Positions 1 through 64,000 of a stretch of DNA of 64,000 nucleotides are shown here, one piece after another. The notes under the pieces were generated by a model. The model ran no database searches. It saw only the letters and a program-made list of their open reading frames with translations, and was not told the origin of the DNA. The stretch's first letter is position 1. Every line of letters starts with the position of its first letter. The position numbers were made by a program, and so were the translations under genes. Source of the DNA: Bacteroidota bacterium (GTDB lineage: Bacteria; Bacteroidota; Bacteroidia; 2-12-FULL-35-15); assembly GCA_017303895.1 (NCBI GenBank), contig JAFLBF010000001.1, positions 1 to 64,000 on the forward strand. Direction: 5' to 3'.

Positions 1-660
1 ACCTTGAGGACCGGTTGCACCAGTACTTCCTGTAGCACCATTAGTTCCGTTGGTTCCGGCAGCACCTGTTGCTCCTGTTGACCCTGTTACGCCCGCTATC
101 CCTTGTAAGCCTTGTGGACCGGTTGCGCCTGTTGCTCCCTGAGGACCTTGTGCTCCTTGCGCTCCATCAACACCATTCAAACCATCAATACCGTTGGCTC
201 CATTCAACCCATCTGCTCCGGTTGCACCTGTAGCACCCGTTGCGCCCTGTGGGCCGGATGTACCTGCATTCAAAGCATATAATGCATAAGGAACACTCAT
301 TAATTGTTGAGTACCCATCAACACATAATTCGTTCCGCCTGTTACGTCCATACTGATCTCAATATAATAAGGACCGTTTGCCCAATCGATAGACATAAAA
401 GGTCCTCCAGTGGGAATACCTCCACCTACTACTAAATTCAGCAAACCTAAACTGTTGGATGTTAAAGAATGTGTTTCAGAATATACAGAAGAACCACTTG
501 GACTTCCTTGCAACAAACGAATTTGCAAACCAATTGATTGATTGGCTATGGCTACACCACCGGCATCACGGGCCACCGCCTGGTAATTAAAGCCCTGTGG
601 AGACTGAGCATAAACACTTGTAAATGCTACTAATAAAAATAGAGTAAGTAATTTTTTCAT
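1..660 (-). CDS. Secreted collagen-like repeat protein (partial, C-terminus beyond window)
   Basis: The frame is open from an ATG at 660 to the left edge with no stop, so only the first 220 residues are visible. Residues 1-18 are a signal peptide ([18 protein letters not shown]). Residues 20-130 form a conserved-looking globular N-terminus containing [16 protein letters not shown], a segment I associate with Bacteroidota proteins that carry collagen-like tails. From about residue 135 to the edge the protein is uninterrupted Gly-x-y triplets (GATGAT, GLNGANG, GPQG types). It is probably an exported surface fibre or adhesin. The C-terminus, and so any T9SS signal, is not visible. The product class is secure; the biological role is not. 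Confidence 0.85.
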
Positions 661-684
661 GATTAAATTGTGTATAACGTTTGT

Positions 685-1149
685 TTAGTGCGACTTTAAT
701 AGTTTATGCGTATCAGAATTATTAACTCTTAAAAAATAAGACCCTGCCGGATAGGCGCTTAGATCCAACTCTAAACTCCGGGAATTGACAGCATGTTTTT
801 CAAGCAACTTTCCTTCAACAGAATATAATTCGACTACCGTATTTTTTTGATCGGAAGAAAATTGAACGTTCACAACATTAATTGTTGGATTAGGGAAGAC
901 AGAAAGTCCACTTACAACAGTATTAGAAATACTCGTCACCAAAATGTAGGTTTGGTGAAAACCCTGACTCAACATATTTTGAGTATTATCTAAAGTTGCC
1001 GTTACGGACTCACCCATTGTCCATTCAAGTGTGGTGGTTCCGTCTGTCATACTGGTTCCGGCACTGGATATCACCTCCGGAGATAAGGTTTGTGCGAAAG
1101 AATTGCCTGCACCCAAAAGGATAAGTGAACTAAAAAATATTTTTTTCAT
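685..1149 (-). CDS. Small secreted protein with T9SS type A sorting domain
   Basis: I chose the ATG at 1149, which starts MKKIFFSSLILLGAGNSFAQ, a clean signal peptide. The longer frame begins with a GTG at 1170 that overlaps the -7 promoter box. The mature part is short (about 135 residues). Its second half matches the T9SS type A sorting domain: VFPNP, then strands ending in AGSYFLRVNN. This domain sends proteins through the outer membrane by the type IX system. The N-terminal region before it (SSAGTSMTDGTTTLEWTMGES) has no function I recognise. It lies directly upstream of the collagen-like gene on the same strand, 24 nt away, so the two may be co-transcribed. Confidence 0.85.
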   Translation of the reverse strand: MKKIFFSSLILLGAGNSFAQTLSPEVISSAGTSMTDGTTTLEWTMGESVTATLDNTQNMLSQGFHQTYILVTSISNTVVSGLSVFPNPTINVVNVQFSSDQKNTVVELYSVEGKLLEKHAVNSRSLELDLSAYPAGSYFLRVNNSDTHKLLKSH

Positions 1150-1169
1150 GTCGAAAATTTTATTCGACA

Positions 1170-1177
1170 CAAAAATA
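1170..1177 (-). promoter_or_regulatory. TAnnTTTG -7 promoter element
   Basis: Reads TATTTTTG on the minus strand, 20 nt upstream of the ATG at 1149. It matches the Bacteroidota -7 consensus. No clear -33 TTTG was identified. Confidence 0.5.
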
Positions 1178-1209
1178 TAGTTATTTACTGCATATGCAAA
1201 TAGAAATTA

Positions 1210-2259
1210 CTAAAACCCAAGCGCAATAGAGCAAGTAAGGGTTGAATTCTGAAAGGAAGAATCATCAAAACGGCCTTGACTATCTCTTGCAGGAAATGTT
1301 TTTCCTTCGATACGAATAAGCGCCTGATCAAGCGGGACAAAATCAAAATTCAACGAAAAGCCAGCTTCCTCTTCATTAATACCAATGATCTTATTCTGAT
1401 CATCAAAATACTCTGCTCTAAAACAAGTTGCCCATTTTTTATTGAATTTGTACCTTATAAACAAAGCTGGAGTGTACCAGGAGATAAACTGTTTTTCGGT
1501 AATACTTTTTTCTTCATAGCCCAGATCGAGTACCGCTGCCAATGAAAGCTTTGGGGAGATCAAATAAGTAAAATACAGATCATGAAAATGCCTAAGTAAT
1601 TGAAGTGAATCGGGTATATTCCTCCCCTCACCTATAAATGTACTGTAATTCAGAGTTAATTTATCATTCGGCACAAACTGAACTTGCGTTCCAACAGCTT
1701 TATTAGAATTTTTCTCTTCTATATTTTGCCATCCATTCAGCACCAATGCTGCTATACTCCATTTTTCATTTGGTAAAAAAGTGAGTTTAGCACCTGTTTC
1801 ATAATAAGGAGAGTTTTCGGCACATAATGACCGGGTTAAGGTCCAGTTATCTTTTGATATAGCTGTTTCCAAACCAATATGCGAAGGCATGATCCCTGCG
1901 TCCAACCAAAGTTTTTTTGTTAAACGGATCCCAACATTGGCTTCATTTATTAATTGTAAAATGAACGGTTCTGCCGCATAGTTTGCTTTTACATAAGTAC
2001 CGGCATGCATGGCCACATTCGCTCTTATTTTTTCTTTTTTTAATTTAAAAGCTAGTAGCGCTTGATTTACATTAAACTCATTATGCCTGTTATGATTATA
2101 GGCAAAAGGGACATTTTTTGAAACCGGCTCCGTGAAGTTATAGGCATAGTAGCAATCAACATAACCTGAAACCACAAAGGTTGAAGTACTATCTTTTTGA
2201 GCAAAATTCATACCTGATAACAAACACAAATAAAAGCTAAGCAGCAAGGCCTTTTTCAT
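1210..2259 (-). CDS. Outer-membrane beta-barrel porin, OmpL-like (bbp2 type)
   Basis: The start is the ATG at 2259 (MKKALLLSFYLCLLSGMNFAQ, signal peptide); the longer frame starts with TTG inside the promoter box. The mature protein of about 330 residues consists of alternating amphipathic strands, with features of Bacteroidota OmpL-like porins: VSGYVDCYYAYNF at the N-terminus, NVNQALLAFKLKKEKIRANVAMHAGTY, GIMPSHIGLETAISKDNW and a C-terminal strand ending in a hydrophobic residue (CSIALGF). It probably forms a passive diffusion channel; the substrate is unknown. A second member of the same family lies at 51526-52905 next to kdpC. Confidence 0.75.
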   Translation of the reverse strand: MKKALLLSFYLCLLSGMNFAQKDSTSTFVVSGYVDCYYAYNFTEPVSKNVPFAYNHNRHNEFNVNQALLAFKLKKEKIRANVAMHAGTYVKANYAAEPFILQLINEANVGIRLTKKLWLDAGIMPSHIGLETAISKDNWTLTRSLCAENSPYYETGAKLTFLPNEKWSIAALVLNGWQNIEEKNSNKAVGTQVQFVPNDKLTLNYSTFIGEGRNIPDSLQLLRHFHDLYFTYLISPKLSLAAVLDLGYEEKSITEKQFISWYTPALFIRYKFNKKWATCFRAEYFDDQNKIIGINEEEAGFSLNFDFVPLDQALIRIEGKTFPARDSQGRFDDSSFQNSTLTCSIALGF

Positions 2260-2265
2260 ATTCTG

Positions 2266-2273
2266 CAAATGTA
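2266..2273 (-). promoter_or_regulatory. TAnnTTTG -7 promoter element of porin gene
   Basis: TACATTTG on the minus strand, with only 6 nt between its last base and the ATG at 2259. This implies a near-leaderless transcript. Confidence 0.5.
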
Positions 2274-2341
2274 TAACAATCGCCCGTTTCCTTGATCAAA
2301 AAACACATGATCTTAACCCTATTTCATGTCATTTTTATTTC

Positions 2342-2349
2342 TAATTTTG
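2342..2349 (+). promoter_or_regulatory. TAnnTTTG -7 promoter element of glyQS
   Basis: TAATTTTG, ending 7 nt before the ATG at 2357, so the 5' leader should be very short. It is divergent from the minus-strand box at 2266-2273. Confidence 0.55.
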
Positions 2350-2356
2350 CGCCACT

Positions 2357-3898
2357 ATGGCAAATCAAGAAGACATTTTTAAGAATATCATTTCCCACTC
2401 AAAAGAGTATGGATTCATTTTTCAAAGTTCAGAGATCTATGATGGTTTAAGTGCAGTGTATGACTACGGTCAGATGGGTGCTGAACTAAAGAAGAATTTA
2501 CGTGAGTACTGGTGGAAAGCAATGGTGCAAATGCATGAGAACATTGTTGGTATCGATGCGGCTATCTTTATGCACCCAACTACATGGAAGGCATCCGGAC
2601 ACGTTGATGCTTTCAACGATCCTTTGATCGACAACAAAGACAGCAAAAAACGTTACCGTGCAGATGTATTGATCGAAGAACATGTATCGAAGATCGAAGA
2701 TAAGATCAACAAAGAAGTAGAGAAAGCAGCAAAGCGTTTCGAAAATTTTGATGCTGCTATGTATAAAAGCACCAATGCACGTGTATTGGAATACCAAGCA
2801 CAAATTGATTCGATCAACAAACGTTTCAAAGATGCTTTGGAAGCAAACAATCTGGAAGAAGTTCGCCAGATCATTATCGACTGCGAAATTGTTTGTCCAA
2901 TCTCCGGAACAAAGAACTGGACAGAAGTTCGTCAGTTCAACTTGATGTTTAGCACTTCGATGGGTGCAGTAACAGAAGATTCAAATATTATTTATTTACG
3001 TCCGGAAACCGCTCAAGGTATTTTCGTTAACTTTTTGAATGTACAAAAAACAGGAAGAATGAAAATTCCGTTTGGTATTGCACAAACAGGAAAAGCATTC
3101 CGTAATGAGATCGTAGCTCGCCAGTTTATTTTCCGTATGCGTGAATTCGAACAAATGGAAATGCAATTCTTTGTTCGCCCGGGAACCGAAATGGAATGGT
3201 ATAACTACTGGAAAGAAACCCGAATGAAATGGCATAAGTCATTAGGCTTTGGCGATGAGAACTACCGTTATCATGACCATTTAAAGTTAGCACATTACGC
3301 AAATGCTGCTTGCGATATTGAATTCAGCTTCCCATTTGGATTTAAAGAATTAGAAGGAATTCATTCCCGTACTGATTTCGACTTAAAAGCACATGAACAA
3401 CATTCAGGAAAAAAATTACAATATTTTGATCCGGAGATCAACCAAAGTTATGTTCCTTATGTAGTAGAAACTTCGGTTGGTTTGGATCGTTTGTTCTTAG
3501 CCACTTTAGCAAAAGCATACGTTGAAGAAAAACTGGAAGATGGAACAACACGTGTTGCCTTGAACCTACCAGCATTCCTTGCTCCAATTAAAGTTGCTGT
3601 ATTGCCTTTATTGAAAAAAGATGGCTTACCGGAGAAAGCAAGGGAGATCATTGACCTATTGAAATATGATCATGCAACAACATTTGATGAAAAGGATACG
3701 ATCGGAAAACGTTACCGCAGACAAGATGCGATCGGAACACCTTTCTGTATCACTGTTGATCATCAATCATTAGAAGACAATACAGTAACGATCCGTTACC
3801 GTGATACGATGCAACAGGAACGTGTTACGATTGATTCATTGGCAAAGATCATTGATGATAAAGTAAGTTTCAAAAAAGCATTACAAGCTTTGAAATAA
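2357..3898 (+). CDS. glyQS: Glycine--tRNA ligase (dimeric type)
   Basis: Cytosolic class II aminoacyl-tRNA synthetase that charges tRNA-Gly. The 513 residues suit the single-chain alpha2 enzyme rather than the bacterial GlyQ+GlyS tetramer. Visible features are the N-terminal GFIFQSSEIYDGLSAVYDYG (about 19-38), RPETAQGIFVNF (about 216), motif 2 as FRNEI...FRMREFEQME (about 249-266), motif 3 as GLDRLFLA (about 374), and a C-terminal anticodon-binding domain (about 411-508, starting APIKVAVLPLL). The start is fixed by the promoter box just upstream. The gene is monocistronic, closed by the hairpin at 3901-3932. Confidence 0.97.
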   Translation: MANQEDIFKNIISHSKEYGFIFQSSEIYDGLSAVYDYGQMGAELKKNLREYWWKAMVQMHENIVGIDAAIFMHPTTWKASGHVDAFNDPLIDNKDSKKRYRADVLIEEHVSKIEDKINKEVEKAAKRFENFDAAMYKSTNARVLEYQAQIDSINKRFKDALEANNLEEVRQIIIDCEIVCPISGTKNWTEVRQFNLMFSTSMGAVTEDSNIIYLRPETAQGIFVNFLNVQKTGRMKIPFGIAQTGKAFRNEIVARQFIFRMREFEQMEMQFFVRPGTEMEWYNYWKETRMKWHKSLGFGDENYRYHDHLKLAHYANAACDIEFSFPFGFKELEGIHSRTDFDLKAHEQHSGKKLQYFDPEINQSYVPYVVETSVGLDRLFLATLAKAYVEEKLEDGTTRVALNLPAFLAPIKVAVLPLLKKDGLPEKAREIIDLLKYDHATTFDEKDTIGKRYRRQDAIGTPFCITVDHQSLEDNTVTIRYRDTMQQERVTIDSLAKIIDDKVSFKKALQALK

Positions 3899-3900
3899 AT

Positions 3901-3932
3901 AAAAAGAGCGATTCATTTGAATCGCTCTTTTT
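3901..3932. terminator. Bidirectional intrinsic terminator
   Basis: A perfect 15-bp inverted repeat (AAAAAGAGCGATTCA, 2-nt loop) with A- and T-tracts at its ends. It lies between convergent glyQS and the aldehyde dehydrogenase gene, whose stop codon it touches. Confidence 0.9.
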
Positions 3933-5343
3933 ATTTAACCAATATTTTGGGTTCCAGCATATCCATAATAGCATACTTTACTCCTTCCCTTCCTAAACCA
4001 CTATCTTTTACACCACCGTAGGGCATGTGATCTACGCGAAATGTAGGCACATCATTAATGATCAATCCACCTACTTCAATTTCATTGAATGCAAGATCGA
4101 TCTCTTTTTGGTAATTAGTAAATAATCCTGCCTGTAAACCAAAGCGCGATGCATTTACTTGATCGATTGCTTCCTGAAAATTTTCATACTTCCCGATCAC
4201 GACAACCGGACCAAACACTTCTTCTGCGCAAACCTTCATCGCATTCGTAGTATTGGTGAGTATTGTCGGTTCTACATAGGTTGCTTTTCTTTTACCACCA
4301 AACAATACTTTTGCTCCCTGCTCAATCGCTTCTTTGATCCAAGCTTCCACACGCTTTGCATTTTCTTCATCTATCATAGAAGATATATCTGTTGTTGGAT
4401 CCAGAGGATCACCCACTTTTAATTTTTTTGTTGCGTCAATAAATGCAGAAACAAATTTATCAAACACACTCTCGTGCACATAAAAACGTTGTGCATGTAT
4501 GCAGATCTGTCCGCTATACGCAAAACCACCAGTTACAGATTTAGAAATGGCTTTGTCTATCTCAGCGGTTTGCGTAACTATAACAGCTGCATTTCCTCCT
4601 AACTCCAGCACAACTTTCTTTTTTCCTGCATTGCGTTTCATTTCCCAACCTACCACTGGCGAACCTGTAAATGATAGCAACTGAAAACGTTCATCCGTTA
4701 CTAACTGATTTCCTGCAATCCTATTCATAGGCAGAACAGACACTGCTCCTTTTGGAAGAGCTGTTCTATCTATGATCTTTGCTAATTCTAAGGTTGATAA
4801 AGGAGTAGAAGAAGCAGGTTTTAGTATAATAGGACATCCAGCTGCAATGGCCGGAGCAATTTTGTGAACAGCTAAGTTCATCGGAAAATTAAATGGTGCA
4901 ATCCCAGCAACTAGTCCAACCGGAAAATAATTGACAACACCTTCTTTTCCTTCGCCAGCCGGTGTCCAGTCGAGCGAAAGATATTCTTTAGGTAAGCGCT
5001 TGGTTTCTTCTGCTGCAACAATAAATGTTTGAGCTGCACGATCGATCTCCCCCAATGCATATCTCATGGGCTTTGCCGATTCTGAAGCAAGTACTGTTGC
5101 TAAGTGTGTGCGATTGTTTTTGACCTCCATTGCAATTTGCATCAAGATCTCGTATCGTTTATAAGAAGGAAGTTTTTTTAATATTCCTTTTACCGCTTCC
5201 GCTTTTTGGATCGCTTGTTCCAACTCTTCTTGTCCGGCAAGAAAAGTAGATGCCAATAACTCATTGCTGAACGGATTTTTTACCTCCAAAACACTGGCTG
5301 TTTCAACAAACTCGCCACCAACGTAGATCTTGTATGATGTCAT
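3931..5343 (-). CDS. NAD(P)-dependent aldehyde dehydrogenase
   Basis: Aldehyde dehydrogenase superfamily, 470 residues, oxidising an aldehyde to an acid in the cytosol. Visible residues are Asn152 in PFNFP (oxyanion hole), Glu247 in LELGG (general base), catalytic Cys281 in GQICIHAQR, the coenzyme motif FTGSPVVG (about 225-232), and the C-terminal PYGGVKDSGLGREG. The overall pattern resembles the non-phosphorylating glyceraldehyde-3-phosphate/succinate-semialdehyde group, but I cannot fix the substrate. The gene begins 1 nt after the stop of the upstream HMA-domain gene, so the two are surely co-transcribed and probably translationally coupled. Confidence 0.93.
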   Translation of the reverse strand: MTSYKIYVGGEFVETASVLEVKNPFSNELLASTFLAGQEELEQAIQKAEAVKGILKKLPSYKRYEILMQIAMEVKNNRTHLATVLASESAKPMRYALGEIDRAAQTFIVAAEETKRLPKEYLSLDWTPAGEGKEGVVNYFPVGLVAGIAPFNFPMNLAVHKIAPAIAAGCPIILKPASSTPLSTLELAKIIDRTALPKGAVSVLPMNRIAGNQLVTDERFQLLSFTGSPVVGWEMKRNAGKKKVVLELGGNAAVIVTQTAEIDKAISKSVTGGFAYSGQICIHAQRFYVHESVFDKFVSAFIDATKKLKVGDPLDPTTDISSMIDEENAKRVEAWIKEAIEQGAKVLFGGKRKATYVEPTILTNTTNAMKVCAEEVFGPVVVIGKYENFQEAIDQVNASRFGLQAGLFTNYQKEIDLAFNEIEVGGLIINDVPTFRVDHMPYGGVKDSGLGREGVKYAIMDMLEPKILVK

Positions 5344-5344
5344 A

Positions 5345-5554
5345 TTAATTGGCTTTATATATCTCAGAATCGTTCACTGCTTTAACGATAACATTTTTAG
5401 AAGTTTTCGAGCCATCAAACTCAACAGTTGCTTCTCCTTTCTCTAAAGAAACTTCGCAGGTATTTACTCCTTCAACTGCAGCGATCAGTTTATTTACCGA
5501 TTTCTGGCAATGACCACAGGTCATCCCTTCGATTTTTATATTTACTTTGTTCAT
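5345..5554 (-). CDS. Heavy-metal-associated (HMA) domain protein, CopZ/Atx1-like
   Basis: A 69-residue single HMA domain with the beta-alpha-beta-beta-alpha-beta length of copper chaperones and the metal-binding motif MTCGHC (Cys13, Cys16). It has no signal peptide, so it is cytosolic. It presumably binds Cu(I) or a similar soft metal. It is the first gene of a two-gene unit with the aldehyde dehydrogenase (1-nt gap), which is an odd pairing because chaperones of this type usually sit beside a P-type ATPase. No copper ATPase is visible in the window. Confidence 0.9.
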   Translation of the reverse strand: MNKVNIKIEGMTCGHCQKSVNKLIAAVEGVNTCEVSLEKGEATVEFDGSKTSKNVIVKAVNDSEIYKAN

Positions 5555-5572
5555 ACTCTTTATTTATCCTCA

Positions 5573-5580
5573 CAAAATTA
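5573..5580 (-). promoter_or_regulatory. TAnnTTTG -7 promoter element of HMA-ALDH unit
   Basis: TAATTTTG on the minus strand, 18 nt before the ATG at 5554. It is back to back with the prfB promoter. Confidence 0.55.
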
Positions 5581-5613
5581 CGATGAAATACACATATACT
5601 CTGTAATAATTGT

Positions 5614-5621
5614 TACTTTTG
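5614..5621 (+). promoter_or_regulatory. TAnnTTTG -7 promoter element of prfB
   Basis: TACTTTTG, ending only 4 nt before the prfB ATG at 5626. The mRNA should be leaderless or nearly so. Confidence 0.55.
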
Positions 5622-5625
5622 TGCT

Positions 5626-6715
5626 ATGATCACAACCGACCAACTAAAAGACTTGAAAGAGCGCACGGAAGCGCTGAGGGGGCATCTTTGACATCGACCG
5701 TAAACTAAGGGAGATAGCAGAAGAAGAGGAAAAAGCATTGGCACCCAATTTCTGGGACGACCCTAAAAAAGCCGAAGAATTACTCAAACAGACCAAGATC
5801 AAAAAAAACTGGACAGCATCCTACATGCAGGCAAAAAGCAATGTAGATGATCTGGAGTTGCTTTATGATTTTTTCAAACAAGGTGAAGCAACCGAACAGG
5901 ATGTTGAACAACAATATCAAACTACACTCAAACATTTAGAGGAGATCGAATTCAAGAATATGTTGAGCGGTCAGGAAGATGTATTAAGTTGTGTGGTTCA
6001 GATCAATGCCGGAGCGGGAGGCACAGAGAGTTGCGACTGGGCAGCAATGCTCATGCGTATGTATAAAATGTGGGCTGAGAAAAACGGCTATAAGATCAAA
6101 GAAGTAGATTATCAGGAAGGTGATGTAGCCGGGATCAAGTCGGTTACCATGGAGTTTGAAGGCGAATATGCTTTTGGTTATTTGAAAGGCGAAAATGGAG
6201 TGCACCGTTTGGTACGAATTTCCCCTTTTGATGCCAATGCTAAACGACATACCTCCTTTGCATCTGTTTATGTTTACCCGCTGATTGATGATACGATTGA
6301 AGTAGATGTGAATCCGGCCGATATTGAATTTGAAACATTCCGTGCTGGTGGTGCAGGTGGACAAAATGTAAACAAAGTTGAAACAGCAGTCCGTTTGTAT
6401 CACAAACCATCTGGCATTATCATCAAGAATCAGGAATCGCGTTCACAATTACAGAACAAAGAGAATGCGATCAAATTATTAAAATCTCAATTGTTTGAAA
6501 TTGAAATGCGCAAAAAACGTGAATCAATTGCAGCAATTGAAGGCAACAAGAAAAAAATTGAGTGGGGCTCACAAATTCGCAATTATGTTTTTCATCCTTA
6601 CAAATTAGTAAAAGATCTCCGAACCGATTATGAAACATCGAATGTACAAGCGGTGATGGATGGAGAACTAAATGACTTTATTAAATCTTATTTAATGGAA
6701 TATGGCAACAGTTAA
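5626..6715 (+). CDS. prfB: Peptide chain release factor 2 (programmed +1 frameshift)
   Basis: RF2 recognises UGA and UAA stop codons and triggers peptide release on the ribosome. The gene is read in two frames. ATG at 5626 opens a 21-codon segment ([20 protein letters not shown] and then Leu) ending at an in-frame TGA at 5689. Skipping one base (CTT TGA C to CTT GAC) continues through [20 protein letters not shown] to 6715, giving 362 residues, the normal RF2 length. The specificity tripeptide SPF (about 198-200) and the catalytic GGQ within [12 protein letters not shown] (about 242) are intact. The final 14 nt overlap the next gene. The frameshift makes the gene self-regulated by RF2 level. 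Confidence 0.96.
5676..5691 (+). promoter_or_regulatory. prfB: Programmed +1 frameshift site of prfB
   Basis: An internal Shine-Dalgarno-like GAGGGGG (5676-5682), a 3-nt spacer, slippery CTT (5686-5688), then TGA (5689-5691) followed by C. This is the canonical AGGGGG-n3-CTTTGAC arrangement known from Escherichia coli prfB. Confidence 0.95.
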
Positions 6716-7049
6716 AATATACCACAATGTTAGATGCTCCAAAAGCAGAGAAGCGTGTAACATTATTGCCGACAAAGGCATAAAAGCAGAAGTAGTTGAA
6801 TATTTAAAAACACCTCCTACTCAAAAAGAGATCAAGGAGCTTTTAGGTTTGCTAAAATTAAACGCTGAAGATATTATCCGGAAAGGAGAAGAACTTTACA
6901 AAACCAAGTACAAAGGCAAAACGTTTACAGAAGCGCAATGGATCAAAATATTGGCTGAAAATCCGATATTGATCGAGCGACCGATCATTGTAAATGGCAA
7001 AAAAGCAGTGATTGGCAGGCCGCCTGAAAAAGTGCTGGAGATACTATAA
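6702..7049 (+). CDS. ArsC/Spx-family arsenate reductase-like protein
   Basis: 115 residues with the thioredoxin-like ArsC fold. The N-terminal [12 protein letters not shown] places the reactive Cys at residue 12 and a second Cys at 19, and the C-terminus has [19 protein letters not shown], typical of the glutaredoxin-linked arsenate reductase family. It could reduce arsenate or act as another thiol reductase; no ars operon neighbours are present. It overlaps the end of prfB by 14 nt in another frame, so it is translated from the same mRNA. Confidence 0.85.
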
Positions 7050-7050
7050 G

Positions 7051-9453
7051 TTATTTACTCATTTTAATTCGGTCGTACTCCTCTTGGTTTACCGTTTTGT
7101 CCTTGTAATTGGATGATTTTAATTTCCCAAACCGATAGTTCAAGGACAATAAAAAGAAGTGTGTATTTTCGCGCGATATATAATTCACATCATACCCTTC
7201 TACATTGCTCGACCCTCTGTTAAATGCTGTTGTAAGAATATCATTGGCAATAAACCTGCAGGTTAGCTTATCATTAAAAAATGTTTTTTTGATGTTTGCT
7301 GACAAATTATAAAAAGGTTCAAATGTAAAAATACCATCCACACCTGCTGATGTATATTCAAATGTTATCTCCATCGAAAAATATTTTTTAAACCTAAATT
7401 CGTCATACAGATACATGTAGAACATCGGTTTCCTGTTTTGAATCACTTTTCCTCTGCTGTTGTAAGTAAACACATTCTCCATGTATCCAAAATAATTATA
7501 AGTGGTCCACCAGCTTAATTCATAGGGAATGGTAATTCCTGCAGAATAGGTTTCGGAATAATCCAGATTTTTTGTTGTAGCAATAAACGCATCTGTGCCA
7601 TCATCCAATTTATCCACCACTAAATTCATGGCACCATTTGTTCTGGAGTAACTAAAAGTCAAAGAAGCTTCTTTCATATAAATCAAAGATGCTTCCACAG
7701 AATGTGTATATGCAGGTACCAAATATGGATTACCTCTGAACGAAGAAAGTGAATCAATGTAATTGATGAACGGATCCATATCCTGAAAACTTGGTCGTGC
7801 AATACGACTCGAATACGTGATGCTTGTATTCAAATCTTTCGTAAAATCATATCCCAAAAATGCACTTGGGAACAAATTGGTGTATTCCCGATTGATTACT
7901 TGTTGATTTGTAATTTTTGAAAAACCATTCGAAGTAGTATGTTCTGCACGTAATCCAGCACGCATGTTTAATTTTTTATACGAATAACGAAGTTGAGTAT
8001 ATCCTGCCAATACATTTTCGCTATACTTGTAACCATTAAAATAAGCAGGATCGGAAATCCACTCGCCAGCGATCGAATAATTTTCAAAATCAATAGCACT
8101 TTCGTTTATTATATAAGAGTCTTTGATCCCACTTTCGAGCTTCCATTTTTTATTAAATGCTTTTATTAAATCAGTTTGTCCGGTAAACAATTGAATTTCG
8201 TTTAAACCATTGTTCCGTTTTAACTGTTGATCAGTAGTCCCCACAAAAATTGTTTTTTGAGTTATTTCATCAAAATTTCTGGATGTAAAATGTCCATATT
8301 GAAAAGCCGTTGTCCACTCACTTTTTAATGTGTCCAATGTTCGTGTATAATTAACATTAGCCGTATTATTAATAAGCTTGGGCTGCGACAAAGTATATGT
8401 TTCAATAGTTAATTGAGGAATGCTATTTTTTAATATCTCATTATTATTCTCCGCTTCATTTTTATTCAATGCATAAAATCCATTGTATTGAATACCAATT
8501 GAACTAGTTGAATCAATTGCATAACTTACTCCGGCTCTATAATAATGTGAATTTACCTGATTATTAATCGTGTAAATTTTGTTTTTCATTTCAGTGATTG
8601 TACTATCATTACTTTTTAGGTTTCGATAATACTCATCGGAGCTCCAACCTTTACCATGTGGAAATCCGTAACTCACAAAAGTTGACCATTTTTTATGCTT
8701 ATAATTGAATCGCAGTCCGGAATAGGTAAATAAATACTTTCCATGTAAGATATTCTGAATTAAATTTCCATTATACCCTTCTAAGTTATTTTTCTTCGTA
8801 ACGATATTGATTACTGCTCTACCACTCGCATCGTATTTTGCAGATGGATTGGATATAATTTCAATTTCTTTGAGCTCAGTAGATGCAATTGTTTTTAGTA
8901 CATCGGATGAGGATATTTGTTGCCCATCCACATAGATAATAGCATGGCCTTTACCAAATACAGAAACATTGTCGGTACTGTTTACCATTACAGTGGGTGT
9001 TTTTCTCAAAACATCCAATACAGAACCCAGATTACTCAATGCTGAATTTTCGACATTCACTTTTACTTTTTCCCCATCCCTTTCAAACAAAGGTAACTTA
9101 GATACGACTTCCACTTCTTTCAATGTTGCATTCATGATTAATTGAATAGCTTCAATCATAAGAACAGAATCATTTTTAGAATTTGCTACTACTTGAAAAT
9201 GATTTTCAAAACCTAGAGCTGTGATTTTTAAAATAAATATGCTATCGACAATGTCTCCGACAACAAATTTTCCATCCATAAAAAAATCACCTTTAATGAT
9301 GGATGAATCTTTGGGAGAGAGCAAAATAACATTTCCCGACTCAACAGGTTTATTGTTTATATCGATAACAGCTCCTTCCATCCGATAGCCTTGAGCAAAA
9401 CCTGATAGAACACCAAAAAACAAAAGAGTAATTAAAATGTAGCATTTTTCCAT
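7051..9453 (-). CDS. Outer-membrane beta-barrel receptor (TonB-dependent receptor-like, OMP_b-brl_3)
   Basis: I chose the ATG at 9453 (MEKCYILITLLFFGVLSGFAQ, signal peptide), giving 800 residues; the longer frame adds 24 unlikely residues. Domain order is signal peptide, carboxypeptidase-regulatory-like beta-sandwich (EGAVIDINNKPVESGNVILL...), plug-like region (EVEVVSKLPLFERDGEKVKVNV, LRKTPTVMV, IIYVDGQQI), then a large C-terminal barrel with NPYLVPAYTHSVEASLIY. It resembles SusC-like or OMP_b-brl_3 proteins; the ligand is unknown. It is convergent with the ArsC-like gene, leaving 1 nt between the stops. A paralogue lies at 40344-42770. Confidence 0.88.
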   Translation of the reverse strand: MEKCYILITLLFFGVLSGFAQGYRMEGAVIDINNKPVESGNVILLSPKDSSIIKGDFFMDGKFVVGDIVDSIFILKITALGFENHFQVVANSKNDSVLMIEAIQLIMNATLKEVEVVSKLPLFERDGEKVKVNVENSALSNLGSVLDVLRKTPTVMVNSTDNVSVFGKGHAIIYVDGQQISSSDVLKTIASTELKEIEIISNPSAKYDASGRAVINIVTKKNNLEGYNGNLIQNILHGKYLFTYSGLRFNYKHKKWSTFVSYGFPHGKGWSSDEYYRNLKSNDSTITEMKNKIYTINNQVNSHYYRAGVSYAIDSTSSIGIQYNGFYALNKNEAENNNEILKNSIPQLTIETYTLSQPKLINNTANVNYTRTLDTLKSEWTTAFQYGHFTSRNFDEITQKTIFVGTTDQQLKRNNGLNEIQLFTGQTDLIKAFNKKWKLESGIKDSYIINESAIDFENYSIAGEWISDPAYFNGYKYSENVLAGYTQLRYSYKKLNMRAGLRAEHTTSNGFSKITNQQVINREYTNLFPSAFLGYDFTKDLNTSITYSSRIARPSFQDMDPFINYIDSLSSFRGNPYLVPAYTHSVEASLIYMKEASLTFSYSRTNGAMNLVVDKLDDGTDAFIATTKNLDYSETYSAGITIPYELSWWTTYNYFGYMENVFTYNSRGKVIQNRKPMFYMYLYDEFRFKKYFSMEITFEYTSAGVDGIFTFEPFYNLSANIKKTFFNDKLTCRFIANDILTTAFNRGSSNVEGYDVNYISRENTHFFLLSLNYRFGKLKSSNYKDKTVNQEEYDRIKMSK

Positions 9454-9668
9454 ATATGCTATAACGGAACTTTGTGAATAAGATACAAAGTATAGAAAAA
9501 CAGTCAAAAAAGACAATTTAAGCACTTTTATTGAACATAGTCCATACCCGAAGCGTCATTAAATCCGCTTCAAGCCCAATAAAATCAAAGCGAATAGATA
9601 GTTCAGGCAAATACCTGAAAAATTCTCCTAGCCGGCTCAATTTCATGAAAACAATAGCAAATAAACCT

Positions 9669-9676
9669 TAAATTTG
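9669..9676 (+). promoter_or_regulatory. TAnnTTTG -7 promoter element of fumC
   Basis: TAAATTTG, 51 nt upstream of the fumC ATG. The rest of the 274-nt gap between 9453 and 9728 shows no gene or strong repeat. Confidence 0.45.
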
Positions 9677-9727
9677 AAGCTCGAAAGACGAATATTCAGT
9701 ACTAATTTTTAAATACATATTACGATT

Positions 9728-11125
9728 ATGGAATACAGAATTGAAAAAGACACAATGGGTGAAGTGAAAGTTCCGGCAGACAAATACTGGGGAGCTCAAA
9801 CAGAACGTTCAAGAAACAACTTTAAGATCGGACCGGAAGCATCGATGCCAAAGGAAGTGATCTATGCATTCGGCTATTTGAAAAAAGCTGCTGCTATGGC
9901 TAACCATGAATTAGGTGTTTTATCAGCTGATAAAAAAGACTTAATTGCTAAAGCCTGTGATGAAATCATTGCAGGAAAATTAGATGATCAATTCCCTCTA
10001 GTGATCTGGCAAACAGGTTCAGGTACACAATCCAACATGAATGCCAATGAAGTGATCGCATACCGTGCTCATGTTATGAGCGGTGGTAAATTAACTGATG
10101 AACAAAAAGTGTTACACCCGAATGATGATGTAAACAAATCACAATCATCAAATGATACATACCCAACGGCTATGCACATAGCAGCTTACAAGCAAGTGGT
10201 AGAGATCACTTTACCGGGAATGGAAAAATTAAGAAACACACTCGTAAAGAAATCAGAAGAATACAAGAACATTACAAAGACCGGTCGTACGCACTTCATG
10301 GATGCTACCCCATTAACATTAGGGCAAGAGTTTGGTGGTTATGCACAACAAGTAACCAACAGTATCCGTGCAATTAAAAATGCTCTGGAAATGGTACGTG
10401 AATTAGCATTGGGAGGAACAGCAGTTGGAACAGGCTTAAATACCCCGAAAGGATATGATGTGTTAGTTGCTAAAAAAATTGCCGAGCTAACAGGATTACC
10501 ATTCGTTACTGCTCCAAATAAATTTGAAGCCTTAGCAGCACATGATGCGATGGTTGAATTATCAGGTGCATTAAAACGTGCTGCAGTAGCGTTAATGAAA
10601 GTTGCAAATGATATCCGTATGCTATCATCAGGTCCACGTTGTGGAATTGGTGAGATCATCATTCCTGACAACGAGCCGGGATCATCGATCATGCCTGGGA
10701 AAGTGAATCCAACTCAACCTGAAGCTCTAACAATGGTTTGCGCTCAAATAATGGGTAATGATGTAGCTGTGTCTGTTGGTGGCTCCATGGGACATTTTGA
10801 ATTGAATGTATTCAAACCATTGATCGCAGCTAACGTATTGCAATCTGCTCGCTTAATTGGTGATGCATGTGTTTCTTTCAACGATAAATGTGCAGAAGGA
10901 ATTGAGCCGAACTTACCGGTATTAAAACAACATCTTGAAAATTCATTGATGCTTGTTACTGCATTGAACACACACATTGGTTACGAAAAAGCAGCTAAAA
11001 TTGCAAAGACAGCACACAAAGGAAATAAAACCTTGCGTGAAGCTGCTATTGAATTAGGCTATGTTACCAATGAGCAATTCGATCAGTGGGTTAGACCGGA
11101 AGACATGTGTGGTTCTTTAAAATAG
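9728..11125 (+). CDS. fumC: Fumarate hydratase, class II
   Basis: Converts fumarate and water to L-malate in the TCA cycle; cytosolic homotetramer. The 465 residues match the family length. The superfamily signature [11 protein letters not shown] lies at about 317-327, the catalytic-base region [12 protein letters not shown] near 182-193, and the fumarase-type segments [15 protein letters not shown] and [19 protein letters not shown] are present. These favour fumarase over aspartase or argininosuccinate lyase. The gene is monocistronic, with a strong hairpin downstream. Confidence 0.96.
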
Positions 11126-11153
11126 ATCACACAATAAATCCTTACAAAAACGG

Positions 11154-11190
11154 TTATTGCGAAAGAACTTTCTTTCGCAATAATTGTTTT
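11154..11190 (+). terminator. Intrinsic terminator after fumC
   Basis: TTATTGCGAAAG pairs perfectly with CTTTCGCAATAA around a 6-nt loop, followed by TTGTTTT. Confidence 0.85.
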
Positions 11191-11211
11191 AAAAAAACAA
11201 CATCTTAATCG

Positions 11212-11868
11212 TTGAAGAAATATATTTATATAACATTTTATCTATTTGTGCTGATGCCGGTCTTGAGCATCGCACAAACTGATACTGTTATCAATGGTAA
11301 GAAATACAAAATGATTGAAGAGTCTGCTACTACTTCAACCAGCAAACCCAAAAAACATCTTCCACCACTCGACAGCACTTTTGTAGTGAACAATAAAAAA
11401 TTTCGTTATTATAACAATTGGGTAACAGCAGGTGCAGGTGTGCAACAAAACTTAACACGAAAATATCCATTGGGGTTTACGGCAGGCATTGACTTTCATT
11501 TTCATGTTAAACATCATTATTTGAATTTAGGGACGAATATCAGCGGAGAGAATTTTGGCTATTATAACAATTATCAATTTCATGCCGGATATGGGAAACG
11601 AATTGAGGATAAAGACATCAATTTTTCTGCCTTTGGTGGATTATCCTATTCAACAGGATATGGAAAAGTAGATAGTGTTTATTCTCGTCCTTATAACCAA
11701 GTTGGAATCTATATTCAGGCAGAGATCGTGAAGAAGATCACCTATGATGTAGGTGTGGGCGCCAGTTTATTTGCCGATTGGAATGCAGAACAAGCCATGG
11801 CTGGTGTTCGCTTTATACTCTATTTTTCAGGAGCCTATAACGGGAAAAAATATGGTGTAGCAGAATAG
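11212..11868 (+). CDS. Secreted or outer-membrane protein of unknown function (TTG start)
   Basis: 218 residues. The only in-frame start is a TTG at 11212: a TAA lies two codons upstream, and the signal peptide (KKYIYITFYLFVLMPVLSIAQ) begins immediately. The mature protein has a Lys/Pro-rich linker and then aromatic alternating strands (NLGTNISGENFGYYNNYQFHAGYG, SAFGGLSYSTGYGKV), suggesting a small beta-barrel. Function is not recognised. It ends 4 nt before the convergent guanylyltransferase stop. Confidence 0.8.
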   Translation: MKKYIYITFYLFVLMPVLSIAQTDTVINGKKYKMIEESATTSTSKPKKHLPPLDSTFVVNNKKFRYYNNWVTAGAGVQQNLTRKYPLGFTAGIDFHFHVKHHYLNLGTNISGENFGYYNNYQFHAGYGKRIEDKDINFSAFGGLSYSTGYGKVDSVYSRPYNQVGIYIQAEIVKKITYDVGVGASLFADWNAEQAMAGVRFILYFSGAYNGKKYGVAE

Positions 11869-11872
11869 GTTT

Positions 11873-12961
11873 TTACACAAACTTATCGCCTTTAGTTACT
11901 TTCACATCGTTCACAAATGTACGGATCTGTTGCTCATCTTCTTTTTTACAGATCAAAAGGATCCCATCCGATTCCACAACAATATAATCATCCAGGCCTT
12001 GCATCACTACTAACTTGTCTTTCGGAACGTTGACGATACAGTTCTTGGAATCGTACATCATTACATTCTTACCAACAATCGCATTTTTATGGTCATCCTG
12101 TTTCACATGCTCATACAATGAACCCCAGGTACCAAGATCACTCCAGCCGATGATAGAAGAACGAACATATACATTATCCGCCTTCTCCATGATCGCATAA
12201 TCGATAGAAATATTTTTACAATTAGTGTATGCTTTAGCAATGAATTCTGCCTCTTGAGGAGTATTGTATTTTCCGTTTCCATCTCTAAAGATAGCATCCA
12301 TATCGGAGCAATGCTTTTCAAATGCATTGATCACACTTTTTACACTCCAGATAAAGATCCCTGAATTCCATAAGAAATCACCACTCTGTAAAAAGAATTT
12401 GGCCATTTCCAGATCAGGTTTCTCCGTAAATGTTTTTACCTTTTTTATGCGTTTATCTTTTTCTTTGACTTCGGATTCTACAAACTGGATATAACCATAA
12501 CCGGTGTCGGGGCGACTAGGATTAATTCCCAATGTTACCAAACAATCTTCAGAAGCAGCTTTTGCATAACATGCTTTGATCGCTTTCACGAAGGTGTCTT
12601 CTTTGGTGATCAAGTGATCGGATGGAGCAACAACAATAAGTGCATCCGGATTCATTTGTGCAATTTTATAAGATGCATAAGCCACACAAGGGGCTGTGTT
12701 CTTTCTTGCAGGCTCACTTAAAATATTATCATTGGCAATGCCCTTGATCTGCTCTTTCACAAGGGAAACATAGGATTCATTTGTAACAATGAAAATATTT
12801 TCTTTTGGACAAAGGCGTAAAAAACGATTGTAGGTTTGTTGCAGCAACGTTTCGCCAGTACCTAAAATATCCATGAACTGCTTTGGATGAGCAGTTCTAC
12901 TCATTGGCCAAAAGCGGCTTCCTACGCCACCTGCCATTATCACACAATAATTATTCTTCAT
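11873..12961 (-). CDS. manC: Mannose-1-phosphate guanylyltransferase
   Basis: Makes GDP-mannose from mannose-1-phosphate and GTP for polysaccharide synthesis. 362 residues form a nucleotidyltransferase domain starting CVIMAGGVGSRFWPMSRTAHPKQF (about 6-29). VVAPSDHLI and FTEKPDLEMAKFFLQSGDFLWNSGIFIW are further family motifs. The length shows that the C-terminal phosphomannose isomerase domain of the bifunctional enzymes is absent. No capsule or LPS genes adjoin it. Confidence 0.93.
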   Translation of the reverse strand: MKNNYCVIMAGGVGSRFWPMSRTAHPKQFMDILGTGETLLQQTYNRFLRLCPKENIFIVTNESYVSLVKEQIKGIANDNILSEPARKNTAPCVAYASYKIAQMNPDALIVVAPSDHLITKEDTFVKAIKACYAKAASEDCLVTLGINPSRPDTGYGYIQFVESEVKEKDKRIKKVKTFTEKPDLEMAKFFLQSGDFLWNSGIFIWSVKSVINAFEKHCSDMDAIFRDGNGKYNTPQEAEFIAKAYTNCKNISIDYAIMEKADNVYVRSSIIGWSDLGTWGSLYEHVKQDDHKNAIVGKNVMMYDSKNCIVNVPKDKLVVMQGLDDYIVVESDGILLICKKEDEQQIRTFVNDVKVTKGDKFV

Positions 12962-13055
12962 CTCAACAACAAATTACGAATCTGCCAATTACGTATTTAC
13001 AATTTACGAATGCTCAACACCTGAGAACAAAATTATAAAAACGATTCAGATCCTA

Positions 13056-14348
13056 TTACGACAACTTACTTAATGCTTTTCTTAAATTTTCGATCACACC
13101 GTTCACATCTTCTAATTTACATGTTCCAACAGATAAACGATACCAGTTAGAATCAGTAGAAGAACCGAATGCATAAAATGGAACCAAAGCTACTTGTGCT
13201 TCATCCAAAATATATTTTGTTACATCTTGAGTGCTCGCAAGTACTTTACCATCAGCTGTTTTTTGTCCATGCAATGAAAACTGAACGGTCAAATAAATAG
13301 CAGCCTCCGGAGCGATCGCATCTACTTTAAATCCTTCTGCTTTTAATGCCTGGAAACCTTTGTAGAAACCAACCAAACGATCGTTGATCTTTGATTTGAT
13401 ATCAGCAAGGAAAGTATCATAACTAGCCAGATCATTCAAATAAACAGCACTTGCCATTTGTTCTGCTTTCGGAGCCCAGGCACCAACGTGTGTTAAGATC
13501 GATTTCATTTTATCAATGATCTTTTTCGGACCCATACTCCAACCAACACGAACACCTGTTGCAGCTAATGATTTAGAAATTCCATCCACAAACACCGTAT
13601 AATTTTTCATTTCCGGACGTAAGGTCACAGGATTATAATGTTGTGTTTCACCATGTGTCAATGCCCAATAGATCTGGTCATACATCAAATACAATGGTTT
13701 TTTATTTTCTGCATTACGCTTTACGTTCTCAGCCAGGATCATATCACAGATCTCTTCCAAGTCTTTTTTACGGAATGTCGTTCCTGTTGGATTTAAAGGA
13801 GAACACAATGCAATAATATTTGCACCAGCAATATGTGGTTTTAATTCAGCTGCAGTAGGCATGAACTTATTCTCCGGTGTTGTTTCGATCAATACCGGCT
13901 TCGCACCATTTAAATAAGTATAGTGATTGTTATTCCAGGATGGAACAGGAAATACAACCGTATCACCAGCATCAACCAATGCTCTGAAAATAGCATAGAT
14001 CACAGGACGTGCTCCACCGGCAATAACGATCTCGTCTGTTTTATAATCCAATTCGCCACGTTCTTTTAATAATTTAGAAACAGCGGTACGCAATTCCAAC
14101 ATACCATCCGCAGCAGGATAATTGGTATGATCTTCATCGTATGCATTGATGATCGCTTTTTTCAGATCAGCCGGAATAGGAAATACTTTCGGATTAAAAT
14201 CACCTATGGTAAGGTTATATACTTTCTCCCCTTTCTTGATCTTCTCATTCACCTCTGCTGCCAATTTAATGATCTCAGAACCGATGATGTTATCTGCCAA
14301 TTTCGATACTTTTAGATCGATGTTTTGATCCACTGCTGTTGTACTCAT
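13056..14348 (-). CDS. PLP-dependent class I/II aminotransferase (aspartate aminotransferase-like)
   Basis: 430 residues, fold type I. Cofactor residues are visible: Asn186 in SPLNPTGT, Asp224 in LMYDQIYW, the Schiff-base Lys259 in VDGISKSLAATG, and Arg267 in GVRVGW. YPAADGMLELRTAV is the usual N-terminal substrate-loop region. It is cytosolic. The substrate is not certain; it resembles aspartate/aromatic aminotransferases of Bacteroidota. Monocistronic by spacing. Confidence 0.92.
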   Translation of the reverse strand: MSTTAVDQNIDLKVSKLADNIIGSEIIKLAAEVNEKIKKGEKVYNLTIGDFNPKVFPIPADLKKAIINAYDEDHTNYPAADGMLELRTAVSKLLKERGELDYKTDEIVIAGGARPVIYAIFRALVDAGDTVVFPVPSWNNNHYTYLNGAKPVLIETTPENKFMPTAAELKPHIAGANIIALCSPLNPTGTTFRKKDLEEICDMILAENVKRNAENKKPLYLMYDQIYWALTHGETQHYNPVTLRPEMKNYTVFVDGISKSLAATGVRVGWSMGPKKIIDKMKSILTHVGAWAPKAEQMASAVYLNDLASYDTFLADIKSKINDRLVGFYKGFQALKAEGFKVDAIAPEAAIYLTVQFSLHGQKTADGKVLASTQDVTKYILDEAQVALVPFYAFGSSTDSNWYRLSVGTCKLEDVNGVIENLRKALSKLS

Positions 14349-14395
14349 ATTTTTAAAAATTAATGTGGTTAAATATTCCCTTTTTACAGGAGGAA

Positions 14396-14403
14396 CAAAT
14401 TTA
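14396..14403 (-). promoter_or_regulatory. TAnnTTTG -7 promoter element of aminotransferase gene
   Basis: TAAATTTG on the minus strand, 47 nt before the ATG at 14348. Confidence 0.45.
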
Positions 14404-14447
14404 ACAAAAACCCAATAGTTTGTACGTTTTTGTTGATTAAATATTGG

Positions 14448-15119
14448 CTATTTTTTAATATTGAAAATATTAAAAAAAGCGGACTTCGGCTCCTCTTTTG
14501 GAGCTTCTGTGGGCTTAACTTCCGTTAATGGATTAAAAAGGTAGATCTGTCGGGTTTTTACATCCTTGCATCTAAAGCGCTTGCGGATCTGCTCTCCCTT
14601 CACAAAAAGGCGGTCGTCACCATAAATAAAAGAGCTCCCTTCAGGTAATTCTTCCAACAGAACAAGGTCTTGACGTTGATCATATTTTTTAAGCACACGT
14701 AGCAAATTAGTGTCGGAACAACTGGATGCTGCCGGATTGCTCATATATTTTTTTAAGGCCTTAAAAACATCTTCCGGAAAAATATGCTCATGCAAAAAGT
14801 AGTTCATCAGGATCTTGAACTCCAGCTTCCACTCTTCCCCATGAGGAGCAACAGTATCTTTATGCTTATTGTAATTGGTAAGATGTGCGATCTCATGAAC
14901 TAATGTGATCAAAAAGGCATATTTATTCAGATCATGATTAATAGTGATCTGATGATTTTGCCCTTTTACCGGTGGACGGTAATCACCATATTTAGAGGAA
15001 CGTGATTTTTTAATCTTCAATTTAAAATCATACTGATAGATCCATTGAGCAATAACAGGAACAGCCTGCTCCGGCAAATATTTATGAAGTACGGATTGAT
15101 TGCGTTCGAGTTGTGACAT
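14448..15119 (-). CDS. SprT-like zinc metallopeptidase-domain protein
   Basis: I chose the ATG at 15119 (MSQLERNQSVLHKYLPEQAVP) because the -7 promoter box lies just upstream; a TTG-like start at 15128 would sit inside the box. The 223 residues include a SprT-like HExxH site (LVHEIAHLTN, about His75, Glu76, His79) preceded by ITINHDLNKYAFLITLVHE. The C-terminal half has no clear CxxC zinc ribbon, only an FRCKDVKTRQIYLFNP segment. A role in nucleic-acid-linked proteolysis is inferred only from the family. There is no signal peptide, so it is cytosolic. Confidence 0.85.
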   Translation of the reverse strand: MSQLERNQSVLHKYLPEQAVPVIAQWIYQYDFKLKIKKSRSSKYGDYRPPVKGQNHQITINHDLNKYAFLITLVHEIAHLTNYNKHKDTVAPHGEEWKLEFKILMNYFLHEHIFPEDVFKALKKYMSNPAASSCSDTNLLRVLKKYDQRQDLVLLEELPEGSSFIYGDDRLFVKGEQIRKRFRCKDVKTRQIYLFNPLTEVKPTEAPKEEPKSAFFNIFNIKK

Positions 15120-15127
15120 TTGCAACA

Positions 15128-15135
15128 CAAAGTTA
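15128..15135 (-). promoter_or_regulatory. TAnnTTTG -7 promoter element of sprT-like gene
   Basis: TAACTTTG on the minus strand, 8 nt before the ATG at 15119. Near-leaderless arrangement. Confidence 0.5.
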
Positions 15136-15158
15136 CAAATTAATCGGGCTAATTTTTT

Positions 15159-16709
15159 TTATTTACCAATAAGGAATTTACCCGAAGTCAACACTTCTTC
15201 TCCGAATAGGATCTGATAAAAATAAGTTCCGGGGAGTAGTGCTGAAGTATTCAATTCAAACGAATTAAAAAACGTTTCAGCTTTCACTTGAATTTCTTTT
15301 CCTTGAATATCTGTGATCTTTAAACTATGATCTGATTTCCCATACTGAGAACTTACCATTTGTATATTCAACCGGTCTGTAGCAGGATTTGGATAAACAA
15401 AAGAATACAGGTAATTAGTAAGTAAAGGCAATTCATGTGTTGATGTTGCCCAGAGAGGATCGTTGTTTAAAAGTGCATTCAGATCTATAAGTTCATCACC
15501 GGGATAATAAACCAAAAACTGGAAGGCATCAAAAAACATTTCATCTGTTGAGTTTAAGCCTACAGGAGTCCATTGTGGCGGATTAAAAGGGTTATTCGGA
15601 TTGGAAGAGGTATTGTCAAATTCATGTACTCCATGATAACGGTATCCGGTTGGTATCTTGACTAAATTGCGATAGAAATAATAATCCTGCCAGTGAAAGT
15701 CCCAATTATTTATTCGCAATAACGGGATCGTATCACCCGATGGATTATAGGCATAATTGAGCACTTTGGTGCATATTCGGTGACTGTGTGGCAAGGCGCT
15801 AAACAAGGAAATATTAAAATTATCATACAATGCAGTATCAACAACAATCGTTTTTGTTTCTTCCGCATTGATCCAAAAATACCAGTTTTGAAGAGGAACC
15901 ATAATATACATTTCTCTTACAAAAGGTTCTCCATCGGGATAGAAATATAATCTAAACTCCGTACTGTCGACAGCACCTGCAAAACCTTCTGAATAGTGCA
16001 TTTGAACATACAATTGAGAATTTGCGGGCAATCGAACACCGGTTTTTAAAGGTGGCATATTAGGGTAAATAACAGGTTGTGCCAAGGAGCCACTCAATCC
16101 AATTTGCCCTACTGCACCAATAGCATTTCCGGAAAGATCACTTACCATACCTGTTGTATCTGCCGTAACAACCACATGATGCACCGCTTGTCGAATATTC
16201 GGAACAATTTCGATTGCTTTTACAATTTTATCAGATGGCAAATTCAATGGTATGGCAAAAATATCATACGCATCGTGTGTACTGGTAGAGTTAATAGCGA
16301 AAGACGGGATCTTCACAATTTTATCGGGAGTCCCTCCTAATTTATATGTCCCAAAAACCGGTGAAGGTGGAGCTAAAGAAGGATTTCCTTGAGGGTAACC
16401 ATTGGTGATCCAGGTTAAGATCGCATTCTTCTCCTGGGTGGTAATGATCTTTTCGTTGGTATGACGAGTATACAGGGTATCGGGTTGCCAGGGTGGCATA
16501 CGGTTATTTTGCAAAGCATTGGCAATGGATGAAACGTATGGAGAAACCTCTAAATAGCTTGTTAAAGGGAATGGTGCCATGCCATTGGAATTATGACAAG
16601 CTGCACAACGGGTATAAAAAATACCGGCTACATCATTATACGTTACCTGTGCATTAAGCTTCGAATAACCTATTGCTAGAATAAATATGAAGATCCGGAT
16701 TGTTCTCAT
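15159..16709 (-). CDS. T9SS-exported heme protein with copper-monooxygenase-like domain
   Basis: 516 residues. Signal peptide 1-20; a cytochrome c-type heme site CAACH at 35-39 followed by NSNGMAPFPL; then a middle region with HHVVV, VQMHYSEG, EFRLYFYPDGEP and LPHSHRICTKV, the spacing and His pairs expected of copper type II ascorbate-dependent monooxygenase-like beta-sandwiches. The C-terminus (FVYPNPATDRLNIQ to GTYFYQILFGEEVLTSGKFLIGK) is a T9SS type A sorting domain. It is probably a surface or secreted redox enzyme. The heme motif is certain from sequence; the copper assignment is by motif pattern only. Confidence 0.8.
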   Translation of the reverse strand: MRTIRIFIFILAIGYSKLNAQVTYNDVAGIFYTRCAACHNSNGMAPFPLTSYLEVSPYVSSIANALQNNRMPPWQPDTLYTRHTNEKIITTQEKNAILTWITNGYPQGNPSLAPPSPVFGTYKLGGTPDKIVKIPSFAINSTSTHDAYDIFAIPLNLPSDKIVKAIEIVPNIRQAVHHVVVTADTTGMVSDLSGNAIGAVGQIGLSGSLAQPVIYPNMPPLKTGVRLPANSQLYVQMHYSEGFAGAVDSTEFRLYFYPDGEPFVREMYIMVPLQNWYFWINAEETKTIVVDTALYDNFNISLFSALPHSHRICTKVLNYAYNPSGDTIPLLRINNWDFHWQDYYFYRNLVKIPTGYRYHGVHEFDNTSSNPNNPFNPPQWTPVGLNSTDEMFFDAFQFLVYYPGDELIDLNALLNNDPLWATSTHELPLLTNYLYSFVYPNPATDRLNIQMVSSQYGKSDHSLKITDIQGKEIQVKAETFFNSFELNTSALLPGTYFYQILFGEEVLTSGKFLIGK

Positions 16710-16724
16710 TGTATCTATTTAAAA

Positions 16725-16732
16725 CAAAAATA
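16725..16732 (-). promoter_or_regulatory. TAnnTTTG -7 promoter element
   Basis: TATTTTTG on the minus strand, 15 nt before the ATG at 16709. Confidence 0.45.
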
Positions 16733-16780
16733 CAGTGTTAATTTATTTTAAAAAAATGTGATAGCAGCTGTAATATCAGA

Positions 16781-18886
16781 CTATTTCATCAACTGGTAAA
16801 CCAAAAGACTGGCTAGATATGCCAAAACACTCATGTAGGTAAATTGAATGAGTGGCCATTTGATATGCTTTGTTTCGCGATACACAATTGCCAAGGTACT
16901 CATACATTGCATTGCAAAAGCATAGAATAGTAGTAATGAAAATCCAACAGCAATGGTAAACTTGGGTAATCCTGTTTTTAGATCCAACTCCGCACGCATT
17001 TTATCCTGAATAGATTGTGTATTATCTGCATCACCCACACTATAAATAGTAGCCATTGTTCCAACAAATACTTCACGCGCAGCAAAGGATGTAACAAGCG
17101 AGATACCGATCTTCCAGTCGAAACCAAGCGGTGCGATCACCGGTTCTATTGATTTTCCAATGATCCCTGCATAAGAAGCTTCTAATTTTTCCGATGCGAT
17201 CTTTGCTTCCACAATTTCCGAATCCAATTCTTTCCAGATCACATGTCCTTCATATTTTTTATCGATCTGATCAAATCGATCAGCAGGTGCGTGCGAGGAT
17301 AAGAACCAAAGAATAACAGAAATAGCAACAATGATCTTCCCGGCATCCCACAAAAATATTTTTACTTTTTCATAAATGGTTAATCCTACATTTCGCCATT
17401 GTGGTGTACGATACACCGGCAACTCCATAATGAAATAACTTTTCTCTTTTGCTTTCAATATCCATTTCATTACTAAAGCAGCGAACACAGCAGCTAAAAA
17501 ACCAACTAAATAAAGTGCCATCAGGATCATTCCCTGATAATTAAAAAAGCCCAGCTTTTCGTCTTGCGGAATAACTAATGAAATGAGTAAAGTATAAACG
17601 GGTAAACGGGCCGAACAACTCATTAGTGGCGTTACCATTATGGTAATGATCCGTTCTTTCCAATTGCTGATGGTACGGGCACTCATAATGGCAGGCACCG
17701 CACAAGCTACTCCACTAATAAGCGGAATAACGGATCGACCATTCAGTCCGAACTTGCGTAACATCTTATCCATGATAAAACTCACACGTGCCATATAACC
17801 GGTATCTTCCAGAATGGCAATAAAGGCAAACAACAAAGCTATTTGGGGAATAAATATCACCACTCCACTTAATCCGGCTATGATCCCATTAACGATCAAA
17901 TTCGACAATTCGCCCGGTGGCATTGAATTCGAAGCCCATTCAGAAATAGAAACAAACATCGATTCGATCCAGTCCATCGGATAGGCTGCCAAAAAAAAGA
18001 TCGTCTGAAAAATAAAGAATAGCACCAACAAAAAGATCGCATACCCCCACACTCGATGTGTAAGGATACTATCCAGTTTATGCGTAAATGTTTCTGTTTT
18101 TATGGCTGAAGAATGAGTGATGCATTCTTCCACCAAACGATTGATCACTTTGTATCGCTCAACACTTTCCTTCTGTTGCAGCTGATTCTTATCAATAATA
18201 AAAGTGTTTAATGCATCTTCGATCTTATTTTTTTTATCCTTATGCTTTTCGAAATAATCGATCTCATTCAAATTATTGATGATCTGGAAAGCAGAAAAAT
18301 CGCTGTTCACTTTTACTACTGATCGTACTCTATCGATCAAGTCGGGTGCAATTTTTTTGACATCAATAAAATCGTATTGAGGAACCGGTATCGGTTGCAA
18401 AATAGCATGCAACAACTCCTCTACACCATCTTTGTTACGTGCACTAAGCCCAATTGTTTTTACTCCCAGTCGCTCAGACAAACGGATAGTATCGATCACA
18501 TCCCCCTCTTTCTCCACCATATCCATCATGTTCAACACCAAAATAACAGGGATCTTCAAATCAATGATCTGAGATACTAAGAATAAATTCCGTTTTAAAT
18601 TACTGGCATCAGCAACTACAATAGTAAGGTCGGGATGGTCTTCGTTGGCAGGATCGCAAAGCACTTCAAAAGCAACTTGCTCATCTAATGATTTTGGGTA
18701 TAAACTGTAGGTACCTGGCAAGTCGACCAATTCAGCAACAGCACCATTTTCAAATTTAATGTGCCCTACTTTTTTATCGACCGTTACGCCTGGAAAGTTT
18801 CCTGTTTTCTGATGTAAACCGGTAAGCGCATTAAACAAAGTTGATTTTCCACTGTTCGGATTTCCTACCAATGCGATCTTGATCAT
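16781..18886 (-). CDS. feoB: Ferrous iron transport protein B
   Basis: Inner-membrane Fe(II) transporter with a cytosolic GTPase domain. From the ATG at 18886 the protein starts MIKIALVGNPNSGKSTLFN, placing the P-loop at once, as is usual for FeoB. A GTG at 18928 would add 14 residues and is the alternative. Other G-motifs are DLPGTYSLYP and VLNMMDMVEKEG. The membrane part has two Gate domains (RVSFIMDKMLRKFGLNGRSVIPLISGVACAVPAIMSARTI; MSTLAIVYRETKHIKWP). About 701 residues, full length. It follows feoA in one unit. Confidence 0.95.
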   Translation of the reverse strand: MIKIALVGNPNSGKSTLFNALTGLHQKTGNFPGVTVDKKVGHIKFENGAVAELVDLPGTYSLYPKSLDEQVAFEVLCDPANEDHPDLTIVVADASNLKRNLFLVSQIIDLKIPVILVLNMMDMVEKEGDVIDTIRLSERLGVKTIGLSARNKDGVEELLHAILQPIPVPQYDFIDVKKIAPDLIDRVRSVVKVNSDFSAFQIINNLNEIDYFEKHKDKKNKIEDALNTFIIDKNQLQQKESVERYKVINRLVEECITHSSAIKTETFTHKLDSILTHRVWGYAIFLLVLFFIFQTIFFLAAYPMDWIESMFVSISEWASNSMPPGELSNLIVNGIIAGLSGVVIFIPQIALLFAFIAILEDTGYMARVSFIMDKMLRKFGLNGRSVIPLISGVACAVPAIMSARTISNWKERIITIMVTPLMSCSARLPVYTLLISLVIPQDEKLGFFNYQGMILMALYLVGFLAAVFAALVMKWILKAKEKSYFIMELPVYRTPQWRNVGLTIYEKVKIFLWDAGKIIVAISVILWFLSSHAPADRFDQIDKKYEGHVIWKELDSEIVEAKIASEKLEASYAGIIGKSIEPVIAPLGFDWKIGISLVTSFAAREVFVGTMATIYSVGDADNTQSIQDKMRAELDLKTGLPKFTIAVGFSLLLFYAFAMQCMSTLAIVYRETKHIKWPLIQFTYMSVLAYLASLLVYQLMK

Positions 18887-18945
18887 TGATCGGGATGAAA
18901 GGTCTATTGTGGATAATTGTTGCGACACAGTAATGGGTTTGGTAT

Positions 18946-19185
18946 TTATTTCAAAGGAGAAACAAGCACTGTAGAAGCTTCCTCTTTCCTTAAACTTAGT
19001 AAATAACCCGAAACAGAAATGGCAATTGGATCTCCCATAGGGGCAATACGATCGAGTTGCACCATTTCACCCGGTGTACAACCCATTTCTAAGAGTTTTA
19101 AGGCCATGGTATCATCGGTAAAAGAATCGATGATCGCTTTTTCGCCAAGTTTAAGATCAGAAAGGTGCGTCAGAGGGTTTTTCAT
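18946..19185 (-). CDS. feoA: Ferrous iron transport protein A
   Basis: A small SH3-like cytosolic partner of FeoB. I chose the ATG at 19185 (MKNPLTHLSDLKLGEKAII), giving 79 residues, the usual FeoA size; the longer frame adds an unlikely 11 residues. Family features are LLEMGCTPGEMVQLDRIAPMGDPIAISVSGYLLSLRKEEAS. It lies immediately upstream of feoB on the same strand. Confidence 0.93.
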   Translation of the reverse strand: MKNPLTHLSDLKLGEKAIIDSFTDDTMALKLLEMGCTPGEMVQLDRIAPMGDPIAISVSGYLLSLRKEEASTVLVSPLK

Positions 19186-19252
19186 ATACGTTGTAAAGGT
19201 ACGTATTCGATGAGGCAAACGGAAATTTTACCAATACCTAAAAGATGGTATT

Positions 19253-19375
19253 TTAGTGTTTACTCCATTTCGGACAATCGCCACAGCGATTCTTCTTTTT
19301 AAACATATAACATCCTGAGAATGTGGCTACGCCAAACACAAGCAGGAGTAATAATGAGAGTTTTCTGAAGTTCAT
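19253..19375 (-). CDS. 40-residue cysteine-rich lipoprotein upstream of feoAB
   Basis: A complete small gene: ATG at 19375, TAA at 19253. The product begins MNFRKLSLLLLLVFGVATFS and continues with GCYMFKKKNRCGDCPKWSKH. The hydrophobic leader ends in FSGC, a lipobox-like site, so the mature peptide would be about 19 residues anchored by Cys22, with Cys31 and Cys34 in a CGDCPKW motif. Its own TAnnTTTG box lies 19 nt upstream, and the stop is 67 nt before feoA, so it can head the feoA-feoB transcript. A role in iron or redox handling is only inferred from position. Confidence 0.72.
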   Translation of the reverse strand: MNFRKLSLLLLLVFGVATFSGCYMFKKKNRCGDCPKWSKH

Positions 19376-19394
19376 GTTTTTTTATTGGGTATCA

Positions 19395-19402
19395 CAAATG
19401 TA
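19395..19402 (-). promoter_or_regulatory. TAnnTTTG -7 promoter element, lipoprotein-feoAB unit
   Basis: TACATTTG on the minus strand, 19 nt before the ATG at 19375. It is 1 bp away from the divergent box at 19404-19411. Confidence 0.5.
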
Positions 19403-19403
19403 G

Positions 19404-19411
19404 TACTTTTG
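19404..19411 (+). promoter_or_regulatory. TAnnTTTG -7 promoter element of MlaE/MlaF-like unit
   Basis: TACTTTTG, 61 nt before the ATG at 19473. It abuts the divergent minus-strand -7 box, so the two promoters probably compete. Confidence 0.5.
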
Positions 19412-19472
19412 CTTTGCTTTTAAAAGAAGCGTATTCTAATAAAATTCTTATTTTTATAAAAAATTACGGTCG

Positions 19473-20213
19473 ATGCGTGTATTCTATCATTTCGGAAAAT
19501 ATTTCCTTCTTATCAAAAGAGCATTTGGTAAGCCGGAGAAGTTCTCTGTTTATGTAGGGCGTATCTTCGAAGAAATGAATATTTTGGGCGTTGGATCTCT
19601 GGGAATTGTGGCTATCATTTCTGTTTTTATGGGTGCTGTAATCACTATTCAGTCGGCTTTTAATTTTGAAAGTCCACTAATTCCGCTTTATGCTGTTGGT
19701 GTTGCTGTTCGTGATTCGATGATATTGGAATTCTCCCCGGCTATCGTTAGTTTGATCCTGGCCGGGAAAGTGGGTTCCAGCATTGCTTCCGAAATTGGAA
19801 CCATGCGTGTCACTGAACAGATCGATGCATTGGAGATCATGGGGATCAACTCTGCGGGTTATTTAGTGTTTCCTAAGATCATTGCGTCTATTTTATTCAA
19901 TCCAATTTTAGTTATCTTCTCCATGTTCCTGGGTATTTTTGGAGGTTATATATTTGGTTTAATGTCGGGCGTAGTAACTGATTATGAATACATCTATGGT
20001 ATCACGTATGAATTCCGTCCATACAATGTGGTGTATGCCTTGATCAAATCTGCGGTATTCGCATTTATTATTGCATCGGTACCTGCTTACCATGGTTATT
20101 ATACATCAGGTGGCGCATTGGAAGTAGGACGTTCCAGCACCAAAGGTGTAGTGTATAGCAGTGTATTGATATTAGCATTCGATTTAATTCTTACTCAATT
20201 ACTTTTAGCGTGA
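19473..20213 (+). CDS. MlaE-family ABC transporter permease
   Basis: 246-residue inner-membrane permease of the MCE/Mla lipid-transport family, with about five membrane segments. Family features include GVGSLGIVAIISVFMGAVITIQ and AGKVGSSIASEIGTMRVTEQIDALEIMG, the conserved coupling region. It is likely to move phospholipids between inner and outer membranes. The stop TGA overlaps the GTG start of the ATPase gene (GTGA), indicating translational coupling. No MCE-domain (MlaD) gene follows, which is unusual. Confidence 0.93.
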   Translation: MRVFYHFGKYFLLIKRAFGKPEKFSVYVGRIFEEMNILGVGSLGIVAIISVFMGAVITIQSAFNFESPLIPLYAVGVAVRDSMILEFSPAIVSLILAGKVGSSIASEIGTMRVTEQIDALEIMGINSAGYLVFPKIIASILFNPILVIFSMFLGIFGGYIFGLMSGVVTDYEYIYGITYEFRPYNVVYALIKSAVFAFIIASVPAYHGYYTSGGALEVGRSSTKGVVYSSVLILAFDLILTQLLLA

Positions 20214-20965
20214 TCGAAGTAAACAACATATCTAAATCATTTCATGGACGACCGATCCTGAAAGATATCCGTTTTACTTTTGAAACAGGAAAAACGAATA
20301 TCATCATTGGAGAAAGTGGTTCAGGTAAAACTACTTTACTGAAATGTATGGTGGGTCTGAATGAGATCGATCAAGGACAGATCCTTTATGATGGAAGAAG
20401 TTTTTTTGACCTTGATTTTAAAGGGAAGAAAGCGATTCGTAAAGAGATCGGCATGTTGTTTCAAGGAGGTGCTTTGTTCGACTCAAAAACCGTAGAAGAG
20501 AATGTGGTATTTCCACTTTCCATGTTTACGGATATGAGCGAAGATGAAAAACGTGATCGTGCGAATTTTTGTTTGCAACGTGTGAACTTGAATAATGCCA
20601 ACAAGCTTTTTCCTTCCGAATTAAGTGGTGGTATGAAAAAGCGTGTGGCCATTGCACGTGCTATTGCTGTTCAACCGAAATATTTATTTTGCGATGAACC
20701 GAATTCCGGACTTGACCCGAAAACATCCATTGTGATCGATAATCTGATCAAAGAGATCACGCAGGAATATAACATTACTACCATTGTGATTACACACGAT
20801 ATGAACTCGGTGATCGAGATCGGTGATAACATTATGTTCATCTATAAAGGAGAAAAATGGTGGGAAGGGAACAAGCATGAGATCCTGCGTACAAACAATA
20901 AAGAGATTTGTGATTTTGTATATGCAACAGAGTTCATGAAAGACCTGAAAGAAAAATTCCAATAG
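20210..20965 (+). CDS. ABC transporter ATP-binding protein, MlaF-like
   Basis: 251 residues; ATPase partner of the preceding MlaE-like permease. Walker A GESGSGKTT (about 37-45), Q-loop LFQGGALFDS, signature LSGGMKKRVAIARA, Walker B YLFCDEPNSGLDP, and switch His in VITHDMN. FQGGALFDS is typical of the Mla/Ttg2A subfamily. The start is GTG at 20210, overlapping the upstream stop; no ATG alternative precedes the Walker A. A hairpin terminator follows. Confidence 0.95.
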   Translation: MIEVNNISKSFHGRPILKDIRFTFETGKTNIIIGESGSGKTTLLKCMVGLNEIDQGQILYDGRSFFDLDFKGKKAIRKEIGMLFQGGALFDSKTVEENVVFPLSMFTDMSEDEKRDRANFCLQRVNLNNANKLFPSELSGGMKKRVAIARAIAVQPKYLFCDEPNSGLDPKTSIVIDNLIKEITQEYNITTIVITHDMNSVIEIGDNIMFIYKGEKWWEGNKHEILRTNNKEICDFVYATEFMKDLKEKFQ

Positions 20966-20980
20966 ACTATTTATAAAACA

Positions 20981-21010
20981 AAAAAGCCAGAGATGTTCTC
21001 TGGCTTTTTT
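20981..21010. terminator. Bidirectional intrinsic terminator
   Basis: AGCCAGAGA and TCTCTGGCT pair around a TGT loop, with A-tract before and T-tract after. It lies between the convergent ABC and subtilisin genes. Confidence 0.88.
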
Positions 21011-21027
21011 GTTTTATATACTTGAAT

Positions 21028-22602
21028 TTATTTTTTCTTATTCAATCCCATTAACTCCATCACTGCATTGTTTGCATTTACGAAGCCTCCGGAGATACAA
21101 AGTTCTGCCACTTTCTTTTTATCTTTTTTAGACCCTGGAACGATCACCGATTTTTTGTAGGACACTACTGTTTTCATCATTACAGCTTTCACCTCTTCTG
21201 CTTTTAATTCAGGGAAATAACTTCTGATCAAAGCAGCTACACCTGCTGTACTAGGCGATGCCATGGATGTACCTGATTCTGAAATATATTTATTATCAGG
21301 AACTGTAGAATAAATATCTACTCCCGGAGCAAACAGATCCACCTTTTTCTGACCATAGTTAGAGAAAGAACCGATCAAATTTTTTCCACCTTTATAAGCA
21401 CTTGCTCCTACTTGTATCCAGTTGGAAGCAATTGTTCCATCACTTAATTCACGGTTAGGGAATGATAATTCCACATCATTATTTTTTGATTCATTTCCTG
21501 CTGCATGAATCAATAATACATCTTTTGACTGTGCATATTTTACCGCTTCATCCACTAATTTTTTATCAGGAGAGTAGTATTTTCCAAAACTCATATTGAT
21601 GATCGTTGCACCATTATCAACCGCATAACGGATAGCATTTGCCACATCTTTATCGCGCTCATCACCATTTGGAACTGCTCGCAATGCCATGATCTTTACA
21701 TTATTGGCAATACCTTCTATCCCTAATTTGTTTCCACGCATAGCAGCAATGATACCAGCTACGTGAGAACCGTGCAATGCATCAGGACCTTCCACGCGAT
21801 TACAACCATAATAACGCTCGTTCGGATTATTTACATCATCACCCACTACGTATGCACGGATAGAGTCCGAATCCAATTTATTGTACTTATACATATTCCG
21901 GATCATTTTCCCACCTTGCTCAATTTGTGTTTCCAGTTCACTTGGCTCCAAACCAAGCGTGAAAGCCAATTTCAAGCCTTTCTTCAATTGTGTTTCCGTT
22001 TCATTTTCCGGAGTATAATTTTTCAAAGCATCTTTTGAAAGAACACCGTTATTTCCTGCTTTCACTTTTGTAAGAAATCCACCGATCATATCCAGCGACT
22101 TTAACTGCTGTTCCTGCTCTGCTTCAGTCTTCAAAAACTCTGCTTTTATCTTTTTATATTCTTCATAGTCTTTCGCGTTTTGTCCTGTCAAATTGGTGGT
22201 ATCCATCCATTTGAACTTTTTAGTACCACGTTGATATAAACGAGCCAATTCAGTTGCCTCATAATTAATATCCCCATTTTTCCCACCTAAAAAACTCCAG
22301 CCATTGATATCATCAATATATCCGTTCTTATCATCATCAATGTTATTATTCGGGATCTCACCAGGGTTTACCCAGATCACTTCTTTCAGATCTTCATGAT
22401 CTACCTCAATACCACTATCAATAACAGCTACAATAACTGTTTTTCCTGTTTTGCCTGTCAATGTTTTGTAGGCTTGTTCGGAACCAGTTCCGTAAACTTT
22501 ATCCACTTTAGGATCGAGTGTTTGCCAATTGTCGGGCGTTTTTTTCTGAGCAAAAGAACTTACTGCAATAAATGCGCTTGCAATGATGAAGTGTTTTTTC
22601 AT
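21028..22602 (-). CDS. Secreted subtilisin-like serine protease (S8 family)
   Basis: 524 residues with signal peptide MKKHFIIASAFIAVSSFAQ. The catalytic triad is visible: Asp62 in AVIDSGIEVDH, His in HGSHVAGIIAA (about 280), Ser in SGTSMASPSTAGVAAL (about 444). An insert of roughly 200 residues, rich in Lys/Glu and predicted helical, separates Asp and His, longer than in classical subtilisins but common in Bacteroidota S8A proteins. No C-terminal T9SS domain is present; the chain ends in NKKK, so it may be periplasmic. No substrate can be inferred. Confidence 0.93.
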   Translation of the reverse strand: MKKHFIIASAFIAVSSFAQKKTPDNWQTLDPKVDKVYGTGSEQAYKTLTGKTGKTVIVAVIDSGIEVDHEDLKEVIWVNPGEIPNNNIDDDKNGYIDDINGWSFLGGKNGDINYEATELARLYQRGTKKFKWMDTTNLTGQNAKDYEEYKKIKAEFLKTEAEQEQQLKSLDMIGGFLTKVKAGNNGVLSKDALKNYTPENETETQLKKGLKLAFTLGLEPSELETQIEQGGKMIRNMYKYNKLDSDSIRAYVVGDDVNNPNERYYGCNRVEGPDALHGSHVAGIIAAMRGNKLGIEGIANNVKIMALRAVPNGDERDKDVANAIRYAVDNGATIINMSFGKYYSPDKKLVDEAVKYAQSKDVLLIHAAGNESKNNDVELSFPNRELSDGTIASNWIQVGASAYKGGKNLIGSFSNYGQKKVDLFAPGVDIYSTVPDNKYISESGTSMASPSTAGVAALIRSYFPELKAEEVKAVMMKTVVSYKKSVIVPGSKKDKKKVAELCISGGFVNANNAVMELMGLNKKK

Positions 22603-22708
22603 TTTTGATACTTTTTAGATATACGAAAATAAGCATTATTCCATGACTTGCACGAAGAACTAGGAATAATTACACTAGTGGGAAGATTTTAGGATGAACG
22701 GTAAATAA

Positions 22709-22741
22709 AAAAGCCTTTGTTCGTTATGAACAAAGGCTTTT
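22709..22741 (-). terminator. Intrinsic hairpin downstream of bacilliredoxin gene
   Basis: AAAAGCCTTTGTTC pairs with GAACAAAGGCTTTT around a 5-nt loop. It lies just after the stop of the minus-strand gene at 22759. Confidence 0.85.
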
Positions 22742-22758
22742 CAGTTAATAATAAACAA

Positions 22759-23169
22759 TTAACAAAACTCTTCAAAAGCCATCTTTAAATTATCAGCGAT
22801 CATTTGTGCACTGCGACCTTCAATGTGGTGACGCTCTACAAAATGCACCAATTTGCCGTCTTTAAACAAAGCCACAGCCGGTGAAGATGGTGGATAAGGC
22901 GCAAAATGTTTACGTGCTTCCATTACTGCCTCGGTATCAAAACCTGCAAAAACAGTCGTGATCTTATCCGGACGTTTAGCACCTGAAACTGCTAATTTTA
23001 CTCCCGGGCGTGCTGCCCCTGCTGCACAGCCGCAAACCGAATTTACAACAACTAAAGTTGTGCCTTTGCTATTGATCGCTGCATTTACAGCATCTGGAGT
23101 AGTTAGATCTTCAAAACCAACAGAAACAAGCTCTTGTTTCATAGGCATTACAATACTTTCTGGATACAT
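22759..23169 (-). CDS. Bacilliredoxin, BrxA/BrxB (YphP) family
   Basis: 136-residue cytosolic thioredoxin-fold protein with the family's CGC motif (Cys46, Cys48, in NSVCGCAAGAARPG), plus TVFAGFDTEAV and SSPAVALFKDGKLVHFVERHHIEGRSA. In Bacillus these proteins remove bacillithiol from oxidised proteins. Bacteroidota also use this family, perhaps with the same thiol; that last point is inference. Full length and monocistronic. Confidence 0.94.
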   Translation of the reverse strand: MYPESIVMPMKQELVSVGFEDLTTPDAVNAAINSKGTTLVVVNSVCGCAAGAARPGVKLAVSGAKRPDKITTVFAGFDTEAVMEARKHFAPYPPSSPAVALFKDGKLVHFVERHHIEGRSAQMIADNLKMAFEEFC

Positions 23170-23211
23170 ATTTTAAAAGTTTTATTTTGTTATTTAGACT
23201 AATTCTGAATA

Positions 23212-23219
23212 CAAAATTA
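23212..23219 (-). promoter_or_regulatory. TAnnTTTG -7 promoter element of bacilliredoxin gene
   Basis: TAATTTTG on the minus strand, 42 nt before the ATG at 23169. Confidence 0.45.
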
Positions 23220-23345
23220 CGAATTATTTGCGGTTTTACTGTGAATAAAAAAAGTATTGCCCATGTGTCGCTTTTTTTTAATTTAGCAGTCTATTTTTAC
23301 TAATTCGTCTATATTAATTATCTATTTATCATATAACAATACACC

Positions 23346-26300
23346 ATGAAAAAAATTCTATCTAGTATCATTTGTTTGTTAAGTTTATTATTAATAAGCA
23401 ACTTAACCTATGCGCAACAGCCAACTGTTAATGCATCCAATGTGATCACGGTAGGGAAAACAACAACCTCTATCTCCATTAACTGGACCAATGGTAATGG
23501 TAGTAACCGTATTGTAACTTGTGCCCTATCAACCAGTGGCACATCTGTTCCAAATGACGGAACAGCCTATACTCAAAATTCCACCTTTGGTGCCGGTAGT
23601 AATTTGGGGAATGCCAACTATGTAGTTTATAATGGCAGCGGAAGTGGCTGTAATGCTTTTGGCTTAACTCCTGGAACAGCCTACCGCATCCGGATCTATG
23701 AATATTTGATCGGGGTGAATGGATTCGATTTCAGTTATGAGAATTATCTAACTTCCGGTTATCCGAATTATTTGGAATATACCTTAACGACTGAACCGAC
23801 CACCAATGCCAGCGCGATCACAGCAACTAATATTGCCCAAAATAGCGCAACGCTTTCTTTTACATCAGGGAATGGAACCTATGAACTACTGTCGCTTCGC
23901 GCAAGCTCCAGCTATGCAAACACACCCGTGGATGGTACTAGCTATTCAGCAAGTACAGTATATGGCAATGGAACATCATTATTAACTTCTTCTCCAGCAT
24001 CATATGTATTAACATGGGGAACAGCAACCTCTGCTAACGTTTCAAATTTAGCAGCAGGCACTACATACACCGCAGCTGCTTTTGCTTTTAATGGTGGTTT
24101 TAGTACCTATAATTACATGACCTCCTCCTACCCAACAAAAACATTTACAACATTAGCAGCTCAACCAACATCCGCTTCCAATACACTTTCTTTTAGTAAT
24201 GTTACCAACAGTTCTATGACTGTTAGCTGGACCATCCCGAGTAGCGGTGCAGGCGTTTATCGTATTGTTACTTGTAAGCCGGGAACAACAAATACAGATC
24301 TGCCAAGTGATGCAACCAATTACACGGCAAATGCGAACTATGGATCGGGCAGTTTGGTGGGAAGCGCTTATGTTGTTTATAATGGAACAGGTAATCACGT
24401 GAATGTAACGGGATTAAATACCACTCAAAATTATTCATTCTCTGTATTTGAATACAATGTTGCTACAAATACCTACAACTTAACTTACAATTATTTGACC
24501 AGCTCATACCTGAATGGATATGCGCAAACCTTATCAGCAGAACCAACCGTTCCAGCATCAAGCCTTGTATTCAGCAACATTACTTCAAACTCTGTACGCG
24601 CTACATGGGCCAATGGAAATGGTGGCAGAAGAAATGTGGGTGTACGTGCCGGACGTATTCAAACCGGATTAGCCTTTGATGGAACAAATGATTATGTAAG
24701 TATCCCCAATGAATCAAACTTTGATTTTACTTCACAAATGACCGTAGAAGCGTGGATAAAAGTGAATGCTTTCACAACAGCTTTTCAAACTATTGTTGCT
24801 AAAGGAAGTGGCACATGGAGAATTCAACGATATGCCTCTACTAACTTTATCGAATTTACTGTCAACATCGGTGGGATTAACAGAATGGCTATCGGCAGTC
24901 GTAATGTGAATGATGGAAAATGGCATCACATTGCAGGTGTTTATAATGGGTCTCAAGTGGTCTTATATGTTGATGGAACAGTAGACTCTTATTCCTCGGC
25001 AACTGGTAATATTGATCAAAACAATTACCAAATGTCTATCGGAGAAAATTTGCAAGACGTTGGTCGTTATTTCAATGGACAAATTGACGAAGTTCGCGTA
25101 TGGAACTATGCTCAACCTGCAGGAAACATCAGTAGCTATATGAACAAAACTCTTGTTGGAAATGAATATGGATTGAAAGGGTACTGGAAATTAGATGATG
25201 GTTTTACTGCAACGAGTACAGCAAAAAATTCTTCACTTACCAGTTCAATCGATGGAACATTAACTGGTTTTGCAAGCACAGCAGCTGCTACGAATTTTAC
25301 AAATACCAGTGGATGGATCTTATCGGGAGCAGTCGTAAATGTCCCTTTAGACTTTAATACCTATAGCTCTACAAGTGCCTTTTTCTCAACCAGCAATAGC
25401 AACTACTATTATGGTGGAGCTCCAACATTTATGGTATATCAAGGACCGGATAGTACTTCTGTGACAGTTACCGGACTATCACCTAATACCTATTATAACT
25501 TTGGTGTATTCGAACGAAATGGAACTACCGGTGACAACAACTACTTAACAAACAGCTACGCAACTGCTGATGTACTTACTTCATCTATATCTGCGCCTAC
25601 GATCACATCATTCAGCCCAGCTTCAGGTTTTGTTGGATCAATTGTTACGATCAATGGAACAAATTTTAATCCTACTGCTTCCAGCAATACTGTTTACTTT
25701 GGCTCCACAAAAGCGACTGTCGTATCTGCCAATGCCGGAGGAACACAATTAACAGTAAAAGTTCCTCCGGGATCAACCTTATCGCCAATTTCTGTAACCA
25801 ACAATACATTAACGGCTTATTCTACAAAAGCATTTATTGTAACGTCTCCATGTGGAAGCACCAATTTTGCAGCGAACACTTTAAATACAGCGCAATCAGC
25901 AAATGGGTATTATTCCTATAATGATGTAAGGGTTGCCGATATGGATTTGGACGGACTTCCTGACCTTGTTGGTTTATATCCCTACAGTTATACAGGCATC
26001 ACAAGAAATACCTCTACAGGAGGGACTGTCAACTTCTCATCTACTCCTTATTACCTATTCAACACCTATGGTATAACGGATGATTTTGAAATTGCTGATT
26101 TGGATGGCGATGGTAGAATTGATGTGGCTATGACAAGCAGCTATAATTCCAATGCATCATTTGTGACTAACAAAAACATTAGTACACCTGCCAATATTAA
26201 CTTTGGAAATATTGCTGAATTTGCAGGAAATGTGGGATACACTCCAAGTGACATTGCTATTGCTGATCTTGATAAAGACGGTAAGCCGGATGTGATCATG

Positions 26301-29300
26301 AGTCATACCAACAATGTGATCTCTATTTACAGAAATATTAGCTCTATACACAACATTCAATTCGCACCAAAAGTAGATATCACATTGAGTGGCTCCGCTG
26401 CGATCAACAGCATTGCAGTTGGTGATATTGATGGTGATGGGAAAATGGATATTGCAACTGCAGGTGGTAGCGGATCAATGATCAATACACTTAGAAATAC
26501 TAGTTCTATAGGTTCAATTTCTTTTGCTGCTTTCGGAACTACTTCATTAAGCGGAACCATCACAGGTGTTGCCATTGGTGATATTGACAATGACCTAAAA
26601 GCGGATATTCTTTATGGTGCAAGTGCAAGCACTGTTGGTGTTTTGAAAAACAACTCAACAGTTGGTAATATAAGTATCTCCACATCACCAACATCACTTA
26701 CAACACTTGCAAATACACCAAGCGAAATCAAGTTAGGTGATATTGACGGGGATGGAAAATTAGACATTACAGTTGGCTACAATACCGGCACACAAATGTC
26801 TATTTTTAAAAACAACAGTACCGCAACATTCTCTATTGCAACTAAATTTGATTTTTCACTTATTGCCAGCACTTCGAATCCGAAATCCCTTGCTCTTTGT
26901 GATCTAAATGGTGATAATAAAATGGATATCGTTTCAGCAGGAAACAATCAAAACTTCTCCTACTTCCAAAACAATATCAACCCATTGGTGTCTGAGCCAA
27001 CTGTTTCTGCAAGTTCTATGAATTTCAGCGGCACGACTACTACACAAACCACATTAAACTTTACAGCAGGGAATGGCGCAAATCGTGTGATCTTTGTCCG
27101 CGCCTCAACATCAGCAGCCTTTGCTCCTACTGATGGAGTTGGATATGTACCTAACACTATTTTTGGAAGTGGTAGTGATATAGGTGGAGGAAATTATTGT
27201 GTGTATGATGGTAACAGTAACAGTGTGACAGTTACCGGCTTAGAATCCAACACAAACTATGTGTTTAGTGTTTATGAATACAATGGAGCGCTGAATTGTG
27301 AATATAACTATTTGGTATCAGGAACTTCAGGTATTGCTTCCGTTACAACAAACAATACTACTCCCACTCTAACCGCAATTTCAAATCCTGCTTCTATTTG
27401 TCAGAACACCGGATTGCAAACCATTAATTTAAGTGGAATTGGGACTGGTTCAGGAAATGAAGTTCAAACATTAACCGTTACTGCTACATCCAGCAACATC
27501 GGTTTGATCCCTCATCCAACTGTAACATACACTAGTCCGAATGCAACGGGATCATTATCTTACACGCCCGTAAACGGAGTGTCAGGAACAGCTATCATTA
27601 CAGTAACTGTAAATGATGGTGCAAGTAACAACAACATAGTAACACGTACATTCACTGTTACTGTTGATCATTTGCCTACAACCTCTGTTGCAGGAACAAA
27701 TCAACAGATTTGTCCAAGTGTGGGAACCTTAGCAGGAAATACACCTGCCTATGGAACAGGATTATGGACAATCATTGCAACTACTAATGGTGCAATTACT
27801 ATCACCGATCCGAATGACCCAACAACAACAGTAAATAATTTTAACATTAATGACTCTGCTACCTTCCGCTGGACGATCAGCAATGGTGCTTGTGCTAGCT
27901 CAGGAAACAATGTGAGAGTGAAACGTATCAGCTGTCCTACAACAGCCGACTTTACTGTTAACTCTACTTCTGAATGTTTAAACATCAATCCAACGGTTAC
28001 GTTCACCAATGCTTCGGTAGCATCAGGTGCAACGATCATCAGCTGGAACTGGAGCTTTGGTGCAGGAGCTTTCCCAGCAAATGCAACAGGTGCTGGTCCG
28101 CATACCGTAACGTACTCTACAGCCGGTGCAAAAACAATTGTACTTTCTGTTCAGGATAATTTAAGTGCTACTGATACCGAGATCAAAACAGGATTTGTTA
28201 CCATTAACGATGTTCCTGAACCGGCAACAAATATTTCTGGGTCGACCACTGTTTGTCAAGGGCAAACAGGAGTGAACTACTCTGTTGCTGCAGTTAATGG
28301 TGCTACAGGATATACCTGGAACTTGCCTTCCGGTGCTACTTTAATATCCGGAGTAAACACAAATAGTATCACCGTTGATTTTGGAACCAATGCTATATCG
28401 GGTAACATTTCAGTTAGAGGAACCAATTCATGCGGTAATGGAACATTATCTGCAAACTTCCCGGTAACGGTTAATCCACTTCCTGCTGCTGCCGGAACCA
28501 TTTCAGGAAGTACTTCTGTGTGTGAAGGAACCAGCAGTGTTGCCTACAGCATCCCTACCGCTGCTAATGCTACTTCCTATACATGGAACATCAATGGTGG
28601 TGCAAGCATAGTAACAGGTGCCGGAACCAATGCCATTACCGTTAATTATCCATTAGGAACTGTAGCAGATGGAACACTTTCTGTTTATGCAACCAACAGC
28701 TGTGGTAACGGAACAAGCAACGCTATCAATATCAGCATCGATTCATTACCGGAAGCTGCCGATCAAATAGCGGGTCAAGCTTTGATCACTACATGTCCAT
28801 CTACAACCGGTGTTCAATATTCAATTCCATTGGTGAACAACGCAACAACATACAACTGGACTGTTCCAACAGGTGTTACCATCACTTCAGGAACAGGAAC
28901 CAATGTGATCACTGTTGATTATACACCAAGTGCTGTTTCAGGAAATATTACTGTTACTCCAAGTAATACGTGTGGCGATGGTGCAATGTCAACTTTGTCT
29001 GTAACGGTGAATACATTACCTGATATGGCAGGAAGTATTTCGGGAAGCGATTCCTTAACGGTTTGCCCTGCTTCCAATGGCATCAACTTCTCATTAGCTT
29101 CTGTATTCAACGCTGATTATTACATCTGGTCATTACCTTCAGGTGCAACAATTGTAAGTGGCGATAGTACGAATAGCATCTCAGTAAATTTTGCAGATAC
29201 TGCTCAATCGGGAACTATCACTGTTACTCCAACCAATGCTTGTGGTACTGGAGCACCTGCAACTTTCAACATCTACATTGATCCTGTTCCGACACAAAAC

Positions 29301-30149
29301 TTATGTATGGTAACAGTGGATGATGTTTCATTGTACAACAAAGTGATCTGGGAAAAACCGGTAACAACAGCGATCGACAGCTTTAGAATTTACCGCGAGA
29401 TCACCAGCTCATTTGTTCATATTGCAAGTGTTCCTTATGATTCATTAAGTGAATATGTGGATGATACATTTGCTCCATTAGCGGATCCAAACACTACCAA
29501 CTTCCGCTATAAAATTTCAGCAGTTGATACTTGTGGAAATGAAGGAGCATTGAGCGACCACCACCGTACTATTTTCTTACAGGCGAACCAAGGTGTAGGA
29601 AATGTGATCAACTTGAACTGGGTTCCTTATGAAGGAGCTACAGTAACTTATTACTATATCTTACGTGATACATTAGGTTCTGGAGTATTTGAAGTGATCG
29701 ACTCCGTACCGGGATCAAATACAGTTTATACTGATTTGAATCCACCGATCACACAAAGCAGTGTTCGTTATGTACTGGAATGTAACTGGGCAACTACTTG
29801 TACTCCAACACGTGCAACGATCAACACCACCCGTTCTAACATTAAGAGTGCAGCATACACCACTATTGGTATTGCTGAAGTAACCTTATTAGAGAACGAA
29901 GTGAATGTGTATCCAAATCCTACATCAAACACCTTAAATGTACAATATCCTTTAGGATTTAAGGACTATACGATTGTAATGTTTGATGCATTGGGCAAAG
30001 TGGTGTATAACGAACAATTAAATGATGAGTCCGGAACAACAGGAAGCAACATCAAACAAATAAATGTGGAGAGCTTTGCGAAAGGGATGTATATCCTAAG
30101 TGTACAAACTTCTTATGGTAGCATCCACAAACGTGTGGTGATCCAATAA
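23346..30149 (+). CDS. Giant multidomain T9SS surface protein (Fn3-like, LamG, IPT, FG-GAP, PKD)
   Basis: 2267 residues with signal peptide (to about 25, ...LISNLTYAQ). Order: about three Fn3-like repeats (25-395; each with NGNGxxR, VVYNG and YEY blocks); a fourth repeat interrupted by a LamG domain (about 440-655; FDGTNDYVSIPN, WHHIAGVYNG, QIDEVRVWNYA); an IPT/TIG domain (about 748-845); seven FG-GAP/VCBS calcium-loop repeats (about 858-1205; DLDGDGRID type); a fifth Fn3-like repeat (about 1217-1337); a cadherin-like domain; a PKD domain (about 1533-1621); four PKD-like repeats (1622-1981); Fn3-like domains; and a T9SS type A sorting domain (about 2179-2267, VYPNPTSNTLNVQ). Probably an adhesin. 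Single gene, hairpin downstream. Confidence 0.93.
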   Translation: MKKILSSIICLLSLLLISNLTYAQQPTVNASNVITVGKTTTSISINWTNGNGSNRIVTCALSTSGTSVPNDGTAYTQNSTFGAGSNLGNANYVVYNGSGSGCNAFGLTPGTAYRIRIYEYLIGVNGFDFSYENYLTSGYPNYLEYTLTTEPTTNASAITATNIAQNSATLSFTSGNGTYELLSLRASSSYANTPVDGTSYSASTVYGNGTSLLTSSPASYVLTWGTATSANVSNLAAGTTYTAAAFAFNGGFSTYNYMTSSYPTKTFTTLAAQPTSASNTLSFSNVTNSSMTVSWTIPSSGAGVYRIVTCKPGTTNTDLPSDATNYTANANYGSGSLVGSAYVVYNGTGNHVNVTGLNTTQNYSFSVFEYNVATNTYNLTYNYLTSSYLNGYAQTLSAEPTVPASSLVFSNITSNSVRATWANGNGGRRNVGVRAGRIQTGLAFDGTNDYVSIPNESNFDFTSQMTVEAWIKVNAFTTAFQTIVAKGSGTWRIQRYASTNFIEFTVNIGGINRMAIGSRNVNDGKWHHIAGVYNGSQVVLYVDGTVDSYSSATGNIDQNNYQMSIGENLQDVGRYFNGQIDEVRVWNYAQPAGNISSYMNKTLVGNEYGLKGYWKLDDGFTATSTAKNSSLTSSIDGTLTGFASTAAATNFTNTSGWILSGAVVNVPLDFNTYSSTSAFFSTSNSNYYYGGAPTFMVYQGPDSTSVTVTGLSPNTYYNFGVFERNGTTGDNNYLTNSYATADVLTSSISAPTITSFSPASGFVGSIVTINGTNFNPTASSNTVYFGSTKATVVSANAGGTQLTVKVPPGSTLSPISVTNNTLTAYSTKAFIVTSPCGSTNFAANTLNTAQSANGYYSYNDVRVADMDLDGLPDLVGLYPYSYTGITRNTSTGGTVNFSSTPYYLFNTYGITDDFEIADLDGDGRIDVAMTSSYNSNASFVTNKNISTPANINFGNIAEFAGNVGYTPSDIAIADLDKDGKPDVIMSHTNNVISIYRNISSIHNIQFAPKVDITLSGSAAINSIAVGDIDGDGKMDIATAGGSGSMINTLRNTSSIGSISFAAFGTTSLSGTITGVAIGDIDNDLKADILYGASASTVGVLKNNSTVGNISISTSPTSLTTLANTPSEIKLGDIDGDGKLDITVGYNTGTQMSIFKNNSTATFSIATKFDFSLIASTSNPKSLALCDLNGDNKMDIVSAGNNQNFSYFQNNINPLVSEPTVSASSMNFSGTTTTQTTLNFTAGNGANRVIFVRASTSAAFAPTDGVGYVPNTIFGSGSDIGGGNYCVYDGNSNSVTVTGLESNTNYVFSVYEYNGALNCEYNYLVSGTSGIASVTTNNTTPTLTAISNPASICQNTGLQTINLSGIGTGSGNEVQTLTVTATSSNIGLIPHPTVTYTSPNATGSLSYTPVNGVSGTAIITVTVNDGASNNNIVTRTFTVTVDHLPTTSVAGTNQQICPSVGTLAGNTPAYGTGLWTIIATTNGAITITDPNDPTTTVNNFNINDSATFRWTISNGACASSGNNVRVKRISCPTTADFTVNSTSECLNINPTVTFTNASVASGATIISWNWSFGAGAFPANATGAGPHTVTYSTAGAKTIVLSVQDNLSATDTEIKTGFVTINDVPEPATNISGSTTVCQGQTGVNYSVAAVNGATGYTWNLPSGATLISGVNTNSITVDFGTNAISGNISVRGTNSCGNGTLSANFPVTVNPLPAAAGTISGSTSVCEGTSSVAYSIPTAANATSYTWNINGGASIVTGAGTNAITVNYPLGTVADGTLSVYATNSCGNGTSNAINISIDSLPEAADQIAGQALITTCPSTTGVQYSIPLVNNATTYNWTVPTGVTITSGTGTNVITVDYTPSAVSGNITVTPSNTCGDGAMSTLSVTVNTLPDMAGSISGSDSLTVCPASNGINFSLASVFNADYYIWSLPSGATIVSGDSTNSISVNFADTAQSGTITVTPTNACGTGAPATFNIYIDPVPTQNLCMVTVDDVSLYNKVIWEKPVTTAIDSFRIYREITSSFVHIASVPYDSLSEYVDDTFAPLADPNTTNFRYKISAVDTCGNEGALSDHHRTIFLQANQGVGNVINLNWVPYEGATVTYYYILRDTLGSGVFEVIDSVPGSNTVYTDLNPPITQSSVRYVLECNWATTCTPTRATINTTRSNIKSAAYTTIGIAEVTLLENEVNVYPNPTSNTLNVQYPLGFKDYTIVMFDALGKVVYNEQLNDESGTTGSNIKQINVESFAKGMYILSVQTSYGSIHKRVVIQ

Positions 30150-30163
30150 TCAAGAGATAACAT

Positions 30164-30197
30164 AAAAAAGGCGGACAAAATTGTCCGCCTTTTTTTT
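30164..30197 (+). terminator. Intrinsic terminator after giant T9SS gene
   Basis: AAAAAAGGCGGACAA pairs perfectly with TTGTCCGCCTTTTTT around AA. It may also serve the convergent gene ending at 30206. Confidence 0.9.
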
Positions 30198-30205
30198 ACC
30201 GATCC

Positions 30206-31585
30206 TCAAATAGGTTTTTGCATTGTGTAATTGATTCCTATTTGGAATGATTCATTCTTCTTCAAATAAGGATCACCGATCTGCCAACCGTCCGATTTCG
30301 CAGAAAAAGAAAAAAAAGCCTGTAAATTTTTATTAAATGAATATTTTGCAGCAACTTCCACTTTTCCACCTTTAACCCCTTGTGCTTCAAAAAAGGACAG
30401 TGGTTGCTCCCACAAAGAAACAGCAATATCACCTGACCATTTTTTTGAGAACGGATAATTATAAAGCGCTACACCCAATCCGTACATTTTATGCTGGTAG
30501 TTGTTATAATTCTGCAGATTTAATAAAAAATCAAAATTCTTGTATTTAAAAGGGACATGCACTCCTATAGCATTTCCAAAATGAGTCGGTGCATACGATG
30601 CCAACATATTAAATGAAAACGTCCTGCCGATATTGATCCTATTCACAAAAAAAATTGCAGGATTTAAAAAATTGATCAAAGACAATTTTTTTTGTTCATT
30701 CAAAAATTGTTGTGCATCAGCAGGCAATTCAGAAAAACCAATCCTTCTATTAACTCCTTCCCCTTCAGGGAAGTGGTCACGAATGAAATAAGAACTATCG
30801 GGCCAAAACATATCATACGCCCAGGCCGTAAGATCAGCGCCTGCAAAATCCCTCTCAGAAGCATTTTTACTTTCATGCGGAACAGCCAACAGCTTCACAG
30901 AATCACTCAAAGTACTAGTTGAAAATTTAAAATAATTATATACATAAAATGCGTTATAGAGCAAAAGAGAATTCTTGTTCAGGCTTCTTTTCTTATAAAA
31001 ATCCTGAATAGTAATTTTTTGATTCTGAACAATCTCAAATTGTACTCCTGCCACATAAGAATAAAGAAGTTGATCATTATCCGTACACTTTAAATTGTAC
31101 AATGCCGAATCGGAAACACCATAGACCGTTCCATCCCAACGATGTAAAATCCAGTTTCCATTCTTGGATGATATACCATTAACAGCTAGAACAGAGCGAT
31201 GAAACTCTTCATGTGCCCATACGCCAAGAGGAATAGGAAGCTCACTACCATATTTAGAAAAACCAAAGCCAAGCAAATATTTAAAAGTAAAATTACCGAT
31301 CCGCTTAGCGGTTGTATATTCCTTATTTTTCCGTTTAAACAATTTATCACCGAAACCATCAATTCCCCAATATCCTAATTCATAAAGATCAGTCGAAAAA
31401 GCCTCTGCCTGAACCATTGAAGGATACCTCTGTTGTGAGATCGTATTTTGAGGAAAGTCAAAAACAGGAACACGCAAAGAAAGTTTACAAACAGAGTCAA
31501 GCTTGATCGAACAGTTCAATGAATCCTGTGCAGTACAATACGCAGAAATAAAAAAACTAAGAAGAAAAAAACGTATAGGTGTCAT
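30206..31585 (-). CDS. Secreted protein of unknown function with HExxH motif
   Basis: I chose the ATG at 31585 because MTPIRFFLLSFFISAYCTAQ is a signal peptide; the longer frame has 17 extra residues. The 459-residue product is not a family I can name. It has GVWAHEEFHRSV, an HExxH motif (about His125, Glu126, His129), the zinc-binding signature of gluzincins, followed by a long aromatic region and a C-terminal half of alternating strands (LASYAPTHFGNAIGVHVPF, GLGVALYNYPFSKKW) that looks like an outer-membrane barrel. A protease role is only a suggestion. Confidence 0.75.
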   Translation of the reverse strand: MTPIRFFLLSFFISAYCTAQDSLNCSIKLDSVCKLSLRVPVFDFPQNTISQQRYPSMVQAEAFSTDLYELGYWGIDGFGDKLFKRKNKEYTTAKRIGNFTFKYLLGFGFSKYGSELPIPLGVWAHEEFHRSVLAVNGISSKNGNWILHRWDGTVYGVSDSALYNLKCTDNDQLLYSYVAGVQFEIVQNQKITIQDFYKKRSLNKNSLLLYNAFYVYNYFKFSTSTLSDSVKLLAVPHESKNASERDFAGADLTAWAYDMFWPDSSYFIRDHFPEGEGVNRRIGFSELPADAQQFLNEQKKLSLINFLNPAIFFVNRINIGRTFSFNMLASYAPTHFGNAIGVHVPFKYKNFDFLLNLQNYNNYQHKMYGLGVALYNYPFSKKWSGDIAVSLWEQPLSFFEAQGVKGGKVEVAAKYSFNKNLQAFFSFSAKSDGWQIGDPYLKKNESFQIGINYTMQKPI

Positions 31586-31811
31586 AAGATCAATAAGTAC
31601 TAATTCTATATTCATTAAAAGAATTCCCTCATACAATGATTTGACTATAGCGAAAAAACCGCTGCCCCATTCTCTCTTTAAATCTCTATTCTAAAAACAA
31701 TGAGTGTTATTTTTACCAAAACCAAATTTTAGAATATAATCAAATGGGGCGCGGTCTACCTTTCAAGCATCAATAAGAATTGTAGTAGTTTTTTCTTGAG
31801 ATGTTGAAATA

Positions 31812-33101
31812 TTACTGAATAATGATCTTCTTTGTAACAGACTTTCCTTTAACCGTTGTTCTTATAAAATAAATTCCGCTACTATTTTCTGTCAAGTCAA
31901 GCATTGTATTGTTCTTGAACTCTATATGCTTCAATTTTTCTCCAACTACATCATATAGCTCTGCAACAGCAATTTCATCTGAATTTAATGACATTTTAAC
32001 AATACCATTATTCGGATTTGGATAAATATTTACAAGTGCATTTTCATTCTCATGGCTGTCAATAGAAGTTTGTAGAGAATATTTGATCAAAATACCATTA
32101 GCACCAACTGCATACCCTACTCCATTCTCAAAATCCATTTTATTTAATGAACAAGTAGAACAAGCATCCGTATAATCGACAGTCCACGTTGTTCCTCCAT
32201 TTACAGTGCGATACACAGAGCCCATGTTGCCTAACGCTAATCCGTTTTGAGTATCTTCAAAACGAGCATCATTCATATAATCAGGCATATTATTGTTCAC
32301 AATTTGGCTATTATAAGTATAAACCGTATCGCCAGGTGATGGTATAGACAAATTAAAATTGCTTATTCTTACCAATCTGTTTACCGAAGAAGGAGCCCAA
32401 TTAGAATATTGGTTTGTAAAAACATAAGCAGTATCGACATTCGCAAAATTCATTGTCGTATGGGCATCTGAATTAGGCATTGAAAAAGGATCACCGGGAT
32501 ACCAATTAACACCGGCATCTTCTGTTCTAAAAAAGCGTGTAGAATAGGTCATTGCACCGGAAACATTTCCAGACAAAGAACCTACCTGTGTATCAGCAAA
32601 TCGTAACAGATCAGCCGATGTTGTTCCGGAAATACCCGTAAGAGCAGTATCCCATGAAGATAAATTAATATCTGTAGAAACCAGGCGACCTAAAGAAGTA
32701 AAAATTCTACCTTGGGGACCATTCGTTTCAATATCAGCTCTATGAATCAAAGCAAAATCATCAGCGAGCGCATTCCAGGAAGAGCCCCCATCTGTGGTTA
32801 AAAAAACGATACCAGTTGTTCCGGGCAAGTCGAAACTGCTTACCAATATTGTATCAGTATTCCAAACTTTTACATTTAAAATGTCACCTCTCACAATACC
32901 ATTATTAATATCTGTCCAGGTTGATCCACCATTACTTGTTAATAATATAGTTTCTCTATTACCTACAATAACTCCATAAGAGTCGTTCTTAAAATCAACA
33001 TCATTTAATGTTTGTGTAGTTGTTGAATTGATCGGAGTCCATTGTGCATGGGCCAAAACCGCACCTAATAACATAGGAATTGTAATAAATATCTTTTTCA
33101 T
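31812..33101 (-). CDS. T9SS-exported Ycf48/BNR-like propeller protein
   Basis: 429 residues: signal peptide (MKKIFITIPMLLGAVLAHAQ), then repeats of the photosystem-assembly (Ycf48-like) and BNR type. DFKNDSYGVIVGNRETILLTSNGGSTW and DTQNGLALGNMGSVYRTVNGGTTW are the clearest blades. The C-terminus (IYPNPNNGIVKMSLN ... SGIYFIRTTVKGKSVTKKIIIQ) is a T9SS type A sorting domain. It is secreted or surface-attached; ligand unknown. Its promoter region contains TATGTGA/TCACATA heptamers shared with the nearby two-component gene. Confidence 0.9.
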   Translation of the reverse strand: MKKIFITIPMLLGAVLAHAQWTPINSTTTQTLNDVDFKNDSYGVIVGNRETILLTSNGGSTWTDINNGIVRGDILNVKVWNTDTILVSSFDLPGTTGIVFLTTDGGSSWNALADDFALIHRADIETNGPQGRIFTSLGRLVSTDINLSSWDTALTGISGTTSADLLRFADTQVGSLSGNVSGAMTYSTRFFRTEDAGVNWYPGDPFSMPNSDAHTTMNFANVDTAYVFTNQYSNWAPSSVNRLVRISNFNLSIPSPGDTVYTYNSQIVNNNMPDYMNDARFEDTQNGLALGNMGSVYRTVNGGTTWTVDYTDACSTCSLNKMDFENGVGYAVGANGILIKYSLQTSIDSHENENALVNIYPNPNNGIVKMSLNSDEIAVAELYDVVGEKLKHIEFKNNTMLDLTENSSGIYFIRTTVKGKSVTKKIIIQ

Positions 33102-33117
33102 AGTAATTTTTTTTTGA

Positions 33118-33125
33118 CAAAATTA
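33118..33125 (-). promoter_or_regulatory. TAnnTTTG -7 promoter element of Ycf48-like gene
   Basis: TAATTTTG on the minus strand, 16 nt before the ATG at 33101. The heptamers at 33124-33155 overlap and extend upstream of it. Confidence 0.55.
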
Positions 33126-33155
33126 TGTGAGACCAAGCACTTGTGAAATCACATA
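33124..33155. promoter_or_regulatory. Candidate operator: TATGTGA / TGTGA-AA-TCACATA
   Basis: TATGTGA at 33124-33130, then TGTGA (33142-33146), 2 nt, and TCACATA (33149-33155). The outer heptamers are inverted copies 18 nt apart. The cluster covers the -10 to -35 zone of the minus-strand gene, so a bound protein would control it. Confidence 0.45.
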
Positions 33156-33314
33156 ATAATGTGTTTATATTGTATAGTCATGAAAACAGACGTAATGCTC
33201 ATACAAAAAGTTACTGCCTCCTTTGCATTATAACACATTTATGTTATATCAATTTCAAATAATGCGTTGCAGATTTGCCAAAGTTTATCCAATCTCTTAA
33301 TCCGATACCCCCCT

Positions 33315-33641
33315 ATGAAGGTATTAGTACTTGAAAAAGAACAAATTGTAAAAAAAGATATCGAGCATCAATTAAAAAAGAATGGATTTATCCCTACTGA
33401 TTCAAAGGATAAGGAGGCTGCCATCGTTATTATTGGGCAACTTTCTTTTTTAAATGAAGTTATTTTGATGCAAGCAGAATTACCATTAAACACCAAGTAT
33501 ATATTTCTTACCGGGCATTTTAAAGAATATTTCACGAAAGAGTTAGAGCAGTTCGGCAAGGCTATTTTTGTTCAAAAACCTATTGCCGCAGAAACGGTCA
33601 TAAAAATTATTAAAGAACTAAGTATCAAAGATCTATCATAA
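33315..33641 (+). CDS. Degenerate response-regulator receiver domain (phospho-Asp missing)
   Basis: From the ATG at 33315 the protein has 108 residues (MKVLVLEKEQIVKKDIEHQL). The receiver pattern is recognisable: hydrophobic beta1 LVLE, beta3 AAIVIIG (about 36-41), beta4 YIFLTGH with Thr66, and beta5 FVQKP with Lys88. The phosphoacceptor Asp expected after beta3 is replaced (IIGQ), and the acidic pair near residue 8 is EKE. It is therefore likely a pseudo-receiver acting by protein contact. No output domain is present. The longer frame from 33267 is less likely. Confidence 0.6.
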   Translation: MKVLVLEKEQIVKKDIEHQLKKNGFIPTDSKDKEAAIVIIGQLSFLNEVILMQAELPLNTKYIFLTGHFKEYFTKELEQFGKAIFVQKPIAAETVIKIIKELSIKDLS

Positions 33642-33665
33642 AAAAAGAACTTGAATTAACATATT

Positions 33666-33699
33666 CATGTGATTTTACAACTGGATTAACAATCACATA
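33666..33699. promoter_or_regulatory. Candidate operator: ATGTGA / TCACATA heptamers
   Basis: CATGTGA at 33666-33672 and TCACATA at 33693-33699, an inverted pair 20 nt apart, directly upstream of the T9SS gene at 33728. CATATTTG (33696-33703), one mismatch from the -7 consensus, overlaps it. Confidence 0.4.
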
Positions 33700-33727
33700 T
33701 TTGTGCGTCTAAACCAACAATTGCTAC

Positions 33728-35086
33728 ATGAAAAAACTACATCCCCAATTCATTGCGTCATTATTTCTAAAATGGAACTTTATACAAGGCAAACTTTATT
33801 CAAAGTCTTATTTACTTTTATTAATAGCTATCAGTAGTTATACTCAATTAACGGGGCAATGTGCTACAATGCCTGCATTCCCCGGTTGCACACCTGCTAC
33901 AAGTACACCACTGACCGATGGCGCTACCATTAATACTGGGAATATCAGCACTCTAAACGGAACTGCCAGCTTTTCAAATATTACTCTAAATGGGGGACAA
34001 TTGATCATATGTGGAAGTTTAACTTTATCAAACATTACTCTTAATTCGGGGACGATATATATAAATGCGGGAGCAACTCTTAATTGCAATGCAGGAACAA
34101 ATGCAATATTGAATTCAGGAACAAATTTGTACAATAACGGAACAGCGATTTTTTCGGGACATTTTATTATGAACGGCAATGTTACCGTTATAAATAACGG
34201 AACGCTTACAACACCCTTCAACTATATTGTGATTCAGGGATTAAATGCCTATTTAGTAAATAATGGTCAATTAACCAGTGGTGGCTTCATGGCATGGATA
34301 CCAAGTTCACCCGGATGCCTATGTCTTGGTGATATGAGTGCAACCACCACCAATTATTTCTACAACAGAACTACGAACTCCGTTGTTGTCCCTTCTGGTT
34401 ATGCGTGTTTGAATGTGAGACAATATGCCTCAAATGATAATATTGTAACAGCAGATACCGGACTAGCCGTTTGCATTCCGGCTAGCATAAGTTACAGTGG
34501 TCTTCCGAACTGGGGAAACGCAGATATACTGAATAACTGCGCCAGCTGCTCAGTAGCATTGCCAATTGAATTGCTATCATTCACCGGTCATACTTCAAAT
34601 AAAACAGCTGTACTGGAATGGGTCACTGCATCTGAAATCAATAATTGTTTTTTTGTAGTAGAACGTTCAACAGATGCTATGTCTTTTACCGCGATACAAA
34701 CTCAAAATGGAGCCATTAATTCAACAAGTCAAAACGCATACGTATCATATGACAATTCAATAGAACCGGATGTACTATACTACTACCGGATAAAACAAGT
34801 AGATTGTGATGGGGTTTATACCTATTCGAATATTATTTCACTCAGCTATGCAGATAGTCACCCTGATCTGGAATTTATTATCAATAATTTATACACCGAA
34901 TCAATAGAGCTTATAAACGAGGAGTTCATCGAAAAAATAATGGTTTATAATACATTAGGACAATTGATCAGTAATAGCAAAAGCAGTATTGAGAAAGTTA
35001 ACTACTCTAATGGAATATACTTTATTCAAGTATTTTCTAAATCAGGCAAAACAAAAAAATATAAAGTTGTTAAAAATAAAAAATGA
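33728..35086 (+). CDS. T9SS-exported surface protein, repetitive N-terminal region
   Basis: 452 residues. A hydrophobic leader (YLLLLIAISSYTQLTGQ) is preceded by about 26 residues, so the true start may be downstream. Residues about 60-180 are Asn/Thr/Gly-rich repeating strands (SNITLNGGQLIICGSLTLSN, NSGTNLYNNGTAIFSG), suggesting a right-handed beta-helix. Residues about 275-375 carry the LEWVTASEINNCFFVVERSTD domain frequent before T9SS tails, and the C-terminus (MVYNTLGQLISNS ... YFIQVFSKSGKTKKYKV) is a T9SS type A signal. Function unknown; possibly an adhesin. It lies just upstream of the kinase gene. Confidence 0.85.
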   Translation: MKKLHPQFIASLFLKWNFIQGKLYSKSYLLLLIAISSYTQLTGQCATMPAFPGCTPATSTPLTDGATINTGNISTLNGTASFSNITLNGGQLIICGSLTLSNITLNSGTIYINAGATLNCNAGTNAILNSGTNLYNNGTAIFSGHFIMNGNVTVINNGTLTTPFNYIVIQGLNAYLVNNGQLTSGGFMAWIPSSPGCLCLGDMSATTTNYFYNRTTNSVVVPSGYACLNVRQYASNDNIVTADTGLAVCIPASISYSGLPNWGNADILNNCASCSVALPIELLSFTGHTSNKTAVLEWVTASEINNCFFVVERSTDAMSFTAIQTQNGAINSTSQNAYVSYDNSIEPDVLYYYRIKQVDCDGVYTYSNIISLSYADSHPDLEFIINNLYTESIELINEEFIEKIMVYNTLGQLISNSKSSIEKVNYSNGIYFIQVFSKSGKTKKYKVVKNKK

Positions 35087-35091
35087 TCGAC

Positions 35092-35115
35092 TATGTGATC
35101 GTTTATTGTCACATA
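35092..35115. promoter_or_regulatory. Candidate operator: perfect TATGTGA-N10-TCACATA inverted repeat
   Basis: TATGTGA at 35092-35098 and its exact complement TCACATA at 35109-35115, with a 10-nt spacer. It lies 60 bp upstream of the histidine kinase ATG at 35175. It is the best-formed of three related sites in this neighbourhood, consistent with autoregulation. Confidence 0.5.
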
Positions 35116-35174
35116 AACGTGTTATTTTAGGAACAAGGCTAAAACATCCTTCTAATCTTCGTAATTTTACAACG

Positions 35175-38100
35175 ATGAAAAGCAAACTCCGGATCATACT
35201 TTTTTCGTTTCTATTCCTTTTACAAGGACTGGTCATCCAAGCTCAGTTCAGCCAACCCTTTTTAAGAAAAATAGGAAAAAACGAAGGATTAACCGGCTCA
35301 CTGGTTCTTTCTATGCTACAAGACCAAAGGAATATCTATTGGATAGGCACGATCAATGGACTGCAACAGTTTGATGGAAAAGAGTTCAAAAAAATGCCTG
35401 TTCCAACCTTTCAAAAAGGAATATATGGCTCTAACTCGATCTCACATTTACTAATAACGGATGATAGTACACTATGGATAAGTAATTACCAGGGCATTGC
35501 CAAATTCAATACTTATACACATCAATATGAACTCATAAAAGTGCCAAAAGAATCGGCCACACAAAGCATTGCATTCACATCCTTATTTAAAGGGATAAAC
35601 TCAACTATCTATGCCAGCTCTTTCGAACTAGGATTGATCAAATACAACACAAAATTAAATCAATTTGAAAAATTAAACGCAACTGATCTTAATGAACTCA
35701 AAAGGTTAAAAGTTCAAGCAACCAAAAATGAAAACGAACTACTTCTTCTTCACAAGAACGGCCTTGACCTGTTCAACATCAACAAAAACAGAATTACAGA
35801 AAAATCCGCTCTCCCTTCTGAATATAAATGGCTTAATGATAAATGTTTTTCAGGTGAGATATTCGATCTGTTGAAAGATGATAAGACAACATACTCACTC
35901 ATTTGGAATCATAAAAAAGTAAAATATGACTTACTGATCTATGACAAAAGCAATGATGTATGTAAAACAGTCGATCTAAACTCCGTTGCCGGAAGAAAAT
36001 TTTTCAAAGATTCAAATAATAATATTTGGATATACGGGGATGGAATAGATGTTATCCCTTCTGGTTCAATGGAGTTAGTCTCTATCAAAGAGAATATCAA
36101 AGAAGGACGACTGATCGATTTCACGATGTGTCATCGCATGTACGAAGACAATGAACATAATATATGGTTTTGCACCAATGCCGGATTATTCGTTTTCAAT
36201 ATAAATGAAAAGAATTTCAAGATCTGCAATGAAAAAGACCAGAATGGTTATGTAAAACATATGTACAACTCCATTTGTGAGTTAAAAGATCAAAATATAT
36301 GGGTTGGAACATTTGGAGAAGGATTATTGATAGTAGATAAGGACATCAATCTGAATCAGAAGATCGATTTCGAAGCAAAGACACATGACAAACTTTATAA
36401 CATGATCTGGAATATTTATGAAAGTAAATTGAATAATGAGATCTGGCTGGGCTGTCAAAAAGGCAGATTGATCAGATATGATCAAACTACTAAAAAATTC
36501 AATTATTATAACGATTCTGTATTTGAAGAAAAAACGATCATGTATATCTCTGAAGATGAGGGAGGCAATATGTATTTCGGAACAAACGGAGGAGCTGTGA
36601 TCTCTAAAAGGAAAAATGAGCCTTCATTTACCATTTATTATAAATCCGAGGCACAAGGAACAAGAACTGCTGCGGGAGAGATCAAGCAGATAATAAATGT
36701 GGGGAAAGAACTAATTATTGCAACACAAAATGATGGAATCATTTGTATCAATAAAGCTGATAAAAAGATCAAAAAACATACAATGAACCTAGATCATCCA
36801 TTAGGCCTAAGAAGCAACAATATATTCTGTTTACTGAAAAAAGACAGCCTAAACTATTATGTAGGATCCTCAAATGGACTCGGATTATACGATCGTAGTA
36901 AAAATGGATTTGAATTTTATACGATGTATGATGGTTTGCCCTTCAGCAATATATACGACCTGATGGATGTCGGAAATGGATTATTATTAGCATCTACCAG
37001 TGACGGATTATACAAGATCAATTGGGAGTTGAAAAGCTTTGAACGTGTAGAAAAGAATGCTACACTCTATAAAGGATTTAATTTCATAAGCCATATCAAA
37101 AACAAAAACAGTTTATTGCTGGCTGATGACGAATACCTTTACTTACTGCCTATTCAGAACGATCAAAAAAAGAAATTACCTACTTCCTATATTTTCTCGA
37201 TCAATAGTTTCGACAAAACCTACTTTATTGACAATAAATCAGGCACTCTTTCATTCGATAAAGATCACAACACGATCAATGTTAATTTTGGAACCTCCAG
37301 TTTCAATTTCTATAATTCCATTGATTATTATTATAAAATAGAGGGTGTAGATAAGAACTGGGTATATGCTGGAAATAACCGGACAATTACCTATAATGAT
37401 CTAAAAGGGGGGACATATACATTACAGTTAAAATGTGTATTCCAGGAAGATAAAAAACAAGAGCAATTGCTCAAGATACATTTTGAGATCGAAAAACCGT
37501 TTAATCAAAGTATATGGTTTTATGTTTTAATTGCTGGAATCGCTGTAGGATTTTTTTACCTTTTCTACCGGATTCGTTTAAATAAATTACTTGCAATTGA
37601 AAAGATCCGGTTCGATCTATCAAAAGATCTCCATGATGATATGGGGTCAACTCTCAGCACCATAAACATTTTAAGTGTAATGGCGGAAAACAAGCTCGAA
37701 CATGATCTGGGCACTAGCAAACAATACTTAAAACGTATCAATCAAATATCGCAGGAAATGATGCAAAACATGGATGATATTGTTTGGAGCATCAATCCGA
37801 ATAATGACAGTATGGGAAAAGTGGTTGTTCGTATGAGAGAATTTGCAGCAGAGATACTGGAACCTCTGGATATTAATCTTCATTTTGATACCGACAATGC
37901 TATTCAAGAATTAGGAACCAAAATGAGATGGAGAAGAGATTTTTACCTGATATTTAAAGAAGCGATAAACAATTCCGCCAAATACTCCGAATGCAAAAAT
38001 GTACATATCGCAATTCGTATCATCAATAGAAAACTTCAACTAGAAATAATAGATGACGGAAAAGGATTTAATATTCTGCATTCTAAAATGGGCAATGGTC

Positions 38101-38210
38101 TTACCAACATGAAAAACAGAGCAAAAAATATTGGTGGAGAGATACACATCCAATCACAACAAAATCAAGGCACACACATCCAATTATTCATACCACTAAA
38201 CAAAATATAA
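35175..38210 (+). CDS. Two-component propeller sensor histidine kinase
   Basis: I chose the ATG at 35175 (MKSKLRIILFSFLFLLQGLVIQAQ, signal peptide), giving 1011 residues; an earlier start would overlap the previous gene. Residues about 25-700 are a periplasmic two-domain beta-propeller built from reg_prop repeats (SMLQDQRNIYWIGTINGLQQF type). A Y_Y_Y domain follows, then a membrane span (WFYVLIAGIAVGFFYLFY), a HisKA_3-like dimerisation region with phospho-His in KDLHDDMGSTLS, and a HATPase_c (FKEAINNSAKYS; GLTNMKNRAKNIGG). No response regulator is fused; the partner is the next gene, whose ATG overlaps the stop (TAATG). Confidence 0.93.
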   Translation: MKSKLRIILFSFLFLLQGLVIQAQFSQPFLRKIGKNEGLTGSLVLSMLQDQRNIYWIGTINGLQQFDGKEFKKMPVPTFQKGIYGSNSISHLLITDDSTLWISNYQGIAKFNTYTHQYELIKVPKESATQSIAFTSLFKGINSTIYASSFELGLIKYNTKLNQFEKLNATDLNELKRLKVQATKNENELLLLHKNGLDLFNINKNRITEKSALPSEYKWLNDKCFSGEIFDLLKDDKTTYSLIWNHKKVKYDLLIYDKSNDVCKTVDLNSVAGRKFFKDSNNNIWIYGDGIDVIPSGSMELVSIKENIKEGRLIDFTMCHRMYEDNEHNIWFCTNAGLFVFNINEKNFKICNEKDQNGYVKHMYNSICELKDQNIWVGTFGEGLLIVDKDINLNQKIDFEAKTHDKLYNMIWNIYESKLNNEIWLGCQKGRLIRYDQTTKKFNYYNDSVFEEKTIMYISEDEGGNMYFGTNGGAVISKRKNEPSFTIYYKSEAQGTRTAAGEIKQIINVGKELIIATQNDGIICINKADKKIKKHTMNLDHPLGLRSNNIFCLLKKDSLNYYVGSSNGLGLYDRSKNGFEFYTMYDGLPFSNIYDLMDVGNGLLLASTSDGLYKINWELKSFERVEKNATLYKGFNFISHIKNKNSLLLADDEYLYLLPIQNDQKKKLPTSYIFSINSFDKTYFIDNKSGTLSFDKDHNTINVNFGTSSFNFYNSIDYYYKIEGVDKNWVYAGNNRTITYNDLKGGTYTLQLKCVFQEDKKQEQLLKIHFEIEKPFNQSIWFYVLIAGIAVGFFYLFYRIRLNKLLAIEKIRFDLSKDLHDDMGSTLSTINILSVMAENKLEHDLGTSKQYLKRINQISQEMMQNMDDIVWSINPNNDSMGKVVVRMREFAAEILEPLDINLHFDTDNAIQELGTKMRWRRDFYLIFKEAINNSAKYSECKNVHIAIRIINRKLQLEIIDDGKGFNILHSKMGNGLTNMKNRAKNIGGEIHIQSQQNQGTHIQLFIPLNKI

Positions 38211-38845
38211 TGATACAAGTAGCTATTTTTGAGGACAATGCACAGTTAAGAGAAAGTTTGAAAGAACTGATAAATACCTCTGAAGGATTTAAAGTAGTAG
38301 GCGTATTTCCCAACTGCAACAACATTGTAAAAGACTGCGAACAATTAAAACCGCATGTGGTTCTTTTAGATATTGACATGCCTGGCATAAAAGGAATTGA
38401 AGGCTTGAAGAATCTCAGAATCTCAGGAAATACAGATGTTAAAGTTTTGATGCTAACTGTATTTGATGACAATAAAAGCATATTTGATGCAATACAGTAT
38501 GGCGCCAATGGATATATTCTCAAAAAAACAGCACCTGCCAAATTATTAGAACATATCAATGATGCTTATTTGGGTGGATCGCCCATGACATCGAGTGTTG
38601 CTACACAAGTATTGAAAATGTTCAGCGAGATCCATAACCGTGGAAATGACAACTACAACCTGACCTCAAGAGAAAGAGAAGTATTAGAATATTTAGTGAA
38701 GGGATATTCGTATAAAATGATCGCTTCCGATATGTTCATTGCTATCGATACCGTTAGAAGTCATATTAAAAAAATATATGAAAAATTGCACGTTAATAGC
38801 AAATCAGAGGCAGTAGCAAAAGCATTTCAGGATAAGATCGTGTAG
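38210..38845 (+). CDS. NarL/FixJ-family response regulator
   Basis: 211 residues: receiver domain with phospho-acceptor Asp54 (VVLLDIDMPG), acidic pocket FEDN, Thr and Lys in MLTV and LKKT; and a LuxR-type helix-turn-helix (LTSREREVLEYLVKGYSYKMIASDMFIAIDTVRSHIKKIYEKL). The start ATG overlaps the last base of the kinase stop, so the two are translationally coupled and form one cognate pair. It is a candidate for binding the TCACATA heptamers upstream of the kinase and two T9SS genes, which is inference. Confidence 0.94.
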   Translation: MIQVAIFEDNAQLRESLKELINTSEGFKVVGVFPNCNNIVKDCEQLKPHVVLLDIDMPGIKGIEGLKNLRISGNTDVKVLMLTVFDDNKSIFDAIQYGANGYILKKTAPAKLLEHINDAYLGGSPMTSSVATQVLKMFSEIHNRGNDNYNLTSREREVLEYLVKGYSYKMIASDMFIAIDTVRSHIKKIYEKLHVNSKSEAVAKAFQDKIV

Positions 38846-38863
38846 CAGTCAATCCTTAAATTT

Positions 38864-39565
38864 TCATTTATACTGATAAATGATCCCTTTATCAAAAGGT
38901 GTCCAAAAGCAAGCTTTCATTCCAGCACTTTTAATCGCCTCATTAGTCCATGTATTACATGTATAGAACAAACTGTAAGTTCCTTTACCTTCATAAAAAG
39001 CATCATTATAAAAGTAAGCCGAATTCCCAATACGAATACTTTCACCACGCATAGTCATTTGGAAACTATTTTCAATGAATTTTACTAAAAGCCGGTATTG
39101 TGCCGGAGAGATACACACTTTTTTACAGCACTCCGATTCTTTAGGCTGATAATAATAACTCACATGCATAGCTGTAGAACTTAAAAAGAATAAAGCTTTA
39201 AAGGCAGTAGAAAATTTCAGATCGACCCAAGTCTTTGTTTGCAAATAAAATCCTTTATCACCCCAGCCGAAGGCAACAAAACGAGCATCGGGACAACCCG
39301 ACCTTGTTTGTCCCGGAGAAACAAAAGTGCTCCAATCTTTTAACTCATTCCTCAATGGAACTACCACATCGGTATGCACACCATTGGATAATAAATAGAT
39401 CTCCACACCGTCCATTTTACATTCTGCAAAGGACGGATTGATGGTTTGAAAAGAATAAAAAATAGCAATAAAGAAATAACCGATAAATAAAAACAAAACC
39501 AAGAGCAGAGATTGCAGCAAAATGCGCAAACTTTTTATAAATATTATCATAATTAGGAATCGCAT
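38864..39565 (-). CDS. DUF2459 (TIGR02117) membrane-anchored protein
   Basis: About 233 residues from the ATG at 39565; the longer frame to 39658 has an unlikely N-terminus, and an ATG at 39550 is also possible. One N-terminal membrane span (LLLVLFLFIGYFFIAIFY), then a soluble domain with family motifs: IYLLSNGVHTDVVVPL, FGWGDKGFYLQT and CNTWTNEAIKSAG. The conserved His and Cys could be catalytic in an NlpC/P60-like way, but the family's biochemical role is unknown to me. Convergent with the regulator gene. Confidence 0.85.
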   Translation of the reverse strand: MRFLIMIIFIKSLRILLQSLLLVLFLFIGYFFIAIFYSFQTINPSFAECKMDGVEIYLLSNGVHTDVVVPLRNELKDWSTFVSPGQTRSGCPDARFVAFGWGDKGFYLQTKTWVDLKFSTAFKALFFLSSTAMHVSYYYQPKESECCKKVCISPAQYRLLVKFIENSFQMTMRGESIRIGNSAYFYNDAFYEGKGTYSLFYTCNTWTNEAIKSAGMKACFWTPFDKGIIYQYK

Positions 39566-39747
39566 GTTTGCCCATAATTTGCCTGATAACGTCTCAAAAA
39601 TGAAAATAGTATATATCGCTTTAGCTTTAAATATATTGGGTATGACAATAAAAAGCATACTACAGCCGTTCGGCCTGCCAAAAAACCGTTTAACATTTTT
39701 TAAAGAATTTTATTTATTTGATATATCAATTATTGATAAATCATTTA

Positions 39748-39755
39748 TATATTTG
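39748..39755 (+). promoter_or_regulatory. TAnnTTTG -7 promoter element of marR-type gene
   Basis: TATATTTG, 15 nt before the ATG at 39771. Confidence 0.5.
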
Positions 39756-39770
39756 TAAAAAATTACCTGA

Positions 39771-40199
39771 ATGGAGAAATTAGATAATATCATTTTTTAC
39801 ACGATCGACAGATCGATCAGGACGTACAGACAATATGCACAGCGTCAGCTAAAAAATGCAGGATACTCCATTACCATTGATCAGTGGCTGGTCATAAAAA
39901 CGATCATGGAAAATCCTGATATTAAACAACAGGAATTGGGCGAAAAGATATTTAAGGACAATGCTTCGGTAACACGGATCATTGAACTATTAGTAAAAGC
40001 AAAATATTTGAAACGTAAGAGTAATAGTGAAGACCGCAGAAGATTTGGATTGGAAGTGACCGAAAAAGGGAAAGAGATCATTGCCGGTGTATATGCTATC
40101 GTTTTAAAGAATAGAGCAACTGCTTTAAAAGGAATAAGTAAAACGGAATTAGAAATAACTAAAAAAGTATTAGAAAGGATCACCGGAAATTGCCATTAA
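39771..40199 (+). CDS. MarR-family transcriptional regulator
   Basis: 142 residues with a winged helix: QWLVIKTIMENPDIKQQELGEKIFKDNASVTRIIELLVKAKYLKRKSNSEDRRRFGLEVTEKGKEI, where the DRR in the wing is typical. It is a cytosolic dimeric DNA-binding protein, usually a repressor released by small aromatic or oxidised ligands. The neighbouring receptor gene (same strand, 150 nt downstream, after a terminator) is a possible target but no operator was identified. Confidence 0.93.
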   Translation: MEKLDNIIFYTIDRSIRTYRQYAQRQLKNAGYSITIDQWLVIKTIMENPDIKQQELGEKIFKDNASVTRIIELLVKAKYLKRKSNSEDRRRFGLEVTEKGKEIIAGVYAIVLKNRATALKGISKTELEITKKVLERITGNCH

Positions 40200-40278
40200 T
40201 GCTACGGGGCAAATCCGGATATAAATAAAAATTGTCATTGAATGCAGCAAAAAGGGTCTCCTGCTTGTTCTTTCAATT

Positions 40279-40319
40279 AAGGGAATGGTTCGTAGCATTC
40301 CATTCCCTTCTTTTTTTTT
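40279..40319 (+). terminator. Intrinsic terminator after marR-type gene
   Basis: AAGGGAATGG pairs with CCATTCCCTT around an 11-nt loop, followed by a run of ten T after one C. Confidence 0.87.
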
Positions 40320-40343
40320 CAGATCCTCTGAATTTTAAAATTA

Positions 40344-42770
40344 ATGATCATGAAAAAATTAACCATCATTTTATTATTTGCAAGCTGCCTTTTGAATGCA
40401 ACTGAAAATAGTGTGATCAAAGGACTTATTGCCAACAGTGAACTTATACCACAGCCATTTGCAATTGTTCTTCTAAAAAACAGTAAAGATTCCACCTTAT
40501 CTAAAGGCGAGATCACTAATGACAAAGGAGAGTTTTATTTCGATCAACTAAAACAAGGAAATTATTTTCTGGAAATACAAATGACCGGATTCCAAAAAAA
40601 GAAGATCTCCAATATTATAATTCCGGAACAAGATAGTATAATAGATCTGAAAACTATCGTACTGGAACCCCACTCAACCGACCTAAAAGAGATAAATGTT
40701 GTGGCCGACAAACCTTTTATAGAGCAACAAGTAGATAAAACAGTAGTAAACATAGAGAACAGTATCATTCAAAATGGATCTTCCATAATGGAGGTGATCG
40801 AAAAGCTTCCCGGAGTAATTGTTGATCAAAACGGAAATATCAGCATCAAAGGAAAACAAGGAGTGATCGTTATGATCGATGGTAAACGAACTGCTTTATC
40901 AGGACAAGATCTGAGTTCCATGTTAAAAAGCATGGCTTCCTCCAATATTCAAAAAATTGAGATCATTACAAATCCTTCTGCTAAATATGATGCTGCCGGA
41001 AATGCAGGGATCATTAACATTGTTATGAAAAAGAATCGCAGAGATGGATTAAATGGAAGTATTACTGCCGGATACGGACAGGGAAGATATCCTAAATACA
41101 ATGGTAGCATCAACCTAAACTACAAAGAGAAAAAGTACAACTTGTTTTTTAATTACAATTATTCCAAACGACTAGGCTTCAATCATCTGAGCATCGATAG
41201 GAAATTCTATGGAGCCGATACAATCAATACTGTTTTTCGAACAGAGAACTATATCCTGTTTCCATCGGAAAATCACACTCCAAGAATCGGAGTCGATCTT
41301 TACATCTCACCCAAAACAACGCTTTCCTTTTTAGGAACCGGTGGTATCACTCAATTTAATCCATCTACAAGCGATCATACCAATATTATCAATGGCAATG
41401 ATCAACTGATTCAAAGTTATGATTTTACCAATAGCTCCAAAGAGCAATTTTATAATTACGCTTTTAATACCGAATTAAAGCATCAGTTCGATAGTATTGG
41501 ACAAGAACTCGTGTTTGATCTGGACTATGCCAATTATGTAAGCGGTTCCGATCAATACTTTGCAACCACCTATTACAACAGCAATGGCGTTTTTACGAAT
41601 GAAGATGTGCTCAGCAGCAATCAGCTAAGCACGCTACAACTCTATTCAGCTAAAGCAGATTACACCAAACCTTTAAAAAAAGAATATCAACTGGAGGCCG
41701 GAGTTAAGTCCAGTTATGTTTCATCCGATAATGATATTGCATTCTACAATAAGATCAATAATTCATTCATATTTGATAGTACCCGGAGCAGTCACTTTTT
41801 ATATGCTGAAAATATAAATGCCGCCTATCTGAGTATGAGAAAAGAATACAAACGTTTTTCCTATCAGTTAGGCTTACGAACAGAACAAACTGTAGCCAGA
41901 GGGAAACAAATATTGAATGCTAAAACATTCAATAGAAACTACGCCCAGATCTTTCCCACAGCATATTTTGATCTCAAATTATCTGAAAAAAATAATATCA
42001 ACCTAAGTTTGGGAAGAAGAATCGACCGTCCGGCATACGAACAGATGAATCCCTACAGAAGCTTGATCAATGCCACAACATTCTCGGAAGGAAACCCATA
42101 CCTCCTGCCGCAACTCACTTATAATATAGAATTCACCTATTCATACAACAATATGTTCTTTGCAAACCTTACATACAGTCTTACAACAGATAATATCACC
42201 GATGTATTAATACAAGATTCGCAAACACAAACAACCGTCCAAACAATTGCCAATTTAGACCAGTTAAATTTTTACAGCTTGAACCTTACTTTCTCTAAAA
42301 AAATGACTAAATGGTGGACCACCAATACCAGTATTCTTTCTTATTATGGACTTTATACAGGTAATATCAACAACAATCATATCCGTCAGGGAGAACCTTC
42401 CTTCTATCTAAACAGCGGAAATAGCTTTTTCATTATGGAGGGATTGTCGATGGAGGCAAATTTTATACTTAATTATAAGAATATTTATGGCATAACGACT
42501 ATGAACACAACTTACAATTTTTCATTAGGCGTTCAAAAATCGATCTTAAAAAACAAAGGAACCATTACAGTGAATATGAGCGATATTTTCTGGAAAGCAT
42601 ACCCCAGTGGTGTTACTGAATTCGACAATGTGCGTGAAGACTGGACTGCCAAAAGAGATACACGTGTACTCAACGTTAGTTTCACTTATAAATTTGGAAA
42701 AGGAAAAGCTTCCCGTTTGAGAAGAAACACCGGTGCTGATGATGAAAAGAGCAGGATCCAGAAACAGTAA
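40344..42770 (+). CDS. Outer-membrane beta-barrel receptor (TonB-dependent receptor-like, OMP_b-brl_3)
   Basis: 808 residues; the start may be the ATG at 40350 (MKKLTIILLFASCLLNATENS, signal peptide). Layout matches the paralogue at 7051-9453: regulatory-like beta-sandwich (SVIKGLIANSELIPQPFAIVLLKNSKDSTLSKG), plug region (EINVVADKPFIEQQVDKTVVNI, MEVIEKLPGVIVDQNGNISIKGKQGV), IITNPSAKYDAAGNAGIINIVMKK, then a long barrel with EGNPYLLPQLTYNIEFTY. The basic C-terminal tail (KGKASRLRRNTGADDEKSRIQKQ) is not a T9SS signal. Ligand unknown. Confidence 0.88.
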   Translation: MIMKKLTIILLFASCLLNATENSVIKGLIANSELIPQPFAIVLLKNSKDSTLSKGEITNDKGEFYFDQLKQGNYFLEIQMTGFQKKKISNIIIPEQDSIIDLKTIVLEPHSTDLKEINVVADKPFIEQQVDKTVVNIENSIIQNGSSIMEVIEKLPGVIVDQNGNISIKGKQGVIVMIDGKRTALSGQDLSSMLKSMASSNIQKIEIITNPSAKYDAAGNAGIINIVMKKNRRDGLNGSITAGYGQGRYPKYNGSINLNYKEKKYNLFFNYNYSKRLGFNHLSIDRKFYGADTINTVFRTENYILFPSENHTPRIGVDLYISPKTTLSFLGTGGITQFNPSTSDHTNIINGNDQLIQSYDFTNSSKEQFYNYAFNTELKHQFDSIGQELVFDLDYANYVSGSDQYFATTYYNSNGVFTNEDVLSSNQLSTLQLYSAKADYTKPLKKEYQLEAGVKSSYVSSDNDIAFYNKINNSFIFDSTRSSHFLYAENINAAYLSMRKEYKRFSYQLGLRTEQTVARGKQILNAKTFNRNYAQIFPTAYFDLKLSEKNNINLSLGRRIDRPAYEQMNPYRSLINATTFSEGNPYLLPQLTYNIEFTYSYNNMFFANLTYSLTTDNITDVLIQDSQTQTTVQTIANLDQLNFYSLNLTFSKKMTKWWTTNTSILSYYGLYTGNINNNHIRQGEPSFYLNSGNSFFIMEGLSMEANFILNYKNIYGITTMNTTYNFSLGVQKSILKNKGTITVNMSDIFWKAYPSGVTEFDNVREDWTAKRDTRVLNVSFTYKFGKGKASRLRRNTGADDEKSRIQKQ

Positions 42771-42834
42771 TTATCAACAATTGACTATACGATCTCACAC
42801 AAGTCTTTGTCCACGCAAATAGGAGTAAAAATCA

Positions 42835-42842
42835 TACATTTG
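42835..42842 (+). promoter_or_regulatory. TAnnTTTG -7 promoter element of nucleoid-protein gene
   Basis: TACATTTG, 36 nt before the ATG at 42879. Confidence 0.45.
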
Positions 42843-42878
42843 TAAAACATCACCCCTAAAGTGGATAAATAGAACATT

Positions 42879-43925
42879 ATGATCGATTATAGCAATTGCA
42901 GCATTGAACACGTTTCGGTGCACCATATAGGTAACAAAACAAATGGAGAAGATTTGATCTTGTCCAAGTCGCCACTGGATATTTCGGATGAACAATTAAA
43001 AGACCTGCTCATGCGGTTCTTCATTTTCCCGATGACTTCCAATGAGTTGTTCAATTTCACCTTCAGCAATCAAAATTTTAAATTAAATCCGCTCTATAAT
43101 TTTACTGTACAAACATTCGATGATATTGAAAGTTTTCACGAGCAAAGCAAGGACATCAGCAAACACTTATTTGAAGTATCCAATCATCCGCAAATTAAAG
43201 CAGGCGACTTATTTGTAGCTTATTTCAAAGGCATTGGCATTGATGAAAAAACAGTGAATGCCATTGGCATTTTCAAATCCGAGAACAAACAGAGCTTTTT
43301 GAAACTGGATAAAAAGGGTCAAAACTTTTTATTGGATCATGAAGACGGGATCAATATCGAAAAGCTAGATAAAGGATGTTTGATCTTTAATACCGACCGT
43401 AAAAATGGATTGAAGATCTGTATCGTAGATAAGTCGAATCGCTCATCGGAGGCGCAGTTCTGGAAAGATACTTTTTTAATGCTCAAACCTTGTGCTGATG
43501 AATACCATCATACCAAACAATTTTTGGATATCACTAAAAATTATGTGACCAAACAGTTGACAGAAGAATTTGAGGTGAGCAAAGCCGATCAAATAGATGT
43601 ATTGAACCGTTCCATGCAATACTTTAAAAATCATGAAACATTCGACAAACAGGAATTTGAAAAAGAAGTGCTACAAGATGCCGGTGTGATCAAATCGTTC
43701 AGAAAATACGATGAAACCTTCCGTGAAGAAAATGACATTGAGCTGGACGATACATTTGACATTTCCACACAAGCCGTAAAGAAACAAGCACGCATCTTTA
43801 AAAGCGTTTTAAAGCTGGATAAAAATTTTCATATCTACATCCATGGCAATAAAGACCTGATTGAACAAGGTGTAGATAAGGATGGAAGAAAATATTACAA
43901 GATCTATTTTGATAAGGAGTTTTAA
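42879..43925 (+). CDS. Nucleoid-associated protein (NdpA/YejK, 37-kD family)
   Basis: 348 residues without signal peptide. The N-terminal CSIEHVSVHHIGNKTNGEDL and the middle block SKHLFEVSNHPQIKAGDLFVAYFKGIGID match the 37-kD nucleoid-associated family. The C-terminal half is charged (DKQEFEKEVLQDAGVIKSF, FKSVLKLDKNFHIYIHGNKDLIEQG). In other bacteria the family binds the nucleoid, but its exact role is poorly known. It is the last gene before the potassium island. Confidence 0.88.
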   Translation: MIDYSNCSIEHVSVHHIGNKTNGEDLILSKSPLDISDEQLKDLLMRFFIFPMTSNELFNFTFSNQNFKLNPLYNFTVQTFDDIESFHEQSKDISKHLFEVSNHPQIKAGDLFVAYFKGIGIDEKTVNAIGIFKSENKQSFLKLDKKGQNFLLDHEDGINIEKLDKGCLIFNTDRKNGLKICIVDKSNRSSEAQFWKDTFLMLKPCADEYHHTKQFLDITKNYVTKQLTEEFEVSKADQIDVLNRSMQYFKNHETFDKQEFEKEVLQDAGVIKSFRKYDETFREENDIELDDTFDISTQAVKKQARIFKSVLKLDKNFHIYIHGNKDLIEQGVDKDGRKYYKIYFDKEF

Positions 43926-43985
43926 AAACAGAATAAAACATAGTTCTATAATAGCATATCCAGTGACTTGATTTTATAACTAAAT

Positions 43986-44002
43986 TATATTTGCTACTTT
44001 TG
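43986..44002 (+). promoter_or_regulatory. Two TAnnTTTG -7 elements before sigma-54 regulator gene
   Basis: TATATTTG (43986-43993) and TACTTTTG (43995-44002) lie 9 bp apart, about 51-60 nt before the ATG at 44054. Either could be the -7 element of an ordinary, constitutive promoter. Confidence 0.5.
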
Positions 44003-44053
44003 AGCAGCATATTCAATTAAAACTTGCTTATTACTAATGTAACCAAATGCATA

Positions 44054-45406
44054 ATGACAATTAAATGCAACATATTAATCATTGATGATGAAGAAAAATT
44101 TCGACAATTGCTTTCTCGAATAATCTCATTAGAAGGGTTTAATGTACAACAAGCAGGAACAATAAGCCATGGGTTACAAATCATACAACAGGAAAAAAAC
44201 ATTGATATTGTCTTAACTGATGTCAAATTACCCGATGGAAATGGAATTGAATTATTAGAAAAAATAAAAAAAAATCATCCTATTTGTGAAATCATAGTTA
44301 TGACTGCTTTTGGAACCATTCATGATGGAGTAAGAGCCATGAAACTGGGAGCATTCGATTATTTTACAAAGGGTGATGATAATGACCAGATTATTCCGGC
44401 ATTAAATCGGGCAGCAGATAAAATTAAGTTACAAAAACGTATTGCTGAATTAGAAAATAAATTAGAAACCAAATTTGGTTTTGATATAATAATTGGCGAA
44501 TCGGAAGTAATAAAATCGACTGTTGCATTAGCAAAAAAAGTAGCTCCAACCGATTCAACTGTATTACTAGAAGGGGAAACCGGAGTTGGTAAAGAATTAT
44601 TTGCACAAGCCATTCATTATTCTAGTCCAAGAAAAAATAACTCATTTGTAGCCGTTAATTGTAGCTCCTTCGCAAAGGATTTGCTAGAAAGTGAATTATT
44701 TGGCCATAAAAAAGGAGCATTTACGGGAGCTATAATGGATAAAAAAGGCTTGTTTGAAGAAGCAAACGAAGGAACCATTTTCTTGGATGAAATGGGAGAA
44801 ATGAATTTGGATCTGCAAGCAAAACTTTTACGCGTATTAGAAACACAAACTTTTATTAAAATTGGTGATACCAAGCCAACAAAAGTAAATGTCCGTGTTA
44901 TTGCAGCAACAAATCGTGATCTTAAAAAAGAATCTGAAAAGAAAGATTTTCGTCTCGATCTATACTATCGCCTTTCAACATTTAAAATCAATATTCCCTC
45001 TCTTAAAGAACGAAAAGAAGATATTGAAGCCATCGCAAAACATTTTCTTACTATTTATGCTATAAAATTAAAAAAGCGAATTCCCCATATTGATAAAGAT
45101 TTTTTAAAACAACTCAAAAAAAATGAGTGGAAAGGAAATATTCGTGAATTAAAAAATTGCATTGAACGAGCAGTAATACTTGCTGAAGGAGAAAGCCTTA
45201 CACCAGATCTGCTACCTGCTGAACTATTAAATAACGAATCATCGAATGCTGATTGTTCTATTACTAGTTTAGCCGCAATGGAAAAAGTGCATATTCAAAA
45301 AATACTTTCATTAGCTAAAGGCAACAAAACCAAAGCTGCCGATTTATTAGGAATTGGTTTAACAACACTCTACCGTAAAATAGAAGAGTATCACCTCGAA
45401 AAATAA
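44054..45406 (+). CDS. Sigma-54-dependent (NtrC-type) response regulator
   Basis: 450 residues from the ATG at 44054 (MTIKCNILIIDDEEKFRQLL); the longer frame starts with TTG. Receiver domain with phospho-Asp56 (IVLTDVKLPDGNG); AAA+ domain with Walker A GETGVGKE (about 174), the sigma-54 contact loop GAFTGA (about 221), and Walker B GTIFLDEMGEM; C-terminal Fis-type helix-turn-helix (NKTKAADLLGIGLTTLYRKIEEY). It activates sigma-54 promoters from distant sites. It opens the potassium island, and tandem CCAAAATG elements lie before the kdp operon and the porin. It takes the place of the OmpR-type KdpE. Confidence 0.95.
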   Translation: MTIKCNILIIDDEEKFRQLLSRIISLEGFNVQQAGTISHGLQIIQQEKNIDIVLTDVKLPDGNGIELLEKIKKNHPICEIIVMTAFGTIHDGVRAMKLGAFDYFTKGDDNDQIIPALNRAADKIKLQKRIAELENKLETKFGFDIIIGESEVIKSTVALAKKVAPTDSTVLLEGETGVGKELFAQAIHYSSPRKNNSFVAVNCSSFAKDLLESELFGHKKGAFTGAIMDKKGLFEEANEGTIFLDEMGEMNLDLQAKLLRVLETQTFIKIGDTKPTKVNVRVIAATNRDLKKESEKKDFRLDLYYRLSTFKINIPSLKERKEDIEAIAKHFLTIYAIKLKKRIPHIDKDFLKQLKKNEWKGNIRELKNCIERAVILAEGESLTPDLLPAELLNNESSNADCSITSLAAMEKVHIQKILSLAKGNKTKAADLLGIGLTTLYRKIEEYHLEK

Positions 45407-45411
45407 ATTCA

Positions 45412-45442
45412 TTTCATTTTGGAAAAGCCTTTCATTTTGGAA
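45412..45442. promoter_or_regulatory. Tandem CATTTTGG element (candidate activator site), copy 1
   Basis: TTTCATTTTGGAA occurs at 45412-45424 and again at 45430-45442, a direct repeat with 18-bp period. The complement contains CCAAAATG twice, the same arrangement as 51372-51400. It lies about 100-130 bp upstream of the TTGGCAT box at 45542. It partly overlaps the regulator gene's terminator. Confidence 0.6.
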
Positions 45443-45452
45443 GGCTTTTTTA
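45423..45452 (+). terminator. Intrinsic terminator after sigma-54 regulator gene
   Basis: AAAAGCCTT pairs with AAGGCTTTT around a 9-nt loop, followed by TT. It is built from the second copy of the tandem element. Confidence 0.75.
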
Positions 45453-45541
45453 TTCATCCTAATTTAAGTTCACTTCCACAACTAATTAATTATCAATTAT
45501 TTATAATAATATTACTATTCGTTATTTCAACGGAATAGAAT

Positions 45542-45558
45542 TTGGCATATGCGGTTCA
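45542..45558 (+). promoter_or_regulatory. Candidate sigma-54 (-24/-12) promoter, kdp operon
   Basis: TTGGCAT (45542-45548) matches the -24 element; the -12 zone reads GTTCA, lacking the conserved G of TTGCA, so the match is partial. The implied start site is very close to the ATG at 45570. The same TTGGCAT stands before the porin at 51481. Confidence 0.35.
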
Positions 45559-45569
45559 AAACAATTGAA

Positions 45570-46133
45570 ATGAAAACCCGCATATCACTTTTGATTTTAC
45601 TTATCAGCTCTTTTTCAAACAGTATTCAGGCGCAAAATAATACACGTGGACTGTTTTTAACTGCCGATGATTTTCAAAAAAAGAATATCACTCATGCTTC
45701 GACACACACACGAATTAAATTACATGAATTTTTTAATAAAGAAATAATTGAAGTTAAAACAAAAGACAGCACCTACACCTATTTCAAAAAAGACATTTTT
45801 GGTTATACAGACCCTGAAGGGAATGTTTATAGAATATTCAATGGCAAAATATACACGATTGTAAATCCCTATGAGCCTATCTTAATTTATAAAATTTCAG
45901 ATGGTCCACCACCAAAAGGACAAACCAAAAGTTATTCTTATTATTTCAGCAAGGAAGCATCAAGCACAATTTTTCCACTGGCCATGAATAACATTTTGAA
46001 TGAATTTAATGATCATAAAGAATTTCAGAAAGTAATAGAGATACATTTTGGCAATTCAAACAGCTTATTAGAATATGACTATATCCACAAAATGTACAAA
46101 ATAAATCGCTTGTTTGAATTATCGAAAAGTTAA
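45570..46133 (+). CDS. Secreted protein of unknown function, first gene of kdp operon
   Basis: From the ATG at 45570 the protein has 187 residues with a signal peptide (MKTRISLLILLISSFSNSIQAQ); an ATG at 45549 would add 7 residues. The mature part (NTRGLFLTADDFQKKNITHAS, EVKTKDSTYTYFKKDIFGYTDPEGNVYRIFNGKIYTIVNPYEPI) is not a family I recognise and has no cysteine. It is probably periplasmic or outer-membrane associated. It lies 19 nt before the next gene and is followed by closely spaced genes through kdpC, so it appears to be co-transcribed with the potassium pump. Confidence 0.78.
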   Translation: MKTRISLLILLISSFSNSIQAQNNTRGLFLTADDFQKKNITHASTHTRIKLHEFFNKEIIEVKTKDSTYTYFKKDIFGYTDPEGNVYRIFNGKIYTIVNPYEPILIYKISDGPPPKGQTKSYSYYFSKEASSTIFPLAMNNILNEFNDHKEFQKVIEIHFGNSNSLLEYDYIHKMYKINRLFELSKS

Positions 46134-46152
46134 AACAACAGTAAAATAAAAA

Positions 46153-46575
46153 ATGAATGCAACATTAGAATTCCTCAGAATTAAGGCAGAAATGATGACA
46201 ATAAACCAACATCATTTAATAAATGAAACAGAAGCGGTTGATTTATTAGGAAATGAATTCCCAACAATAAATAACGATTTAGAGAAAACAGCGAATGCAA
46301 CAAACATCTATAAAGCCATGCAATGTTTTTCAGATTTTACGAAGCAATTAATTAACAAGGGGAATTTTAAGGAAGTGAGACACTGCTTTAAAGTGGCCGA
46401 AAACATGCTGGAAAATGGGAATAGTACAGTTAAGAACGCTATCGAAAATAGTTACTTATACTCCATATACACTCTACTTGATCTAGCAAGTCCGGTGAGT
46501 CAAAAAGTAAAAAGTCTATTAACGTATTCCTTAAAAAAAGAATATAACAAACAAGTTTGTTCAAGCGGAATTTAA
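46153..46575 (+). CDS. 140-residue cytosolic helical protein in kdp operon (unknown function)
   Basis: No signal peptide or membrane span; predicted mostly helical. Segments such as INETEAVDLLGNEFPTINN, NIYKAMQCFSDFTKQLINKGN and VRHCFKVAENMLENGNSTVKNAIENSYLYSIYTLLDL resemble a small domain-of-unknown-function family found next to Bacteroidota kdp genes (possibly DUF7674, from memory and unverified). Placed between the secreted protein and the microprotein genes, with gaps of 19 and 11 nt. Confidence 0.75.
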   Translation: MNATLEFLRIKAEMMTINQHHLINETEAVDLLGNEFPTINNDLEKTANATNIYKAMQCFSDFTKQLINKGNFKEVRHCFKVAENMLENGNSTVKNAIENSYLYSIYTLLDLASPVSQKVKSLLTYSLKKEYNKQVCSSGI

Positions 46576-46586
46576 TTCACAATAAA

Positions 46587-46700
46587 ATGAAAAAAGATTT
46601 GAATCCACTCGAAAAAATACTCTTAGTGTTCATTTTATTTTTTTTTGCTTTATGTGTTCTCACAATTATCATTGTTAAAATTAAAATATTATTAAAATAA
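46587..46700 (+). CDS. 37-residue single-span microprotein (kdp operon)
   Basis: ATG at 46587, TAA at 46698-46700. The product is MKKDLNPLEK, then a hydrophobic stretch of about 20 residues (ILLVFILFFFALCVLTIIIV), then KIKILLK. It is a single membrane helix flanked by basic ends. It lies 11 nt after the previous stop and 6 nt before the next ATG, in the same direction as kdpF. Confidence 0.6.
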   Translation: MKKDLNPLEKILLVFILFFFALCVLTIIIVKIKILLK

Positions 46701-46706
46701 CTCATC

Positions 46707-46799
46707 ATGGAAACAATTTTATCAGTATCACTAGTAGCGGCCGGCCTGTTCTGTTTTTGGCTCTTCGTAAAATGCATTGATTTTCTCGAAAACATTTAA
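46707..46799 (+). CDS. 30-residue single-span microprotein (kdp operon)
   Basis: ATG at 46707, TAA at 46797-46799. The product starts METILSVSLVAAGLFCFWLF and ends VKCIDFLENI, so it is nearly all one membrane helix with a short acidic tail. Gaps are 6 nt upstream and 11 nt downstream. No known family is recognised. Confidence 0.6.
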   Translation: METILSVSLVAAGLFCFWLFVKCIDFLENI

Positions 46800-46810
46800 A
46801 TCTAAACAAA

Positions 46811-46918
46811 ATGGACCGCACAGTACAAGTTCTGTTACTCATGATATGTTATGCAATACCAATTATTGGTGGTATAATATATCGAATTAAAAAAAATCTT
46901 AAAAAACAAACAAAATGA
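46811..46918 (+). CDS. 35-residue single-span microprotein overlapping kdpF
   Basis: ATG at 46811, TGA at 46916-46918. The product is MDRTVQVLLLMICYAIPIIG, then GIIYRIKKNLKKQTK: one hydrophobic helix and a strongly basic cytosolic tail. Its stop overlaps the kdpF start (ATGA at 46915-46918), so the two are translationally coupled. Confidence 0.62.
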   Translation: MDRTVQVLLLMICYAIPIIGGIIYRIKKNLKKQTK

Positions 46919-46992
46919 TCTTACTACTTATCCTGGCAATTGCTGTTTTTGGTTATCTCATTTATGTATTAATGAAACCGGAAAAATTTTAA
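46915..46992 (+). CDS. kdpF: Potassium-transporting ATPase subunit KdpF
   Basis: 25 residues, MILLLILAIAVFGYLIYVLM plus KPEKF. The YLIYVLMKPEKF ending is the hallmark of KdpF, which stabilises the KdpABC complex in the inner membrane. It sits 20 nt before kdpA, the expected position. Confidence 0.85.
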   Translation: MILLLILAIAVFGYLIYVLMKPEKF

Positions 46993-47012
46993 AAAAAATA
47001 AAAAAGTAACTT

Positions 47013-48713
47013 ATGAATACAGAATTAATTGGTGTTATCGCCACCTTTGCAATTACGGTTGCCATAGCCATCCCTTTCGGAAAATATATCGCGAAAGTTT
47101 TTAGTGGAGAAAAAACTGCGCTCGATTTTATCTCACCATTTGAAAAATGGATATTTCGAATGTGCAGAATAGACAGCTCCAAACAAATGAATTGGAAACA
47201 ACATTTGATCGCTTTGCTGTCGATCAATATACTTTGGTTTGTTTATGCCTTTATTATGCTACTTACGCAAGGCAGTTTATTTTTAAATCCTGATGGGAAT
47301 CCATCAATGAGCCCTGATCTTAGTTTTAATACGGCAATTAGCTTTTTGGTCAATTGCAACTTACAACATTATTCAGGTGAAACAGGCTTAACTTATTTAA
47401 CACAATTAGCCGTTATTACATTTTTACAATTTGTGTCAGCAGCAACTGGAATTGCAGCATTAATTGTTGTGTTCAATGCTATGAAAGAAAATGTTAGTGA
47501 TGGCTTGGGTAATTTCTTTGATATTTTTTTAAAATCAATTACCCGTATTTTATTACCCGTAAGTATTATCATTGCGGTAGTCCTTATTTTTAATGGCACA
47601 CCGGCTAGTTTTGATGGGAAAGATACCATCACAACATTACAGGGAGATACTGTTCAGGTATCCCGTGGGCCTGCAGCTGGCATGATTGCTATAAAACATT
47701 TAGGAACAAATGGTGGTGGCTGGTTTGGTGTAAATTCCGCACATCCATTAGAGAACCCGAACTACTTAACCAACATGGTGGAAATGATTGCACAAGTACT
47801 AATTCCAATAGCACTCATTTTTGCATTAGGATTTTATTTGAAGCGCAAAAAAATGGCTTATGTCATTTTTGGTGTAATGACGATAGGAATGCTATCATTA
47901 CTAATTCCGACTCTAATAGCGGAATCGAATGGAAATCCAGCTATTACAGAAATGGGAATCGATCAAAGTGCTGGTAGCATGGAAGGCAAAGAAGTGCGTT
48001 TTGGTGCAAAAGCATCTGCTTATTGGAGCATCGTTACAACGATAATTTCAACCGGATCAGTAAACTCAATGCACGATAGCTCAATGCCGGTATCGGGGAC
48101 AATGCAACTATTAGGAATGATGACAAATGCCTTTTATGGAGGCTGCGGTGTCGGGATTTTGAACTATTATATTTTTATAATTATTGCGGTATTCATCTCA
48201 GGTTTGATGGTAGGCAGAACCCCTGAATTTTTAGGAAGGAAAATAGAAGCGAGAGAAATGAAAATTGCAACATTGGTTGCATTGCTTCATCCGTTTCTGA
48301 TATTAGTAGGAACAGCACTTTCTTCATTTGTATTCACAAACGATCCATCTGTTGGCTGGTTGAACAACCCAGGTTACCATGGCTTTTCTGAAATGTTGTA
48401 TGAGTACACCTCAAGTGCAGCAAACAATGGAAGTGGGTTTGAAGGACTTGGCGATAATAATTGGTTTTGGAATATCACAACCGGCTTTGTTTTAATACTC
48501 GGTCGTTTTTTACCGATTATTGGCCCAGTTGCTATAGCAGGAATATTAGCTAAGAAAAAGTTCATCCCGGAATCGGCCGGCACATTAAGAACAGATACGG
48601 GAACATTCGGAATAATGACATACGCTGTTATTATGATCATTGCAGCATTAGCTTTTTTCCCGGCATTAGTACTTGGGCCATTAGCTGAATATTTTACATT
48701 ATATCATCCATAA
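47013..48713 (+). CDS. kdpA: Potassium-transporting ATPase subunit KdpA
   Basis: 566-residue inner-membrane channel-like subunit that binds and translocates K+. Selectivity-filter-type segments are visible: [65 protein letters not shown], and [18 protein letters not shown]. About ten membrane segments; full length. It is followed by kdpB after 13 nt. Confidence 0.97.
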
Positions 48714-48726
48714 AATAGTTAATTCT

Positions 48727-50790
48727 ATGAACACGAATCAAAATAAATCATTGTTTCAAAAAGAGCTTTTATCGGAAGCATTGAAACAATCATTCATCAA
48801 ATTGAACCCCAAATTGATGATAAAAAACCCTGTAATGTTTACTGTTGAGATAGGAACAGTGGTCATGTTAATCGTTTGTATTGGCATTATGTTCAATAAC
48901 GATGGAACACAAGGAAGTTTAGCATATAACCTGGTAGTATTTGCGATACTATTATTAACCCTCTTGTTTGCAAATTTTGCCGAAGCAATAGCTGAAGCAC
49001 GTGGTAAAGCACAAGCTGAATCATTGAGAAAAACAAGAGAGGAAACACCTGCAAAATTAATTGCTTCAGTAGGCGAACTGTATGTAAATGAACTACAAAT
49101 GATAAGTTCATCTCAATTAAAAAAAGGAGATATTTTTTTATGTGAAGCCGGAGATATTATTCCAACCGATGGAGAAATAATAGAAGGACTTGCAACAATT
49201 GATGAATCGGCAATTACTGGTGAATCTGCTCCTGTAATTCGCGAAGCGGGTGGCGACAAAAGCTCCGTAACAGGAGGAACAAAAGTATTAAGCGATACAA
49301 TTAAAGTAAAAGTAACAACAGAACCCGGTGAATCATTTTTAGATAAAATGATTGCATTGGTTGAAGGCGCAAGCCGACAAAAAACGCCAAATGAAATTGC
49401 ACTAACAATTTTATTAGCCGGATTTACATTAGTATTCATAATCGTATGTGTTACACTTAAACCTTTTGCAGATTATGCAAATACACCCATAACAATAGCT
49501 GCCTTAATTTCATTGTTTGTGTGTTTAATCCCAACAACTATTGGCGGGTTACTTTCGGCCATTGGTATTGCCGGTATGGATAGAGCATTGCGCGCAAACG
49601 TAATTACAAAATCAGGGAAAGCTGTTGAAACAGCAGGTGATATTGATGTGCTATTGCTTGATAAAACAGGAACTATTACAATTGGAAATAGAAAAGCGAC
49701 TCACTTTTACCATTCAGACGAAACAACAGAAGAACATTTTATTGAATGCTGTGTATTGGCATCTCTTGCGGATGAAACACCGGAAGGGAAATCAATTGTT
49801 GAATTAGCAAAAGTAAAAGGAGCAAAAACAAAAGCTTCGGATGCACTTTTAAATGAAGCCGTTTTTATAAAATTTACTGCTGAAACAAGATCAAGCGGAA
49901 TTGATTTAAAGAACAACCTGCGCATCCGGAAAGGAGCAGCAGATACCATCAAGAAAAATGCAGAAAAAGCAGGACATACATATTCTTCGGGTATAGATAA
50001 AATTGTTAATGGCATTTCAGCAAATGGTGGAACACCATTAGTCGTTTCTGAAAATGAAAAAATAATGGGTGTAATAGAATTACAAGACATTATCAAGCCG
50101 GGGATTCAAGAACGATTCGAACGTTTAAGAAAAATGGGGATCAAAACTGTAATGGTTACAGGCGATAATCCACTTACCGCAAAATTTATTGCTGAAAAAG
50201 CTGGTGTAGATGATTTTATTGCTGAAGCAAAGCCCGAAGATAAAATGAATTACATTAAAAAAGAACAAGCCGAAGGAAAATTGGTAGCAATGATGGGAGA
50301 TGGAACAAATGATGCTCCTGCCCTGGCACAAGCTGACGTGGGTGTAGCGATGAACAGTGGCACACAAGCGGCTAAAGAAGCAGGCAACATGGTTGATTTA
50401 GATAATGACCCTACCAAATTAATTGAAATTGTAGAAATAGGAAAACAATTATTAATTACTCGTGGGACTTTAACCACTTTTTCAATTGCAAATGATGTAG
50501 CAAAATATTTTGCTATTGTTCCAGCACTTTTTATTGCATCTATTCCAGCATTGCAAGGATTAAATATAATGCATTTAAAAAGTCCGGAGAGTGCTATTTT
50601 ATCTGCGGTAATATTTAATGCGCTAATCATTCCAATCCTTATTCCATTGGCACTACGCGGAGTTGAGTACAAACCAATTGGTGCTAGTGCCTTACTTAGA
50701 AGAAATTTAATCATATACGGATTTGGTGGAATATTAGTACCATTTATAGGGATCAAATTAATTGACATGCTTGTGGGTTTATTTTTTTAA
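48727..50790 (+). CDS. kdpB: Potassium-transporting ATPase ATP-binding subunit KdpB
   Basis: 687-residue P-type ATPase subunit. Actuator motif TGES in [18 protein letters not shown], phosphorylation site DKTGT in [52 protein letters not shown], and the hinge [21 protein letters not shown] are all intact. Hand inspection finds only three GATC sites in this gene, against about 31 in the similar-sized feoB. Confidence 0.97.
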
Positions 50791-50808
50791 TCAATAAAAC
50801 GAATTACA

Positions 50809-51369
50809 ATGAAAACATACATTTTACCATCATTAAAACTAACCGGAATATTAATTCTTATTTGTTCTGTTATGTATCCATTGCTGATCGCAGGCATCTC
50901 CATGTTTGCTCCCGGAAATGGTGAAGGGAAAAAAATCACTGCTCATAACAATGTTGTAGGGTATGAGAATATCGGACAACAATTTACGGATGACAGCTAT
51001 TTTCAAGGAAGACCATCTGCTGTAGATTACAATGCAGCGGGATCTGCAGGGTCCAACAAAGGAGGAGCTAATCCCGATTATTTAGCAACAGTGCAAGCAC
51101 GCATAGATACATTTTTAGTACACAATCCGGAAATTGACAAAGCTGCCATTCCATGTGATCTGGTTACAGCAAGTGGTAGCGGATTAGATCCTAATATCTC
51201 AGTAAAAGCTGCTAAAATTCAAGTGGCAAGGATTGCTAAAATCAGAAACAAAAGCGCGAAAGAAATAAATGACTTGATTGACAAATTAATTGAAAAACCA
51301 CTATTGGGACTCTTTGGACCAGAGAAAATTAATGTGCTCAAATTGAATATTGCTTTAAATGAGCTATAA
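50809..51369 (+). CDS. kdpC: Potassium-transporting ATPase subunit KdpC
   Basis: 186 residues with one N-terminal span (LTGILILICSVMYPLLIAGI) and a periplasmic domain. YFQGRPSAVDYNAAGSAGSNKGGANPDYLATVQARI and SGSGLDPNISVKAAKIQVARIAKIR are KdpC hallmarks. It closes the kdpFABC unit; no hairpin follows before the porin's upstream region. Confidence 0.96.
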   Translation: MKTYILPSLKLTGILILICSVMYPLLIAGISMFAPGNGEGKKITAHNNVVGYENIGQQFTDDSYFQGRPSAVDYNAAGSAGSNKGGANPDYLATVQARIDTFLVHNPEIDKAAIPCDLVTASGSGLDPNISVKAAKIQVARIAKIRNKSAKEINDLIDKLIEKPLLGLFGPEKINVLKLNIALNEL

Positions 51370-51371
51370 CC

Positions 51372-51400
51372 CTACCAAAATGAAAAGATCTACCAAAATG
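51372..51400. promoter_or_regulatory. Tandem CCAAAATG element (candidate activator site), copy 2
   Basis: CTACCAAAATG at 51372-51382 and again at 51390-51400, an 18-bp-period direct repeat beginning 2 nt after the kdpC stop. The reverse complement of copy 1 aligns with it along about 30 bp, including CCT and AAA flanks. Boxes end about 81-99 bp upstream of the TTGGCAT at 51481. Confidence 0.6.
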
Positions 51401-51480
51401 GTGTGATTTTAAAAATTTAAACCCAAACAAAAAAACACACAAACAACAGATTAACAGCAATTTACAATTACAACTTTAAA

Positions 51481-51497
51481 TTGGCATCTCATTCGTA
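51481..51497 (+). promoter_or_regulatory. Candidate sigma-54 (-24/-12) promoter of porin gene
   Basis: TTGGCAT (51481-51487) with the -12 zone reading TCGTA instead of TTGCA; a partial match. The implied start site is about 18 nt before the ATG at 51526. Confidence 0.35.
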
Positions 51498-51509
51498 ATT
51501 GTGATGCCA
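51482..51509. repeat. Inverted repeat TGGCATC-N14-GATGCCA before porin gene
   Basis: Seven-bp arms at 51482-51488 and 51503-51509. One arm contains the -24-like box, so the dyad could be an operator or an RNA hairpin at the transcript start. Confidence 0.45.
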
Positions 51510-51525
51510 TTAAAACAAAAAAATT

Positions 51526-52905
51526 ATGAAAACATTAGTACTTAGTTTAGCATTTATCACAACAGGATACTTAGCTAATGCACAAGAAGGAGACACAACT
51601 TCAGTTTTTAATAAACAAAAAGGCGAACCATTGGAAGGAATGGATTGTACTTGGTGGAATGGAGGCGACCGAAGATCAACACCAACATTATCAAGTGAGT
51701 TTTTTACACCCACAGTAATGGTAGATGCAAATTACTCGTATTCGTTTAACGACCCTATTGATAATACAGTTGTAGGATCTACAGCGTTGGCACGTAATAA
51801 TGAAATGCAGGTTTCTGCAGTACACTTAGGTGGTGATTTTAATTACAAAGGTGCAAGAGCACATATCGTTACCCAATTTGGAACCCGCTCAACAGTTGTT
51901 CCGCGTAATGACTACAGTCCATATAGAGGACAATATCAATTAGCAGATGTATATCGTTATTTAGCAGAAGCAAACGCAGGATATCATTTTAATGTATTAC
52001 ATGGAATAAATGTAGATGCCGGAATGTTTATGTCCTACATAGGACTTAACTCCTACTATCAAGTAGAAAACTGGGAATACCAGGCATCCTTTACATCAGA
52101 CAATACTCCATGGTTTTTTAATGGACTAAGGATTCAGATCTTTGCTACAAAAAAATTAAAAATTGAACCTTGGATCATTAACGGTTGGCAAAGTTACGGG
52201 ATGTACAACAAACAACCCGGTGTTGGAGGAAACATTACATGGTGTCCAAATGAAAACATAAAATTGTTAACCAATAATTACTATGGAGCAGATGCAGCAG
52301 GAATCCCTAAAAGAAAACGCTTTCATTCAGACAATAGCTTATTAGTAAGATATTTAAGCAAACCTAAATCAAAAGGTATCAGCAAAATGGCTTTTTCATT
52401 AACAGCTGATTTTGGATCAGAAAAAGGTGGTGGAGTAAATGGATTCAAAGATGGTGATTCAATTCAAGGTCCTGCTCAATATTTTGCAAGTGTTATGTTC
52501 TACAATAGAATTTGGTTTGCTAAAAACAAATTAGCCTGGACAGTTGGCGGTGGATACATGAGTAACCCCGGACGTTATTTAGTTCTTTATCCTACCGGTC
52601 AAGCAAGTCCATTACCTAATCCAACTAATCCAACAAGCACTGCAGGAACATTTCCTTTTAGTGCAAACCCTGGAGATAAATTTGAAGGAGTTGACTGTTC
52701 TACAAATATTGACTGGATGCCTAATCAGCACATCACGTTCCGTTTGGAATATGTACATAGAGAATCAAGTGTTCCATATTTTGCAGGACATGGTGGAGTA
52801 ACTTCTCCAAGTGGATATACCACCACAGGTTTAACACCAGGATGGACACCTGACTTAGTAAAATCAGAAGATAGGATCATTTTCGCTGTCTTGTTTAGAT
52901 TATAA
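51526..52905 (+). CDS. OmpL-like outer-membrane porin of the potassium island
   Basis: 459 residues with signal peptide MKTLVLSLAFITTGYLANAQ. Family features: SFNDPIDNTVVGSTALARNNEMQVSAVHLGGDFNYKGARAHIVTQFGTRST, an extended set of alternating strands, and the C-terminal DRIIFAVLFRL. It belongs to the same bbp2 porin family as 1210-2259. Its placement after kdpC, with the same tandem element and TTGGCAT box as the kdp operon, suggests it supplies K+ or small-solute entry across the outer membrane when the pump is on; this is inference. Confidence 0.82.
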   Translation: MKTLVLSLAFITTGYLANAQEGDTTSVFNKQKGEPLEGMDCTWWNGGDRRSTPTLSSEFFTPTVMVDANYSYSFNDPIDNTVVGSTALARNNEMQVSAVHLGGDFNYKGARAHIVTQFGTRSTVVPRNDYSPYRGQYQLADVYRYLAEANAGYHFNVLHGINVDAGMFMSYIGLNSYYQVENWEYQASFTSDNTPWFFNGLRIQIFATKKLKIEPWIINGWQSYGMYNKQPGVGGNITWCPNENIKLLTNNYYGADAAGIPKRKRFHSDNSLLVRYLSKPKSKGISKMAFSLTADFGSEKGGGVNGFKDGDSIQGPAQYFASVMFYNRIWFAKNKLAWTVGGGYMSNPGRYLVLYPTGQASPLPNPTNPTSTAGTFPFSANPGDKFEGVDCSTNIDWMPNQHITFRLEYVHRESSVPYFAGHGGVTSPSGYTTTGLTPGWTPDLVKSEDRIIFAVLFRL

Positions 52906-52933
52906 AAAAATAGTTTAGTTTATGTTTAGTATG

Positions 52934-52973
52934 AAAGCAACCCGATGAGTTAAAACTCAAAGGGTTGCTTTTA
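52934..52973 (+). terminator. Intrinsic terminator after porin gene
   Basis: AAAGCAACCC pairs with GGGTTGCTTT, with an inner GAGTT/AACTC stem, followed by TA. Confidence 0.75.
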
Positions 52974-53117
52974 TGGTTTAGGAACAGAATAAAAGTCGGT
53001 TGTTTTTTATTGTTAATGAAATATAGGAAGCTGAGAGAGATAAAAATTGGTGAATTTATATTTTATAAAGAGTCGTAAACAATGTGGTTCACTTGTTATA
53101 GCTATACAACAAATAGC

Positions 53118-53125
53118 TAACTTTG
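53118..53125 (+). promoter_or_regulatory. TAnnTTTG -7 promoter element of kup-kdpD-kinase unit
   Basis: TAACTTTG, with a weak CTTG 22 nt upstream of it; leader of about 115 nt to the ATG at 53245. Confidence 0.45.
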
Positions 53126-53157
53126 TAAACACATCCGTTGCCTATAGCGATAATCTT

Positions 53158-53171
53158 ATTATGCGCATAAT
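53158..53171. repeat. Perfect 14-bp palindrome ATTATGCGCATAAT in kup leader
   Basis: Perfect dyad 33-46 bp downstream of the -7 element. The right half extends into GCATAATGACAAT (53165-53177), a 13-mer also found at 44049-44061 over the sigma-54 regulator's start codon. Confidence 0.55.
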
Positions 53172-53244
53172 GACAATAGTATTCAGCACACATAAAATTT
53201 TATCAAATTTTAAAACTCTTTTTCCAAGGTAAATAGAATTTTAA

Positions 53245-55177
53245 ATGAAACATATCAACTTACAAAAATTAACATTTGCCGGATTTCTAGTTTCAATAGG
53301 AATTGTATTTGGAGATATTGGCACTTCCCCACTTTATACGTACACCGCAATTATTGGCTCCCAAACAATAACCGAACTAATTGCCCTAGGCGGAGTTTCC
53401 GCTATCTTTTGGACACTTTTTTTTTCAAACAACTGTAAAGTATGTTTTTATAACATTGCGGGCAGACAACAAAGGCGAAGGTGGAATTTTCTCCTTGTAT
53501 ACCTTGATTAGAAAGTACAGGAAATGGCTGCTGTTCCCTGCAATTGCAGGAGGAAGCTTTTTATTAGCAGATAGTATTATCACTCCACCTATTTCTGTTT
53601 CATCAGCCATGGAAGGCTTGAAACCTCATTTCCCGGACATCCCAATCATCCCTTTAGTTATTTCTATTATAGTTATATTGTTTTTTTTACAACGCAAAGG
53701 CACATCGTTCCTAGGTAAATTATTTGGCCCAATTATGATGCTTTGGTTTACAATGATCGCCATTTTAGGTTTAAGCGAATTAATTGGAAATATTACCGTT
53801 TTAAAAGCCTTGAATCCGTATTATGCCTACAAGCTATTATCGGAGCATCCCGGAGGATTCTGGTTATTAGGCGGAGTATTTTTATGTACAACGGGGGCAG
53901 AAGCCTTGTATTCGGATCTGGGGCATTGTGGCAGAAAAAACATTCAAATCAGCTGGCTTTATGTTAAAGTATGTCTCATCTTATGCTATTTTGGACAGGC
54001 AGCATGGTTATTAAAACATGTTGGAACACAGCTTACTGATGTTAGTCCATTTTTTGGCCTGGTACCGGCTTGGTTTATTTTTCCGGCAATAGCTATTGCA
54101 ACCGCTGCAACTATTATTGCAAGTCAAGCTTTAATTAGTGGCTCCTTTACCTTAGTAGCCGAAGCCATTCGTTTAAACTTATGGCCAAAACTAAGAGTCG
54201 TTTTTCCTACAAATGTAAAAGGACAACTGTATATCCCTACGATCAATTGGCTGCTCATGTTTGGTTGTATCGCTGTTGTATTATTTTTTAAAGAGTCTAA
54301 AAATATGGAAGCCGCCTTTGGATTATCCGTAACATTAACAATGTTAATGACCACCATTTTGCTGAGCTTTTATTTATTTACAAAAAAAATCAATAAAATA
54401 GCCATCTATACATTACTCCTGATTTTTTTGAGCATTGAAAGCATATTCCTGATAGCCAACCTTAAAAAGTTTACGCATGGAGGCTGGGTTACATTGCTTT
54501 TAGGCTTGATCATTTTTAGCATCATGTATATATGGCATAGAGCCGGAGAAATTAGAAAAAAATTACAAAATTTTGTTCCATTAGAAAAGTATATTCCAAT
54601 CTTAAAAGAATTAAGTGTAGATGAAAAAATTCCCAAATATGCTACCAATCTGGTGTATCTAACCTCATCAAACAATAGCAATCTGATTGAAGAACGCAGT
54701 ATCTATTCAATACTTTACAAACAACCCAAACGAGCCGACATTTATTGGTTTGTGCATATAAATGTAGTTGATGAGCCCTATAAAATGACCTATAAAACAG
54801 AGGTTATTGCAAAAGAAGACATCGTTTGGATAACATTTAACTTAGGATTCCGGGTAGAACCTCGAATAAATTTATTGTTTAGAAAAGTAGTGGAAGAAAT
54901 GGTGAACAATAAAGAGGTAAATATTAATAGCCGTTATAGCTCATTGGATAAACACAATATAACCGGAGATTTCAGATTTGTTGTGATGCAACGATTTTTA
55001 TCTTTTGAAAACGAGCTCTCACTTTCGAATAATTTTATCCTCAAAGCATATTTCTTATTAAAGAAAATAAGTTTACCCGATGAAAAAGAGTATGGTTTAG
55101 ATTACAGCAATGTTACCATTGAAAAGTCACCTCTTATTCTTAGTTCACCCAAAAATATAAATCTAGTTAGAGAGTAA
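53245..55177 (+). CDS. kup: Kup-family K+ uptake permease, broken by +1 base in a T9 run
   Basis: Inner-membrane K+ symporter. Frame 1 from the ATG at 53245 encodes FAGFLVSIGIVFGDIGTSPLYTYTAIIG up to FWTLFF, then runs out of family similarity and stops at 53511. Frame 3 continues the family exactly: QTTVKYVFITLRADNKGEGGIFSLYTLIRK. Removing one T from the nine-T run at 53417-53425 restores one 643-residue protein. Later motifs (ADSIITPPISVSSAMEG, GAEALYSDLGHCGRKNI, QALISGSFTLVAEAI) and the C-terminal cytosolic domain are intact. It could be a pseudogene, an assembly error, or expressed by slippage. Confidence 0.85.
53417..53425 (+). repeat. T9 homopolymer at the kup frameshift
   Basis: Nine consecutive T inside kup. 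Eight T would keep the frame (CTT TTT TTT CAA ACA ACT). Homopolymers of this length are prone to slippage and to sequencing error. Confidence 0.85.
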
Positions 55178-55179
55178 AA

Positions 55180-56313
55180 ATGTCTGAGCAGGAGGAAAAA
55201 GAAAAAAATGTTGAATATTTTCTCGACTTGATCAAAAGATCTAAACGGGGAAAATTTAAAATTTATATTGGCATGAGTGCCGGTGTAGGGAAAACATTCC
55301 GCATGCTTCAGGAAGCACATAACCTGCTAAAAAACAAGATCAATGTTCAAGTTGGATTTATTGAAACACACAATCGATTAGAAACAAAGGCCTTGCTTGA
55401 AGGGCTGCCAATGATCCCAAGAAGAAAAGTGTTTTACAAAGGGAAGGAATTGGAGGAAATGGATGTTCAGGCAATTATTAATGCACACCCGGAAGTAGTA
55501 ATTGTTGACGAATTAGCACACACCAACATCCCTGGATCAAAAAATGGAAAACGATGGCAAGATGTAGTAGAACTGCTCGAAAACGGGATCAATGTAATTA
55601 GTGCTTTAAACATTCAACATATTGAAAGTTTAAATGGTGAAATTCAAAAAATAACCGGCATTGAGGTACAAGAAAGAGTACCCGACAATGTTCTTAAAAT
55701 GGCGAACGAGGTTGTGAACATTGACCTAACGGCAGATGAATTAATAAACAGACTAAAGGAAGGTAAAATATATGATGTCACTAAAATAGAAACTGCATTA
55801 AAGAATTTTTTTCAATCTGAAAAGATCTTACAGCTAAGAGAATTAGCATTAAAAGAAGTGGCATCCCAAGTAGAACGGAAAATTGAGTCGGAAGTACAAT
55901 CTCCATCAAAACTTCGACCGGAAATGTTTTTAGCCTGCATCAGCTCCACGGAGACATCAGCCAAAAAAGTGATCCGGAAAACTGCACGCTTAGCTTCCTA
56001 TTACAATTCAAAATGGAAGGTGCTTCATATAGTAACTCCCCGTGAGGATAACAACAAAATATCTCTTTCGAAACAAAGGCATTTGATTAATAATTTTAAA
56101 TTAGCTACGGAATTAGGGGCCGAAGTCATTCAGATAAAAAACAACAATATTGCTAAAGCAATTTTTGATACAGCAATGGAGAAAAAAGTGACAACTATTT
56201 GTATAGGAAAACCACAATTCAGCCTTTTGAAATCTATCCTAAGCAATACAATTATCGATCAATTACTAATTAAACTAACGGGGTCAGACATTGACCTGAT
56301 AATAATTTCATGA
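55180..56313 (+). CDS. Stand-alone KdpD sensor (KdpD domain plus Usp domain)
   Basis: 377 residues equal to the N-terminal cytosolic part of KdpD only. Walker A GMSAGVGKT (about 28-36), VVIVDELAHTNIPGSKNGKRWQDVVELL, GINVISALNIQHIESLNG and VPDNVLKMANEV are KdpD-domain motifs; the C-terminal third (about 240-377) is a universal-stress-protein-like domain (ACISSTETSAKKVIRKTARLA). The four membrane helices and kinase domain of classical KdpD are absent. The stop overlaps the ATG of the kinase gene (ATGA), so it works with the next protein. Confidence 0.93.
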   Translation: MSEQEEKEKNVEYFLDLIKRSKRGKFKIYIGMSAGVGKTFRMLQEAHNLLKNKINVQVGFIETHNRLETKALLEGLPMIPRRKVFYKGKELEEMDVQAIINAHPEVVIVDELAHTNIPGSKNGKRWQDVVELLENGINVISALNIQHIESLNGEIQKITGIEVQERVPDNVLKMANEVVNIDLTADELINRLKEGKIYDVTKIETALKNFFQSEKILQLRELALKEVASQVERKIESEVQSPSKLRPEMFLACISSTETSAKKVIRKTARLASYYNSKWKVLHIVTPREDNNKISLSKQRHLINNFKLATELGAEVIQIKNNNIAKAIFDTAMEKKVTTICIGKPQFSLLKSILSNTIIDQLLIKLTGSDIDLIIIS

Positions 56314-58010
56314 TGCAGTTAAGAGTAAAAACTAAATTAAGTTTAGGCCTGGGCTTTTTATTTGTTGTAATTATTCTCATCGGAAGCTTGGGTGCATTTT
56401 ACATTCACAGCATTGCCAAAGAATCCAAGGAGATATTAAAAGACAATTACGAATCCATTGTGTACTCAAAATCTATGCTTGAGATTATAGATCTATATGA
56501 TGGAGATAGCAGCACTTTTTTCAAACGATTTGAACCTATATTAATCCGTCAAGAACATAACATTACTGAAATAGGAGAAAAAGAAAATACTCAAATGCTA
56601 AGGGATCTCTTTGCTGAAACCCAAAGAAAAGGAATTAATTCTACAACACTTTTAAATCTAAAGAAAAACCTATACAGCATTACGGATTTAAACATGCAAG
56701 CTATTCTTAGGAAGAACAATCAAGCCCAGTTAAGTGCGGATAGAGTATTGACATATATTGGTATTATTGGTGGAATTTGCTTTGTAATCGTATTTACTTT
56801 CATAATTAACTTTCCCGGATACATTGCAAATCCGATCAAAGAATTAACCGAAAGCATCAAACAAATTGCCGGCAAAAACTATCACCAGCGACTGCATTTT
56901 AGATCGGGTGACGAATTTGGTGAATTAGCAGACGCATTCAATTCAATGGCAGAAAAACTTGAACACTATGAAAATAGTAATCTTGCAAAAATCATGTTTG
57001 AAAAGAAACGAATAGAAACGATCATTAACAATATGAAAGATGCTATTATCGGAGTAAGTGAAAATCGAATCATTCTATTTGCCAATATACAAGCAGCACA
57101 ATTACTGGGATTAAACGAAACAGATCTAATTGGTAAAAATGCCACTGAAGTAGCTTTAAAGAATGATTTAATGAGATTGCTTCTGAATAATGATCCGAAT
57201 GAAAAACCGATCAAAATTTTTGCTGATGGCAAAGAAAGTTATTTTAATAAAGATAGTATCTCCATTAAATCTGAGGGCAAATCCATAGGAGAAGTGATTT
57301 TATTAAAAAACATTACACAGTTCCAAGAACTTGATCTGGCAAAAACAAATTTCATAGCAACCATATCACATGAGTTAAAAACACCGATCGCATCAATAAA
57401 ACTAAGTTCAAAGCTTTTGGAGGATAGTAGAATTGGCGAATTAAACGAAGAGCAAAAACAACTAATAACGAATATAAAAGGAGATTCTGACAGGTTACTG
57501 AAAATTACAAGCGAAGTGCTTAATATGGCACAAGTAGAAACAGGAAGGATACAATTGAATTTCCAAAAAGTGGAGGCAAAAGAAATTGTTAAATATGCTG
57601 TTGATTCACTTAAATTTCAGGCCGATCAAAAAGGAATACAAATTATTCAGGAATTAGATGAATCACTCCCGCCTGTTAATGCCGACATAGAAAAATCAGC
57701 TTGGGTAATGGTCAATTTGTTAAGCAATGCCATTAGGTATTCACCTGAAAATGATAAAATTCAAATAAAAGTCATTTCAAAAGATAAGTACATCGAATTT
57801 TTAGTACATGATAATGGTAAAGGTATAGCACCCCAGTATCAAGACAAAATTTTTGACCGGTTTTTCCGGATCCCCGGCAATCCCAAGCATGGAAGTGGCT
57901 TAGGTCTATCAATAGCCAAAGAATTTATTTTGGCTCAAAAAGGCGAAATTGGTCTAAAAAATGATGGTCACCCGGGCACCACTTTTTACTTTCTATTGCC
58001 AATAGTCTAA
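56310..58010 (+). CDS. HAMP-PAS sensor histidine kinase paired with KdpD fragment
   Basis: 566 residues: membrane span (about 10-32), periplasmic loop, second span (about 150-172), HAMP (about 172-225), PAS-like domain (about 235-335), HisKA with phospho-His at about 352 (FIATISHELKTPIASIKLSSKLLEDS), HATPase_c (N-box MVNLLSNAIRYSPE; G-box HDNGKGIAP; HGSGLGLSIAKE). It supplies the kinase module missing from the upstream KdpD fragment. The expected partner is the NtrC-type regulator at 44054, 12 kb away, because no other response regulator is in the island. Confidence 0.93.
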   Translation: MMQLRVKTKLSLGLGFLFVVIILIGSLGAFYIHSIAKESKEILKDNYESIVYSKSMLEIIDLYDGDSSTFFKRFEPILIRQEHNITEIGEKENTQMLRDLFAETQRKGINSTTLLNLKKNLYSITDLNMQAILRKNNQAQLSADRVLTYIGIIGGICFVIVFTFIINFPGYIANPIKELTESIKQIAGKNYHQRLHFRSGDEFGELADAFNSMAEKLEHYENSNLAKIMFEKKRIETIINNMKDAIIGVSENRIILFANIQAAQLLGLNETDLIGKNATEVALKNDLMRLLLNNDPNEKPIKIFADGKESYFNKDSISIKSEGKSIGEVILLKNITQFQELDLAKTNFIATISHELKTPIASIKLSSKLLEDSRIGELNEEQKQLITNIKGDSDRLLKITSEVLNMAQVETGRIQLNFQKVEAKEIVKYAVDSLKFQADQKGIQIIQELDESLPPVNADIEKSAWVMVNLLSNAIRYSPENDKIQIKVISKDKYIEFLVHDNGKGIAPQYQDKIFDRFFRIPGNPKHGSGLGLSIAKEFILAQKGEIGLKNDGHPGTTFYFLLPIV

Positions 58011-58161
58011 TGGGCAATCATTGTTTGAGAACAAATAAAAAATCCAACTAAAAGGAATTCCCGGTGGGGATCATTAATACGACCGTATTTACATTACCTT
58101 CATCTCAAAAAACTAAAAACATCCCATTTTTTAATTATCTTCGAACCACCGAAGGTTTTTA

Positions 58162-58196
58162 AAAAAGCCCCTTCAAAAATTGGAAGGGGCTTTTTC
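58162..58196. terminator. Bidirectional intrinsic terminator, end of potassium island
   Basis: AGCCCCTTC and GAAGGGGCT pair around an 8-nt loop with flanking A- and T-tracts. It lies between the convergent kinase and OmpA genes. Confidence 0.87.
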
Positions 58197-60254
58197 TTAT
58201 TTACTTAAGATCTTGAATTCTGTTCTGCGGTTCATTTGTCGGCCTTCATCGGTATCGTTCGTTGCTATTGGTTGTTCTTCACCATATCCTACAGAGGTTA
58301 ATCTGTCGGCTGCAATACCTTTACCAATTAAATACGTTACAACAGCCTTCGCACGGTTGTCGGATAATTTTTTATTATAATCATCCGCTCCTTTTGAATC
58401 GGTATGTCCACCAATTTCAATTTTTAAGGTAGGAACATCCTGCAATAGTTTTGTTAAACGCTCCAACTCATTGGTAGATTCCGGACGTAAGGTAGCTTTA
58501 TCAAAGTCAAAGAAAATATTCTTTAAGATGATCTTGCTTCCTACTGCTACATTCTTCAACTCCACATCTTTTGTTACTTCCTGGAATGCTGCTGTTGCCG
58601 GAATATCAAAGTTCTCGGAATGGAACAGATATCCTTCTTTTTTTACTGCAATACCATAATTTCGTCCTGCAGGTAAGGATACTAAGTATTTACCTGTAGA
58701 GCTGTTGGAAGTAAAGGTGGCTACCACCATGTTCTTGGTATTATCGATCAATTCAATGGTTGCTTCCAATGGTTTTTTGGTCATCGCATCGGTGATCACC
58801 CCTTTTAAAATGGTTAACTGTGCTTCTTTGATCTGCATCACCGGAGCAATCACTGTTTCTTTTACAGGTGCTGTTTGGCTCGCCAATAAGTTATCTTCAT
58901 TGTTCATCACCATTGGTTTTTCAGGCCCAAGGAATGTAACCATGTAAATATCTTTTTCACCGTATCCGTTGTTGCTGATAGATGCATAGTATCCATGTTT
59001 ACCACTTGCAGATACCACAAAGAACACATCATCATCAGGTGTATTAACGGGATAGCCTAAGTTCTCAGGAGTGCTCCACACTTTAGTTGTTTCGTCATAT
59101 ACAGATTTGAAGATATCGTATCCACCCATGGTTTTGTGTGCTTGCGAACTGAAGTACATGGTCTTCCCATCAGGGTGAATGTAAACACCTTCTTCACCAT
59201 ATTTGGTATTGATAGCCGGTCCAAGGTTTACGGCTTTTCCCCAACGTCCTTTTTCATCCAATGTACTCATGTATATATCACGGTCGCCCATTCCATCCGG
59301 ACGGTTACTTACAAAGAACATACGCTTTCCATCTGATGCCAATGAAGCGGATGATTCGTGGTAATCGGTATTCACATTCTTATTCATACGCTCCGGCTTG
59401 CTCCAGGTATCACCTTTCAGATCACACTCAAAAATGTTCCCATTCCCTTTTTCATCAATATAGATCAAGAGTTTTTGTCCATCGGGCGCAAGCCCCATCG
59501 TAGCATCATGACCTTCGGTATTAATTGGTTTTCCTGCATTTTGAGCCGGTGTCCATTTTCCGTTTTTGTTAAAGGATACATAAATATCTTCAAATGGCTC
59601 CATTAATAATTCATCCATTCCACCACCTGTTGTTCCTGTTCTGCGGGAAGTAAACATCAATACCGATTCATCGGCCGAAATGATCGGACCATATTCCGGG
59701 AATGAAGTATTTACTTCGGGTCCCACATTATCAATGAACACACGGATCGGATTTTTAACCAACTCTTTTCCTGTATTACATTCTTCAATGTGTTTATTTA
59801 CATCTTCAATGATCTCCGCAAATTCGCTTGGTTTGGTAATGGTTGCCTGAAACTTTTTGAATTCTGCAATAGCTTTGTCCCATTGCATATCTAAATGATA
59901 GGCTTTTCCTAATACATAGTGGATCTGTGGATCAACATTCGGATTAAGTTCCAAGGCTTTTTCCAAAAATGGAATTGATTTTAATTTGTAGCTGGAATAC
60001 AAATAACATTTTCCGATCTTATAATTCAGCAATGCATTGTTCGGGTTGAATTTTTGTGCTAACAAATATGGATCCAATGCCTGACGGTAGAATACCGAAC
60101 CTTGTGCAAACAGGTCATCTCCCATTTCCAGATTCTTTTTGGCTTCTTTAAAACCATCCTTGTTATCCTTGAAATTATCTTTTGTGAATTCTACATTTTG
60201 CGCAAAAGCATTTGCTGTAAGTAGAATGGATAATATATATAGTATCTTTTTCAT
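58197..60254 (-). CDS. TPR-PD40-CRD-OmpA protein, PorE-like
   Basis: About 685 residues from the ATG at 60254 (MKKILYILSILLTANAFAQ, signal peptide). Order: TPR-like region (about 25-165), PD40 beta-propeller repeats (about 190-420; MFFVSNRPDGMGDRDIYMSTLDEKGRWG, MYFSSQAHKTMGGYDIFKS), carboxypeptidase-regulatory-like domain (about 470-560), OmpA_C peptidoglycan-binding domain (about 570-685; IEIGGHTDSKGADDYNKKLSDNRAKAV). This is the architecture of PorE, the periplasmic anchor of the T9SS, though many paralogues exist and the leader ends in AFAQ without a lipobox. A role in envelope anchoring is secure; PorE identity is not. Confidence 0.88.
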   Translation of the reverse strand: MKKILYILSILLTANAFAQNVEFTKDNFKDNKDGFKEAKKNLEMGDDLFAQGSVFYRQALDPYLLAQKFNPNNALLNYKIGKCYLYSSYKLKSIPFLEKALELNPNVDPQIHYVLGKAYHLDMQWDKAIAEFKKFQATITKPSEFAEIIEDVNKHIEECNTGKELVKNPIRVFIDNVGPEVNTSFPEYGPIISADESVLMFTSRRTGTTGGGMDELLMEPFEDIYVSFNKNGKWTPAQNAGKPINTEGHDATMGLAPDGQKLLIYIDEKGNGNIFECDLKGDTWSKPERMNKNVNTDYHESSASLASDGKRMFFVSNRPDGMGDRDIYMSTLDEKGRWGKAVNLGPAINTKYGEEGVYIHPDGKTMYFSSQAHKTMGGYDIFKSVYDETTKVWSTPENLGYPVNTPDDDVFFVVSASGKHGYYASISNNGYGEKDIYMVTFLGPEKPMVMNNEDNLLASQTAPVKETVIAPVMQIKEAQLTILKGVITDAMTKKPLEATIELIDNTKNMVVATFTSNSSTGKYLVSLPAGRNYGIAVKKEGYLFHSENFDIPATAAFQEVTKDVELKNVAVGSKIILKNIFFDFDKATLRPESTNELERLTKLLQDVPTLKIEIGGHTDSKGADDYNKKLSDNRAKAVVTYLIGKGIAADRLTSVGYGEEQPIATNDTDEGRQMNRRTEFKILSK

Positions 60255-60337
60255 GTTCATCATTTTTTGTTTGATCAGCCCTCTTTATATTCGAAATTAA
60301 TAGATTTCGTATTTTTTATTCGTAATTCGCTGGATGC

Positions 60338-61393
60338 TTACTTACAATCACCGGTATAGTTCTTCGCTGATTCAACCCCCAGCTCTATCGCTTTTTTCCA
60401 GTCGGCACAAGCACCGGCATTATCGCGCATCATTTCTTTGGCAATAGCACGGTTCAAATAAGCATATCCATAATTGGCATCCAGCTGAATAGCTTTGGTG
60501 CAATCATCAATAGCGCCTTTGTAATCTTTCAATTTGTATTTTGCTGATGCTCTGTTGTTATAAGCATAAGCATAATCTTTTTTCAGCTCAAGTACTTTGT
60601 TAAAGTCTTCAATAGCACCTTTGTAATCACCTGCATCTACTTTAGCACTACCACGGTTGTTGTAGGCTACATAATAATCTTTTTGCAATTTCACAGCTTC
60701 AGTATAGTCGCTGATGGCTGCTTTAAAATCGCCTTTTTTACGTTTAGCGCTGGCAATGTTATTATAAATGAATGCCAACTCTGAATTAGAGATCAATGCT
60801 TTGTTGTAATCACTGATGGCTCCATCAATATCATCGAGCATACGCTTAGCACTACCACGGTCGTTGTAGGCATAAGCATAATCCGGTTTTATTTTTACGG
60901 CAGCTGTAAAATCTTCAATGGCACCTTTGTAATCTTTGTGCTCGAATTTTATTCCACCACGATAATAGAAGGCTTGAGCATAATCTGCTTTTACTTCAAT
61001 GGTTTTAGTATAGTCAGCAGTAGCAGCGGCTTTGTCGCCCAACGCGTATTTGGCTTGTCCGCGACTGAAATAACTATCCGCATTTTGAGCAAGTGTTAAT
61101 GCTTTATCAAAATCGGCAATAGCGCCATTGTAATCTTTCATTTCAAACTTGGTAGCACCACGGTTGTAATAAGCACGTTCAAAATCGGCCTTTACTGTGA
61201 TGGCCTGATTAAAATTGATCAAGGCACCTTGAAAATTTTTCATTTTAAAATCTTCAATCCCTGCATTGTAAAATTTTTCGGCATCCTGTGAGCCGTCATC
61301 CAGCACTTTTGCTTTGATGATCGTGTCGGTTTGAGCAGAAGCAGTTCCTGCTAAAGCAATGACACAAACAACAGAAAAGAATAGTTTCTTCAT
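60338..61393 (-). CDS. Periplasmic tetratricopeptide-repeat protein
   Basis: 351 residues with signal peptide (MKKLFFSVVCVIALAGTASAQ). About nine tandem TPRs of 34 residues follow, each with the AYYNRGATKFEMKDYNGAIADFDKA pattern. The end, CADWKKAIELGVESAKNYTGDCK, is the usual cap. It is a protein-interaction scaffold; partners unknown. It is upstream of the PorE-like gene on the same strand, 83 nt away. Confidence 0.9.
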   Translation of the reverse strand: MKKLFFSVVCVIALAGTASAQTDTIIKAKVLDDGSQDAEKFYNAGIEDFKMKNFQGALINFNQAITVKADFERAYYNRGATKFEMKDYNGAIADFDKALTLAQNADSYFSRGQAKYALGDKAAATADYTKTIEVKADYAQAFYYRGGIKFEHKDYKGAIEDFTAAVKIKPDYAYAYNDRGSAKRMLDDIDGAISDYNKALISNSELAFIYNNIASAKRKKGDFKAAISDYTEAVKLQKDYYVAYNNRGSAKVDAGDYKGAIEDFNKVLELKKDYAYAYNNRASAKYKLKDYKGAIDDCTKAIQLDANYGYAYLNRAIAKEMMRDNAGACADWKKAIELGVESAKNYTGDCK

Positions 61394-61504
61394 TTTTATT
61401 CGATTTTAGAATAGCATAAATATACTAAGAATTTGGCATAAAAACAGGTCAATTTTTATACCAAAATACCTCTTAAATTATATGCAAAAGCCGAACAATT
61501 TGAT

Positions 61505-61512
61505 TAAGTTTG
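61505..61512 (+). promoter_or_regulatory. TAnnTTTG -7 promoter element of DUF885 gene
   Basis: TAAGTTTG, 26 nt before the ATG at 61539. Its position argues against the upstream ATG at 61482. Confidence 0.5.
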
Positions 61513-61538
61513 TGTTTATCATTTTATTAAAGGCTAAC

Positions 61539-63377
61539 ATGAATTTAACCATTTCAAAAGTATCCGTACTGGCACTTTCTCTAGCATTATTCAGCTGCTC
61601 AGAAGCCAAGAAAGAAGAAAACAAGACCTATACTCCCGAGGAGATCGCTCAGGAAACACAAAAAGCCAATGCTTTTTTTGACCGCGCCTTCGACCGCGAT
61701 GTGGATATGAGTCCGATGCGACAATCTATTCTGGGAATCAAAAAGGACTATGACAAATGGGATGATATCAGCGATGCTTTTGAGCAAAAGAAACTGGAGC
61801 TTACCAAAAATTATCTGGATTCTTTAAAACAGATCAATGTAGATGCATTGGATGAACAAGGGAAGATCAGCTACCGTTTGTTTGAGAACGATCTGAAAGA
61901 ACGCATCGATATGTTCAAATGGCGTTTTCATGAATACCCTGTCAATCAAATGGGAGGATTGCACACCGAAATCCCCGTATTCTTGATCAATATACATACC
62001 GTTGAGAACAAAAAAGAGGCGGAAGATTATATTTCCCGTTTACAAAAAGTGGATGCACTGTTTGCACAACTATTGGACAACTTAAAACAAAGTGAAGTCA
62101 AGAATGTCATTCCACCAAAATTTGTTTTCCCTTATGTGTTGAACGATTGTAAAAATGTGATCAGCGGAGCTCCTTTTGAAAAAGGGAAAGCTGCAGGCAC
62201 CATTTTGGAAGACATTACTGCCAAAGTGAACAAACTAAACGATGTGGATGAGGCAGGCAAAAAAGAGTTGATCAAAAAAGCAGAAGATGCATTGTTAAGT
62301 TCGGTAAAACCGGCTTACGAAAAACTGATCGCCTATTGGACGGAATTAGAGAAAAAAGCAACAACAGATGATGGTGCATGGAAATTCCCTGAAGGCGATG
62401 CATTTTATGATGCTGCTTTAAAACAAACCACAACTACGGATCTTACTGCCGATCAGATCCATGAACTGGGATTAAAAGAAGTAGCACGCATTCATGATGA
62501 AATGCGTGTGATCATGAAAAAAGTAAATTTCAAAAGCGATAATTTAAAAGAGTTCTTCGACTTTATGCGTACGGATAAACAATTCTATTATCCAAACACT
62601 GCTGAAGGCAAAGAAGCATACCGTGTAAAAGCAGTTCAGATCATTGATAGCATGAAAGGTAAATTGGATGGATTGTTTATCACTAAACCAAAAGCAGATT
62701 GTGTGGTAATGCCGGTGGAAGCCTTCCGCGAAAAATCGGCCGGTGGTGCATTCTATGAAGAACCAGCCATTGATGGTTCCCGTCCGGGCCGTTATTACAT
62801 TAACTTATACAACATGGCCGATCAGGCGATCTATCAAATGGAAGCATTGGCTTACCATGAAGGTATTCCGGGACATCACATGCAAATTGCCATTGCACAG
62901 GAATTGCAAAGTGTTCCTAAGTTCAGAAAATTTGGTGGTAACACAGCCTATGTAGAAGGATGGGCATTGTATTCAGAACTTGTTCCAAAAGAGTTAGGTT
63001 TTTATTCTGATCCGTATTCCGATTTCGGACGATTAGCGATGGAGTTATTCCGTGCAGCACGATTGGTGGTTGACACCGGTATTCACCGTAAAAAATGGAG
63101 CAGAGAAAAAGCGTTGGCTTATTTTAATGAGAACACACCAAATCCTGAAGGAGATAACAAAAAAGAAATTGAACGATATATTGTTTGGCCTTCGCAAGCA
63201 ACAGGCTATAAAATTGGTATGATCAAAATTTTGGAGCTTCGCGAAAATGCCAAAAAGAAATTGGCAGGCAAGTTTGATATCCGTGAGTTTCATGATGTAG
63301 TACTTACATCAGGTCCCGTGCCTATGAATGTATTGGAAGAAATGGTGAATGCTTGGGTGGATAAGAAAATGAAATAA
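61539..63377 (+). CDS. DUF885 zinc-peptidase-like lipoprotein
   Basis: 612 residues from the ATG at 61539 (MNLTISKVSVLALSLALFSC), with a lipobox ending LFSC. The catalytic-type motif YHEGIPGHHMQIAIAQE (HExxxH-like, DUF885 hallmark) is present, as are GGNTAYVEGWALYSELVPKELGFY and RAARLVVDTGIHRKKWSREKALAYF. Family members are predicted metallopeptidases. It is membrane-anchored in the periplasm or outer membrane. An M42 aminopeptidase gene follows after 28 nt, so a peptide-degrading operon is likely. Confidence 0.92.
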   Translation: MNLTISKVSVLALSLALFSCSEAKKEENKTYTPEEIAQETQKANAFFDRAFDRDVDMSPMRQSILGIKKDYDKWDDISDAFEQKKLELTKNYLDSLKQINVDALDEQGKISYRLFENDLKERIDMFKWRFHEYPVNQMGGLHTEIPVFLINIHTVENKKEAEDYISRLQKVDALFAQLLDNLKQSEVKNVIPPKFVFPYVLNDCKNVISGAPFEKGKAAGTILEDITAKVNKLNDVDEAGKKELIKKAEDALLSSVKPAYEKLIAYWTELEKKATTDDGAWKFPEGDAFYDAALKQTTTTDLTADQIHELGLKEVARIHDEMRVIMKKVNFKSDNLKEFFDFMRTDKQFYYPNTAEGKEAYRVKAVQIIDSMKGKLDGLFITKPKADCVVMPVEAFREKSAGGAFYEEPAIDGSRPGRYYINLYNMADQAIYQMEALAYHEGIPGHHMQIAIAQELQSVPKFRKFGGNTAYVEGWALYSELVPKELGFYSDPYSDFGRLAMELFRAARLVVDTGIHRKKWSREKALAYFNENTPNPEGDNKKEIERYIVWPSQATGYKIGMIKILELRENAKKKLAGKFDIREFHDVVLTSGPVPMNVLEEMVNAWVDKKMK

Positions 63378-63405
63378 GAAAATGTTTTTAATGAATTAAA
63401 ATAAC

Positions 63406-64000
63406 ATGGCAAAAAAGACAGCAACAAAAAAGAAAACAGAGAAATCGATCTTAACAAAAAACTCGATCGACTTTTTACATAAATACCTGAACAACCCCTC
63501 TCCTACCGGATTTGAAACAGAAGGACAAAAGCTTTGGTTAAATTATATCAAACCTTATGTAGATGATCATTTTTGTGATAACTACGGAACAGCAGTGGCT
63601 GTGATCAACCCGAAAGCAGAATTTAAAGTGGTGATCGAAGCACATGCCGATGAGATCTCCTGGTTTGTTCATTACATTACCAATGACGGATTCATCTATT
63701 TAAGAAGAAACGGTGGTAGTGATCACATGATCGCTCCTTCTAAGCGTGTGAACATTCATACCGAAAAAGGAATTGTAAAAGCGGTATTCGGCTGGCCGGC
63801 TATTCACGTTCGTGATGCAGCCCGTGAAGAAGCGCCTTCTCTAAAGAATATTTTTCTTGACTGTGGATGCTCTTCCAAAAAAGAGGTAGAAGAATTGGGC
63901 ATCCATGTTGGATGTGTGGTAACCTATGAAGATGAATTCATGGTATTGAATGATCGTTATTATGTAGGACGTGCATTAGACAACCGCATTGGCGGTTTTA
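63406..64000 (+). CDS. M42-family aminopeptidase (partial, C-terminus beyond window)
   Basis: ATG at 63406, open to the right edge, so about 198 residues are seen. After a Lys/Thr-rich head (MAKKTATKKKTEKSILTKNS) comes YLNNPSPTGFETEGQKLW, FKVVIEAHADEISWFVHYITNDGFIYLRRNGG, the zinc-site His of IEAHADEI, and VGRALDNRIGG, the conserved Asp/Asn-containing motif of M42 peptidases. It is cytosolic with no signal peptide. The co-transcribed DUF885 gene upstream supports a peptide-catabolic role. Confidence 0.9.
   Translation, partial: MAKKTATKKKTEKSILTKNSIDFLHKYLNNPSPTGFETEGQKLWLNYIKPYVDDHFCDNYGTAVAVINPKAEFKVVIEAHADEISWFVHYITNDGFIYLRRNGGSDHMIAPSKRVNIHTEKGIVKAVFGWPAIHVRDAAREEAPSLKNIFLDCGCSSKKEVEELGIHVGCVVTYEDEFMVLNDRYYVGRALDNRIGGF

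Follow-up and report, generated by a model that had tools for sequence, protein, structure and literature searches.

Single-span microproteins encoded before kdpF in Bacteroidota: a probable overlooked small part of the Kdp potassium pump and its optional neighbours

In the present study, a tiny gene located upstream of kdpF, herein called ORF2, was found to be coding, under selection and linked to the kdp genes, and its sequence and distribution suggest that it probably encodes an overlooked extra part of the Kdp pump. KdpFABC is the textbook potassium pump, and its structure is known from E. coli. ORF2 is conserved with the pump across the class, yet it has no Pfam or NCBIfam entry. In the window, i.e. 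the whole stretch of 64,000 nucleotides that was analysed, ORF2 is accompanied by two further small frames, ORF1 and ORF3, and we consider it fairly probable that ORF2 is an overlooked small membrane part of Kdp, with ORF1 and ORF3 as optional partners or regulators.

Four small frames before kdpA

The four frames lie in series on the forward strand: ORF1 (46587-46700; 37 aa, MKKDLNPLEKILLVFILFFFALCVLTIIIVKIKILLK), ORF2 (46707-46799; 30 aa, METILSVSLVAAGLFCFWLFVKCIDFLENI), ORF3 (46811-46918; 35 aa, MDRTVQVLLLMICYAIPIIGGIIYRIKKNLKKQTK) and ORF4 (46915-46992; 25 aa, MILLLILAIAVFGYLIYVLMKPEKF). All of them start with ATG, as observed both by direct reading of the window and in the ORF listing. 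The gaps are 11 nt between the preceding 140-aa protein and ORF1, 6 nt between ORF1 and ORF2, and 11 nt between ORF2 and ORF3, and ORF3 and ORF4 share an ATGA overlap, in agreement with the sizes, spacing and overlap given in a preliminary description of this DNA. Each frame contains one strongly hydrophobic stretch, with 17-residue Kyte-Doolittle maxima of 3.3, 2.3, 2.7 and 2.9 for ORF1 to ORF4, consistent with the one membrane helix per frame that had been proposed. ORF4 is KdpF, as it matched both PF09604 (E 2.7e-10, 40.3 bits against a cut-off of 21.2) and TIGR02115 (E 5.8e-8, 32.5 bits against a cut-off of 26.85). The KdpF match is limited to this last frame, as originally described: searches of ORF1, ORF2 and ORF3 against Pfam and NCBIfam returned nothing credible, and the KdpF models remained unmatched even at E 1. 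Herein, the three single-span microproteins are assigned to an accessory family (ORF1), a core Kdp-linked family (ORF2) and a rare family (ORF3). They had been described as unlisted membrane microproteins, and a coding nature is borne out: each of the three has homologues, and ORF1 and ORF2 show purifying selection, the homologues of ORF3 being too few for a selection test.

Upstream on the same strand are a sigma-54-dependent response regulator (44024-45406) with Response_reg, Sigma54_activat and HTH_8 domains, a 194-aa protein without a family match (45549-46133), and the 140-aa DUF7674 protein (46153-46575; PF24722, E 3e-27). Downstream follow, first on the forward strand, kdpA (47013-48713; PF03814, E 5e-226, and TIGR00680), kdpB (48727-50790), a 687-aa ORF assigned by position between kdpA and kdpC, length and operon order, and kdpC (50809-51369; PF02669, E 3e-65), and then an outer-membrane BBP2-type protein, kup in two frames, a KdpD-domain protein and a HAMP-PAS histidine kinase. 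Compared with the KdpD/KdpE layout of E. coli, the window differs in having a sigma-54-type regulator upstream, and a KdpD-domain protein separate from the HAMP-PAS kinase downstream. A sigma-54 regulator-like gene also precedes the small frames in four other loci (L035, L037, L038 and L040); no site with the sigma-54 promoter consensus was found near the small frames, and there was no excess of such sites in the window. The DUF7674 protein is encoded by a single copy in the genome, and of 103 related loci, 28 carry DUF7674 upstream of kdpA. The predicted model of the protein is all-helical (mean pLDDT 78), and the structure search with this model revealed no PDB match at E 0.001 and a weak resemblance to helical-repeat folds. 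Possibly, the protein is a Kdp-linked soluble factor. The two overlapping kup frames (53245-53511 and 53456-55177) both match K+ transporter models over consecutive parts, and both parts are contained in one frame in L037; the split in the window reflects a genuine frameshift or, alternatively, a misassembly at a T run.

The ORF2 family and its linkage to kdp

For the distribution of the frames, 112 loci were collected, i.e. places with a kdpA start obtained from one scan of named genomes and from genome searches. An ORF2 homologue of 26-31 aa, always starting with ATG, was observed upstream of kdpA on the same strand in 109 of these 112 loci, a proportion that describes Bacteroidia, since the loci were picked by similarity to the KdpA of the window. 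A few loci represent one genome sampled twice (e.g. L004 and L045), and the 109 homologues comprise 98 distinct sequences. Among the three loci without ORF2, one is cut by a contig end (L036), another represents a divergent copy of kdpA that lacks kdpF (L006), and the third is a true absence (L052). A less biased figure was obtained in a class-wide search of 395 genomes, in which the ORF2 profile matched within 2.5 kb upstream of kdpA, on the same strand, in 57 of the 62 genomes with kdpA, and matched in 2 of the 333 genomes without kdpA (Fisher p 3e-60). In these two cases, the ORF2 homologue lies downstream of a sigma-54 regulator with no kdp genes (L145), or between DUF7674 and an outer-membrane protein (L146), and both appear to be what is left of kdp operons that were deleted. 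Five genomes with kdpA gave no profile match. One of these contains a contig cut at kdpA (G262), and another contains a divergent ORF2 copy, MVFLFLLIGILFFWLFDLLIDWINEF, with a shuffle z of 5.1 (G069); no ORF2-type frame was found in the other three (G106, G119 and G180). Beyond this set, seven sequences at the ORF2 position in more distant Bacteroidota score as ORF2 relatives (z 4.3-7.3). In the single annotated Bacteroides record that was inspected, from Bacteroides finegoldii, KdpF is annotated and the adjoining ORF2 homologue is not. Second, divergent kdpA copies near another kdpA were observed at G282:C102, G385:C23 and G019:C408, and the one upstream region of a second kdpA that was checked (L006) contains neither ORF2 nor kdpF.

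The spacing between ORF2 and kdpF is tight, with a median gap of 5 nt over the 109 loci and a gap of 12 nt or less in 92 of them; the gap is 115 nt in the window and 354 nt in L111. The window is the sole locus of the 109 in which ORF3 separates ORF2 from kdpF, and ORF1 is present in 18 of the 103 kdp loci with enough upstream sequence. Thus, the same four-frame arrangement, which the preliminary description had proposed to look for in other Bacteroidota kdp operons, does not recur among the other loci of this set, and the notion that the four frames form one conserved unit is rejected. The loss of frames in relatives with intact kdpF-kdpA was likewise to be inspected, and the outcome differs among the frames: in the nearest relative, L035, of which KdpA is 91% identical and kdpF-kdpA is intact, ORF2 is kept, and both ORF1 and ORF3 are missing.

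The synonymous-biased substitution expected of real genes was observed in pooled pairs for both ORF2 (dN/dS 0.19) and ORF1 (dN/dS 0.23). For ORF2, the in-frame value was obtained over 42 independent pairs, for which the two shifted frames gave 1.0 and 2.0, and the differences are concentrated at third codon positions (333 vs 177 and 70). Conservation is highest over the last ten residues of the protein, and the family ends in a conserved [YF]K[ST][IV]xxF[ED]xI-stop motif. Counting back from the stop in the 98 distinct sequences, position -4 is F in 96 and position -3 is E or D in 97; K or R occupies -9 in 92, and -1 is I, V or M without exception. The copy in the window ends in VKCIDFLENI. Its length, span and position are those of the family, as are its residues at -9 (K), -7 (I), -3 (E) and -1 (I); it is off-motif at three places, with V for Y/F, C for S/T, and L for F at -4. 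This copy was found by a profile from which it had been left out (E 1.7e-9), and it agrees with the definition of the family, i.e. 26-31 aa, a single span, the C-terminal motif and a same-strand position upstream of kdpF. No Pfam or NCBIfam model fits the ORF2 of the window or its scanned homologues, 0 of 53 homologues match KdpF in Pfam, and the PDB contains no credible solved-structure match to ORF2. A paralogous relationship between ORF2 and KdpF was also considered and is unsupported, the profile comparison between the two being not significant.

ORF1 and ORF3 as optional neighbours

Homologues, selection and kdp linkage were also observed for ORF1. A profile built without the copy in the window ranks this copy first among the 1772 frames of the window (E 3e-11), the pooled dN/dS stated above derives from 7 pairs, and the family has a conserved WLFALxxxYxxYLKIK core. 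ORF1 occurs twice in L039 and L045. Among the 395 genomes, strong ORF1 matches sit in kdp loci with one exception (G179), in which the copy directly follows a DUF7674 gene on a contig other than the kdpA contig. A strict partnership of ORF1 with DUF7674 was rejected, as the association across 103 loci is not significant (p 0.25). ORF3 is real but rare. It was detected in three genomes only, namely that of the window, L038 and G018 (L004/L045); the profile from L038 and L045 ranks the ORF3 of the window first (E 3.8e-11), and the L045 homologue as a single query also finds it (E 3.1e-8). In L045, the ORF3 homologue is fused in frame to DUF7674 within one 154-aa frame (6110-6574), suggesting that the ORF3-like helix and DUF7674 may work together.

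The earlier proposal that the small frames encode further subunits or regulators of KdpABC thus receives good support from linkage in the case of ORF2, and it does not extend to ORF1 and ORF3 as general Kdp subunits. In our reading, ORF1 and ORF3 are real, optional membrane microproteins that are gained and lost upstream of the pump genes, with some copies adjoining or fused with DUF7674, and they are most likely lineage-specific membrane partners or regulators rather than core subunits. Alternatively, ORF1 and ORF3 might be small frames that are decaying or selfish and play no part in potassium transport, in line with the patchy distribution, the restriction of ORF3 to three genomes and the absence of both from L035; this explanation deserves some weight and is nevertheless unlikely, as ORF1 has been kept under purifying selection with a conserved core, its strong matches are confined to kdp loci apart from the one copy beside DUF7674, and ORF3 stays in frame with DUF7674 in L045.

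Possible roles of ORF2

Herein, we propose that ORF2 would be translated just before KdpF, would most likely pack as a second small helix against the membrane part of KdpA/KdpB, and might stabilise or assemble the Kdp complex, or tune its activity, as KdpF does. The sequence data are best explained if ORF2 is, besides KdpF, another small single-span subunit of the pump or a factor in its assembly, KdpF-like in role and not in family; membrane insertion, pump binding and every functional effect are what we infer from these data. An N-out, C-in topology is suggested because the C-terminal end bears K/R. KdpF (PF09604/TIGR02115) serves as the working analogue. Both proteins are 25-31-aa single spans with a charged C-terminus, encoded in the same operon and adjacent in most loci; ORF2 differs in having neither a KdpF-model match nor the PEKF ending, and the two genes are present side by side. 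KdpF has been reported in the complex, whereas for ORF2 this association would be a prediction: the title of Gassel et al. (1999), as given in the reference list of PMC6255902, presents KdpF as a part of the complex that stabilises it in vitro. Other single-span proteins tied to a larger membrane complex, such as CydX, AcrZ and the TorE/NapE-type proteins, belong to other complexes and are likened to ORF2 by kind. Counted against a subunit role are the absence of ORF2 from L052 and the E. coli locus examined, the lack of a detected frame in G106, G119 and G180, and the conserved helical face expected for packing, which is not significant in ORF2 (p 0.08). Since ORF2 is missing in a few genomes with kdpA and in the E. 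coli locus examined, it is not indispensable for a functioning Kdp pump.

Sensor kinases can be targets of membrane peptides, as PhoQ is of MgrB. ORF2 could similarly be a membrane peptide that regulates the Kdp sensor, or the turnover of the pump, rather than a subunit, and the window does encode both a KdpD-domain protein (55180-56313) and, separately, a histidine kinase (56310-58010). Such a role has also been discussed for mycobacterial KdpF (PMC3618439). The tightest linkage of ORF2 is nevertheless to kdpF-kdpA, and in Deinococcus a similar frame precedes kdpF-kdpA although kdpB lies upstream, and we regard this role as rather improbable. ORF2 might also be a cis-acting leader frame, the translation of which opens or couples kdpF and kdpA or senses K+, the peptide itself mattering little. 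The position directly before kdpF with the short median gap, and the ATGA overlap of ORF3 and kdpF in the window, are what such a leader would predict; purifying selection at the amino-acid level, the conserved membrane helix and C-terminal motif, and the retention of ORF2 at 115 nt and 354 nt from kdpF make it improbable, and less plausible than a regulatory peptide. Finally, chance open frames, which are common when short in an AT-rich region such as this one, can be practically dismissed for the array as a whole, which had been called improbable by chance: in 20,000 dinucleotide-preserving shuffles of 46576-47012, chains of at least three tightly spaced single-span ATG frames never occurred and chains of two occurred in 3, in addition to the evidence of homologues and selection, and for ORF2 a chance origin is already refuted by the selection and linkage tests.

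Small frames before kdpF are not confined to Bacteroidota. Of 22 loci taken from plasmid records of other phyla, 14 have a single-span frame of 26-34 aa before kdpF, including those of Deinococcus, Rhizobium, Sinorhizobium, Phyllobacterium, Azospirillum, Acetobacter, Roseomonas, Paracoccus, Novosphingobium, Caballeronia, Mycetohabitans, Streptomyces and Listeria. No such frame was found in the examined loci of E. coli, Enterococcus, Lactiplantibacillus, Halobacterium, Tsukamurella and Picosynechococcus; the Acinetobacter locus, in which the kdpA start is a guess, is placed in neither list. Compared with ORF2, these frames gave an hhalign probability of 8%, which is not significant, and an average shuffle z of about 2, the KdpF controls giving about 1.5. 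Common descent with the ORF2 of Bacteroidia is suggestive, not established, on this comparison. The 34-aa Mycetohabitans protein WP_191287747.1 resembles ORF2 as a single-span frame directly before kdpF, and its homology is suggested, not proven; it is labelled 'potassium ABC transporter ATPase', a misnomer for a 34-aa helix. Two further arrangements were observed: in another Bacteroidota family, f84 (L165, L166, L168 and L169), a different single-span frame, e.g. MNVYQTLYLGILIFLVIAGLGALAGIIFHL, which is unlike ORF2, precedes kdpF at the ORF2 position, and in Phyllobacterium (L206, 3153-3326) an annotated hypothetical protein of 57 aa, containing a single hydrophobic stretch, is encoded between kdpA and kdpB.

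The frames kdpZ and kdpY (orfZ/orfY) of Clostridium acetobutylicum are small frames that reportedly encode hydrophobic peptides, and no family or function of orfZ has come to our notice. One of the two may be a gene of the ORF2 kind. They are part of the transcript kdpZYABCXDE, in which both precede kdpA (Treuner-Lange et al. 1997, as cited in PMC5401905), and two small peptides before kdpA had therefore already been seen. In Caulobacter, a non-annotated kdpF preceded by a structured leader about 100 nt long has been described (PMC8552747). Our literature search found no paper defining a family for a second small protein before kdpF, and the Kdp structure papers found in it concern the four-subunit complex of E. 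coli.

An array of tiny frames can thus combine a core gene with optional genes. More broadly, Kdp might ancestrally have contained a fifth, almost always unannotated subunit encoded directly before kdpF, which would have been lost from the E. coli pump used in structural studies and to which Bacteroidota would have added the optional ORF1 and ORF3 and DUF7674; this reading, which concerns Bacteroidota and, as is plausible, also Pseudomonadota, Deinococcota, Actinomycetota and Bacillota, is put forward tentatively, its probability being somewhat below even. If ORF2 is indeed a part of the pump, the working Kdp pump of many bacteria would have a component that is missing from the E. coli model.
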